Source: Bacteroidaceae bacterium (GTDB lineage Bacteria; Bacteroidota; Bacteroidia; Bacteroidales; Bacteroidaceae). From it: a stretch of DNA of 37,511 nt. Shown in pieces: positions 1 through 37,511 of the stretch. The stretch lies in NCBI GenBank assembly GCA_024398595.1, contig JAKSIX010000022.1, positions 1 through 37,511 of the forward strand, written 5' to 3'. The notes beneath the pieces were generated by a model, which saw only the letters and a program-made list of their open reading frames with translations, was not told the origin of the DNA and made no database searches. The translations under genes and the position numbers were made by a program. Within the stretch, counting starts at the first letter, position 1, and each line of letters starts with the position of its first letter.

Positions 1-114
1 CTGGAGTTTGCGTTTAAATATTAATCGTTCAAAAATTTTCTTTGGACACTAGTGAAAGTACAATATTATTCTTTTTTTGGCATAACTTTGCCGGACCAAA
101 AACGGACATTTGAA

Positions 115-1104
115 ATGAACGAAAAAGTTCTGTCAACGCTGAAGTCGTCCGAGACAGACGACTGGCTGGATATCAGAGTGGTACGCCCTCTAGCATATTA
201 TTGTGCCCTAGGCTTCGCAAAACTGAACATACACCCCAACACAGTAACTATACTGTCAATGATAATAGGTGCAGGAAGCTGCATACTGTTCGCACACGGC
301 AGTTACCACTACGAAGGCCTGAACGGACTTGCATACAACATTCTTGCAATTCTGCTGCTGATATGGGCAGACATCTACGACTGTACGGACGGGCAGCTGG
401 CACGTATGACCGGCAAGACATCACGTCTCGGCCGAATCCTGGACGGTGCGGCGGGATTTGTATGGTTCGTACCGATATACATTGCCCTGACACTGAGGTT
501 TTATCACCACCATAGTATTGAGTTCGGTTGGCTGGGCATTGCCGACACCCAGCAGAACGCCATCATCGCTACAGCCATACTGTTCGCATTTGTGCTTGTT
601 TCCGGATTCTACAGTATGAGCGGGCAGCAGCGCGTGGCCGACTATTACATCCAGACTCATCTGTTCTTTCTGAAAGGCGAGAAGGGCAGTGAACTGGACA
701 GTTCCGTCAGACAGCAGCAGATATATGATGAGACTCCGGACGAGGGCAACCGCGTATGGAAAATGTTCCTGAAATCGTATATCAACTACACCAGACTACA
801 GGAGAAGAGGACTCCACAGTTCCAGCATCTTCTGAGTGTAATAAATGACAAATATGGTTCTTTCGGCAATGTTCCAGCAGACATACGCGAGGAACTTCAC
901 GCAGAGTCACTGAAGCTTATGAAATGGAACGGAATGCTGACATTCAACTTCCGGACAGCATTCTTCATCCTGTTCGTACTTGCTGATCTGCCTTCGCTCT
1001 ATTTCATAGTATTTGAGGTAATCTGTATGGAAATATTCTGTCGTTGGATTATCCGACGTCACGAGAGTTTCTGCAAGCGCATCGCCGGAAGAATAGCAGA
1101 ATAA
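115..1104 (+). CDS. CDP-alcohol phosphatidyltransferase family membrane protein
   Basis: A multi-pass membrane protein of the CDP-alcohol phosphatidyltransferase family, enzymes that move a phospho-alcohol from a CDP-linked donor during phospholipid synthesis. With the ATG at 115 (329 aa) the signature is visible as D89, D92-G93, A96-R97, G106 and D110. The fourth Asp of the canonical motif, expected at residue 114, is Gly here and the next residue is Phe, so catalysis is uncertain. Hydrophobic segments lie around residues 40-60, 72-86, 115-127, 150-163 and 280-305, with a long polar loop near 185-275. The reading frame extends to a GTG at 52, but the ATG at 115 begins the 'STLKSSET..WLDI' stretch that I associate with the start of Bacteroidetes homologues. 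The substrate cannot be told. It ends 3 bases before the convergent mazG. Confidence 0.75.
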   Translation: MNEKVLSTLKSSETDDWLDIRVVRPLAYYCALGFAKLNIHPNTVTILSMIIGAGSCILFAHGSYHYEGLNGLAYNILAILLLIWADIYDCTDGQLARMTGKTSRLGRILDGAAGFVWFVPIYIALTLRFYHHHSIEFGWLGIADTQQNAIIATAILFAFVLVSGFYSMSGQQRVADYYIQTHLFFLKGEKGSELDSSVRQQQIYDETPDEGNRVWKMFLKSYINYTRLQEKRTPQFQHLLSVINDKYGSFGNVPADIREELHAESLKLMKWNGMLTFNFRTAFFILFVLADLPSLYFIVFEVICMEIFCRWIIRRHESFCKRIAGRIAE

Positions 1105-1107
1105 AGT

Positions 1108-1893
1108 TTACTTTTCAAGAGATTTCGCCTCATTCCAGAGGTTGTCCATCTCATCCAAAGTCATATCCTTGAGAGAACGCCCCGAGCTTATTGCCTTTTC
1201 TTCTATGTAGTTGAAGCGGCTGATGAACTTGCGGTTGCTTTTCTCCAAGGCATTGTCAGGATGGATATCTGCCAGACGTGCCACATTGATTACTGCAAAA
1301 AGAAGATCACCAAGTTCCAATTCGGCGGCATTGTGATTTCCGGATGCCATCTCAGCTTTCAGTTCATCCAGTTCCTCATAGACCTTGTCCATAGCCTGTT
1401 CCGGACGTTCCCAGTCAAAGCCCACGTGCGAGGCTTTTTCCTGAATGCGAAAAGACTTTACAATTGACGGAAGTGCATCAGGTACGCCAGCAAGCACGCG
1501 CCTGTTTCCGCCCTTCTCCTTGAGCTTGAGCTGTTCCCAGTTCTGAAGCACCTGCTCCTGCCCGTCCACCTGAACGGTGCCGAACACGTGCGGATGCCGG
1601 TATATCAGTTTCTCACATATCCTGTCGCAAACATCCTTTATGTCGAAATCGTTTGTCTCGCTGCCTATCTTTGCATAAAATACCACGTGCAGCAGCAAGT
1701 CTCCAAGTTCCTTGCAGATTTCCGCCTTATCATCCTTCATCAGCGCATCACACAGTTCAAAGGTCTCCTCAATGGTATTCTGTCTGAGGCTCTCATTGGT
1801 CTGTACCCTATCCCACGGACATTTCACGCGCAACTCATCCATTATGTCCAGAAGATGTCCGAACGCCTTCATCTGCTCTTCCCTAGTGCTCAT
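1108..1893 (-). CDS. mazG: MazG nucleoside triphosphate pyrophosphohydrolase
   Basis: MazG hydrolyses (d)NTPs to the monophosphate and pyrophosphate and acts as a house-cleaning enzyme. The 261-aa product has the expected length (about 263 aa in E. coli) and two all-alpha MazG domains. The first carries [20 protein letters not shown] and the metal-binding EExxE/ExxD pattern (IEETFEL ... KELGDLLLH). The second repeats it as YEELDEL ... [10 protein letters not shown]. The start is the ATG complementary to 1891-1893. The frame remains open upstream, but that extension would run over the valS promoter and lacks family similarity. The gene is divergent from valS, with a TATTTTTG promoter element at 1917-1924 on this strand. 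Confidence 0.93.
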
Positions 1894-1916
1894 TATTGTT
1901 TTATTATCAGTTTCTG

Positions 1917-1924
1917 CAAAAATA
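1917..1924 (-). promoter_or_regulatory. -7 promoter element for mazG
   Basis: TATTTTTG on the minus strand matches the Bacteroidetes -7 consensus TAnnTTTG and lies 24 bases before the mazG ATG. It is back to back with the valS element 14 bases away. Confidence 0.5.
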
Positions 1925-1937
1925 GATATAAAATCAG

Positions 1938-1945
1938 TAAATTTG
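1938..1945 (+). promoter_or_regulatory. -7 promoter element for valS
   Basis: TAAATTTG matches the Bacteroidetes -7 consensus TAnnTTTG and lies 31 bases before the valS ATG. No clear -33 TTTG was seen at the usual distance. Confidence 0.5.
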
Positions 1946-1975
1946 CAGATTAAAACGAAAACAACACGTCTGATT

Positions 1976-4666
1976 ATGGAATTAGCGAGCAAATACAACC
2001 CTGCAGAAGTCGAGGGGAAGTGGTATGAGTATTGGGAAAACAACAAGCTGTTTCACTCAAAGCCTGATGGCCGCGAACCGTTCACCATCGTCATTCCGCC
2101 ACCAAATGTAACAGGTGTACTGCATATGGGGCATATGCTCAACAACACGATACAGGACATTCTTGTACGCCGTGCCCGGATGATGGGCAAGAACGCTCTA
2201 TGGGTACCTGGAACGGATCACGCATCCATAGCCACCGAGGCCAAGGTCGTTGCCAGACTCGCCGCACAGGGTATCAGAAAAAACGAACTGACACGCGATG
2301 AGTTTATGAAGCACGCCTGGGAATGGAAGGAGGAGCACGGAGGCATCATCCTGAAGCAGCTCCGCCGTCTGGGCTGCAGCTGCGACTGGGACCGCACCGC
2401 ATTCACAATGGACGAGATACGTTCCGAAAGCGTAATCAAGGTATTCTGCGACCTCTACAACAAAGGGCTCATATACCGTGGCGTACGTATGGTGAACTGG
2501 GATCCGAAGGCCAAGACGGCTCTCAGCGACGAGGAGGTAATCTACAAGGAAGAACACAGCAAGCTCTACTACCTGAGATATTACATCGCCGATCAGGATG
2601 AGGTTACACCTACAGGTATTGACGGAGAAGTCCTGCACAAGGATTCTATAGGCTGGTACGCGGTTGTTGCCACCACACGTCCTGAAACGATAATGGGCGA
2701 TACCGCAATGTGTATCAACCCGAACGACAGTAAAAACCGCTGGCTGAGCGGACACAAGGTCATAGTTCCGCTGGTAGGCCGCGAGATTCCGGTCATAGAG
2801 GACGACTACGTTGACATTGAGTTCGGTACCGGCTGTCTGAAGGTCACACCGGCACACGATGTGAACGACTATATGCTGGGCGAGAAATACAATCTGCCGT
2901 CCATCGACATCTTCAACGACGACGGCAGCATAAGCGAGGCCGCAGGAATGTACGTCGGACAGGACCGCTTTGCCGTGAGGAAGCAGATTGCCATTGATCT
3001 GGACAATGCCGGACTGCTGGAGAAGATGGAGGACTACACCAACAAGGTAGGCTACAGCGAGCGCAACTCCGATACGGCAATCGAGCCGAAACTGTCAATG
3101 CAGTGGTTCCTCAAGATGCAGCACTTCGCAGATATGGCCCTGCCGCCGGTAATGAACGACGAGCTGAAATTCTACCCGCCGAAATACAAGAACACCTACC
3201 GCAACTGGCTGGAGAACATCAAGGACTGGTGTGTGAGCCGTCAGCTCTGGTGGGGTCACCGCATTCCGGCCTATTATCTGCCCGGAGGAGGTTATGTGGT
3301 AGCCGAGACAATAGAGAAAGCTGTGGAGAAGGCTCGTGCCAGGAATCACGACGCCACCATCACTGCCGCAGACCTGCGTCAGGACGAGGATGTACTCGAC
3401 ACATGGTTCAGCAGCTGGCTCTGGCCAATCAGCCTGTTCGACGGTATCAACAACCCGGACAATGAGGAAATAAAGTACTACTATTCCACCAATGACCTTG
3501 TGACTGGCCCGGATATCATTTTCTTCTGGGTGGCACGTATGATTATGGCCGGATATGAATATCGCGGCGATATGCCTTTCCGCAATGTATATTTCACAGG
3601 CATCGTGCGTGACAAGCTCGGGCGCAAGATGAGCAAGTCATTAGGCAACAGTCCCGACCCGATAGGTCTGATTGAGAAATACGGCGCAGACGGCGTTCGT
3701 ATGGGACTTATGCTTTCAGCACCGGCGGGCAACGACATTCCGTTCGATGAGGCAATCTGCGAACAGGGCCGCAACTTCAACAACAAGATTTGGAACGCAT
3801 TCCGTCTGACACAAAGCTGGACTGTATCGGCAGATGCGGAGCAACCCGAGAGCTCACGTCTGGCAGTCGAGTGGTTCGACGCACTGCTGGCAAAGTCGGC
3901 CGCAGAGATTGACGACCTGATGTCCAAGTACCGTATCAGCGAGGCCCTGATGACAGTTTATAAGCTGTTCTGGGACGAGTTTGCAAGCTGGTATCTTGAA
4001 ATAATCAAGCCGGTCTATGGCCAGCCTATCGACAGCAGGACCTACAATTCCACATTGGACCTGTTTGAGAAGCTGCTTCTCCTGCTTCACCCGTTCATGC
4101 CGTTCATCACCGAGGAACTCTGGCAGAATGTCCGTGAACGCAAAAACGGCGAGAGCATTATGAATCAGAGCATACTGGAAATAGCACATCCGTACGACGG
4201 GAAGGTTATTGCCGACTTCGAGGCCTGCAAGGCTCTTGTTACAGAGGTGCGCTCCATACGCAAGCAGAAAAATATCCCAATGCGCGATGCCCTGACCGTA
4301 GAGGCTATATGCACAAATCCTCTGAAACACCTCAACAGCATAATGAAGAAGATGGCAGGTCTTGACAACATTGAGGTGGTCAATGCAAAGAGCGATGGCA
4401 CTGCGCCGTTCATGGTAGGCACGGCCGAGTTCGCAGTCCGTCTGGGAGGTCTGATTGACGTGGATGCCGAGTTGGCAAAGCTCGATGCTGAACTGGCACA
4501 TCTGGAAGGTTTTCTGAAAGGTGTTATGGCCAAGTTGGGCAATCAGAACTTCGTGGCTCACGCTCCTGCCGCAGTAGTGGAGCTTGAGCGCAAAAAGCAG
4601 TCCGATGCAGAACAGAAGATTGCGGCAGTCAAGGAAAACATGAAACGGTTAGGAAGGAACTGCTGA
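1976..4666 (+). CDS. valS: Valyl-tRNA synthetase
   Basis: Class I aminoacyl-tRNA synthetase that charges tRNA-Val and edits mis-activated Thr. The 896-aa product shows [13 protein letters not shown] with the HIGH signature as HMGH at residues 50-53, the KMSKS loop at about 551-555 ([10 protein letters not shown]), the CP1 editing domain between them, an anticodon-binding helical domain after about 610, and a C-terminal coiled-coil arm in roughly the last 65 residues. The ATG at 1976 starts at 'MELASKYNP', typical of the family. The reading frame is open upstream through mazG, but that is antisense to a real gene. A two-gene unit with the coiled-coil protein 11 bases downstream is likely. Confidence 0.97.
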
Positions 4667-4677
4667 TTACAACAAAT

Positions 4678-5547
4678 ATGAAAAAGGGTATCATCATTCC
4701 AATATTGGCCGTTTTGGCCATAGCGGTAGGAATACTTGCCTGGTTTCTGCGTGCAAAGACGGTGGAGAACGAGGAAATGTCACAGCTTTTCGAGATTGAA
4801 AAGGAAGAGATGGAGAATGAGTACTCCAGTTTCGCCGTGCAGTATGACGAACTGCAGGTGCAGATTTCCAACGACTCTCTGGCGCATCAGTTGGAGAAGG
4901 AGAAACTGCGTACCCAGCAGCTTCTTGAGGAACTGCGCCAGACGAAAGCCACCAACGCGGCAGAGATAACACGTCTGAAGAAGGAACTGGCTACAGTCAG
5001 AGCTGTAATGCGTTCGTACGTTGCCCAAATTGACTCTCTTGACAAGATTAACAAGAAACTGGAAAAGGAGAACATTCAGGTGCGCCAGCAATATCGTGAA
5101 GCCACACAGGCCATAACCGTTCTGACAGAGGCTAAGGAGAAAGCCGAAGAACAGGTCCAACTGGCATCACAACTCGATGCTGTAGGCATTGCCGCCACAC
5201 CGCGCAACAAGCGTGACAAGGAAGAGCACAAAATAAAGCACGTGACCAACATCACAGTCGATTTCACAATTGCGAAAAACATCACCGCCAAGACCGGCGA
5301 GAAAACCGTATATGTCCAGATAATGAGGCCGGACGGAGAAATTCTGACCAAGGGCGAGCCCCAGACATTCACATACGGGAACACAGTCCTGGAATATTCA
5401 ATGAAAAAGAACATAGAATATGATGGTGAGCAGCAGAGCGTAATGCTGTACTGGCCGGTTGAGGAGTTTCTATATGCCGGCACATACAGCATCTATGTGT
5501 TTGTTGACGGCGTAATGATAGGTGACGGCAGTTTCGAACTGCAATAA
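4678..5547 (+). CDS. Membrane-anchored coiled-coil protein, function unknown
   Basis: A 289-aa protein with an N-terminal transmembrane segment (residues 4-24), a long heptad-rich coiled coil from about 28 to 165, a basic linker (PRNKRDKEEHKIKH) and a C-terminal domain of about 100 residues (from 'VTNITVDFTI') that looks all-beta, with a closing 'AGTYSIYVFVDGVMIGDGSF'. The layout suggests a protein anchored in the inner membrane with its coiled coil and beta domain outside the cytoplasm. I do not recognise a named family. It follows valS by 11 bases and precedes the helicase gene by 33, so it is probably co-transcribed with valS. No catalytic motif is visible. Confidence 0.8.
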   Translation: MKKGIIIPILAVLAIAVGILAWFLRAKTVENEEMSQLFEIEKEEMENEYSSFAVQYDELQVQISNDSLAHQLEKEKLRTQQLLEELRQTKATNAAEITRLKKELATVRAVMRSYVAQIDSLDKINKKLEKENIQVRQQYREATQAITVLTEAKEKAEEQVQLASQLDAVGIAATPRNKRDKEEHKIKHVTNITVDFTIAKNITAKTGEKTVYVQIMRPDGEILTKGEPQTFTYGNTVLEYSMKKNIEYDGEQQSVMLYWPVEEFLYAGTYSIYVFVDGVMIGDGSFELQ

Positions 5548-5580
5548 TCAAGTTGAAAGGTACTAAACTACAGACAGGTA

Positions 5581-7509
5581 ATGAAGAGTTTCAAGGAACT
5601 TGGTATCAGGAACGATATACTGCAGGCAATTGAGGAATTAGGATTCAAGTTCCCTATGCCGGTACAGGAAGAGGCCATACCGTGCCTTTTGGAGAATAAC
5701 GGAGACCTCGTCGCACTGGCCCAGACCGGAACCGGCAAGACTGCCGCATACGGACTGCCACTGATACAGCAGACCGACATCAATTGTCCCGACGCACAGG
5801 CTCTGATACTCAGTCCGACCCGTGAGCTGTGCATACAGATAGCCGGAGATCTGGCAGATTTCTCAAAATACATTGACGGTCTGCACATCATACCTATGTA
5901 CGGCGGAACGTCAATAGAGAACCAGATTCGTAATTTCAAGCGCGGAGCACACATTATAGTCGCAACTCCAGGACGTCTGCTTGACCTGATGAACCGTGGC
6001 GTGGTAAAGCTCGGGACCATACGCAAACTTATACTTGACGAGGCCGATGAAATGCTCAACATGGGCTTTGCCGAAGATTTGGAAGCGATTGTCGCTGCTG
6101 TTCCGGAAGGCCGTCAGACTATGATGTTCTCCGCCACAATGAGCAAGGAGATTTCTCTCATAGCCGCCAAATATCTGCACGATGCACGCGAGATTGTCAT
6201 AGGCACACGCAATGAGGGAGCCGAAAACGTGAACCACATTTACTATATGGTGCACGCAAAGGACAAATATCTGGCACTGAAACGCATTGTTGACTATTAT
6301 CCGAACATTTACGCAATAGTATTCTGCCGCACAAGAGTGGAGACACAGGAAGTCGCCGACCAGCTCATACAGGACGGCTACAATGCAGATTCCCTGCACG
6401 GAGAACTGTCGCAGGCGCAGCGTGACCTGACTATGCAGAAATTCCGCAAACGCCAGCTGCAGCTTCTGGTAGCCACCGATGTTGCCGCACGCGGACTCGA
6501 TGTTGACGACCTTACGCACGTCATCAACTACGGACTGCCTGACGACACAGAAAACTACACCCACCGCAGCGGGCGTACAGGACGCGCAGGCAAGACCGGC
6601 ACATCAATATCAATCATCAATCTTCGCGAAAAGGGCAAGATACGTATCATTGAAAAGACCATAGGCAAGCAGTTCGTGGTCGGAGAGATGCCTTCGGGCG
6701 AGAAGATTTGCGAGAAACAGCTCTATAAGGTGATGGATGACATTGAGCGTTTTCAGGTCAATGAAGAACAGATTGCACCGTTCCTGCCGGATATAATGCG
6801 CAAACTGGACTGGTTGGACAAGGAGGACATCATAAAGCGTGTGGTAGGACGCGAGTTCATACGCTTCGCCGAGTATTACAGCAATGCTCCGGATATAGAG
6901 AACGTCACACCACAGAAGATTGAAGAGGAGAAAAAAGCGAAGAAAGAGAAGAGGCGCATTGCCCGCAATGGGTTCAACAGAATGTTCATCAACGTCGGCA
7001 AGCTGGACGGAATCAAGCCTACCGGCATAATGGAAATGATTAACCGAAGACTTGCCGGGCCCCGCATTGACATAGGCCGCATAGACCTTATGAAGAGTTT
7101 CTCATTCTTCGAAATTCCGGAAGAGTTCACAGAGGAAGTCATTGAAGCTTTTTCAGGATATGTCTATAAAAACCGCGAGGTTCACGTAGAGGTAGCGAGC
7201 AAGGACGAAACATCAAAGCAGGATTCCGGACGCAAGGAAGAAAAGCGCAAGGATAACCGTCACAAGGACGGGAAGCAACAGGAAAACCGTCATGAAGATG
7301 ACAGGCCGAAAGATACCAAACGCCGGGAGGACAAGATTAAGAAGCATTCCGCCTCGCGAGCCCCGGGAATGAGTCAGGAAAGTCAGTACTACGGTAAAGG
7401 CAAGAAAGGCCGGAAGCAGACTCACGATGAAATAGACGAGTTTACAGGAGGTGACTGGCGCAGGTTCTTTCAGCAGGATGACAGGCGCAAGCCATCAAAG
7501 CGAAGATGA
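5581..7509 (+). CDS. DEAD-box ATP-dependent RNA helicase
   Basis: Unwinds RNA duplexes; the family acts in ribosome assembly and RNA decay. The 642-aa protein has the full motif set: AQTGTGKT (47-54), PTREL (79-83), ATPGR (128-132), DEAD (153-156), SAT (184-186), then ARGLDV and HRSGRTGRAG in the second RecA domain. A DbpA-like RNA-binding domain follows at about residues 460-540 (FINVGKLDGIKPTGIMEMI ... FSFFEIPEEF). The last 100 residues are a Lys/Arg/Asp/His-rich tail (RHKDGKQQENRHEDDRPKD) likely to bind RNA without fixed structure. This order resembles DeaD/CsdA and DbpA, but I cannot assign one of those names. The ATG is at 5581; no promoter consensus was seen. Confidence 0.93.
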   Translation: MKSFKELGIRNDILQAIEELGFKFPMPVQEEAIPCLLENNGDLVALAQTGTGKTAAYGLPLIQQTDINCPDAQALILSPTRELCIQIAGDLADFSKYIDGLHIIPMYGGTSIENQIRNFKRGAHIIVATPGRLLDLMNRGVVKLGTIRKLILDEADEMLNMGFAEDLEAIVAAVPEGRQTMMFSATMSKEISLIAAKYLHDAREIVIGTRNEGAENVNHIYYMVHAKDKYLALKRIVDYYPNIYAIVFCRTRVETQEVADQLIQDGYNADSLHGELSQAQRDLTMQKFRKRQLQLLVATDVAARGLDVDDLTHVINYGLPDDTENYTHRSGRTGRAGKTGTSISIINLREKGKIRIIEKTIGKQFVVGEMPSGEKICEKQLYKVMDDIERFQVNEEQIAPFLPDIMRKLDWLDKEDIIKRVVGREFIRFAEYYSNAPDIENVTPQKIEEEKKAKKEKRRIARNGFNRMFINVGKLDGIKPTGIMEMINRRLAGPRIDIGRIDLMKSFSFFEIPEEFTEEVIEAFSGYVYKNREVHVEVASKDETSKQDSGRKEEKRKDNRHKDGKQQENRHEDDRPKDTKRREDKIKKHSASRAPGMSQESQYYGKGKKGRKQTHDEIDEFTGGDWRRFFQQDDRRKPSKRR

Positions 7510-7546
7510 AAACCGCAATAAGATAATGATATAAAATACAGTGATT

Positions 7547-8569
7547 ATGAAAATTTTAGATTGGTCAAACCTCTCCTTCGGTTATATGAAAACCGATTAT
7601 AATGTACGTATATGGTATAAGGACGGTGCATGGGGTGAGATTGAGGTATCTGACTCAGAGTATGTTCCAATGCATATTGCAGCGACCTGTCTTCATTACG
7701 GTCAGGAGGCATTCGAAGGTCTCAAGGCATTCAGGAGCGAGGACGGAAGAATCCGTGTTTTCCGTATGCAGGCCAATGCTGAGCGCCTGCAAAGTTCCTG
7801 CCGTGCGACCCTGATGCCAGAACTGCCGACAGAGACATTCTGCAAAATGGTAGAAAAAGTTATAACACTGAACAAGGAGTACATTCCGCCATACGAGAGT
7901 GGTGCCTCACTCTATATAAGGCCACTTATGATAGGTACAGGCGCACAAGTCGGCGTAAAGCCGGCGAATGAGTATCTCTGCGTGATGTTCGTAACTCCTG
8001 TCGGCCCTTATTTCAGGGGTGGTTTCCAGACCACGCCGTATGCTCTGGTACGCTCGTACGACCGTTCCGCCCCACTCGGCATGGGTAAGTACAAGGTCGG
8101 CGGCAACTACGCGGCAAGCCTCTATGCCAATAGGATTGCACACGAGAAAGGTTACTCAAGCGAGTTCTATCTCGATGCCAAGGAGAAAAAATACATTGAC
8201 GAGTGCGGCGCGGCCAATTTTATCGGAATCAAGGGTAACAAATACATCACTCCCAAGTCGGAGTCAATACTCCCGTCAATCACCAACCGCAGCCTTATGC
8301 AGATAGCACAGGATCTCGGAATGGAAGTTGAGATACGCCCTGTCCCGCTTGAGGAACTGTTGGAATTTGATGAGGCCGGTGCCTGCGGAACAGCAGCCGT
8401 AATCTCACCTATTGAGCGTATCGATGACATTGAGGAAGGCAAGAGCTATGTCATAGCAAAGGACGGCAAGCCGGGTCCTGTCCTCACCAAACTTTACAGA
8501 CATCTGCGTGGGATACAGTACGGTGTTATGCCGGACACACATAATTGGGTAACAGTTCTTGATATCTGA
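7547..8569 (+). CDS. ilvE: Branched-chain amino acid aminotransferase
   Basis: PLP-dependent fold-type IV (class IV) transaminase that interconverts Leu/Ile/Val and their 2-oxo acids. The 340-aa product contains the PLP lysine in '[11 protein letters not shown]' (K183), the glutamate region '[13 protein letters not shown]', and the phosphate-binding '[11 protein letters not shown]'. '[13 protein letters not shown]' is the usual early motif. The frame begins with a GTG two codons earlier at 7541, but the ATG at 7547 is the better start. The stop overlaps the trmB start (TGATG at 8567-8571), so the two are translationally coupled. Confidence 0.95.
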
Positions 8570-9327
8570 TGGGCAAGGGCAAACTGGCAAAGTTCGCGGA
8601 TATGCGGACATTCCCTAACGTCTTTGAACCGGAGATATCGTTCAAGGACGATGTGCCGTATGAGAAAAAGGGCTGTTGGAACAGTTCCTTCTTCCATAAC
8701 GACAATCCTATTGTTCTGGAATTAGGTTGCGGACGTGGCGAATACACCGTAGGTCTCGCACAGCTGAACCCGAATATGAATTTCATCGGCATAGACATCA
8801 AGGGAGCCAGAATGTGGACAGGCGCAAAGCTGTCGCTTGATTCAGGGCTGGTAAATGCAGCATTCCTGCGCACTGAGATTGGGCTTATTGACCGTTGCTT
8901 CGCTCCCGGCGAAGTGAGCGGGATATGGCTGACGTTCCCGGATCCGCAGATGAAAAAAGCCACAAAGAGGCTTACCTCATCGTGGTTTCTGGAACGCTAC
9001 CGCAACATTTTGAAAGATGGTGGTGAAATCAACCTGAAAACAGACAGCAATTTCCTTTACACCTACACTACCCTGCTGGTTGACAGGAACAATCTGCGCA
9101 GCGACGTGCGCATAAATGACCTATACGCATCTGAGATTACAGATTCAGCGCTCAACATCCAGACCTATTACGAGCAGCAATGGCGTGAGCGCGGCAAGAC
9201 AATCAAATACATACGCTTCAATCTGCCGGCGGAAGGCAAGCTGGAGGAGCCTGACGTTGAGATAGAACTTGATGACTACCGCAGCTACGGCCGTTACAAG
9301 CGGAGCGGACTTGAGACATCCAAATAG
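8569..9327 (+). CDS. trmB: tRNA (guanine-N7)-methyltransferase
   Basis: SAM-dependent methyltransferase that makes m7G46 in the variable loop of tRNAs. The 252-aa protein has the SAM motif [15 protein letters not shown], the acidic end of the second strand in '[12 protein letters not shown]', the TrmB hallmark [16 protein letters not shown], and the substrate motif '[12 protein letters not shown]'. The start ATG lies inside the ilvE stop. The gene ends 10 bases before the mrp start, so ilvE, trmB, mrp and the DUF5715 gene form one tightly packed run. Confidence 0.94.
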
Positions 9328-9337
9328 ACAGAGATAT

Positions 9338-10438
9338 ATGGCACTATACCCCAACCTTATAAAAGAGGCACTCTCTACAGTACGCTATCCCGGAACAGGA
9401 AAGGATATCGTGACAATGGAGATGCTTGACGATGACATACGCATAGACGGAGACAGCGTATCATTCTCGCTGATATTCGAGAAGCCCACCGATCCGTTCA
9501 TAAAATCGATACTGAAATCGGCCGAGACAGCCATAAAGCTGAAAGCCGGAACCGGGGTGCAGGTAAGCATCAATGTCAGGACACGTCAGCAACCGAAAGA
9601 AGAGGAAGAACTGCTTCCCGGTGTAAGAAACACCATCGCAGTGGCTTCCGGCAAAGGCGGCGTGGGTAAATCGACAGTGGCTGCAAATCTGGCTGTGGCA
9701 CTCGCCCAGCAAGGCTACAGGGTAGGTCTTCTGGATGCCGACATTTTCGGTCCTTCAATGCCGAAAATGTTTCAGGTTGAAGATGCCCGTCCGTACGCCG
9801 AGAACATTGACGGGCGCGACCTGATAGTCCCGATTGAGCAGTATGGCATCAAACTGCTGTCAATAGGTTTCTTCGTCGAGCCCGGTCAGGCGGTTCTGTG
9901 GCGCGGAGCTATGGCAAGCAACGCGCTCAAGCAGCTTATTGCAGAAGCCAAATGGGGAGACCTTGACTACTTCCTTATTGATATGCCTCCAGGTACAAGC
10001 GACATACATCTGACGCTGGTACAGACTCTCGGACTCACTGGAGCCGTCGTAGTCAGCACACCGCAGGAAGTGGCACTGGCAGATGCCCGCAAGGGTATAG
10101 ATATGTTCACCAATCCGAAAGTAAACGTACCGGTGTTGGGACTAGTGGAGAATATGGCATGGTTCACACCGGCCGAACTGCCGGAGAACCGCTATTACCT
10201 GTTCGGAAAGGAAGGCTGCAAGCGTCTGGCTGAAGAACTTGACATACCACTGCTCGGACAGATTCCCATAGTGCAGAGCATCTGCGAAGGCGGTGACAGC
10301 GGATATCCGGTAGCACTTGACCGCGAATCCATCATCGGCAAGGCTTTTGACTCACTGGCCAGTGCTCTTGTTGAAAGCACAGTCCGCCGCAACAACGAAA
10401 AACCGGCCACCCAAGCCGTTGACACATCATCCAACTGA
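9338..10438 (+). CDS. Mrp/NBP35-family P-loop ATPase, Fe-S carrier type
   Basis: Member of the Mrp/ApbC family, which is linked to carrying or delivering Fe-S clusters. The 366-aa product (start ATG 9338) has an N-terminal MIP18/DUF59-like domain of about 95 residues, then a deviant Walker A GKGGVGKST (105-113), 'DADIFGPSMPKMF', and 'LIDMPPGTSDIHL'. The CxxC pair that bridges the cluster in E. coli ApbC would follow 'ENMAWF', but here the loop reads TPAELPENRYYLF without cysteine. Single cysteines occur later (GKEGC and SICEG). I infer a family member that may not use the standard cluster site. It is followed by the DUF5715 gene after 5 bases. Confidence 0.9.
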   Translation: MALYPNLIKEALSTVRYPGTGKDIVTMEMLDDDIRIDGDSVSFSLIFEKPTDPFIKSILKSAETAIKLKAGTGVQVSINVRTRQQPKEEEELLPGVRNTIAVASGKGGVGKSTVAANLAVALAQQGYRVGLLDADIFGPSMPKMFQVEDARPYAENIDGRDLIVPIEQYGIKLLSIGFFVEPGQAVLWRGAMASNALKQLIAEAKWGDLDYFLIDMPPGTSDIHLTLVQTLGLTGAVVVSTPQEVALADARKGIDMFTNPKVNVPVLGLVENMAWFTPAELPENRYYLFGKEGCKRLAEELDIPLLGQIPIVQSICEGGDSGYPVALDRESIIGKAFDSLASALVESTVRRNNEKPATQAVDTSSN

Positions 10439-10443
10439 TAACG

Positions 10444-11595
10444 ATGGAAGAGCAGACCGGCCGGCCAATACCGTATGACGACAGCTTCAAGAGGAAGATC
10501 AGAACAATCAAGTTCCTTCTTTTAGGAATCATATTATACCTGTTTGCCGACATCATCGGCAAATGGTTTGTACCCACATGGGAAAGCGTTCCGGGACTAT
10601 TTTCCATAATGATATGGTGCATATCCATTGCACTGGGATTCATTCTCTTTTATGGTTACAGGAGCATTGAAAGCCGTGGTATGAAAATCGCGGCGGCACT
10701 CACGTTCTACGTCCTGTATCTCATAATACTGAAATTGTGCGGATTCTACAGATATGGCAATGCGAACCTGTCGGGATACCGTATATCAGTCACGCTGCTG
10801 CCTGTAATCGGAAGCCTGATATGCCTGATGACCAGGAAATTCCTCAAATGGTACGGGGCGTGCATAAAGAGGCTGTTTAATCTTGAGACTACGCACAGTG
10901 CATGGTTCATAGGGGCATTCATCGTATTGGGAGCGCTCCTCATATTTCTGTTCATCGGAGGTTACAAACTGAGCGGATGCCTCGGACAGCAGGGTCTGGA
11001 TCTGTACCAGTTGCGCACCGAGGGGGAGATAAATCACAACAAAGATTATTCGGAACCTTTCCGACACTACGACCGCATATTCAACGACCTGAACGATGTA
11101 CAGCTTGAAGCGGCCAAAAAGAATGGTCTGCGCGAGGCAATAAGGCAGGAAGATGTAGCCGAGAGCCGTAAGCTGCGCAAGATAGAGACAAACCGTTACT
11201 ACACAGTGGAGGAACTGACGCACTCAATGCCTTATCTGGTACCTAAGGCAGCAAATCTGGTGGAGGACATCGGGCGTGCCTTTCAGGACTCGCTCTTCAA
11301 CCGGGGTTACAACCGCAATCACAGGATTACGGTTACGAGCGTTCTGCGCACACGCGAACAGGTCACACAGCTGAGAAAAAGCAATGTCAATTCCACTGAG
11401 AACTCATGCCACTGCTACGGAACTACTATTGACATATCATACTACACTTTCCAAGTGCCTGAATACGGACGCACGGCATCAGTTGAGAAGATGCGTCAGG
11501 TACTCATGCAGGTGATGTATGATATGCGGAAGCAGGGACGGTGCTATGTCAAATACGAGAAACAGCAATCCTGCCTCCACATAACGGTCAGGTAA
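10444..11595 (+). CDS. DUF5715-type protein with N-terminal membrane domain
   Basis: The 383-aa product has an N-terminal half with about five transmembrane segments (near residues 20-40, 48-68, 79-98, 108-126 and 155-175), then a soluble C-terminal domain. The latter carries [19 protein letters not shown] and then S321-x-H323-x-x-G326-x-x-x-D330, the spacing of the zinc-binding SxHxxGxAxD motif of M15 D-Ala-D-Ala carboxypeptidases, with a late His in 'SCLHITV' (H379). I recognise the soluble part as DUF5715, a Bacteroidetes family without a proven role. A periplasmic cell-wall peptidase is an inference. It is the last gene of the ilvE-trmB-mrp run and overlaps the convergent clpB end by 8 bases. 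Confidence 0.75.
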
Positions 11596-13753
11596 AAATC
11601 AGCTGACCGTTTCCACCATCTGAGGCCGTGACAGGTCTGTCCCTGCCAATTCCGCCCGACAGCATCAATGTAGAGAGTCTGTTCAGCAGCATGGTCTGCA
11701 TGGCACGCTTCACTGGACGCGCTCCGAATTCAGGATCAAATCCGGCATCGGCTATCAGAGCAATTGCCGAATCATCGACAGTCAGACTGACACCATTATC
11801 GGCAAGCATACGCACCACCCCATCGGCCTGAAGTCTGACAATGCGCCGTATCTCATGTTTTGACAGCGGAGTAAAGACCACAGTCTCATCTATACGGTTA
11901 AGGAACTCCGGGCGGATAGTCTGCTTGAGCATCTCAAACAAATGCCTGCCGGTTTCCTCAAGCCACGCCTCGCGTGCCTCAGGAGTATCACCGATATGAG
12001 CAGAGCGCTCACGTATATAGTCGCTGCCGAGATTGCTCGTCATAATGATTATGGTGTTCTTGAAGTTGACAGTACGTCCCTTGTTGTCCGTCAGACGGCC
12101 GTCATCAAGTACCTGAAGCAGGATGTTGAACACATCGGGATGAGCTTTTTCAATTTCATCGAACAGCACCACAGAATACGGCTTACGACGCACGGCCTCA
12201 GTAAGCTGGCCGCCCTCATCGTATCCGACATATCCTGGAGGCGCACCGATAAGACGTGTCACGGAGAACTTCTCCTGATACTCGCTCATATCGATACGAG
12301 TCATCAGCTTCTCATCATTGAACAGATACTCAGCCAACGCCTTGGCCAATTCGGTTTTACCGACACCGGTCGTACCCATAAAGATGAAACTTCCGATAGG
12401 ACGCTTCGGGTCCTGCAATCCTGTGCGGCTGCGGCGCACCGCATCAGCCACAACGCTGATTGCATGTTCCTGCCCCACTACACGTTTGTGCAGTTCATCC
12501 TCCAGATGCAGCAGTTTCTCCCGTTCACTCTCCATCATACGGTTCACAGGGATGCCTGTCCAGCGCGATACGACCTCGGCAATATCATCGGCCGTAACCT
12601 CTTCCTTCACCAAAGCCTCACCGTTCTGACAGGAGTGCAATTCCGACTGTACACGTTCAATGTCAGTCTCAATTTCCTTCAGCTGGCCATAGCGTATTTC
12701 CGCCACACGCCCGTAGTTTCCGTTTCGTTCGGCATTATCCGCCTCTATTTTGAGTTGCTCTATTCTCTGTTTGTCCTGCTGTATGCGGTTGACAAGCTGC
12801 TTCTCGGCCTCCCACTTGGAGCGCATCGATTTCTCCACAATCTGCAGTTCCTCTATTTCCCCGTTGAGCTGTTCCAGTTTTGCTTTGTCATTCTCACGCC
12901 TGATTGCAGCACGCTCAATCTCCAGTTGCTTCAACCTGCGACTGATCTCGTCCAGTTCCTCAGGCACCGAATCACGCTCCATACGCAGTTTTGCCGCAGC
13001 CTCATCCATCAGATCAATGGCCTTATCCGGCAGGAAACGCTCGGTGATATATCTGTTTGACAGTTCCACAGCCGCAATCACGGCCTCATCCATAATACGC
13101 ACCTTATGATGATTCTCATAACGTTCCTTCAGTCCCCGCAAAATCGATATTGAACTCTGCACATCCGGTTCATCGACCATAACGGTCTGGAAACGACGCT
13201 CCAGTGCCTTATCCTTCTCGAAGTATTTCTGATACTCATTCAGTGTCGTCGCACCTATCGCTCGCAGGTCGCCGCGTGCCAGTGCCGGTTTCAGTATGTT
13301 GGCGGCATCCATCGCACCCTCACCAGCTCCGGCACCCACCAGTGTGTGAATCTCATCAATGAAAAGGATGAAGTTGCCATCGGACTGTATAACCTCGTTT
13401 ATAACGCCCTTCAAACGCTCTTCAAACTCGCCTTTGTATTTCGCACCAGCCACGAGCGCACCCATATCAAGGGAATACACTGTACGCGACCTCAGGTTCT
13501 CCGGTACATCGCCACGCACTATCCTCTGAGCCAGCCCCTCTATGATAGCAGTCTTGCCGGTACCAGGCTCACCTATCAGGATTGGATTATTCTTGGAACG
13601 CCTGCTGAGTATCTGTAGCACACGCCTTATCTCATCATCGCGCCCGATTACCGGATCAAGTTTTCCCTGCCGGGCACGTTCATTCAGGTTGATTGCGAAC
13701 TGGTCCAGATTTTGGGCTGTCTGCATATTACTTTGATTGTACTGCATATCCAT
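11588..13753 (-). CDS. clpB: ClpB-type disaggregase lacking the N-terminal domain
   Basis: AAA+ chaperone that with DnaK threads aggregated proteins through its pore. The 721-aa product has AAA-1 with Walker A GEPGTGKT at residues 61-68 and Walker B LFIDE, a middle coiled-coil domain (about 265-385, '[19 protein letters not shown]') that distinguishes ClpB from ClpC/ClpA, AAA-2 with GTTGVGKT, and '[17 protein letters not shown]'. Full ClpB is about 860 aa with Walker A near residue 206, so about 145 residues (the double Clp_N domain) are absent. The protein starts at the position of the internal-start short isoform of E. coli. No Clp_N coding remains are visible upstream. ATGs at 13753 and 13747 are both possible starts. 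Confidence 0.92.
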
Positions 13754-13869
13754 TAATTTTTATTCGGGAAATGATGTGCAACAATCCGGCCACAATGATA
13801 CAGATGACACAATGTCCTGATTCTCGCATCGCACTGTGACAATTTGACACATTGCGCAACAAGACATTA

Positions 13870-13925
13870 AGAACCTGTTTTGATAACCTATAATAATTTT
13901 CGTCAACCATTTCAAAACAGGTTCT
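13870..13925. repeat. Imperfect inverted repeat with 14-base arms
   Basis: Arms AGAACCTGTTTTGA (13870-13883) and TCAAAACAGGTTCT (13912-13925) are perfect complements separated by 28 bases. There is no T-run, so it does not look like a terminator. It could be a mobile-element remnant, a MITE-like element or a protein-binding site. Confidence 0.6.
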
Positions 13926-14091
13926 AAGTAATCTTCAAAAAATAACTTGGTAATCTTTCCGAATCTTTTTCGCCAGAAAAGAATCATCTCATCAGTCACT
14001 ATGCCCGCATAGCTCCTTCTTCGATAATTCTTTCTGACTGAAAAATCTTTCGGCTTTTTTACCAACTTATTTTTTTACGCTTACTAAATTG

Positions 14092-14099
14092 TAATTTTG
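14092..14099 (+). promoter_or_regulatory. -7 promoter element for the DUF2461 gene
   Basis: TAATTTTG matches TAnnTTTG and lies 78 bases before the gene. The surrounding 14-mer (14091-14104) is identical to that before the secreted-protein gene (32387-32400). Confidence 0.5.
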
Positions 14100-14177
14100 C
14101 AGGATAAATTATAAACTTTGCTGCGGAATGAACAGCAGCACCCTACTATGTAGCCGATTTACATCAGACAATGTGTT

Positions 14178-14867
14178 ATGAGCCAGATAGTCGATTTTTT
14201 GCAGGAACTGCACGGAAACAACAACAAAGTGTGGTTTGATGCCCACAAAAAGGAATACCAGGCCGCAAGAGAAGCATTCACCGGCATTGCCCTTGAGCTG
14301 ATAGCCGGCGTGCGGGAGTTTGACAGGAACATCGGTCCGCTGTCACTTCAGGACTGTACCTACCGCATCAACCGCGACATACGCTTCTCGCAGGACAAAT
14401 CTCCATACAAGACACATTTCGGAGTATTCATAGCTCCGCAGGGCAAGAAATCAGGCTACAGCGGATACTATTTCCATATAGGCGTAGCTGACGGTCAGGA
14501 TTATCCTGACGGACACATGCTCGGAATCGGTAACTATTTCTGCGAGCCCAAGGCGCTGAAAATTCTCCGCGAGGATATCGATGCCGGAGGCAATGAATTC
14601 GATAACCTGATCCGTTCTGCAGACCGCAGACTGTATTTGGACAGGGACAATGCGCTGAAAAGAGTGCCGAACGGTTTTGAGAGCGGTACCATCAATGACG
14701 ATTACCTGAGACTCAGAAATTTCTGTCTGTGCTTCAAGCCTGACCACGATTTCATAATGAACCCGGACCTTGTACAGAACGTACTCGACATATTCCGTTC
14801 AGGCAAGCCGTTCATAGACTATATCAACCGTGCCATCAGCTATTCGCGCAACAATAATGAACAATAA
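14178..14867 (+). CDS. DUF2461 family protein
   Basis: The 229-aa product matches the DUF2461 (TIGR02453) family: 'DFLQELHGNNNKVWFDAHKKEY' at the N-terminus, then 'YRINRDIRFSQDKSPYKTHFG' and 'YYFHIGVADG', all usual landmarks. The biochemical role of the family is unknown. No signal peptide or membrane segment is visible, so it is probably cytoplasmic. The ATG at 14178 is preceded by its own promoter element. The sugar-transporter remnant begins 11 bases after the stop. Confidence 0.88.
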   Translation: MSQIVDFLQELHGNNNKVWFDAHKKEYQAAREAFTGIALELIAGVREFDRNIGPLSLQDCTYRINRDIRFSQDKSPYKTHFGVFIAPQGKKSGYSGYYFHIGVADGQDYPDGHMLGIGNYFCEPKALKILREDIDAGGNEFDNLIRSADRRLYLDRDNALKRVPNGFESGTINDDYLRLRNFCLCFKPDHDFIMNPDLVQNVLDIFRSGKPFIDYINRAISYSRNNNEQ

Positions 14868-14878
14868 TATCAGGCAAT

Positions 14879-15046
14879 ATGGAATTTGACAAACGCAAAC
14901 TGTATTTTCTGGCCATAGTGGCCGCAAAATTTACACCTGCGTCAATCTTCACATTCTTCGGGATATTTATGATATTGCACCTGCTCTGGGCCATTTTCAT
15001 CGTACCTGAGACCAAAGGCAAACAACTGGAAGAAATCAAATTGTGA
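14879..15046 (+). pseudogene. 3' remnant of a sugar-porter (MFS) transporter gene
   Basis: This 55-codon open frame encodes a hydrophobic helix (FTFFGIFMILHLLWAIFIV) followed directly by PETKGKQLEEI, the signature that closes the last transmembrane helix of sugar-porter MFS proteins such as XylE. The rest of the transporter (about 400 residues, eleven helices) is missing, and what precedes is the DUF2461 gene. The first 10 residues (MEFDKRKLYF) are probably chance sequence. A new short protein is possible but less likely than decay. It sits 119 bases before a xylanase gene, which fits a lost xylan- or xylose-use cluster. Confidence 0.75.
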
Positions 15047-15099
15047 CGACAATCAAACTTTTATTAGGCCTTATTTACATTTTTTATAAAACAAATACC

Positions 15100-15107
15100 T
15101 AATTTTG
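15100..15107 (+). promoter_or_regulatory. -7 promoter element for the xylanase gene
   Basis: TAATTTTG matches TAnnTTTG and lies 58 bases upstream of the xylanase ATG, after the transporter remnant. The xylanase is therefore likely transcribed on its own. Confidence 0.5.
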
Positions 15108-15165
15108 AAGTTTGAAGTGATATGGAATCAATAATCACCAATCATAAACTTTAGAATTTTTCAAA

Positions 15166-16566
15166 ATGAAGAAACTTTCATCAATCGCTCTTATCGCATC
15201 TGTAGTGCTTATGAGCGCGTGTGGCCCTAAGGATCCCGGTCTTAAGGATGCCTACAAGAATTATTTTAAAATCGGTGTTGCAGTTACCCCGCGTAACGTC
15301 ACCGATTCACTTCAAGCTGCCATCATCCTCAAGGAGTTCAACAGCATCACAGCTGAGAACTGCATGAAGCCGGGTGAGATTCATCCACAGCCAGGCGTAT
15401 GGAATCTCGAACAGGCAGACATCATCGCAAACTTCTGCCGTGAGCACGGTATCAAGATGCGTGGTCACACACTCGTATGGCACAGCCAGTTCGCCAACTG
15501 GATGTTCAACAAGTACGATGAGAACGGCAACCAGGTTGTAGAGCGCGACGAGAACGGCGACACCATTTGGGTAGAGCAACCTGCACGTGGCGGTTTTGGC
15601 GGTTTCCCGGGCTTCGGCGGTGGTTTCCCCGGTTTCGGTGGTCCGCGTCCACAGGGTGCTCCTCAGGGTCAGCCGGGTCAGGCTCCACAGGGTCCGCGTC
15701 CGCAGGGACAGCAGGCTCCTCAGGCCCAACCGGGTCAGGCTCCTCAGGGTGGTTTCCCAGGTTTCCCGGGCTTCGGTGGTCCTCGTCCACAGGGACAGGG
15801 TCAGGCTCCTCAGATGACCAAGGTTCCAAAGTATGCCAAGGCTACCAAGGAAGAGTTCTACGATTCACTTCAGGCTCACATCAACTTCATCATCAACCGC
15901 TACAAAGACGTTGTATACTGCTGGGATGTATGTAACGAGTGTATGAGCGACGGAAACGATCCTGACGTATCTTACGAGCAGTCATTCCGCCAGTCACAGG
16001 CATATCAGCTCTGCGGCGATGAGTTCATCCTCAAGGCTTTCCAGTTTGCACACGAGGCTGATCCTAACGCAGACCTGTTCTACAACGACTACAGTGCCTG
16101 GACTCCTGCCAAGAGAAAATTCATCTACAATATGGTCAAAAAGCTTCAGGCTGAGGGCGCTCCTATTACCGGTATCGGTATGCAGGGTCACTACAACATC
16201 TATGACAACCCGAACATCGAGGACTTCGAGAAGGCCATCCAGATGTATCTTGAGCTAGTTGACAACCTCCAGATTACAGAGTTTGACATCCGTATCAACC
16301 ACGAGGCAGGCGGTGCACTGCAGTTCAGCCGTGGCGAGGGTCAGGTTCTCTCCGACTCTATCGCAGAGATGCAGCAGAACAAGTACGCCGAGCTGTTCGA
16401 GGTTCTGCGCAAATACAAGAAGAACTTCTCTTGCGTAACCTTCTGGAATCTCGGCGACCGCGACTCATGGCTTGGTGCCAACAACTTCCCACTGTTGTTC
16501 GACAGCGAGTACAACCGCAAGCCGGTATATTACACTGTCCGCGATTTCAAGAAGAACAAGAAGTAA
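15166..16566 (+). CDS. GH10 endo-1,4-beta-xylanase lipoprotein with low-complexity insert
   Basis: Secreted glycoside hydrolase family 10 enzyme that cleaves the xylan backbone. The 466-aa product starts with a lipoprotein signal (LMSAC, Cys19), so it should be membrane-anchored. Catalytic residues are present: acid/base E258 in 'WDVCNE' and nucleophile E372 in 'ITEFDI', with 'GHTLVWHSQ' (100-108) and 'FYNDYS'. Between the third strand region and the acid/base strand lies an insert at residues 141-216 made of GGFPGFGG, RPQGQ, APQG and QPGQAPQG units, an 'intrinsically disordered' composition of Gly, Pro, Gln, Ala and Phe. The GH10 core resumes with 'YAKATKEEFYDSLQAHI'. The gene is followed by a strong terminator and preceded by a sugar-transporter remnant. 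Confidence 0.93.
   Translation: MKKLSSIALIASVVLMSACGPKDPGLKDAYKNYFKIGVAVTPRNVTDSLQAAIILKEFNSITAENCMKPGEIHPQPGVWNLEQADIIANFCREHGIKMRGHTLVWHSQFANWMFNKYDENGNQVVERDENGDTIWVEQPARGGFGGFPGFGGGFPGFGGPRPQGAPQGQPGQAPQGPRPQGQQAPQAQPGQAPQGGFPGFPGFGGPRPQGQGQAPQMTKVPKYAKATKEEFYDSLQAHINFIINRYKDVVYCWDVCNECMSDGNDPDVSYEQSFRQSQAYQLCGDEFILKAFQFAHEADPNADLFYNDYSAWTPAKRKFIYNMVKKLQAEGAPITGIGMQGHYNIYDNPNIEDFEKAIQMYLELVDNLQITEFDIRINHEAGGALQFSRGEGQVLSDSIAEMQQNKYAELFEVLRKYKKNFSCVTFWNLGDRDSWLGANNFPLLFDSEYNRKPVYYTVRDFKKNKK
15586..15813 (+). repeat. Degenerate tandem repeat encoding a Gly/Pro/Gln-rich insert
   Basis: About 228 bases built from recurring units such as GGTCAGGCTCCTCAGGGT and GGTTTCCCGGGCTTCGGT. The repeats keep reading frame and encode GQAPQG and FPGFGG blocks. 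Such DNA could change length by slippage. Confidence 0.8.
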
Positions 16567-16580
16567 TCCACACTTCTCAT

Positions 16581-16621
16581 AAAAGAAACAGGATAGCCAT
16601 TCGGTTATCCTGTTTCTTTTT
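16581..16621 (+). terminator. Rho-independent terminator after the xylanase gene
   Basis: An 18-base stem (16581-16598 with 16603-16620, one G-T pair) closes a 4-base loop ATTC and ends in a T-run. It lies 15 bases after the stop codon. Confidence 0.9.
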
Positions 16622-16628
16622 GCAATGA

Positions 16629-16853
16629 TTGGATGATTGGAAGTTGAGTGAGGATGTTGACAACGAGTATAATGTGGATGGTGACTGGCTTGCTTCTCGT
16701 TGGCGTCCGAAGGCAGGAGAAGACTTTGAATATGAGTGGTGGGATATCGTCGAAATCAAGGACGGCACAATGAAATGGTCTGCACTCCGTGAAAAAGGAG
16801 ACAAAACACGCTACACCACTACCTTCACTTGGAAGAAGATTCAGTTGCAATAG
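16629..16853 (+). pseudogene. C-terminal fragment of a lipocalin-like protein
   Basis: The frame encodes about 74 residues with 'FEYEWWDIVEIKDGTMKWSALREK' and 'RYTTTFTWKKI'. This is the strand pattern seen at the end of Bacteroidetes lipocalin-like domain proteins (WxIxxLxxxxMxL...). There is no ATG or signal peptide at its front, and its first codons abut the xylanase terminator, so the 5' part is lost. It keeps its own terminator at 16896. I recognise the fold type only from the pattern. Confidence 0.55.
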
Positions 16854-16895
16854 TGAACTTATCCTTTGGGTGTCAGAAGACACGAAAAATAATGG

Positions 16896-16927
16896 ACTCA
16901 GCATCGAAAGGTGCTGAGTTCTTTTTT
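16896..16927 (+). terminator. Rho-independent terminator after the lipocalin-like fragment
   Basis: ACTCAGCATC (16896-16905) pairs with GGTGCTGAGT (16910-16919) over a GAAA loop, followed by a T-rich run. One G-T pair occurs. Confidence 0.8.
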
Positions 16928-16949
16928 GCGATGATATCCGGCCCACACT

Positions 16950-17072
16950 TGTTGATCTGGAAACTCGTTCGTGCTCGGCGAACTGCAAGCCGTTGTCGGC
17001 AGTGATGGTCTTCACGAGGTCAAACTGCTTGAGACATTCGAGGATGCCGATGATCCGATGTGTACTTGCCAA
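16950..17072 (-). pseudogene. IS30-type transposase fragment
   Basis: The minus strand encodes 'THRIIGILECLKQFD' followed by VKTITADNGLQFAEHERV, the block around the second catalytic Asp of IS30-family DDE transposases (TxTxDNGxEFAxHE). Only about 40 residues are recognisable. Neither the N-terminal HTH nor the C-terminal Glu region is present, and no terminal repeats were found, so the element is dead. Confidence 0.7.
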
Positions 17073-17607
17073 CCACTATTTGTCAGTTCTTATCTCAATC
17101 TGATTAGTTTCCGACGCTATTCAGACGAACGCAAATAATAGTCAATGCTTATGTTAATATGTCTGCGCTAAGCGCAATGTTTTATCTGTTTCTTAATCAA
17201 ACTATTTAAGGCGACATTCACAGGCGGTAGCCTGTCCAAATTCCACACATCCTATAAAAATAGCCATTTTCAGCACCGTTTGGAGCGGTTTGCCACATTA
17301 TTTTCCTCAAAACTTTAAGGTATATTTGCTTTTCAGGCCTATTGTTGATGGCAGCAGATTGTCATATAAGCCAGACAACAGATGTGCTCTATCTTCACAA
17401 GCTGGTTATCAATGTAGTTGTAGGCATTGTCCTCGAAACGAACCATGCGCGGTTTCTTGCGGTTCCTAAACACTTAATTGCGCGGGGACGATGGTGTGTC
17501 TCTTCTGTTCCAGAGAGCCATCTACCTAAATGGACAATATTTCCTTGCGGATAGAAAGGAACCGTTTTTCAAACTGACTGTAGGAAATACCCTTAAACAG
17601 CAGTTGC
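17073..17607. other. Non-coding remnant region
   Basis: There is no intact gene in these 535 bases. Short minus-strand stretches look formerly coding: one reads RKKPRMVRFEDNAYNYIDNQ and continues LVKIEHIC (about 17370-17470), another reads EQLLFKGISYSQFEKRF (about 17550-17610). They are in different frames with stops between them. I do not recognise the parent proteins. The stretch lies between the IS30 fragment and the DUF2442 gene. Confidence 0.5.
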
Positions 17608-17844
17608 TCAGTCGACACTTTCTCCTATATCATAAAGGAATTCAGGTGCCAAATCTGCGCCATTGCACCATTCCAAAGTTACAGGCGTGAGACCATACTG
17701 GACAAATTTGTCCAAATCGCGCAATTCGCCAAACACCTCACCTACAAGATAAGGCTCCAAATCAACAAGTTTCCTCTTTCCGTCATTGAAGGTAAGAATC
17801 ATCTTGTACTCCTTGACATAATCAACATCCGTAACTTTAAGCAT
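17608..17844 (-). CDS. DUF2442 domain protein
   Basis: The 78-aa product has the DUF2442 layout: 'VTDVDYVKEYKMILTFNDGKRKLVDLEPYL' then 'FGELRDLDKFVQYGLTPVTLEWCNGADLAPEFLYD'. Such proteins are small, cytoplasmic and very often encoded next to a DUF4160 partner. That pairing has led to their being considered toxin-antitoxin-like modules; a role is not established. Its ATG overlaps the end of the DUF4160 gene by 8 bases, so the two are translated together. Confidence 0.88.
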   Translation of the reverse strand: MLKVTDVDYVKEYKMILTFNDGKRKLVDLEPYLVGEVFGELRDLDKFVQYGLTPVTLEWCNGADLAPEFLYDIGESVD

Positions 17845-18103
17845 TTGGTTTTAGAGGTGCTATTTTTTTTATAACCGAACCCCGCTGAGCCTGCTCCCAA
17901 AGATTTAATATTTCTTCCTCATGGAGGCCAATCCATTCATTAACTTTGGAAATGACTTTCGCAGGAGCCTTACCATCCACAATTCTATCTATTACACTTA
18001 TTGAACATTCGTAAATTCCGTAAGTAAAGTGAATGTGTGGAGGATTGTGATCTTTCCAATATAGGTATATGATTATTCCGAAAAAACGACAAATTTCTGG
18101 CAT
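17837..18103 (-). CDS. DUF4160 domain protein
   Basis: The 88-aa product carries the DUF4160 signature 'FFGIIIYLYWKDHNPPHIHFTYG' with its conserved HxPPHIH block, then 'WIGLHEEEILNLWEQAQRG'. It overlaps and precedes the DUF2442 gene on the same strand. The pair lies in a region of transposase fragments, which suggests arrival by transfer. No nuclease motif beyond the His cluster can be named. Confidence 0.88.
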   Translation of the reverse strand: MPEICRFFGIIIYLYWKDHNPPHIHFTYGIYECSISVIDRIVDGKAPAKVISKVNEWIGLHEEEILNLWEQAQRGSVIKKIAPLKPNA

Positions 18104-18135
18104 ATATTACTATGGTATTAAAATATATAATATAC

Positions 18136-18171
18136 AAAAAGAGATGATGCCGACAATTGACATCATCTCTT
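18136..18171 (-). terminator. Rho-independent terminator of the GGGtGRT operon
   Basis: AAGAGATGATG (18139-18149) is a perfect complement of CATCATCTCTT (18161-18171). On the minus strand it is followed by a T-run, and it lies 10 bases beyond the GGGtGRT stop codon. Confidence 0.85.
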
Positions 18172-18181
18172 ATCCAACTGA

Positions 18182-19207
18182 TTACTTGCCAGCCAGAGCC
18201 TGGGCAACGTCAACGGCGCAAGCTACCGAGCAACCTACCATCGGGTTGTTGCCGATGCCGAGGAAGCCCATCATCTCAACGTGTGCCGGAACTGATGAGG
18301 AACCTGCGAACTGGGCATCGGAGTGCATACGGCCCATGGTGTCGGTCATACCGTAGGAGGCAGGACCTGCAGCCATGTTATCCGGGTGAAGGGTACGGCC
18401 TGTACCGCCACCTGATGCAACTGAGAAGTAAGGCTTGCCTGCGAGCACGCGCTCCTTCTTGTATGTGCCGGCTACCGGGTGCTGGAAGCGGGTCGGGTTC
18501 GTTGAGTTACCGGTGATGGAAACATCGACACCCTCCTTCCACATGATGGCAACGCCCTCACGGACATCGTCAGCACCGTAGCACTTGACCTTGGCACGCG
18601 GACCGTCGCTGTAAGGGATAGTCTTGACGACCTTCAGCTTGCCGGTATAGTAGTCGAACTTGGTCTGCACGTATGTGAAACCGTTGATACGGCTGATAAT
18701 CTGTGCAGCATCCTTGCCCAAGCCGTTCAGGATAACGCGAAGCGGCTGTTTGCGCACCTTGTCAGCCTTAGCGGCAATCTTGATGGCACCCTCGGCGGCT
18801 GCGAATGACTCGTGACCTGCCAGAAATGCGAAGCACTGTGTCTTCTCGTTAAGCAGACGGGCAGCCAAATTTCCGTGACCGAGACCGACCTTGCGGTCAT
18901 CAGCAACTGAGCCGGGGATGCAGAAGCTCTGCAGACCGATACCGATGTTCTCGGCAGCCTTGACAGCGCTCTTGTCACCGGTCTTCTCACCCTCCTTCAA
19001 TGCGATGGCGCAACCGCAGACGTAAGCCCACTTTGCGTTCTCAAAGCAGATAGGCTGAGTCTCCTCACAAGCCTTGTAAGGATCCAGACCATACTTATCA
19101 CAAATCTTGTTGGCTTCCTCGATGGAGGCAATGCCGTGCTCATTCAGAGCGGCGAGCACCTGCTTCATACGACGCTCCTGTGATTCGAACTTGACTTCTC
19201 TAATCAT
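18182..19207 (-). CDS. GGGtGRT family protein
   Basis: The 341-aa product carries the motif that names the family, SVASGGGTGRTLHPDN, followed by 'YGMTDTMGRMHSDAQFAGSSSVPAHVEMMGFLGIGNNPMVG'. Cysteines occur in several conserved-looking spots (KICDKYG, KACEE, PICFENAKWAYVCGCA, GLQSFCIP, GCSVACAV). No signal peptide is visible, so it is cytoplasmic. The function is unknown. It is the second gene after an Fe-S scaffold-like protein, with a strong ribosome-binding site AGGAGGT 7-13 bases before the ATG. Codons are strongly biased to AAG, TTC, GAG and ATC, as in highly expressed genes. Confidence 0.88.
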   Translation of the reverse strand: MIREVKFESQERRMKQVLAALNEHGIASIEEANKICDKYGLDPYKACEETQPICFENAKWAYVCGCAIALKEGEKTGDKSAVKAAENIGIGLQSFCIPGSVADDRKVGLGHGNLAARLLNEKTQCFAFLAGHESFAAAEGAIKIAAKADKVRKQPLRVILNGLGKDAAQIISRINGFTYVQTKFDYYTGKLKVVKTIPYSDGPRAKVKCYGADDVREGVAIMWKEGVDVSITGNSTNPTRFQHPVAGTYKKERVLAGKPYFSVASGGGTGRTLHPDNMAAGPASYGMTDTMGRMHSDAQFAGSSSVPAHVEMMGFLGIGNNPMVGCSVACAVDVAQALAGK

Positions 19208-19213
19208 AGCTGT

Positions 19214-19220
19214 ACCTCCT
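19214..19220 (-). promoter_or_regulatory. Strong Shine-Dalgarno of the GGGtGRT gene
   Basis: AGGAGGT on the minus strand, 6 bases before the ATG and touching the stop codon of the upstream gene. Such a strong site is unusual in Bacteroidetes, and no other gene in this window shows one this good. Confidence 0.7.
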
Positions 19221-19921
19221 TATTCTTTACGTGGGTCAATGAATTTGACAGCACCGGCCTCCTTTGAGAAACGTCCGTAGGTGGATGTCACCTTCTTAAG
19301 AGCCTCATTGGCATCGGTACCCTTCTTAATCTCATCCATGAACTTGCCAAGATTGACAAACTCATAGCCGCATACCTGATCGTCCTTGTCTAAAGCAATA
19401 CGGTTCACATAGCCCTCGGCCATCTCCAGATAACGGACGCCCTTTGCCTTGGTACCGTACATCGTACCAACCTGGCTGCGGAGTCCCTTGCCAAGATCCT
19501 CAAGACCGGCACCAATCATCAGACCGCCCTCTGAGAAAGCGCTCTGTGTACGGCCGTAGACAACCTGCAGGAAGAGTTCGCGCATAGCGGTGTTGATGGC
19601 ATCGCATACAAGGTCAGTGTTGAGAGCCTCAAGAAGAGTCTTGCCCTGCAGAATCTCAGCCGCCATAGCTGCCGAATGAGTCATACCCGAGCAACCGATA
19701 GTCTCCACAAGAGCCTCCTCGATGATACCGTTCTTGATGTTGAGTGACAACTTGCAGGCTCCCTGCTGAGGTGCACACCAGCCAATACCGTGAGTCATGC
19801 CGGAGATATCCTTAATCTCCTTGGCCTTGATCCACTTGCCCTCCTCCGGAATTGGAGCAGGTCCGTGCTGCGGTCCTTTCTGAACCACACACATGTTTTC
19901 AACTTCTTTTGAATAAATCAT
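19220..19921 (-). CDS. IscU/NifU-like Fe-S cluster scaffold-related protein
   Basis: The 233-aa product resembles the NifU N-terminal/IscU scaffold fold. 'ALVETIGCSGMTHSAAMAAEILQGKTLLEAL' corresponds to the IscU stretch around its second ligand Cys (GCGxAxASxS...GK). Other cysteines occur in 'GIGWCAPQQGAC' and 'NTDLVCDAI'. The first canonical ligand motif (GxCGD) is not present, so this is a divergent relative. The C-terminal half ('GRTQSAFSEGGLMIGAGLEDLGKG') is not part of IscU. It begins at ATG 19921, with an alternative at 19894, and heads a two-gene operon with GGGtGRT under a TAACTTTG promoter. The role of the pair is unknown. Confidence 0.8.
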   Translation of the reverse strand: MIYSKEVENMCVVQKGPQHGPAPIPEEGKWIKAKEIKDISGMTHGIGWCAPQQGACKLSLNIKNGIIEEALVETIGCSGMTHSAAMAAEILQGKTLLEALNTDLVCDAINTAMRELFLQVVYGRTQSAFSEGGLMIGAGLEDLGKGLRSQVGTMYGTKAKGVRYLEMAEGYVNRIALDKDDQVCGYEFVNLGKFMDEIKKGTDANEALKKVTSTYGRFSKEAGAVKFIDPRKE

Positions 19922-19963
19922 GTTAAAATAAAATGTTTTTATACGACATTCGTTCGCAGACTA

Positions 19964-19971
19964 CAAAGTTA
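19964..19971 (-). promoter_or_regulatory. -7 promoter element of the scaffold/GGGtGRT operon
   Basis: TAACTTTG on the minus strand matches TAnnTTTG, 42 bases before the ATG at 19921. Confidence 0.55.
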
Positions 19972-19992
19972 GGCTTAATTTCTTTTTTTTAC

Positions 19993-20000
19993 TAACTTCG
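19993..20000 (+). promoter_or_regulatory. Probable -7 element for the 20025 lipoprotein gene
   Basis: TAACTTCG differs from TAnnTTTG at one position, 24 bases before the ATG. It is divergent from the element at 19964-19971. Confidence 0.35.
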
Positions 20001-20024
20001 CAGGGCAAATAAAAAACACTATTT

Positions 20025-20831
20025 ATGAACAGACTTGCTTATTCCGTTATTCTGTTGTGCAACCTCATAACACTCATGTCATGCGAACCGACATCTTATT
20101 CACGGGAAGGGATTACACACCGATTGGCCACGGTCAGATGCATTGGCGGCAAGGCTATGTTATGTTACGATCCGACATCTGCAACAGGAACAGTATCCGG
20201 CTCGCTTGACAATTTCAGCACGACAGCGGACATGGACCGCTTCAAGCTGAATGACGGAGACCGTGGCATTGCACAGATATCGTATAAAGACATACCGGCC
20301 GACAATGTTTTCAGCAATGTTCTTGACCGTTTTGATGTCATAAAGCTCAACGAGCTCAACTGGAACAGATATGAGCAGGACTCACTCGGTACATACCTGC
20401 ATTTCAACGTGATGCATATTGATTCGTACGCATCATACACAGGTTTGTGGAACAACGGGCATATTGCCTGTGCCATCGTCACGTACTACCCTGACCCTTC
20501 AACTCCGTCTGACCGGAACAAGATAGATATGTACCTGCACGGATTCCGGAATGACACCCTGAGTCTTCTGGTAACAGCCACCGTTCCGGAAAGTGACTAC
20601 TCCCAGCCTGCAAAGGATGCCCTGTTGCAGTACGACCTTTCCACATTGAGGACAAGCAACAGCGAGACAGCCAATGAGATCATCGGGTTGATGGACGGGT
20701 TACTCACTGCGGAAAGGGACTCTTTCTATCTTGAAGTTACCACCTGCGACTCATTGGAAATAGACAACAGAGGCCACCACAGAATTATCCCTGGAGACAG
20801 GATGTACACAAAAGTCCCATTCGATTTTTAG
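20025..20831 (+). CDS. Putative lipoprotein, function unknown
   Basis: The 268-aa product starts with a lipoprotein signal ending LMSC (Cys20), so it is probably exported and lipid-anchored. The remainder looks like a two-part beta-rich protein: an N-terminal segment 'LATVRCIGGKAMLCYD', then a domain with 'LDRFDVIKLNELNWNRYEQD' and 'YTGLWNNGHIACAIVTYYPD'. It vaguely recalls NigD-like proteins of Bacteroidetes, but I cannot confirm that. smpB starts 15 bases after the stop, so the two are probably co-transcribed. Confidence 0.75.
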   Translation: MNRLAYSVILLCNLITLMSCEPTSYSREGITHRLATVRCIGGKAMLCYDPTSATGTVSGSLDNFSTTADMDRFKLNDGDRGIAQISYKDIPADNVFSNVLDRFDVIKLNELNWNRYEQDSLGTYLHFNVMHIDSYASYTGLWNNGHIACAIVTYYPDPSTPSDRNKIDMYLHGFRNDTLSLLVTATVPESDYSQPAKDALLQYDLSTLRTSNSETANEIIGLMDGLLTAERDSFYLEVTTCDSLEIDNRGHHRIIPGDRMYTKVPFDF

Positions 20832-20846
20832 AGCAGAGCCCATCTG

Positions 20847-21311
20847 ATGGCAACGCGTAAACCGACAGCAATAAACATAAAGAACAGGAAGGCCTCGTTT
20901 GACTACGAGCTGCTTGACACATATACCGCAGGCATTGTGCTGACCGGTACGGAAATAAAGTCAATCAGGCAGTCCAAGGCAAGTCTTGCCGATACTTATT
21001 GCACAATGATAAACGGTGAGTTGTGGGTAAAAGGAATGCATGTGGCTGAATATTTCTATGGTTCGTACAATAATCATCAGGCCAAGCGCGACAGGAAGCT
21101 TCTGTTGACAGCCAAGGAATTGCGGAAATTGACAGCCGACTCAAAGAATCCCGGCTTTACAATCGTTCCGACCAGACTGTTCATAAACGAAAAAGGACTT
21201 GCCAAGCTTGTCATATCATTGGCACGGGGCAAGCATCAGTATGACAAGCGTGAGACCCTCCGTGAGAACGATGACCGCCGCGAGATGGCCCGCGTCATGC
21301 ACCGGAGTTAA
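20847..21311 (+). CDS. smpB: SsrA-binding protein SmpB
   Basis: Binds tmRNA and brings it to stalled ribosomes for trans-translation. The 154-aa product has the family landmarks '[33 protein letters not shown]', '[13 protein letters not shown]', and the basic tail '[20 protein letters not shown]'. The length is normal. The tmRNA gene itself was not found in the window. The last 17 bases overlap the convergent lytic transglycosylase gene. Confidence 0.96.
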
Positions 21312-22011
21312 CGGAGTTAAAGAGAGAATCCCTCCTGCAATATTCCCGATATTTCCTTCTTACCTTACGGACATACCTGATGGTTTCATCTCCATTGAAC
21401 TTGCCGAACTTGCAGTTCACCGTATCCAAGTACGTCTCTTCAAGATTCATCCGTCTGATAACCTCCTCTATATTACTCCAACGGTAACGGTTAATCCCTT
21501 CACTCCGTGCAATGCGCATTGCGTCAAACACATGGCTGTGACCGCAATTATAAGAGGCCAGCACATAATTCAGACGTTCCCCATCACTTATGAATGAGAA
21601 TTGCCTGTTCATATCTGACAGTTGCTGTACCGCAGCATATACATTAAGACGTGTACTTACAGAATCGGAATCCTTGATATCAAGTCTGGCAATCATATAT
21701 CTGTACGTAACCGGCATTACCTGCATAAGCCCGGACGCACCAGCCCGGGAAACCTTCAAAGTGTCAAATCCCGATTCCACATACGCTATAGCCGCCAGCA
21801 GTTTCCAATCAAAGACAGAATCCGCATATTCCTTGAAAATATCATCGTACGGAGACAGCACAAAGACTTCTTTGGGCTGTTCTTCAGTCTGAGGTTCATC
21901 ATTGTTGTCGTTGTACCCCCTAAGCAGGAACAACGTCGTAATGACTGCGGCGCCAAGTAATAATGAGACTACACGTCCCACCGTCAATTCCGGTCCCTGT
22001 AGATTACCCAT
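21295..22011 (-). CDS. Membrane-anchored lytic transglycosylase
   Basis: Cleaves the peptidoglycan glycan strand to make 1,6-anhydro ends. The 238-aa product (ATG complementary to 22009-22011) has an N-terminal membrane segment ([17 protein letters not shown]), a short linker, and an SLT domain with catalytic Glu in 'AYVESGFD', the hallmark '[10 protein letters not shown]', and '[12 protein letters not shown]'. It resembles the C-terminal domain of MltF. The open frame extends to 22230, but a -7 element at 22027-22034 and the his regulatory region lie there, so I place the start at 22011. Confidence 0.87.
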
Positions 22012-22026
22012 AGGCTCAAATCCGCA

Positions 22027-22034
22027 CAAAATTA
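22027..22034 (-). promoter_or_regulatory. -7 promoter element for the lytic transglycosylase gene
   Basis: TAATTTTG on the minus strand matches TAnnTTTG and implies a transcript start only about 9 bases before the ATG at 22011. Confidence 0.45.
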
Positions 22035-22065
22035 TAACATTCTGTCGAATATAAGGCAGTATATG

Positions 22066-22096
22066 TTGCGCGAATAATATATTATACATACTTTTG
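22066..22096 (+). promoter_or_regulatory. Promoter of the his operon leader
   Basis: TTG (22066-22068) and TACTTTTG (22089-22096) are 20 bases apart, a good Bacteroidetes -33/-7 pair. The transcript would begin near 22103, just ahead of the leader peptide. Confidence 0.65.
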
Positions 22097-22119
22097 CCAA
22101 CGAAAAGGCACTGATTACA

Positions 22120-22164
22120 ATGCAATCCACCGGCACATTGTTCCATCGTCACGCTTGCAGCTGA
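22120..22164 (+). CDS. Putative his operon leader peptide (14 aa)
   Basis: The frame reads MQSTGTLFHRHACS and then TGA. The His codons CAT and CAC flank an Arg codon directly before the RNA segments that can form alternative hairpins. It starts 17 bases after the inferred transcript start. Its position, stop and content fit a ribosome-sensing leader for histidine (and perhaps arginine) supply; this is an inference. Confidence 0.6.
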   Translation: MQSTGTLFHRHACS

Positions 22165-22223
22165 CCCGGCAGGCCGATGTATTGTGTGTATTCTGAAGCT
22201 TGCCGGATGGCAGGCTTTTTTTT
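22153..22223 (+). promoter_or_regulatory. His attenuator: antiterminator and terminator
   Basis: Four segments can pair in exclusive ways. GCTTGC (22153-22158, inside the leader frame) can pair with GCAGGC (22169-22174). CCGGCAGGC (22166-22174) can pair with GCTTGCCGG (22198-22206), the antiterminator, 9 pairs with one G-U. AAGCTTGCC (22196-22204) can pair with GGCAGGCTT (22209-22217) over loop GGAT, followed by eight T (22216-22223), the terminator. hisG starts at 22231. Ribosome stalling at the His codons would free the second segment and favour read-through. Confidence 0.65.
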
Positions 22224-22230
22224 GTAACAA

Positions 22231-23100
22231 ATGACTAAAAATACAGATATGTTACGAATAGCAGTACAGTCAAAAGGACGTCTCTACGATGAGACCATGG
22301 CTCTCTTACAGGAATCGGGCATATGCATAGGTATATCAAAAAGAACCTTGCTTGCCCAGGCCTCTGAATTTCCGATTGAGGTTCTGTTCCTCCGCGATGA
22401 CGACATTCCGGAATCCGTAGCCGATGGAGTAGCCGACATAGGTATCGTTGGAGAGAATGAGTTCGTTGAGCGGAGTACCGCTGCAAAACTTGTAAAGCGC
22501 CTCGGGTTCAGCCGTTGCCGCCTCTCGCTGGCCATTCCGAAAGCCGAGGATTATAAAAGTATAGAATGGTTCAACGGCAAGAAAATAGCCACATCATACC
22601 CTGGCATACTGAAATCATTCCTTAAAAAGAATGGAATCGATGCAGAGATTCACATAATAACAGGCTCCGTAGAGATAGCACCCGGCATCGGTCTGGCAAA
22701 TGCCATATTTGATATTGTAAGTTCAGGCTCCACGCTCGTCAGCAACAACCTGAAAGAGGTGGAAACTGTAATGCAGTCCGAGGCCCTGCTGATAGGCAAT
22801 CCACAACTGAGTGATGAGAAGCAGGCCATATTGGATGAACTGATGTTCCGCTTCGATGCAGTCAGGGCGGCACGCGGTAAGAAATACGTAATGATGAACG
22901 TACCGGACGCGAGATTAAGCGAAATCCTCAAAATCTTACCGGGAATAAAGAGCCCTACGGTGATGCCGCTCGCACAGGAAGGATGGAGTTCAGTACACAC
23001 CGTTCTTGATGAAAAACGTTTCTGGGAAATAACAGGCAGGCTCAAGCAAGCCGGTGCCGAAGGAATACTTGTATTACCTATTGAGAAGATGATTTTATGA
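22231..23100 (+). CDS. hisG: ATP phosphoribosyltransferase, long form
   Basis: First step of histidine synthesis: joins ATP and PRPP to give phosphoribosyl-ATP. The 289-aa product begins 'MLRIAVQSKGRLYDETMALLQ' after a short lead and has 'GVADIGIVGENEF', 'RLGFSRCRLSLAIP', 'ATSYPGILKSF', and the PRPP site 'EIAPGIGLANAIFDIVSSGSTL'. The extra C-terminal domain of about 75 residues ('YVMMNVPDARLSEILKILPGIKSPT') is the ACT-like regulatory domain of the long form, which senses histidine, so HisZ is not needed. The ATG lies 7 bases after the attenuator T-run. The gene overlaps hisD by 4 bases. Confidence 0.97.
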   Translation: MTKNTDMLRIAVQSKGRLYDETMALLQESGICIGISKRTLLAQASEFPIEVLFLRDDDIPESVADGVADIGIVGENEFVERSTAAKLVKRLGFSRCRLSLAIPKAEDYKSIEWFNGKKIATSYPGILKSFLKKNGIDAEIHIITGSVEIAPGIGLANAIFDIVSSGSTLVSNNLKEVETVMQSEALLIGNPQLSDEKQAILDELMFRFDAVRAARGKKYVMMNVPDARLSEILKILPGIKSPTVMPLAQEGWSSVHTVLDEKRFWEITGRLKQAGAEGILVLPIEKMIL

Positions 23101-24377
23101 AATCAATTGAATTTCCGGATAGAAGTCAGTGGAAAGGACTACTGGAAAGGCCGGCACTCAGTAATGCAGGCCTGTATGACACTGTGAAAGCCATACTGGA
23201 TCAGGTACGTGACGGCGGTGACACGGCAATTTATCAGTTGGAAAAGAAATTCGACAAGGCAGAGCTCACATCCCTACAGGTGGAAGACAATATGTTCACC
23301 GAGGCAGAGAAGCTGATACCGGAAGAATTGAAGTCAGCCATCCGTGCAGCCGCAGGAAATATCGCCAAGTTTCACAAATCACAGATTCCATCGCTGCAGA
23401 AAGTGGAAACCACAGAAGGAGTGGTCTGTTGGCAGAAGGCAGTACCCATACAGAAAGTAGGTCTGTACATACCGGGAGGCTCAGCCCCACTTTTCTCTAC
23501 AGTACTTATGCTGGCTATTCCTGCAGTAACGGCCGGATGCAATGAAATTATCCTCTGTACTCCCCCTGACAAGGAGGGTAAAATAAATCCAGCCATTTTA
23601 TTTGCGGCAAAGACAGCCGGTGTCAGCCGTATTTTCAAAATAGGAGGCTCGCAAGCCATCGCGGCGATGGCATACGGCACGGAAAGCGTACCGAAAGTCA
23701 GCAAGATATTCGGACCTGGCAACAGCTACGTGACAGCAGCAAAGCAGCTGGTATCACTGAAGGATGTGGCCATAGATATGCCAGCCGGCCCGTCAGAGGT
23801 AGCTGTTATAGCTGACGATACAGCCGATGCATCATTCATTGCCGCAGACCTGCTCTCACAGGCGGAACACGGCCCCGACAGTCAGGTAATGCTTCTTACG
23901 ACATCGGCCCGCATTCTCAGCGAAGTTCAGGCAGAAGTCACGAGGCAGACAGCACTTCTGCCACGTCAGCAGATTGCCGGTAGGGCTCTGGACAACAGTC
24001 GGCTGGTACTTCTTAAGGACATGGATGAGGTAATGGATTTGGCTAACGGATACGCTCCCGAACACCTTATAATACATGCGGCAAATGCGGGCATACTTGC
24101 AGAACAGGTCGTAAACGCCGGCTCTGTGTTCATAGGTGAATGGTCACCGGAAAGTGCCGGTGACTACGCTTCAGGCACAAATCACACCCTGCCGACCAGC
24201 GGATATGCGAAGGCATACTCAGGAGTCAACATTGACAGTTTCATAAAAAAAATCACATTCCAGCAACTCAGCCGCGAAGGTCTCGGCAAACTCGGCCCCA
24301 TTGTAGAGACAATGGCCGCAGGAGAATCCCTCGATGCACACAAGAACGCGGTTTCGATAAGACTTGCACGCAAATGA
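23097..24377 (+). CDS. hisD: Histidinol dehydrogenase
   Basis: Zinc enzyme that oxidises histidinol to histidine with two NAD+ in the last two steps of the pathway. The 426-aa length is normal. Landmarks include 'VGLYIPGGSAPLFSTVLMLAIPA', 'KIFGPGNSYVTAAKQLV', 'IDMPAGPSEVAVIAD', 'DLLSQAEHGPDSQ' (zinc ligands Gln and His), 'YAPEHLIIH' and 'SAGDYASGTNHTLPTSGYA'. ATGA overlaps on both sides couple it to hisG and hisC. Confidence 0.97.
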   Translation: MKSIEFPDRSQWKGLLERPALSNAGLYDTVKAILDQVRDGGDTAIYQLEKKFDKAELTSLQVEDNMFTEAEKLIPEELKSAIRAAAGNIAKFHKSQIPSLQKVETTEGVVCWQKAVPIQKVGLYIPGGSAPLFSTVLMLAIPAVTAGCNEIILCTPPDKEGKINPAILFAAKTAGVSRIFKIGGSQAIAAMAYGTESVPKVSKIFGPGNSYVTAAKQLVSLKDVAIDMPAGPSEVAVIADDTADASFIAADLLSQAEHGPDSQVMLLTTSARILSEVQAEVTRQTALLPRQQIAGRALDNSRLVLLKDMDEVMDLANGYAPEHLIIHAANAGILAEQVVNAGSVFIGEWSPESAGDYASGTNHTLPTSGYAKAYSGVNIDSFIKKITFQQLSREGLGKLGPIVETMAAGESLDAHKNAVSIRLARK

Positions 24378-25417
24378 GAACAATAGAAGAACTCACACGC
24401 AGATGCATAAACTCGCTGAAGCCCTACTCATCGGCACGCAACGAGTATAGTGGAAAGAACGCCACGGTGTTTCTTGATGCGAATGAGAACCCGTACAACA
24501 ATCCCTTGAACCGCTACCCCGACCCATTGCAGTACGACATCAAGGAAATAATAGCAAAGAACAAGGGCATCGCTGCAGATCAGATTTTTCTGGGAAACGG
24601 CAGCGACGAAGCCATTGACCTGATGTACCGTATATTCTGCAATCCGGGCAAGGACAATGTTATCGCTATGGAACCGTCGTATGGTATGTATCGCGTATCC
24701 GCAGACACTAACGATATTGAATACAGAGCGATACCCACTGACGACTCATTCCAGCCCGATATTGACAGGATGCTGGCATCTGCCGACAATAACACGAAAC
24801 TGATGTTCTTCTGTTCGCCGAACAATCCTTCCGGCAACCTGATAGAACGTGGCAGACTGATCAGGGCTCTTGACAATTTTGACGGCATAACCATTGTAGA
24901 TGAGGCCTATATCGACTTCGCTTCGGAAAAATCACTCATTGGGATACTTGACAGGTATCCGCATCTGGTAATCCTACAAACATTCTCAAAAGCATGGGGT
25001 ATGGCAGGAATCCGGCTCGGAATGGCATTTGCATCACCAGAGATAATAGCGTTGATGAACAAAGTCAAATACCCGTACAACATCAATCATCTGACGCAAC
25101 AGGCGGCACTTGAACAGCTCGGACGCTCTGAACGCATAGCGGAATGGGTTCGTGAAATCATCACGGAACGTGGCATAATGGCAGAGAAGTTGGGCGTACT
25201 GCCTATATGCCTGCACGTATATCCGTCGGATGCCAATTTCATACTCGTTCGTGTAACAGATGCGGAGGATATTTACAACTACCTTACAGACATGGGTATA
25301 ATAGTCAGGAACAGGAGCAGGATAGCTCTTTGCAGCAACTCTCTCAGAATCACCATCGGTACGCCGGAAGAGAACCGCACTTTAATGACAGCCCTCAATG
25401 ATTATTGCAAGAAATGA
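24374..25417 (+). CDS. hisC: Histidinol-phosphate aminotransferase
   Basis: PLP enzyme of fold type I that moves the amino group from glutamate to imidazole-acetol phosphate. The 347-aa product has '[10 protein letters not shown]', '[12 protein letters not shown]', '[10 protein letters not shown]', 'IVDEAYIDF' and the PLP lysine K206 in '[14 protein letters not shown]', followed by late phosphate-binding '[22 protein letters not shown]'. Overlaps of ATGA type with hisD and hisB show tight coupling. Confidence 0.96.
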
Positions 25418-26532
25418 AAAAGAGAGTATTATTCATTGACCGCGATGGCACAATCGTAGTTGAACCGCCCATAGACTATCAGTTGGACTCACTTGACAAG
25501 CTTGAATTTATTCCAAACGCTATAGGAAGTCTGGCATTTCTGCGCAAGAAGACAGACTTCGAATTCGTCATGGCCAGCAATCAGGACGGACTCGGCACAG
25601 ACAGTTTCCCGGAAGAGACATTCCTGCCTTCCCACAGTCTCATTCTGAAAACGCTTGCCGGTGAGGGTGTGACATTCAATGATATTCTGATAGACCGCAG
25701 TATGCCTGCCGACAACGCACCGACACGCAAGCCACGCACGGGCATGTTCGGCAAATATCTGACTGATGAGTATGATTTGGCCGGCAGTTATGTAATAGGT
25801 GACCGTCCGACAGATATGGAATTGGCGGCAAACCTCGTATGCAAAGGAATTCTGCTGCAGGATGACACCGACAGTCTTCCGGAGAAGCTGAAATCCGTAT
25901 GTGCGTTGGCCACTTCCGATTGGAACAGGATTGTGGATTTCATTTACGCAGGGGAACGTCGCGCCACAGTGACACGCAAGACAGGTGAGACTGACATATA
26001 CATACAAATGGATATTGACGGAAGCGGCCAATGCGACATCAGTACCGGCATAGGATTCTTTGACCATATGCTCGAACAGATAGGCCGGCACGGAGGAATG
26101 GACTTAACCATCCGGGTCAAAGGCGATTTGAATGTGGATCAGCACCATACAATTGAGGATACAGGCCTTGCTCTAGGCCAATGTATGGCACAGGCACTCG
26201 GTGACAAGCGCGGTATTGAGAGATACGGTTTCTCTCTTCCGATGGATGACTGTCTGGCACAGGTGGCTCTGGATTTCGGCGGACGTCCCTGGATAGTATG
26301 GAATGCAGACTTCAAGCGCGAGATGATTGGAGATATGCCGACTGAAATGTTCTTCCATTTTTTCAAGTCTCTCAGCGATACGGCCGGGATGAACCTGAAC
26401 ATCAAGGCGGAGGGCATGAATGAGCACCACAAGATTGAAGGCATTTTCAAGGCCTTCGCTCGGGCTATAAAAAAAGCGGTCCGACGCGACATCGACCACC
26501 TGCAGCTACCATCTACGAAAGGAGTCCTATAA
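25414..26532 (+). CDS. hisB: Bifunctional histidinol-phosphatase / imidazoleglycerol-phosphate dehydratase
   Basis: Two-domain enzyme for the IGP dehydratase and histidinol-phosphate phosphatase steps. The 372-aa product (ATG 25414; the open frame begins three codons earlier) has an N-terminal HAD domain with nucleophile D9 and D11 in 'FIDRDGT' and '[13 protein letters not shown]'. The IGPD domain starts at about residue 181 with '[23 protein letters not shown]', 'DQHHTIEDT' and '[19 protein letters not shown]'. The zinc loop of E. coli HisB (CxH...CxC) is replaced here by [15 protein letters not shown], without Cys or His. The other his genes (A, F, H, I) are not in this window. Confidence 0.95.
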
Positions 26533-26535
26533 CAA

Positions 26536-26572
26536 GAAATGCGGAGGGCCATTCCTTCCGCATTTCCTTTCT
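26536..26572 (+). terminator. Terminator of the his operon
   Basis: GAAATGCGGAGGG (26536-26548) pairs with CCTTCCGCATTTC (26554-26566), one G-U pair, followed by a short T-rich stretch. It lies 4 bases after the hisB stop and may serve both strands. Confidence 0.7.
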
Positions 26573-26585
26573 ATCCTAAAACACT

Positions 26586-27170
26586 TTACTTGGCGGAGTT
26601 GTATCTGGCGTTCAGCCCTTCAATAATCTCATTGGTAATATTCATAGCCGGATCTATCAGCAGGATATTATCCCCCACCTTACTCAGGATAACGCTATAG
26701 CCATGATCCACGTTATAATCCTTCAGGTAAGCCTGTATTGAATCGCTTATCATCAGACTGTTGTTCTGACTTTCAATAGCGAGTTCCCTACTGAGGCGCT
26801 CGTTAAGTTCCTCCACATCCTGCTGTTTCTTGCCTATGCGGTTAGCCTCCTGCTGTGCTCTTTCCTGCGAAGAAAACACATTGTTCTGAAGTTTCCTGTT
26901 ATACTCATCAACTTCTTTCTGGAATTCATTGGCTTTTTCCGAGAGCAGCAGACGGCTGTTCTCTTCCTTACGCAACAAATCTTCTGCCAAGTCCAGATAG
27001 AACTGATATTTTGACAACAGGGTATCAATTTCCACGTATGCAATCTTCATACCCGTAACCACCCCCTGATTTGTTGAAACCGGCTGAACCGGACTGTTCT
27101 CCTTACACTGGCAGAAAGAAAGCATCAGTGCACCAATCGCCAACACAAAAAACAATTTGTTCGTTTTCAT
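26586..27170 (-). CDS. OmpH/Skp-like periplasmic chaperone
   Basis: The 194-aa product has an N-terminal export signal ending in 'LSFCQCKEN' (possibly a lipoprotein Cys), then 'GMKIAYVEIDTLLSKYQFYLD', a long amphipathic helix region (about residues 60-135, 'EKANEFQKEVDEYNRKLQ'), and a closing strand 'YNVDHGYSVILSKVGDNILLIDP'. This is the Skp/OmpH fold: tentacle helices that hold unfolded outer-membrane proteins in the periplasm. It follows the small membrane-protein gene after 2 bases. Confidence 0.87.
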   Translation of the reverse strand: MKTNKLFFVLAIGALMLSFCQCKENSPVQPVSTNQGVVTGMKIAYVEIDTLLSKYQFYLDLAEDLLRKEENSRLLLSEKANEFQKEVDEYNRKLQNNVFSSQERAQQEANRIGKKQQDVEELNERLSRELAIESQNNSLMISDSIQAYLKDYNVDHGYSVILSKVGDNILLIDPAMNITNEIIEGLNARYNSAK

Positions 27171-27172
27171 TT

Positions 27173-27400
27173 TTATCTATCAGTATTATTTATCCGTCTT
27201 TCTCTGACCGCAAGAGGACTTGGCTTCTGCGCCTGGGCATCCTGCGCCTCCACGCAACCTACGCCCCGCTTCCGCATAGCAGGGTTCTTTCCAACGTGGA
27301 TGTTCGGAAATTTTCCGTCCTTTCTGACCCAAATACTTACCGAAAGCAGGGCAACTCCCGCCAGCAGAAAAGCAACAGTCATAAGCAACGTTTTCACCAT
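27173..27400 (-). CDS. Small membrane protein conserved in Bacteroidetes
   Basis: The 75-aa product (ATG complementary to 27398-27400; the open frame extends to 27520 without a better start) has one transmembrane segment (residues 4-24) and then 'KDGKFPNIHVGKNPAMRKRG' followed by GCVEAQD. I recall similar short Bacteroidetes proteins with 'FPNTHxxxNxAMRxRGIGC', but the family has no name or known function. The rest is polar. It probably sits in the inner membrane and is co-transcribed with the OmpH-like gene. Confidence 0.7.
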   Translation of the reverse strand: MVKTLLMTVAFLLAGVALLSVSIWVRKDGKFPNIHVGKNPAMRKRGVGCVEAQDAQAQKPSPLAVRERRINNTDR

Positions 27401-27513
27401 ATTTCCCCTATCCTTGAGAAGCTTTTTAAGCAATCTTCTGAATTTTGACTGGCGAATATAATCAACTTTAGCGAACAATCCGCATACGATAAATTTAAAA
27501 AATGATAAAAAAA

Positions 27514-27543
27514 TTGTCATATCAGTATTTTACCGTATTTTTG
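27514..27543 (+). promoter_or_regulatory. Promoter for the dipeptidase gene
   Basis: TTG (27514-27516) and TATTTTTG (27536-27543) are 19 bases apart, a good -33/-7 pair. The leader would be about 80 bases. Confidence 0.6.
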
Positions 27544-27630
27544 GTAACAAATAACTCAAGCTTCGCCTTGACGGCCCCTGAATGACAGCAATTTGGAACC
27601 CGGCGGAACTTGAATAAACAATTGGATTTT

Positions 27631-29079
27631 ATGACACAGAAAGACTGGACGGATAAAGTATTGGACATATTCGCTGAAATATGTAAAATTCCACGCCCAT
27701 CAGGACACGAGGAGAAAATCGGTGCGTTTCTTGTGGATTTTGCCAAAAGGCACAATCTTGAATACAAACAGGATGCAGCAGGTAATGTGTTGATATGCAA
27801 GCCCGCCACATCAGGTATGGGAAACAGGCAGACAGTAATTCTGCAGGCTCATCAGGATATGGTGTGCGAAAAGGAAGCAACATTGGAACACGACTTTATG
27901 TCAGAGCCCATCGCCACCTGCATCGAAGACGGATGGCTGAAAGCCGAAGGTACTACGCTTGGTGCGGACGACGGAATAGGTATTTCCATGGCTTTGGCCA
28001 TTCTGGAGAGCAATGATATCAAGCACGGCCCCATTGAATGTCTGTTCACGGTTTCAGAAGAAACAGGTCTGTGCGGTGCCGAAAATCTCCAGGCCGGCAT
28101 GATGAACGGTTCAATGCTCATAAACCTTGACTCTGAGGACGAAGGCGAGATATTTATCGGTTGCGCCGGTGGCGTCAAAACTGAGATTGACTTTGAATTT
28201 GCCGGGGAGGATATTCCTGACGGATATTTTTTCCTCAAACTGTGCATTGACAAACTACACGGCGGACACTCAGGTGACGATATTGACAAGGGCTATGCAA
28301 ATGCCAACAAAGTACTTGGACGCTTCCTGTATGAAACATACGACAAATACGATATGCGTCTATGCAGTTTCAGTGGCGGCAACCTTCATAATGCCATACC
28401 TCGTGACGCTACGGCAATCATTGCGATTCCATCCGAAGATAAGGAAGCCATACGGGTTGACTTCAACATTTATGCAGATACGTTACAGAATGAATTTCAT
28501 GCAACAGAGAAAGAGATGGAATTCAGGATGGAATCTACAGATTCTATGCCGAAATGCATTTGTCAGGACGTTGCCCGCAATTTCATAACAAGCGTACACT
28601 GTGTCGTAAACGGAGTATTTGCCATGAGTATGGATGTTCCGGGCTTAGTTGAAACATCCAGCAATCTGGCATCTGTCCGTACCGGAAATAATTCCATACA
28701 CATAGTGACAAGCCAGCGTAGCTCCATCGAATCATCAAAATGGAATGTGGCATCGGCAATTGAAGCCGCATTCAAGCTGGCAGGCGCAAAAGTCAGAAAA
28801 GGTGAAGGCTATCCCGGATGGACCCCAAATACCGACTCGCGCTTACTTAAGATATCAACGGAAACTTACGTAAAACTGTTTGGGAAAGAGCCAAAAATCC
28901 GTGCCATACATGCAGGACTCGAATGCGGACTGTTCCTCAACTCATACCCCAATCTGGATATGATTTCTGTCGGTCCCACACTGCGTGGCGTGCACTCACC
29001 GTCAGAACGACTGGAACTGCGGACCGTGGATATGGTATTCCGCCACCTGCTGGCTATACTGGAAGAAATACCGGAATAA
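27631..29079 (+). CDS. pepD: Aminoacyl-histidine dipeptidase (M20 family, PepD-like)
   Basis: Zinc aminopeptidase that splits Xaa-His and similar dipeptides. From the ATG at 27631 the product has 482 aa, close to E. coli PepD (485). Motifs: 'IPRPSGHEEKIG', metal-binding His in 'ILQAHQDMVCE', bridging Asp in 'LGADDGIGISMA', catalytic 'VSEETGLCGAENL', a lid domain 'LHGGHSGDDIDKG', and a late 'IHAGLECGLF' and 'GPTLRGVHSPSER'. A TTG at 27610 would add 7 residues. No signal peptide is visible. It converges on the TlpA-like gene. Confidence 0.93.
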   Translation: MTQKDWTDKVLDIFAEICKIPRPSGHEEKIGAFLVDFAKRHNLEYKQDAAGNVLICKPATSGMGNRQTVILQAHQDMVCEKEATLEHDFMSEPIATCIEDGWLKAEGTTLGADDGIGISMALAILESNDIKHGPIECLFTVSEETGLCGAENLQAGMMNGSMLINLDSEDEGEIFIGCAGGVKTEIDFEFAGEDIPDGYFFLKLCIDKLHGGHSGDDIDKGYANANKVLGRFLYETYDKYDMRLCSFSGGNLHNAIPRDATAIIAIPSEDKEAIRVDFNIYADTLQNEFHATEKEMEFRMESTDSMPKCICQDVARNFITSVHCVVNGVFAMSMDVPGLVETSSNLASVRTGNNSIHIVTSQRSSIESSKWNVASAIEAAFKLAGAKVRKGEGYPGWTPNTDSRLLKISTETYVKLFGKEPKIRAIHAGLECGLFLNSYPNLDMISVGPTLRGVHSPSERLELRTVDMVFRHLLAILEEIPE

Positions 29080-29095
29080 TGCGGAACCGGAGTTG

Positions 29096-30202
29096 TTACT
29101 TGCTGAAATATTCCTCAAGGAACTCTATAAGTTCATTGCCACGAAGATTCGATGCCACTATCTTGCCATCCGAATCAATAAAGTAAGATGCCGGTATCGT
29201 CTTCAGTCCATACAACGCATTCGGACAATCATCGCTGTTCTGTTCATCTATCAGTTGAGGCCACGTCATTCCATTAGCCTTTATACCGGCTACCCAATCG
29301 TCACGGTCATTATCAACAGACACACTTACAATCTCAAAGCCCTGAGAACGGTACTTTTGGTAAGCATCCCTCAAATACGGCAGTTCATCCTTACAGGGAT
29401 TACACCAGCTGGCCCAGAAATCGAGCATCGTCAGTTTATTTGCATTGACATAATCAGAGAACTGCACAGCCTGCATTTTACCATCAGCAAACGCCTCGGC
29501 CTTAAAATTCCGGAATTCATTTCCTATAGCCAGTTTCCTCTGTACATTCACCATTCTTCTAAGTTCCCGAACATAATACGTATGTCCGAATTTCGGTTCC
29601 AGAGCATTCAGGAAGCCATCAACCTCGTCAAAATCAAAATTGGTATAGTTATCCAAAAGCTGTTCCATACCGAATGCATTATCCGCATTATCATAAATAG
29701 TGGCAGCTACAATATCATAGTACTGTTTCTGCAAATCACCCATTTCTTCAATATACGAGTCAATGCTCTGTCCCTCAGCATCCGCTTTTTCCATTTTGGC
29801 CTGAATCTCATCGCCCTTATCGGCCAATGCGTCCAACTCATCATAAAAGTTCTGCAGATTCCTGTTCACTTTCGTTCCACCGACCTTAACTTCACCATCA
29901 TTATACAATACATCGATAGTTCCAGGCTCCAAGTATATAGTGCAAGTAAAAGGAGTGCCATCATCATCAATGGCAAACAGCAGCAAGCGCACCTCACAAG
30001 AATCAGTTTCTCCGCTGAAACTGAACTTTCCCTTATCAACGAGCGCAGAATCCACTATATTGATGTTCACGCCTTGTTCCAATGTGCACAGATAAACGTT
30101 GGCTCCGTCGGGAACCACATCGGTCTTACCGTTAATCTTATACTTATTGCCGCATGCAGTCAGCAGTACAATGCCGAGTATGGCAAATAACAACTTCTTC
30201 AT
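29096..30202 (-). CDS. DUF4369/TlpA-like thioredoxin-fold lipoprotein
   Basis: The 368-aa product has a lipoprotein signal ('VLLTAC', Cys17), an N-terminal beta domain 'YKINGKTDVVPDGANVYL' typical of DUF4369, a helical middle ('LDALADKGDEIQAKMEKA'), and a C-terminal thioredoxin/AhpC-TSA domain with active site WCNPC in 'LDFWASWCNPCKDELPYLRDAY' and cis-Pro in 'IPASYFID'. It likely acts as a thiol:disulfide reductase in the periplasm. It lies 10 bases downstream of prs on the same strand. Confidence 0.9.
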   Translation of the reverse strand: MKKLLFAILGIVLLTACGNKYKINGKTDVVPDGANVYLCTLEQGVNINIVDSALVDKGKFSFSGETDSCEVRLLLFAIDDDGTPFTCTIYLEPGTIDVLYNDGEVKVGGTKVNRNLQNFYDELDALADKGDEIQAKMEKADAEGQSIDSYIEEMGDLQKQYYDIVAATIYDNADNAFGMEQLLDNYTNFDFDEVDGFLNALEPKFGHTYYVRELRRMVNVQRKLAIGNEFRNFKAEAFADGKMQAVQFSDYVNANKLTMLDFWASWCNPCKDELPYLRDAYQKYRSQGFEIVSVSVDNDRDDWVAGIKANGMTWPQLIDEQNSDDCPNALYGLKTIPASYFIDSDGKIVASNLRGNELIEFLEEYFSK

Positions 30203-30212
30203 ATTCTGGAGC

Positions 30213-31160
30213 TTATTTAATGATATACTGTGTACTGATAGACTCATTGCAGGTAACACGATGAATGGTCTCTGCAAACATCACGGCAATTGACAATTGC
30301 TTCAACTTACGGCAGGGTACCGGATTGCGGTAAGGGATACTGTTCGTGAATACAATTTCCTCCAACTTGGAATTATCAACCTTAACCGGTGCATCGGCCG
30401 ACATCACGCAATGCGACACCAAAGCACGGACAGACTTTGCCCCCGCCTCCACCATTGCATCCGCTGCAGTGCATATAGTACCGGCTGTATCAACAATATC
30501 ATCAATGATAATCACGTTCTTGCCTTCCACGTCACCGATAATTCTGATTTCGTCAACAACATTAGCCCTTGAACGTGTCTTCTGACAAAGCACCAACGGC
30601 ACGCCAAGATATTTGGCATACGCACTGGCACGCTTGCTTCCGCCTACATCCGGAGCTGTCATTACAAGATCTTCCAGATTGAGATTCTGTATATAAGGCA
30701 GGAAAATCTTCGAGGCATACATATGATCTACCGGCACATCAAAGAAACCTTGAATCTGGTCTGCGTGCAAATCCATAGTTATAAGGCGGTTGATGCCGGC
30801 CTTACTCAGCATATCAGCCACGAGCTTGGCTCCTATTGACACACGCGGCTTATCCTTACGGTCCTGTCTGGCCCATCCGAAATATGGAATTACCGCATTT
30901 ATTGTTCGGGCAGATGCCCTCTTGGCCGCATCAATCATAAGCAGAAGTTCCATCAGATTGTCCGATGGCGGGAATGTTGACTGCACCAGAAACACATCAG
31001 CTCCACGAATAGACTCCTCAAAAGAGACAGCGAACTCTCCGTCCGCAAAATGAGTCACATTCATCTGTCCTAACGGGCACTTCAGATAATCACAGATTTC
31101 CTTGGCCAGATACATACTGTCCGAGCCACAGAATACCATGAACGGGTTTACAGGATCCAT
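30213..31160 (-). CDS. prs: Ribose-phosphate pyrophosphokinase
   Basis: Makes PRPP from ribose 5-phosphate and ATP, feeding nucleotide and histidine synthesis. The 315-aa product has 'HFADGEFAVSFEESIRGADVFLVQS', 'AVIPYFGWARQDRKDKPR', 'ITMDLHADQIQGFFDVPVDH', 'VMTAPDVGGSKRA', and the PRPP-binding loop 'VIIIDDIVDTAGT'. The start ATG is complementary to 31158-31160; 21 more codons upstream are open but lie in the transcript leader. A clear promoter lies at 31221-31251. Confidence 0.96.
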   Translation of the reverse strand: MDPVNPFMVFCGSDSMYLAKEICDYLKCPLGQMNVTHFADGEFAVSFEESIRGADVFLVQSTFPPSDNLMELLLMIDAAKRASARTINAVIPYFGWARQDRKDKPRVSIGAKLVADMLSKAGINRLITMDLHADQIQGFFDVPVDHMYASKIFLPYIQNLNLEDLVMTAPDVGGSKRASAYAKYLGVPLVLCQKTRSRANVVDEIRIIGDVEGKNVIIIDDIVDTAGTICTAADAMVEAGAKSVRALVSHCVMSADAPVKVDNSKLEEIVFTNSIPYRNPVPCRKLKQLSIAVMFAETIHRVTCNESISTQYIIK

Positions 31161-31220
31161 TGATTTTTTTTCGTTAATTGTTATTTTAACCGGGCAAAAT
31201 GCCAAATCCGATTCTTCTTG

Positions 31221-31251
31221 CAAAGTTAGGATTAAAAAGGGAAGATTTCAA
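31221..31251 (-). promoter_or_regulatory. Promoter of prs
   Basis: On the minus strand TTG (31251-31249) and TAACTTTG (31228-31221) are 20 bases apart, a clean -33/-7 pair. The leader is about 54 bases. Confidence 0.65.
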
Positions 31252-31260
31252 TCCAAAACG

Positions 31261-31848
31261 TCATAATCTTGGACACCTTTTCGAGATTTTATCCGGATTT
31301 ACGGACACATAGCTTTTCCAGTCTTTCGGGGCCACGGCATCCGACTGTGGCCGTCCCATCTGCAAATAATGACAATACGCCGCCGCCAAGGCATCGGTAG
31401 CATCCATAAATCGTGGCATGTCGTCCTGCGATATATCAAGGATACGCTGGAGCATTGCCGCTACCTGTTCCTTGCTGGCACTGCCATTACCTGTTATGGC
31501 CATTTTTATCTTCAACGGTGCATACTCTGTTATCGGTACACTATGATGGATTGCGGCAGCCATAGCCACGCCCTGCGCGCGACCGAGCTTCAACATGGAC
31601 TGAACGTTCTTTCCAAAGAAAGGAGCCTCTATGGCCAGTTCATCAGGAAGGAAAGAGTCTATGATTCCTGTTACGCGCTCAAATATCCGGCCAAGCTTCA
31701 TATACACATCACCTGCCTTACGAAGATCTATGACTCCCATTGCCACGACCGAAGCCTTGGTGCCAACCACCTTGAGCACACCATACCCCATAATGTTCGT
31801 ACCGGGGTCTATGCCTAATATCACCTTCTCCAGAACGGGTTTTAGCAC
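31261..31848 (-). CDS. ruvC: Holliday junction resolvase RuvC
   Basis: Endonuclease that cuts Holliday junctions with RuvAB. The 195-aa product has the four acidic residues: D14 in 'ILGIDPGTN', E74 in '[11 protein letters not shown]', D149 and D152 in '[14 protein letters not shown]', with the three-residue spacing seen in E. coli. '[15 protein letters not shown]' is also typical. The length is slightly above the usual 170-190 because of a C-terminal tail. Confidence 0.95.
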
Positions 31849-31897
31849 TTTGTGTTGATTTTTGACGCGAAGTTATCAATTATTCAAAGCAAAACGT

Positions 31898-31905
31898 TAC
31901 CTTTG
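31898..31905 (+). promoter_or_regulatory. -7 promoter element of the tRNA gene
   Basis: TACCTTTG matches TAnnTTTG, 17 bases before the tRNA 5' end. Confidence 0.5.
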
Positions 31906-31922
31906 CAGTGGAAATAATCACT

Positions 31923-31996
31923 GGGGCATTAGCTCATCTGGCTAGAGCGTTTGACTGGCAGTCAAGAGGTGACGAGTTCGAGTCTCGTATGCTCCA
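31923..31996 (+). tRNA. tRNA-Ala (anticodon GGC)
   Basis: The sequence folds as a cloverleaf: acceptor GGGGCAT with ATGCTCC (including the G3-U70 pair that marks alanine), D stem GCTC/GAGC, anticodon loop CTGGCAG with anticodon GGC, T stem ACGAG/CTCGT with loop TTCGAGT, and discriminator A. The 3' CCA is not encoded; the next bases are CGA. It reads GCC codons. Confidence 0.94.
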
Positions 31997-32028
31997 CGAT
32001 TTACTTTGGAAATCAGTTAGTTACGAGT

Positions 32029-32052
32029 TTTATGCACAAATTTATGCACAAA
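32029..32052. repeat. Tandem 12-base direct repeat
   Basis: TTTATGCACAAA occurs twice without a gap, 32 bases after the tRNA-Ala 3' end. It could be a small duplication, or part of a recombination site. Confidence 0.6.
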
Positions 32053-32241
32053 TTTTCAAGGTTGTGCGTAAGAAACTAAAGCATACTCTGATTAGCTGAA
32101 TTTTTGTTTTCCCCACCTGATATTATTTGGGACAACAAATCCCATTCGTAGGTTTCCTGCGAATTGGATTCGTTGGTTAATTCCTCTCAGCGAGGATGTC
32201 AGCGGACTTGTGACTTTCCCAACTGTCGGTTACTCATCGGT

Positions 32242-32373
32242 TTAATCGGACTCGAAGTAGGCGGTGAGCTTTTCCAGGCTGTTTCCGGCGGCCTTTCCCT
32301 TCAGACTTTTGTCCGAAACTGGACTATTGGGTGAAAGGGGTTGAGGGGGAAATGCGGATTCATTGATGGCCAT
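32242..32373 (-). CDS. Possible small protein (43 aa)
   Basis: An ATG-started minus-strand frame reads MAINESAFPPQPLSPNSPVS, then DKSLKGKAAGNSLEKLTAYF and ESD. The second half uses codons like the host genes (CTG, AAG, ACC, TTC) and has a helix-like composition. No promoter or partner was seen, and I do not recognise it. It may be a chance frame or the tail of a lost gene. Confidence 0.3.
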   Translation of the reverse strand: MAINESAFPPQPLSPNSPVSDKSLKGKAAGNSLEKLTAYFESD

Positions 32374-32387
32374 ATCGGTTTTTGCAG

Positions 32388-32395
32388 TAATTTTG
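32388..32395 (+). promoter_or_regulatory. -7 promoter element of the secreted-protein gene
   Basis: TAATTTTG matches TAnnTTTG, 50 bases before the ATG. It sits in a 14-mer identical to that at 14091-14104. Confidence 0.5.
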
Positions 32396-32445
32396 CAGGA
32401 CGGGAGGTCAGTAACGGATTGGTAATAAAAGATAGAACATAGATT

Positions 32446-33822
32446 ATGAAAGGTGATTCGGGTTCTGTTTGGCGCACGGTGCTGTTAGTTGCGTTTATGT
32501 GTCTTGCTGCAGGTGAGGCTTATGGATATGAGGTGTGGAAAGGTGGAGACGCTAGTGTAAACAGTGGAGTGCTTGTGGTGGAAGATGATTGTGAGATAGG
32601 GATTGTAGCTGTTGGAGAGGAAGGTTGCTTAATCATTAAGCCGGATGCGAGTGTAAAAGTGTTATCGCGTGTATATTCATATACTGGAAGCAAGATTTAC
32701 GTCTTTGGACAACTTGATGTCAACAATGTGAAGGATAGTTCTTTTCAAGGGGTGATATATGTGATGTTCGGTGGAGGTGTACTGGGAAATCTTGGTAGTG
32801 AAGGCACGATTGTATCATTGGATAAAGATGAAACTCTCGCCATGATCAGTACCAAACGTAAGGTTGGAGGTCAGATGCCATCAAGGAGTAACGGGTATGT
32901 AGGATGGAAGGATTACTATGGTATTGGAATGGAGGCAGACGGGGACTTCATTTCGTTCAGTTGTTATGAGGATGAGCAGTACACAAAGCCAATTGACTTT
33001 GAGAAGTGGAAGGACGCTGACGGTAAGTTGGAAGGATATTATTTCACTATCGGTGATGTCAATTATCATGCGACATATGATTATTTTGAGTTGTACCTTG
33101 ATGGGGATGTGGTGTTTCCGGACAAGGCAGAATACAGATGTGAAGATGATATACAGGTGGGGGAAACGAATACGATTGCGTATTCACGCGAATTCAAGTA
33201 CACGGGGGTCTGGCAGTGCTGGTTTGTGCCGTTTGAAGTCAGAGTGGATGAGAAACAGTTCGACGCTGCCGAGGTGGCAGGCATACTCATGGATGACGAA
33301 GGCAACACTGTCGTGGCGTTCCGGAAGATGGCTGCAAGGGCGCTGATGAAGGCCGGTACTCCTTATGTGGTTAAGGCGAAGACGAGCTTAGTCTATATTG
33401 AGGCTGCAGGGAACAAGCTGTACAAGGCAAGCATGAGAACCGATGTGGATCTGAGGTCAGCGTATGATGATTTCCTCATCAGCGGTATATATGAGTGGCA
33501 GAGCAGCGATGAAGGATATACTCTGAACACTTCCGGAAAGTTCATGCAGATGGCGGCAGGCGCCAGGTTGGCTCCGCAACGTTTCTGGCTGACTGTCAGC
33601 CCGAGGACCGGCAGGCCGTATGGCAACGGCGCTGTGACATCAGCGGCAGGACAGCTGTACTTCACGGTATTGGGTGACGGTGACGGCACCACAGGAGTTG
33701 TGGAGACAGACTTCGGCGTGGAGAAGAAGGCGGACATCTACAATCTGCAGGGCCAGAAGGTGACGGAGATTGCAAGCGGTGAGATATACATCATGGACGG
33801 CAGGAAGTTTGTCGCTGAATGA
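32446..33822 (+). CDS. Secreted protein with sorting-domain-like C-terminal tail
   Basis: The 458-aa product has a signal peptide (LLVAFMCLAAGEAYG, cleavage near residue 28) and no recognised enzymatic motif. The first part (30-130) has a repetitive beta pattern ('GVLVVEDDCEIGIVAVGEEGCLIIKPDASVKV') that may be a short beta-solenoid. The middle is beta-rich with Tyr and Asp. The end reads 'VEKKADIYNLQGQKVTEIAS' then GEIYIMDGRKFVAE, the kind of tail that closes many Prevotella-group surface proteins and resembles T9SS type A sorting domains. I infer export to the cell surface. The 47-aa frame starts two bases after its stop. Confidence 0.7.
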   Translation: MKGDSGSVWRTVLLVAFMCLAAGEAYGYEVWKGGDASVNSGVLVVEDDCEIGIVAVGEEGCLIIKPDASVKVLSRVYSYTGSKIYVFGQLDVNNVKDSSFQGVIYVMFGGGVLGNLGSEGTIVSLDKDETLAMISTKRKVGGQMPSRSNGYVGWKDYYGIGMEADGDFISFSCYEDEQYTKPIDFEKWKDADGKLEGYYFTIGDVNYHATYDYFELYLDGDVVFPDKAEYRCEDDIQVGETNTIAYSREFKYTGVWQCWFVPFEVRVDEKQFDAAEVAGILMDDEGNTVVAFRKMAARALMKAGTPYVVKAKTSLVYIEAAGNKLYKASMRTDVDLRSAYDDFLISGIYEWQSSDEGYTLNTSGKFMQMAAGARLAPQRFWLTVSPRTGRPYGNGAVTSAAGQLYFTVLGDGDGTTGVVETDFGVEKKADIYNLQGQKVTEIASGEIYIMDGRKFVAE

Positions 33823-33824
33823 TT

Positions 33825-33968
33825 ATGGCTATGAAGAAAGATTATTGCAGACCTGTTGTAAGGTGCATAAGTGTAGGTACGGGCAGGTCGATTCTGTCAG
33901 TGTCTACGGAATTCGAGACCACAGGCTTCGATACTGAAAGGAGAGGCAGCGAGAGTGACTTTGACTGA
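33825..33968 (+). CDS. Small protein (47 aa) downstream of the secreted protein
   Basis: The frame starts MAMKKDYCRPVVRCISVGTG and ends ERRGSESDFD. It begins 2 bases after the stop of the secreted-protein gene and is followed by a good terminator, so it belongs to the same transcript. An alternative start is the ATG at 33831. The 'MKKxYxxPxVxxxxV' opening and acidic end recall short peptides common downstream of surface-protein genes in Bacteroidales. No function is known to me. Confidence 0.55.
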   Translation: MAMKKDYCRPVVRCISVGTGRSILSVSTEFETTGFDTERRGSESDFD

Positions 33969-33995
33969 TTGGAGTCCTGCGTATATGGATATGGG

Positions 33996-34027
33996 GGTTG
34001 CCGGGTCAGTGCCTGGCAACCTTTTTT
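33996..34027 (+). terminator. Rho-independent terminator after the 47-aa gene
   Basis: GGTTGCCGGG (33996-34005) pairs with CCTGGCAACC (34012-34021), one G-U pair, loop TCAGTG, then six T (34022-34027). Confidence 0.88.
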
Positions 34028-34254
34028 ATGCCCGTGCAGTCAGGGAGCAGCGTGCGACGGTAATTTTTGAAACAGTGCAGAAAGCAGCATCTGACCGGCA
34101 CGCGCAGTGGAATACCGCAGTCGCCCCGCCTGCCACTTCCCGGAGAACCGGCACCGACACCTGAGACACCATCCGGTACGTCATTGACTTCTGTTACCAT
34201 CTTCTACCGCAACGATACCCTGTCTGACAACAGCTGCCTGCTGTTCCTCGGAGC
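34028..34254. other. Intergenic stretch without a supported gene
   Basis: A 65-codon plus-strand frame is open (34067-34264; it contains PGEPAPTPETPSGTSLTSVT) but has no start signal or recognisable domain. I see no other feature. Confidence 0.4.
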
Positions 34255-34285
34255 AAAAAAATGAGGTGGCCATCTGACCACCTCA
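34255..34285 (-). terminator. Terminator of the YARHG-type gene
   Basis: TGAGGTGG (34262-34269) and CCACCTCA (34278-34285) are perfect complements. On the minus strand the hairpin is followed by a run of seven T, and it lies 51 bases beyond the stop of the gene at 34337. Confidence 0.8.
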
Positions 34286-34336
34286 AAACAGGACCGCGAT
34301 AAATGGGGATTTTGGCCACTTCAAATACTACGATAG

Positions 34337-35395
34337 TTATTTCCAGAACGCAACCCAATTCTGTTCGTTTTCGTTCAGTGTGGCCACATCGGCCTTGTAG
34401 TCCGGGTTCGGAATATACCAGGTGGTCGATTCGAAGTAGTCCTGCAGTTCTTTGCTGTTGAAAATGTAGCCCCGATGCGCAAAAGGCAGGTTCTTCGCTA
34501 TGCGGCGCTGTTCCGGCGTGAAACGGGCATAAAAATCGTCTTTCGGTTCGGAACTTGAGTAATATGGAAGAGGCATGTACTGTTTTGAGAAACTTTCAAA
34601 ATCAAAATGTCCGGGCCATGTCCACACTGCGGCAGAGATGTTCAATTCACCATCAGGATGAAAATTCTCCTTATGGAATCTGATGCTGCCATACTGCATG
34701 TGGAACTGAACCCTGTCAGGTATGCCGGCTGCGACAGGAGCATATCTGCCTTTTCCCAAGATTTCCCATTCATCACCGTCCTTCCAAAAGGTGGGCTGAA
34801 TGTAAAACGAAATGCGGTCACCCATGTCAACCTGCAGAGTGAAGTCATCAATCTGGTGGTTTGCCCAACGGTTGGCCGCCGTCAGAACGTATGGGAAATA
34901 ATTGACTCTGCCATTAAAGGCAACAGACAAGTCAAAGTCATAAGTATGCTGGATGACATTCAGTCCCGGACGGAACCTGGCCTTGAAGTAATAGACATAG
35001 TCACATATCGGTTCAGGGCATTCCATCTCTGCAAACTCCTTCTCGCATTCTTCATCTGACATACCCTTTATTTGCCCGTCTATGACATATTTGGCAGCAA
35101 TCTTCCGTCCTCCATCGTATGTAAAGTCAATGTGAGCGATATCGAATGTCTGTGGATTGCCGTTTATAACAACCTTGAAGTTATGAATGTTCGGATGCTC
35201 AGGGAATGATATCGGATTAGTATAATCCCCACTCTCAGCCTCAAACCCTACAAGCACTTCCTTCTCATCTGAGGGGTTGAAGAATTCGTAATACACATTG
35301 ACCTGTACTATGTCTTCTTTGCGGGTCAGTGTAAGTACTTCCTTTTTTACACTTATGTCCGATTCGTTGACAGGTATCAACTGATTTCCTTTCAA
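34337..35395 (-). CDS. YARHG-domain protein lacking a signal peptide
   Basis: The 352-aa product has an N-terminal beta-rich part like DUF4424 ('GNQLIPVNESDISVKKEVLTL', 'VNVYYEFFNPSDEKEVLVGFEAE') and a C-terminal YARHG-type module ('QRRIAKNLPFAHRGYIFNSKELQDYFESTTWYIPNPDY'). Related proteins are normally exported. Here the only available start is a TTG at 35395, with an in-frame TGA 6 bases earlier, and no signal peptide. It is either a cytoplasmic variant, or a gene whose 5' end was lost. It has its own terminator. Confidence 0.7.
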   Translation of the reverse strand: MKGNQLIPVNESDISVKKEVLTLTRKEDIVQVNVYYEFFNPSDEKEVLVGFEAESGDYTNPISFPEHPNIHNFKVVINGNPQTFDIAHIDFTYDGGRKIAAKYVIDGQIKGMSDEECEKEFAEMECPEPICDYVYYFKARFRPGLNVIQHTYDFDLSVAFNGRVNYFPYVLTAANRWANHQIDDFTLQVDMGDRISFYIQPTFWKDGDEWEILGKGRYAPVAAGIPDRVQFHMQYGSIRFHKENFHPDGELNISAAVWTWPGHFDFESFSKQYMPLPYYSSSEPKDDFYARFTPEQRRIAKNLPFAHRGYIFNSKELQDYFESTTWYIPNPDYKADVATLNENEQNWVAFWK

Positions 35396-35550
35396 TTTTC
35401 AACTCTATTTTCATTCAATTGTTGTTTGCTCACATGTTAAGTATTGTTAATAACACACAAAAATCAAACGATTTTGTGCAAAAAAATAAACCGATGGGTT
35501 GATAATAAAAAACACATTGTATATTTGCAAAATAAACCTACAAGTTGATT
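35396..35550. other. Intergenic region with the TAC operon promoter
   Basis: AT-rich DNA between two divergent genes. It holds the promoter at 35499-35527. No signal-peptide coding frame continuous with the YARHG gene was found. Confidence 0.5.
35499..35527 (+). promoter_or_regulatory. Promoter of the toxin-antitoxin-chaperone operon
   Basis: TTG (35499-35501) and TATATTTG (35520-35527) are 18 bases apart, fitting the Bacteroidetes promoter. The leader would be about 17 bases. Confidence 0.6.
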
Positions 35551-36192
35551 ATGGAGTTTGATCTCATATATCCAGAGAAAAAGACTGATGTATTCAATGC
35601 CGGATGTGTGGTTGTAGCAGTATTCTTTGATGAAGAAGAATTAGTGTCATTTGGAGTAAAGAGTGACTCGTTGGAACTGGATGATGCCTTCTATAACTAT
35701 AATCAGTTTGAAAAAGCATTCGAATTATGGTCTTCCCCAAAATATCTGAGTGACTTCTATGATCAGTTCAAACAGTATTTTGAGGAAGAGTATTGGGGTA
35801 ATATTTCGGAGGATACTTTTTTGATAGAAGTTGGTAAATCTTTAAATAAAATTAGAGAAACTATATGTAAGGCTATTGAAAGCAACACATTTTATGAACT
35901 GATTGAGCCACTGGAGCCTGCCGAGGAGGAAAAGAGACTATATGAAAGTATAAGGGTCAAGTTGAAGCAAGGAACAATTATCGGTCATTATCCTTTCCGC
36001 TTTTATGCAATTGAAGTTGAAGAAAAAAAGTGTTATATAATTTCTGGAGCTACAATTAAGGTGCATAAGGATATGGGGAAGGCTGACAATACAAAGATTG
36101 AGTTGAAGAAACTGTCACACATACTTCAATTCATTTCCGACAAACACACAGATACGAAAGACACATTCGTAACGATGTTACAAGCGAACTGA
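35551..36192 (+). CDS. Putative RelE-like toxin of a TAC-type operon
   Basis: The 213-aa product (ATG 35551; the frame opens at a TTG two codons earlier) starts with 'EFDLIYPEKKTDVFNAGCVVVAVFF', continues with a helical part (residues 62-118, 'SPKYLSDFYDQFKQYFEEEYW'), and ends in a compact beta segment, 'FRFYAIEVEEKKCYIISGAT' (149-168), followed by 'NTKIELKKLSHILQFI'. That ending recalls Bacteroidetes RelE/ParE-like toxins with 'RFYAIK...CYIITGGAIKL'. The identification is from memory of that pattern. It precedes an HTH gene by 44 bases and a SecB-like gene, and so fits a toxin. AT-rich and codon-poor relative to the core genes. Confidence 0.6.
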   Translation: MEFDLIYPEKKTDVFNAGCVVVAVFFDEEELVSFGVKSDSLELDDAFYNYNQFEKAFELWSSPKYLSDFYDQFKQYFEEEYWGNISEDTFLIEVGKSLNKIRETICKAIESNTFYELIEPLEPAEEEKRLYESIRVKLKQGTIIGHYPFRFYAIEVEEKKCYIISGATIKVHKDMGKADNTKIELKKLSHILQFISDKHTDTKDTFVTMLQAN

Positions 36193-36236
36193 ATAATAAA
36201 ATACTTATCTATATAATTAATAACTACTTAATTTAA

Positions 36237-36650
36237 ATGACTATGCGTGCACGTGTCAAGCCTACAAAAAACTGGATCTCAAAATCCAAAGTTGAGATTG
36301 AGAATGAGGAGGAACTCCTTGCATGCAGGAGAATCATCCTCAAGATTGTCCGTTACATGAAGGACTATGAGATGAGTCAAAAAGATCTTGCTGAAAAATT
36401 GAATGTCTCCCCACAGTACATCAACAAACTTCTTCATGGTCAGGATCTTGATTTGAAAATAACGACCGTATTAAGATATGGACGTATTCTTGGACTTAAA
36501 TTAATAGTACTTCCTGAAGATATGCCAACTGTTCAACAAATCACTTTAAATTACTATCAGCATATAGCTCAGATAGACAGATTTGGGAAGAGTAATTTCA
36601 ATTACACTGGTTATAACACTTTAATAAAAGGAGTTCAAGCACTCAACTGA
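36237..36650 (+). CDS. XRE-family HTH antitoxin with C-terminal tail
   Basis: The 137-aa product has a HTH_3/XRE DNA-binding domain at about residues 41-88 ('MSQKDLAEKLNVSPQYINKL' with 'LDLKITTVLRYGRILGLKLI'). This is the usual fold of HigA-type antitoxins, which bind their own promoter and the toxin. After it comes a tail of about 47 residues rich in Tyr, Phe and Asn ('LNYYQHIAQIDRFGKSNFNY'), which could be the chaperone-dependent segment that SecB-like TAC chaperones recognise. That role is inferred. It is followed by the SecB-like gene after 2 bases. Confidence 0.8.
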   Translation: MTMRARVKPTKNWISKSKVEIENEEELLACRRIILKIVRYMKDYEMSQKDLAEKLNVSPQYINKLLHGQDLDLKITTVLRYGRILGLKLIVLPEDMPTVQQITLNYYQHIAQIDRFGKSNFNYTGYNTLIKGVQALN

Positions 36651-36652
36651 TT

Positions 36653-37099
36653 ATGGAAACAGTAAAATATGCCCTTAGAGGCATCTCAATAGATCAATTC
36701 GCGACCCCTTTTGAGCCGTCAAGCGAGAACATCCAGCTAAATCTCAACATTCCTATTCGCACAAACTACCAGGAACGTGCAATTGCTGTCGGTGCGAATA
36801 TCCAGTTCCGTGAAGATGACAGACCGTTCCTTGTGGCAGAGGTCTTGTGTCATTTTATCATTGAGGAATCATCTTGGAATACGCTTACTGACGATTGTAA
36901 TAAAGACGCAGTACTGCCGAAATGGTTCATGAATAATCTTGTAAGGATTGCGATTAGTACATCAAGAGGCGCATTGTGTGCAAAAACAGAAAATACGCCA
37001 TTTGCGAAATTTTTTCTTCCGATTATTGAAATGCCAGATGATCAAGGCGAAAATATAATCATACCAAAGGACCCCAAAACTACAACTGAAAATAGATAA
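36653..37099 (+). CDS. SecB-like chaperone
   Basis: The 148-aa product has the SecB-type layout. Beta strands at about residues 26-73 ('IQLNLNIPIRTNYQERAIAV' and 'RPFLVAEVLCHFIIEESSW'), then 'VLPKWFMNNLVRIAISTSRG' (87-106) with 'TPFAKFFLPIIEM' closing. That last block corresponds to the conserved 'TRG.L.AKT..TPF..F.LP.I' of SecB-like proteins in Bacteroidetes. SecB proper is a translocation chaperone; its solitary relatives beside HTH antitoxins protect the antitoxin in toxin-antitoxin-chaperone systems. It is the last gene of the operon and is followed by an AT-only hairpin. Confidence 0.75.
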   Translation: METVKYALRGISIDQFATPFEPSSENIQLNLNIPIRTNYQERAIAVGANIQFREDDRPFLVAEVLCHFIIEESSWNTLTDDCNKDAVLPKWFMNNLVRIAISTSRGALCAKTENTPFAKFFLPIIEMPDDQGENIIIPKDPKTTTENR

Positions 37100-37112
37100 A
37101 GTCAGAGAATTG

Positions 37113-37142
37113 AAATATTATTGTTTAATTTAATAATATTTT
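37113..37142 (+). terminator. Probable terminator of the TAC operon
   Basis: AAATATTATT (37113-37122) and AATAATATTT (37132-37141) are perfect complements with a 9-base loop. The stem is all A/T, so it is weaker than usual; a short T-run follows. Confidence 0.5.
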
Positions 37143-37156
37143 CCCAATTCGTTAGA

Positions 37157-37511
37157 CTATATTGATTTTTTCGGTCTGCCTGGCCTCCGCTTCTCCGCCT
37201 GTTCCGGCTTGGGCAGCAACCCCAGATTCTGCAGCATCAACTGGTTGGCCGGGCTGATTCTGATGAGTTGCCAGCCGGAGCCGTCAAGCCTGATTTTCTT
37301 CGCCCGCTTCAGTTGGGCCATTATCTTGCCGTAGGTCATGCTGTCAAGCAGCTTACACTTGTCGAACGACTTCAACAGTCTGAAGGTAAGCAGTGTGGAG
37401 AGGAAGTCGCAGAACTCACTTCCCATGACGGAGTAGTCATCGTGCGCGCGAGTCTCGTCAAAGCCGCAGGCAGATTTGTAATAGCGCATCACGACCTCTA
37501 TTTCCCAACGC
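37157..37511 (-). pseudogene. IS4-type transposase, C-terminal part (runs off the window edge)
   Basis: The minus-strand frame reaches the right edge and begins there with RWEIEVVMRYYK, which matches the Y-(2)-R-(3)-E-(6)-K signature of IS4-family transposases, whose Glu is the third catalytic residue. About 118 residues are seen, ending PGRPKKSI, a short basic tail. It cannot be told from the window whether the element is intact, so this is a partial CDS as far as visible. The left end of the element should lie between 37100 and 37156. Confidence 0.75.

What the first reader, a model, noticed from the sequence alone, without database searches (positions are those of the whole stretch)
35499..37142. 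Three-gene toxin-antitoxin-chaperone (TAC) operon with an unusual large toxin
Under one promoter lie a 213-aa protein with a RelE-like C-terminal ending, an XRE/HigA-like antitoxin with a Tyr/Asn-rich C-terminal tail, and a SecB-like chaperone. Seen directly: gene order, spacing of 44 and 2 bases, the HTH motif and the SecB-type block 'TSRGAL.AKT..TPF..F.LP.I'. Known: in TAC systems such as HigBA-Rv1957 a SecB-like protein stabilises the antitoxin through a C-terminal addiction segment. Inferred: the tail at residues 91-137 is that segment. The toxin here is about twice the size of HigB and does not belong to it on sight, so this could be an undescribed TAC combination.
Basis: partly seen in the sequence, partly recalled or inferred. 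Interest (0 to 1): 0.75.

Follow-up and report, generated by a model that had tools for sequence, protein, structure and literature searches.

The report
Chaperone-guarded RelE-like toxin operon
A Bacteroidota bacterium carries a three-gene switch, a likely mRNA-cutting toxin, its antidote and a SecB-like chaperone that probably keeps the antidote alive, which looks like a new branch of a known kind of bacterial self-shutdown defence.

Summary

The toxin belongs to a Bacteroidota family with no Pfam or NCBIfam name; PADLOC lists relatives as candidate PDC-M64. Of 79 scorable related loci, 30 carry the chaperone by profile, all with antitoxin tails of 41-96 residues. Of the other 49, 46 have tails under 40; one of the three exceptions (L124) has a possible, weakly matching SecB-like gene. 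This coupling is what the chaperone-addiction model predicts, though a tree-corrected test had no power.

Verdict: a toxin-antitoxin-chaperone system by anatomy and family evidence, a new variant of a known kind. Toxicity, chaperone dependence and phage defence were not tested.

The parts
35551..36192 (+). Toxin gene, 213 aa, predicted RelE/HigB (BECR) fold with helical insert and about 30 extra residues near the N-terminus
36237..36650 (+). Antitoxin gene, XRE/HTH_3 domain plus C-terminal tail
   Evidence: Pfam HTH_3 6.7e-8; PADLOC PDC-M64C 4.1e-9
36504..36647 (+). Putative chaperone-addiction (ChAD-like) tail, 48 residues, ending GVQALN
   Evidence: Tail defined by alignment of 87 antitoxins; such tails are present with the chaperone, rarely without
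36653..37099 (+). SecB-like chaperone gene, 148 aa
35499..35527 (+). Bacteroidota-type promoter-like match TTG-N18-TATATTTG
   Evidence: 30 of 100 shuffles of the window also gave a match; the consensus itself is recalled
35483..35506 (+). Copy 1 of a 24-nt repeat AAAATAAACC..GTTGAT: candidate operator, overlaps the upstream promoter element
   Evidence: 19 of 24 matches between copies; 4 of 300 shuffles as good
35529..35552 (+). Copy 2 of the 24-nt repeat: candidate operator up to the start codon
35389..35391 (.). Junction: homology to three same-genus relatives of the left flank ends here; likely insertion or rearrangement point
   Evidence: blastn (alignments with L146, L137, L136 end at window 35389, 35390, 35391)

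Best explanation
A toxin-antitoxin-chaperone (TAC) module. The toxin is a RelE/HigB-fold protein that most likely cuts mRNA in the ribosomal A site (inferred from fold and from conserved basic residues). The antitoxin's HTH part represses the operon and its body binds the toxin (inferred). Its 48-residue tail is unstable alone and is held by the SecB-like chaperone; when the chaperone is drawn off, for example by a phage structural protein, the antitoxin is degraded by a Clp protease and the toxin stops translation, aborting infection (inferred by analogy with CmdTAC, HigBAC and M. tuberculosis HigBA-SecB). Shown here: gene order, predicted folds, family conservation, and the tight co-occurrence of tail and chaperone. 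Inferred: toxicity, neutralisation, chaperone dependence, trigger.
Against: No experiment. The window antitoxin itself ends ALN, not an AA-type degron, and its chaperone does not match PD-T4-9_C. Foldseek E-values are weak (0.035 toxin, 1.4e-3 chaperone). No Pfam SecB hit for any of 40 chaperones and only one chance-level NCBIfam SecB hit (1 of 40, E 0.046). The tail and end-residue statistics are not corrected for relatedness; the corrected test found only 2 usable pairs on well-supported branches (7 on all branches), on average 1.8 the expected way, none the wrong way, p 0.5. Two loci keep long tails without a detected chaperone (L102, 51; L130, 177, a longer ORF). Phage defence rests on analogy and on some defence genes near relatives (no control).
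Confidence: 0.85

Rival explanations
1. A TAC module whose role is not phage defence but stress response or maintenance of a mobile element: the toxin acts when export stress or loss of the genes depletes the chaperone or antitoxin. (It shares the mechanism of the best explanation and differs in role.)
For: The module looks acquired: GC 33-41% against 45-53% to its left, homology break at 35389-35391 in three relatives, toxin plus chaperone in 2 of the 21 same-genus genomes sampled, and it lies near a contig end.
Against: PADLOC lists the family as a defence candidate; some flanking genes of relatives match Ssp, type I methyltransferase/specificity and PD-T4-1 models (uncontrolled). TACs tested in E. 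coli defend against phage (PMC11618068, PMC9519451, PMC11980606, passages read).
Confidence: 0.3
2. The third gene is a general export chaperone that happens to sit downstream of a two-gene TA pair; it does not act on the antitoxin.
For: SecB-like genes of the same broad family stand alone, beside what reads as secDF, in one other genus of the family (L038, L048).
Against: Long tail and chaperone co-occur in 30 of 30 loci and both are absent in 46 of the other 49; the chaperone gene starts 2 bases after the antitoxin here.
Confidence: 0.07
3. The 213-aa protein is not a ribonuclease toxin but another enzyme or a non-toxic partner.
For: No family model names it; TAC toxins vary in chemistry (CmdT is an ADP-ribosyltransferase, PMC11618068).
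Against: Predicted RelE/HigB fold; K170 directly after the last strand and R150 at the start of the strand before it, the order in which HigB1 has K95 and R77 (by strand order only, no superposition; PMC9098466 passages).
Confidence: 0.15

Closest known systems
HigBA1-SecB(TA) of M. tuberculosis (Rv1955-Rv1956-Rv1957), the best characterised TAC
   Different: Toxin 213 aa against about 120, with helical insert; no sequence match to any PDB chain; host Bacteroidota
HigBAC and MqsRAC of E. coli
   Same: TAC layout; phage-defence TACs with RNase toxins (PMC11980606 and PMC9519451 passages)
   Different: Toxin family; the phage trigger here is unknown; the window toxin matches no Pfam model at E up to 1
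CmdTAC (PD-T4-9) of E. coli
   Same: TAC with SecB-like chaperone; a relative's chaperone matches its model weakly
   Different: CmdT is an ADP-ribosyltransferase; this toxin is predicted RelE-fold
PADLOC candidate system PDC-M64
   Same: Antitoxin and chaperone match PDC-M64C; 19 of 21 toxin-family members match a PDC-M64B model and 11 of 21 a PDC-M64A model
   Different: The window toxin itself matches no PDC-M64 model; the term PDC-M64 is in 0 papers of the library, so no function is described there

Membership tests
Toxin-antitoxin-chaperone (TAC) systems | Adjacent co-directional toxin, antitoxin and SecB-like genes, conserved across genomes | tested here: met
   30 of 90 related toxin loci by profile; L124 possible
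Toxin-antitoxin-chaperone (TAC) systems | Third protein has a SecB fold | tested here: met
Toxin-antitoxin-chaperone (TAC) systems | Antitoxin related to a canonical one but with a C-terminal extension (ChAD) | tested here: met
   48-residue tail; relatives without a detected chaperone have a median of 8
Toxin-antitoxin-chaperone (TAC) systems | ClpXP-type degron at the antitoxin C-terminus (reported for TAC antitoxins) | tested here: inconclusive
   18 of 30 in the family, but the window protein ends ALN
Toxin-antitoxin-chaperone (TAC) systems | Toxin neutralised only when antitoxin and chaperone are both present | not testable with these tools
   Needs expression assays
RelE/ParE (BECR) toxin superfamily | BECR/RelE fold | tested here: met
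HigB/Gp49/RelE Pfam families | Match above curated cut-off | tested here: not met
   None of them among the 8 families matched by any of 21 members at E up to 1
Pfam SecB (PF02556) | Match above curated cut-off | tested here: not met
   No match in the window's genome nor in 40 chaperones; the family rang in 4 of 14 control genomes
CmdTAC | ADP-ribosyltransferase toxin | tested here: inconclusive
   Model matches are RelE-type; absence of a fold from that list does not exclude it
PADLOC PDC-M64 | Component models match | tested here: inconclusive
   Antitoxin and chaperone match at about 4e-9 and 19 of 21 toxin-family members match, but the window toxin does not; the system's own rule was not available

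The most novel reading that the evidence does not exclude
A Bacteroidota-wide TAC family in which one large RelE-fold toxin lineage has switched between chaperone-free and chaperone-addicted forms, the antitoxin tail and the SecB-like gene being gained or lost together, and whose helical insert gives the toxin a target or ribosome contact not seen in HigB.
Probability: 0.35. Interest if true: 0.65.

Novelty: new variant of a known kind. Interest (0 to 1): 0.5.

Why it matters
It would extend chaperone-guarded toxins to a large, unnamed toxin family in the Bacteroidota. The family holds both chaperone-bearing and chaperone-free members, so how an antitoxin becomes addicted to a chaperone can be tested by comparing natural relatives such as L103 with L084 and L118.

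Tried and rejected
Pfam, NCBIfam, PHROGs and PDB sequence searches with the single proteins gave no credible match for toxin or chaperone; profile searches of the PDB also failed. Foldseek against viral proteins gave nothing under E 0.29. Plasmids: toxin none, chaperone one distant match in Persicobacter, 32% identity. Viral contigs: the chaperone was not found with two single queries; the toxin with the two-gene form was found in two contigs. A tree-corrected test of tail against chaperone had too few pairs. A flank survey by PADLOC had no control and cannot show enrichment: 94 flank ORFs of the chaperone loci from L064 on were scanned out of 109 listed (118 before nine over 900 aa were dropped; 15 more I left out by hand, mostly cut by a locus end); 25 of 182 matching families were shown. 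Of 113 toxin ORF hits, 90 were kept (at least 150 aa, E at most 1e-10, duplicates dropped); 3 lacked a downstream antitoxin ORF and 8 had under 1300 bases of room, leaving 79. One kept row, L022, is a broken toxin copy. L052 (toxin E above 1e-10, chaperone present) fell out at this step. L002:2374-3012 entered one profile iteration by drift and was ignored. Conservation of the TGG.IKL block is partly built in, because the genome-contig scan used that pattern; R150, Y152 and W60 are outside it.

Papers: passages only of PMC11618068, PMC5105189, PMC11980606, PMC8165232, PMC9519451, PMC9098466, PMC10440598, PMC9252829 and PMC12619734; PMC4257090 was searched for six terms with no hit; of all others I saw search listings only. 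The Cell Host Microbe 2024 paper on TAC phage sensing and Sala 2013 are not held, so a prior description of this toxin family there cannot be excluded. I saw no title or abstract start describing it in the listings.

Full report
What is there. The window spans contig G000:C15 (37511 bases) of a 2.21 Mb, 95-contig genome. Contig lengths suggest that its genus includes the uncultured Bacteroidales assemblies RUG10916 and RUG11961 (L060 and L062 equal G147:C9 and G161:C29 in contig length; that RUG means rumen is recalled). Near the right end lie three same-strand genes: toxin 35551-36192, antitoxin 36237-36650 and SecB-like gene 36653-37099, with gaps of 44 and 2 bases. A same-genus genome has the same trio at 51%, 48% and 57% identity, with differences concentrated at third codon positions.

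The family. A protein search of 301 genomes of the same taxonomic family found the toxin in 26 and the chaperone in 26. Four of them (G000, G119, G191, G001) have toxin and chaperone in one operon by inspection, and a fifth (G076, L052) has a more distant toxin of the family with a chaperone. A scan of the genome-contig collection confirmed 173 relatives and kept 80, nearly all Bacteroidota, with one Balneolota and one Ignavibacteriota row in the tree. In 87 of 90 non-redundant loci an ORF follows within 150 bases, and the printed sequences show the same HTH type by eye.

Tail and chaperone. I measured the residues after a fixed point at the end of the HTH domain. In 30 loci with a profile-detected chaperone, tails run 41-96; in 49 without it and with room downstream the median is 8. 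Scored at 40 residues, 30 of 30 against 3 of 49 have a long tail. Of the three exceptions, L124 has an ORF overlapping the antitoxin by 4 bases that reads as a divergent SecB-like gene; its profile match is weak (E 0.072; hhalign probability 57%), but no other of the 49 loci has any ORF under E 1. L130 is a much longer ORF; L102 is unexplained. On the toxin tree, chaperone loci need 8 changes against 25.4 for shuffled labels; one clade of 53 rows has none (44 two-gene, 9 unscored), and six two-gene loci lie among the others. L103 groups with chaperone-bearing L084 and L118 and lacks both parts. The tree-corrected pair test had 2 usable pairs and no power, so the association is strong but the number of independent events is not established.

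Degron. TAC antitoxins are reported to end in ClpXP signals such as LAA (PMC11618068, passage) or VA (PMC8165232, passage). In this family [AV][ASG] ends 18 of 30 chaperone-locus antitoxins and 5 of 49 others (not corrected for relatedness). The window's own antitoxin ends ALN and L002's PVS, so this part is not shown for the window.

Regulation and arrival. A promoter-like match of Bacteroidota type (consensus recalled) lies at 35499-35527, flanked by two copies of a 24-base repeat (4 of 300 shuffles as good). The second copy is largely conserved upstream of L002. These are candidate operators for autorepression. The module has 33-41% GC beside 45-53% on its left, and the left flank loses homology to three relatives at 35389-35391, cutting off the start of a secreted-type protein gene. 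Toxin and chaperone together are in 2 of the 21 same-genus genomes sampled. It looks acquired.

How it most likely works. As in HigBA-SecB, HigBAC, MqsRAC and CmdTAC, the chaperone holds the antitoxin's tail; removal of the chaperone exposes the antitoxin to a protease and frees the toxin, which here should cleave mRNA on ribosomes. The trigger is a phage structural protein in CmdTAC (T4 capsid, PMC11618068) and HigBAC (lambda tail protein, PMC11980606), both from passages. For this operon the trigger, toxicity and dependence are inference. Two viral contigs carry the two-gene form, one beside a gene that I read by eye as a terminase, so phages or prophages also carry the toxin family.

Novelty. 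TAC systems with RelE-fold toxins are known; this toxin family and its Bacteroidota chaperones are unnamed in Pfam and NCBIfam and appear in PADLOC only as candidate PDC-M64, a term in no paper of the library. The most relevant TAC paper is not held. I rate it a new variant of a known kind.

Noticed in passing
window 34337-35395 (-): The YARHG/DUF4424 gene lacks the signal-peptide-like start that its 76-79% identical relatives have; stops lie just upstream and homology ends at 35389-35391.
   Followed up: partly
G000:C2:43865-43942 (L054 1504-1578): A decayed remnant of a second chaperone gene (25 aligned residues, 72% identity, one in-frame stop) in the same genome; the toxin search of that genome found only the window copy.
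   Followed up: partly
L033 and L051: SecB-like chaperone downstream of two other genes; the first gene of L051 weakly resembles HEPN (Pfam 0.0048, below cut-off), and L033's looks similar by eye. Possible TAC with another toxin type.
   Followed up: partly
L031, L032, L037, L049, L052, L053: Further TAC-like trios with smaller toxins in the same family of bacteria, toxins sharing LR.Y and a glycine-rich stretch near the end (by eye).
   Followed up: no
L038, L048: SecB-like genes standing alone next to what reads as secDF by eye; may be the housekeeping SecB of that genus, which Pfam SecB misses (4 such proteins, L036, L040, L044, L048, were among the 40).
   Followed up: no
L147, L148: Two-gene toxin-antitoxin form on viral contigs, one beside a terminase-like gene, one among phage-type genes (gene reading by eye).
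   Followed up: partly
window 37157-37510 (-): 117-residue ORF running off the contig end, transposase-like by eye, no Pfam match and no other copy found in the genome.
   Followed up: partly
L100 antitoxin end: The antitoxin of Fulvivirga aurantia ends GESNYAMAA, which recalls a tmRNA tag (recalled, not tested).
   Followed up: no
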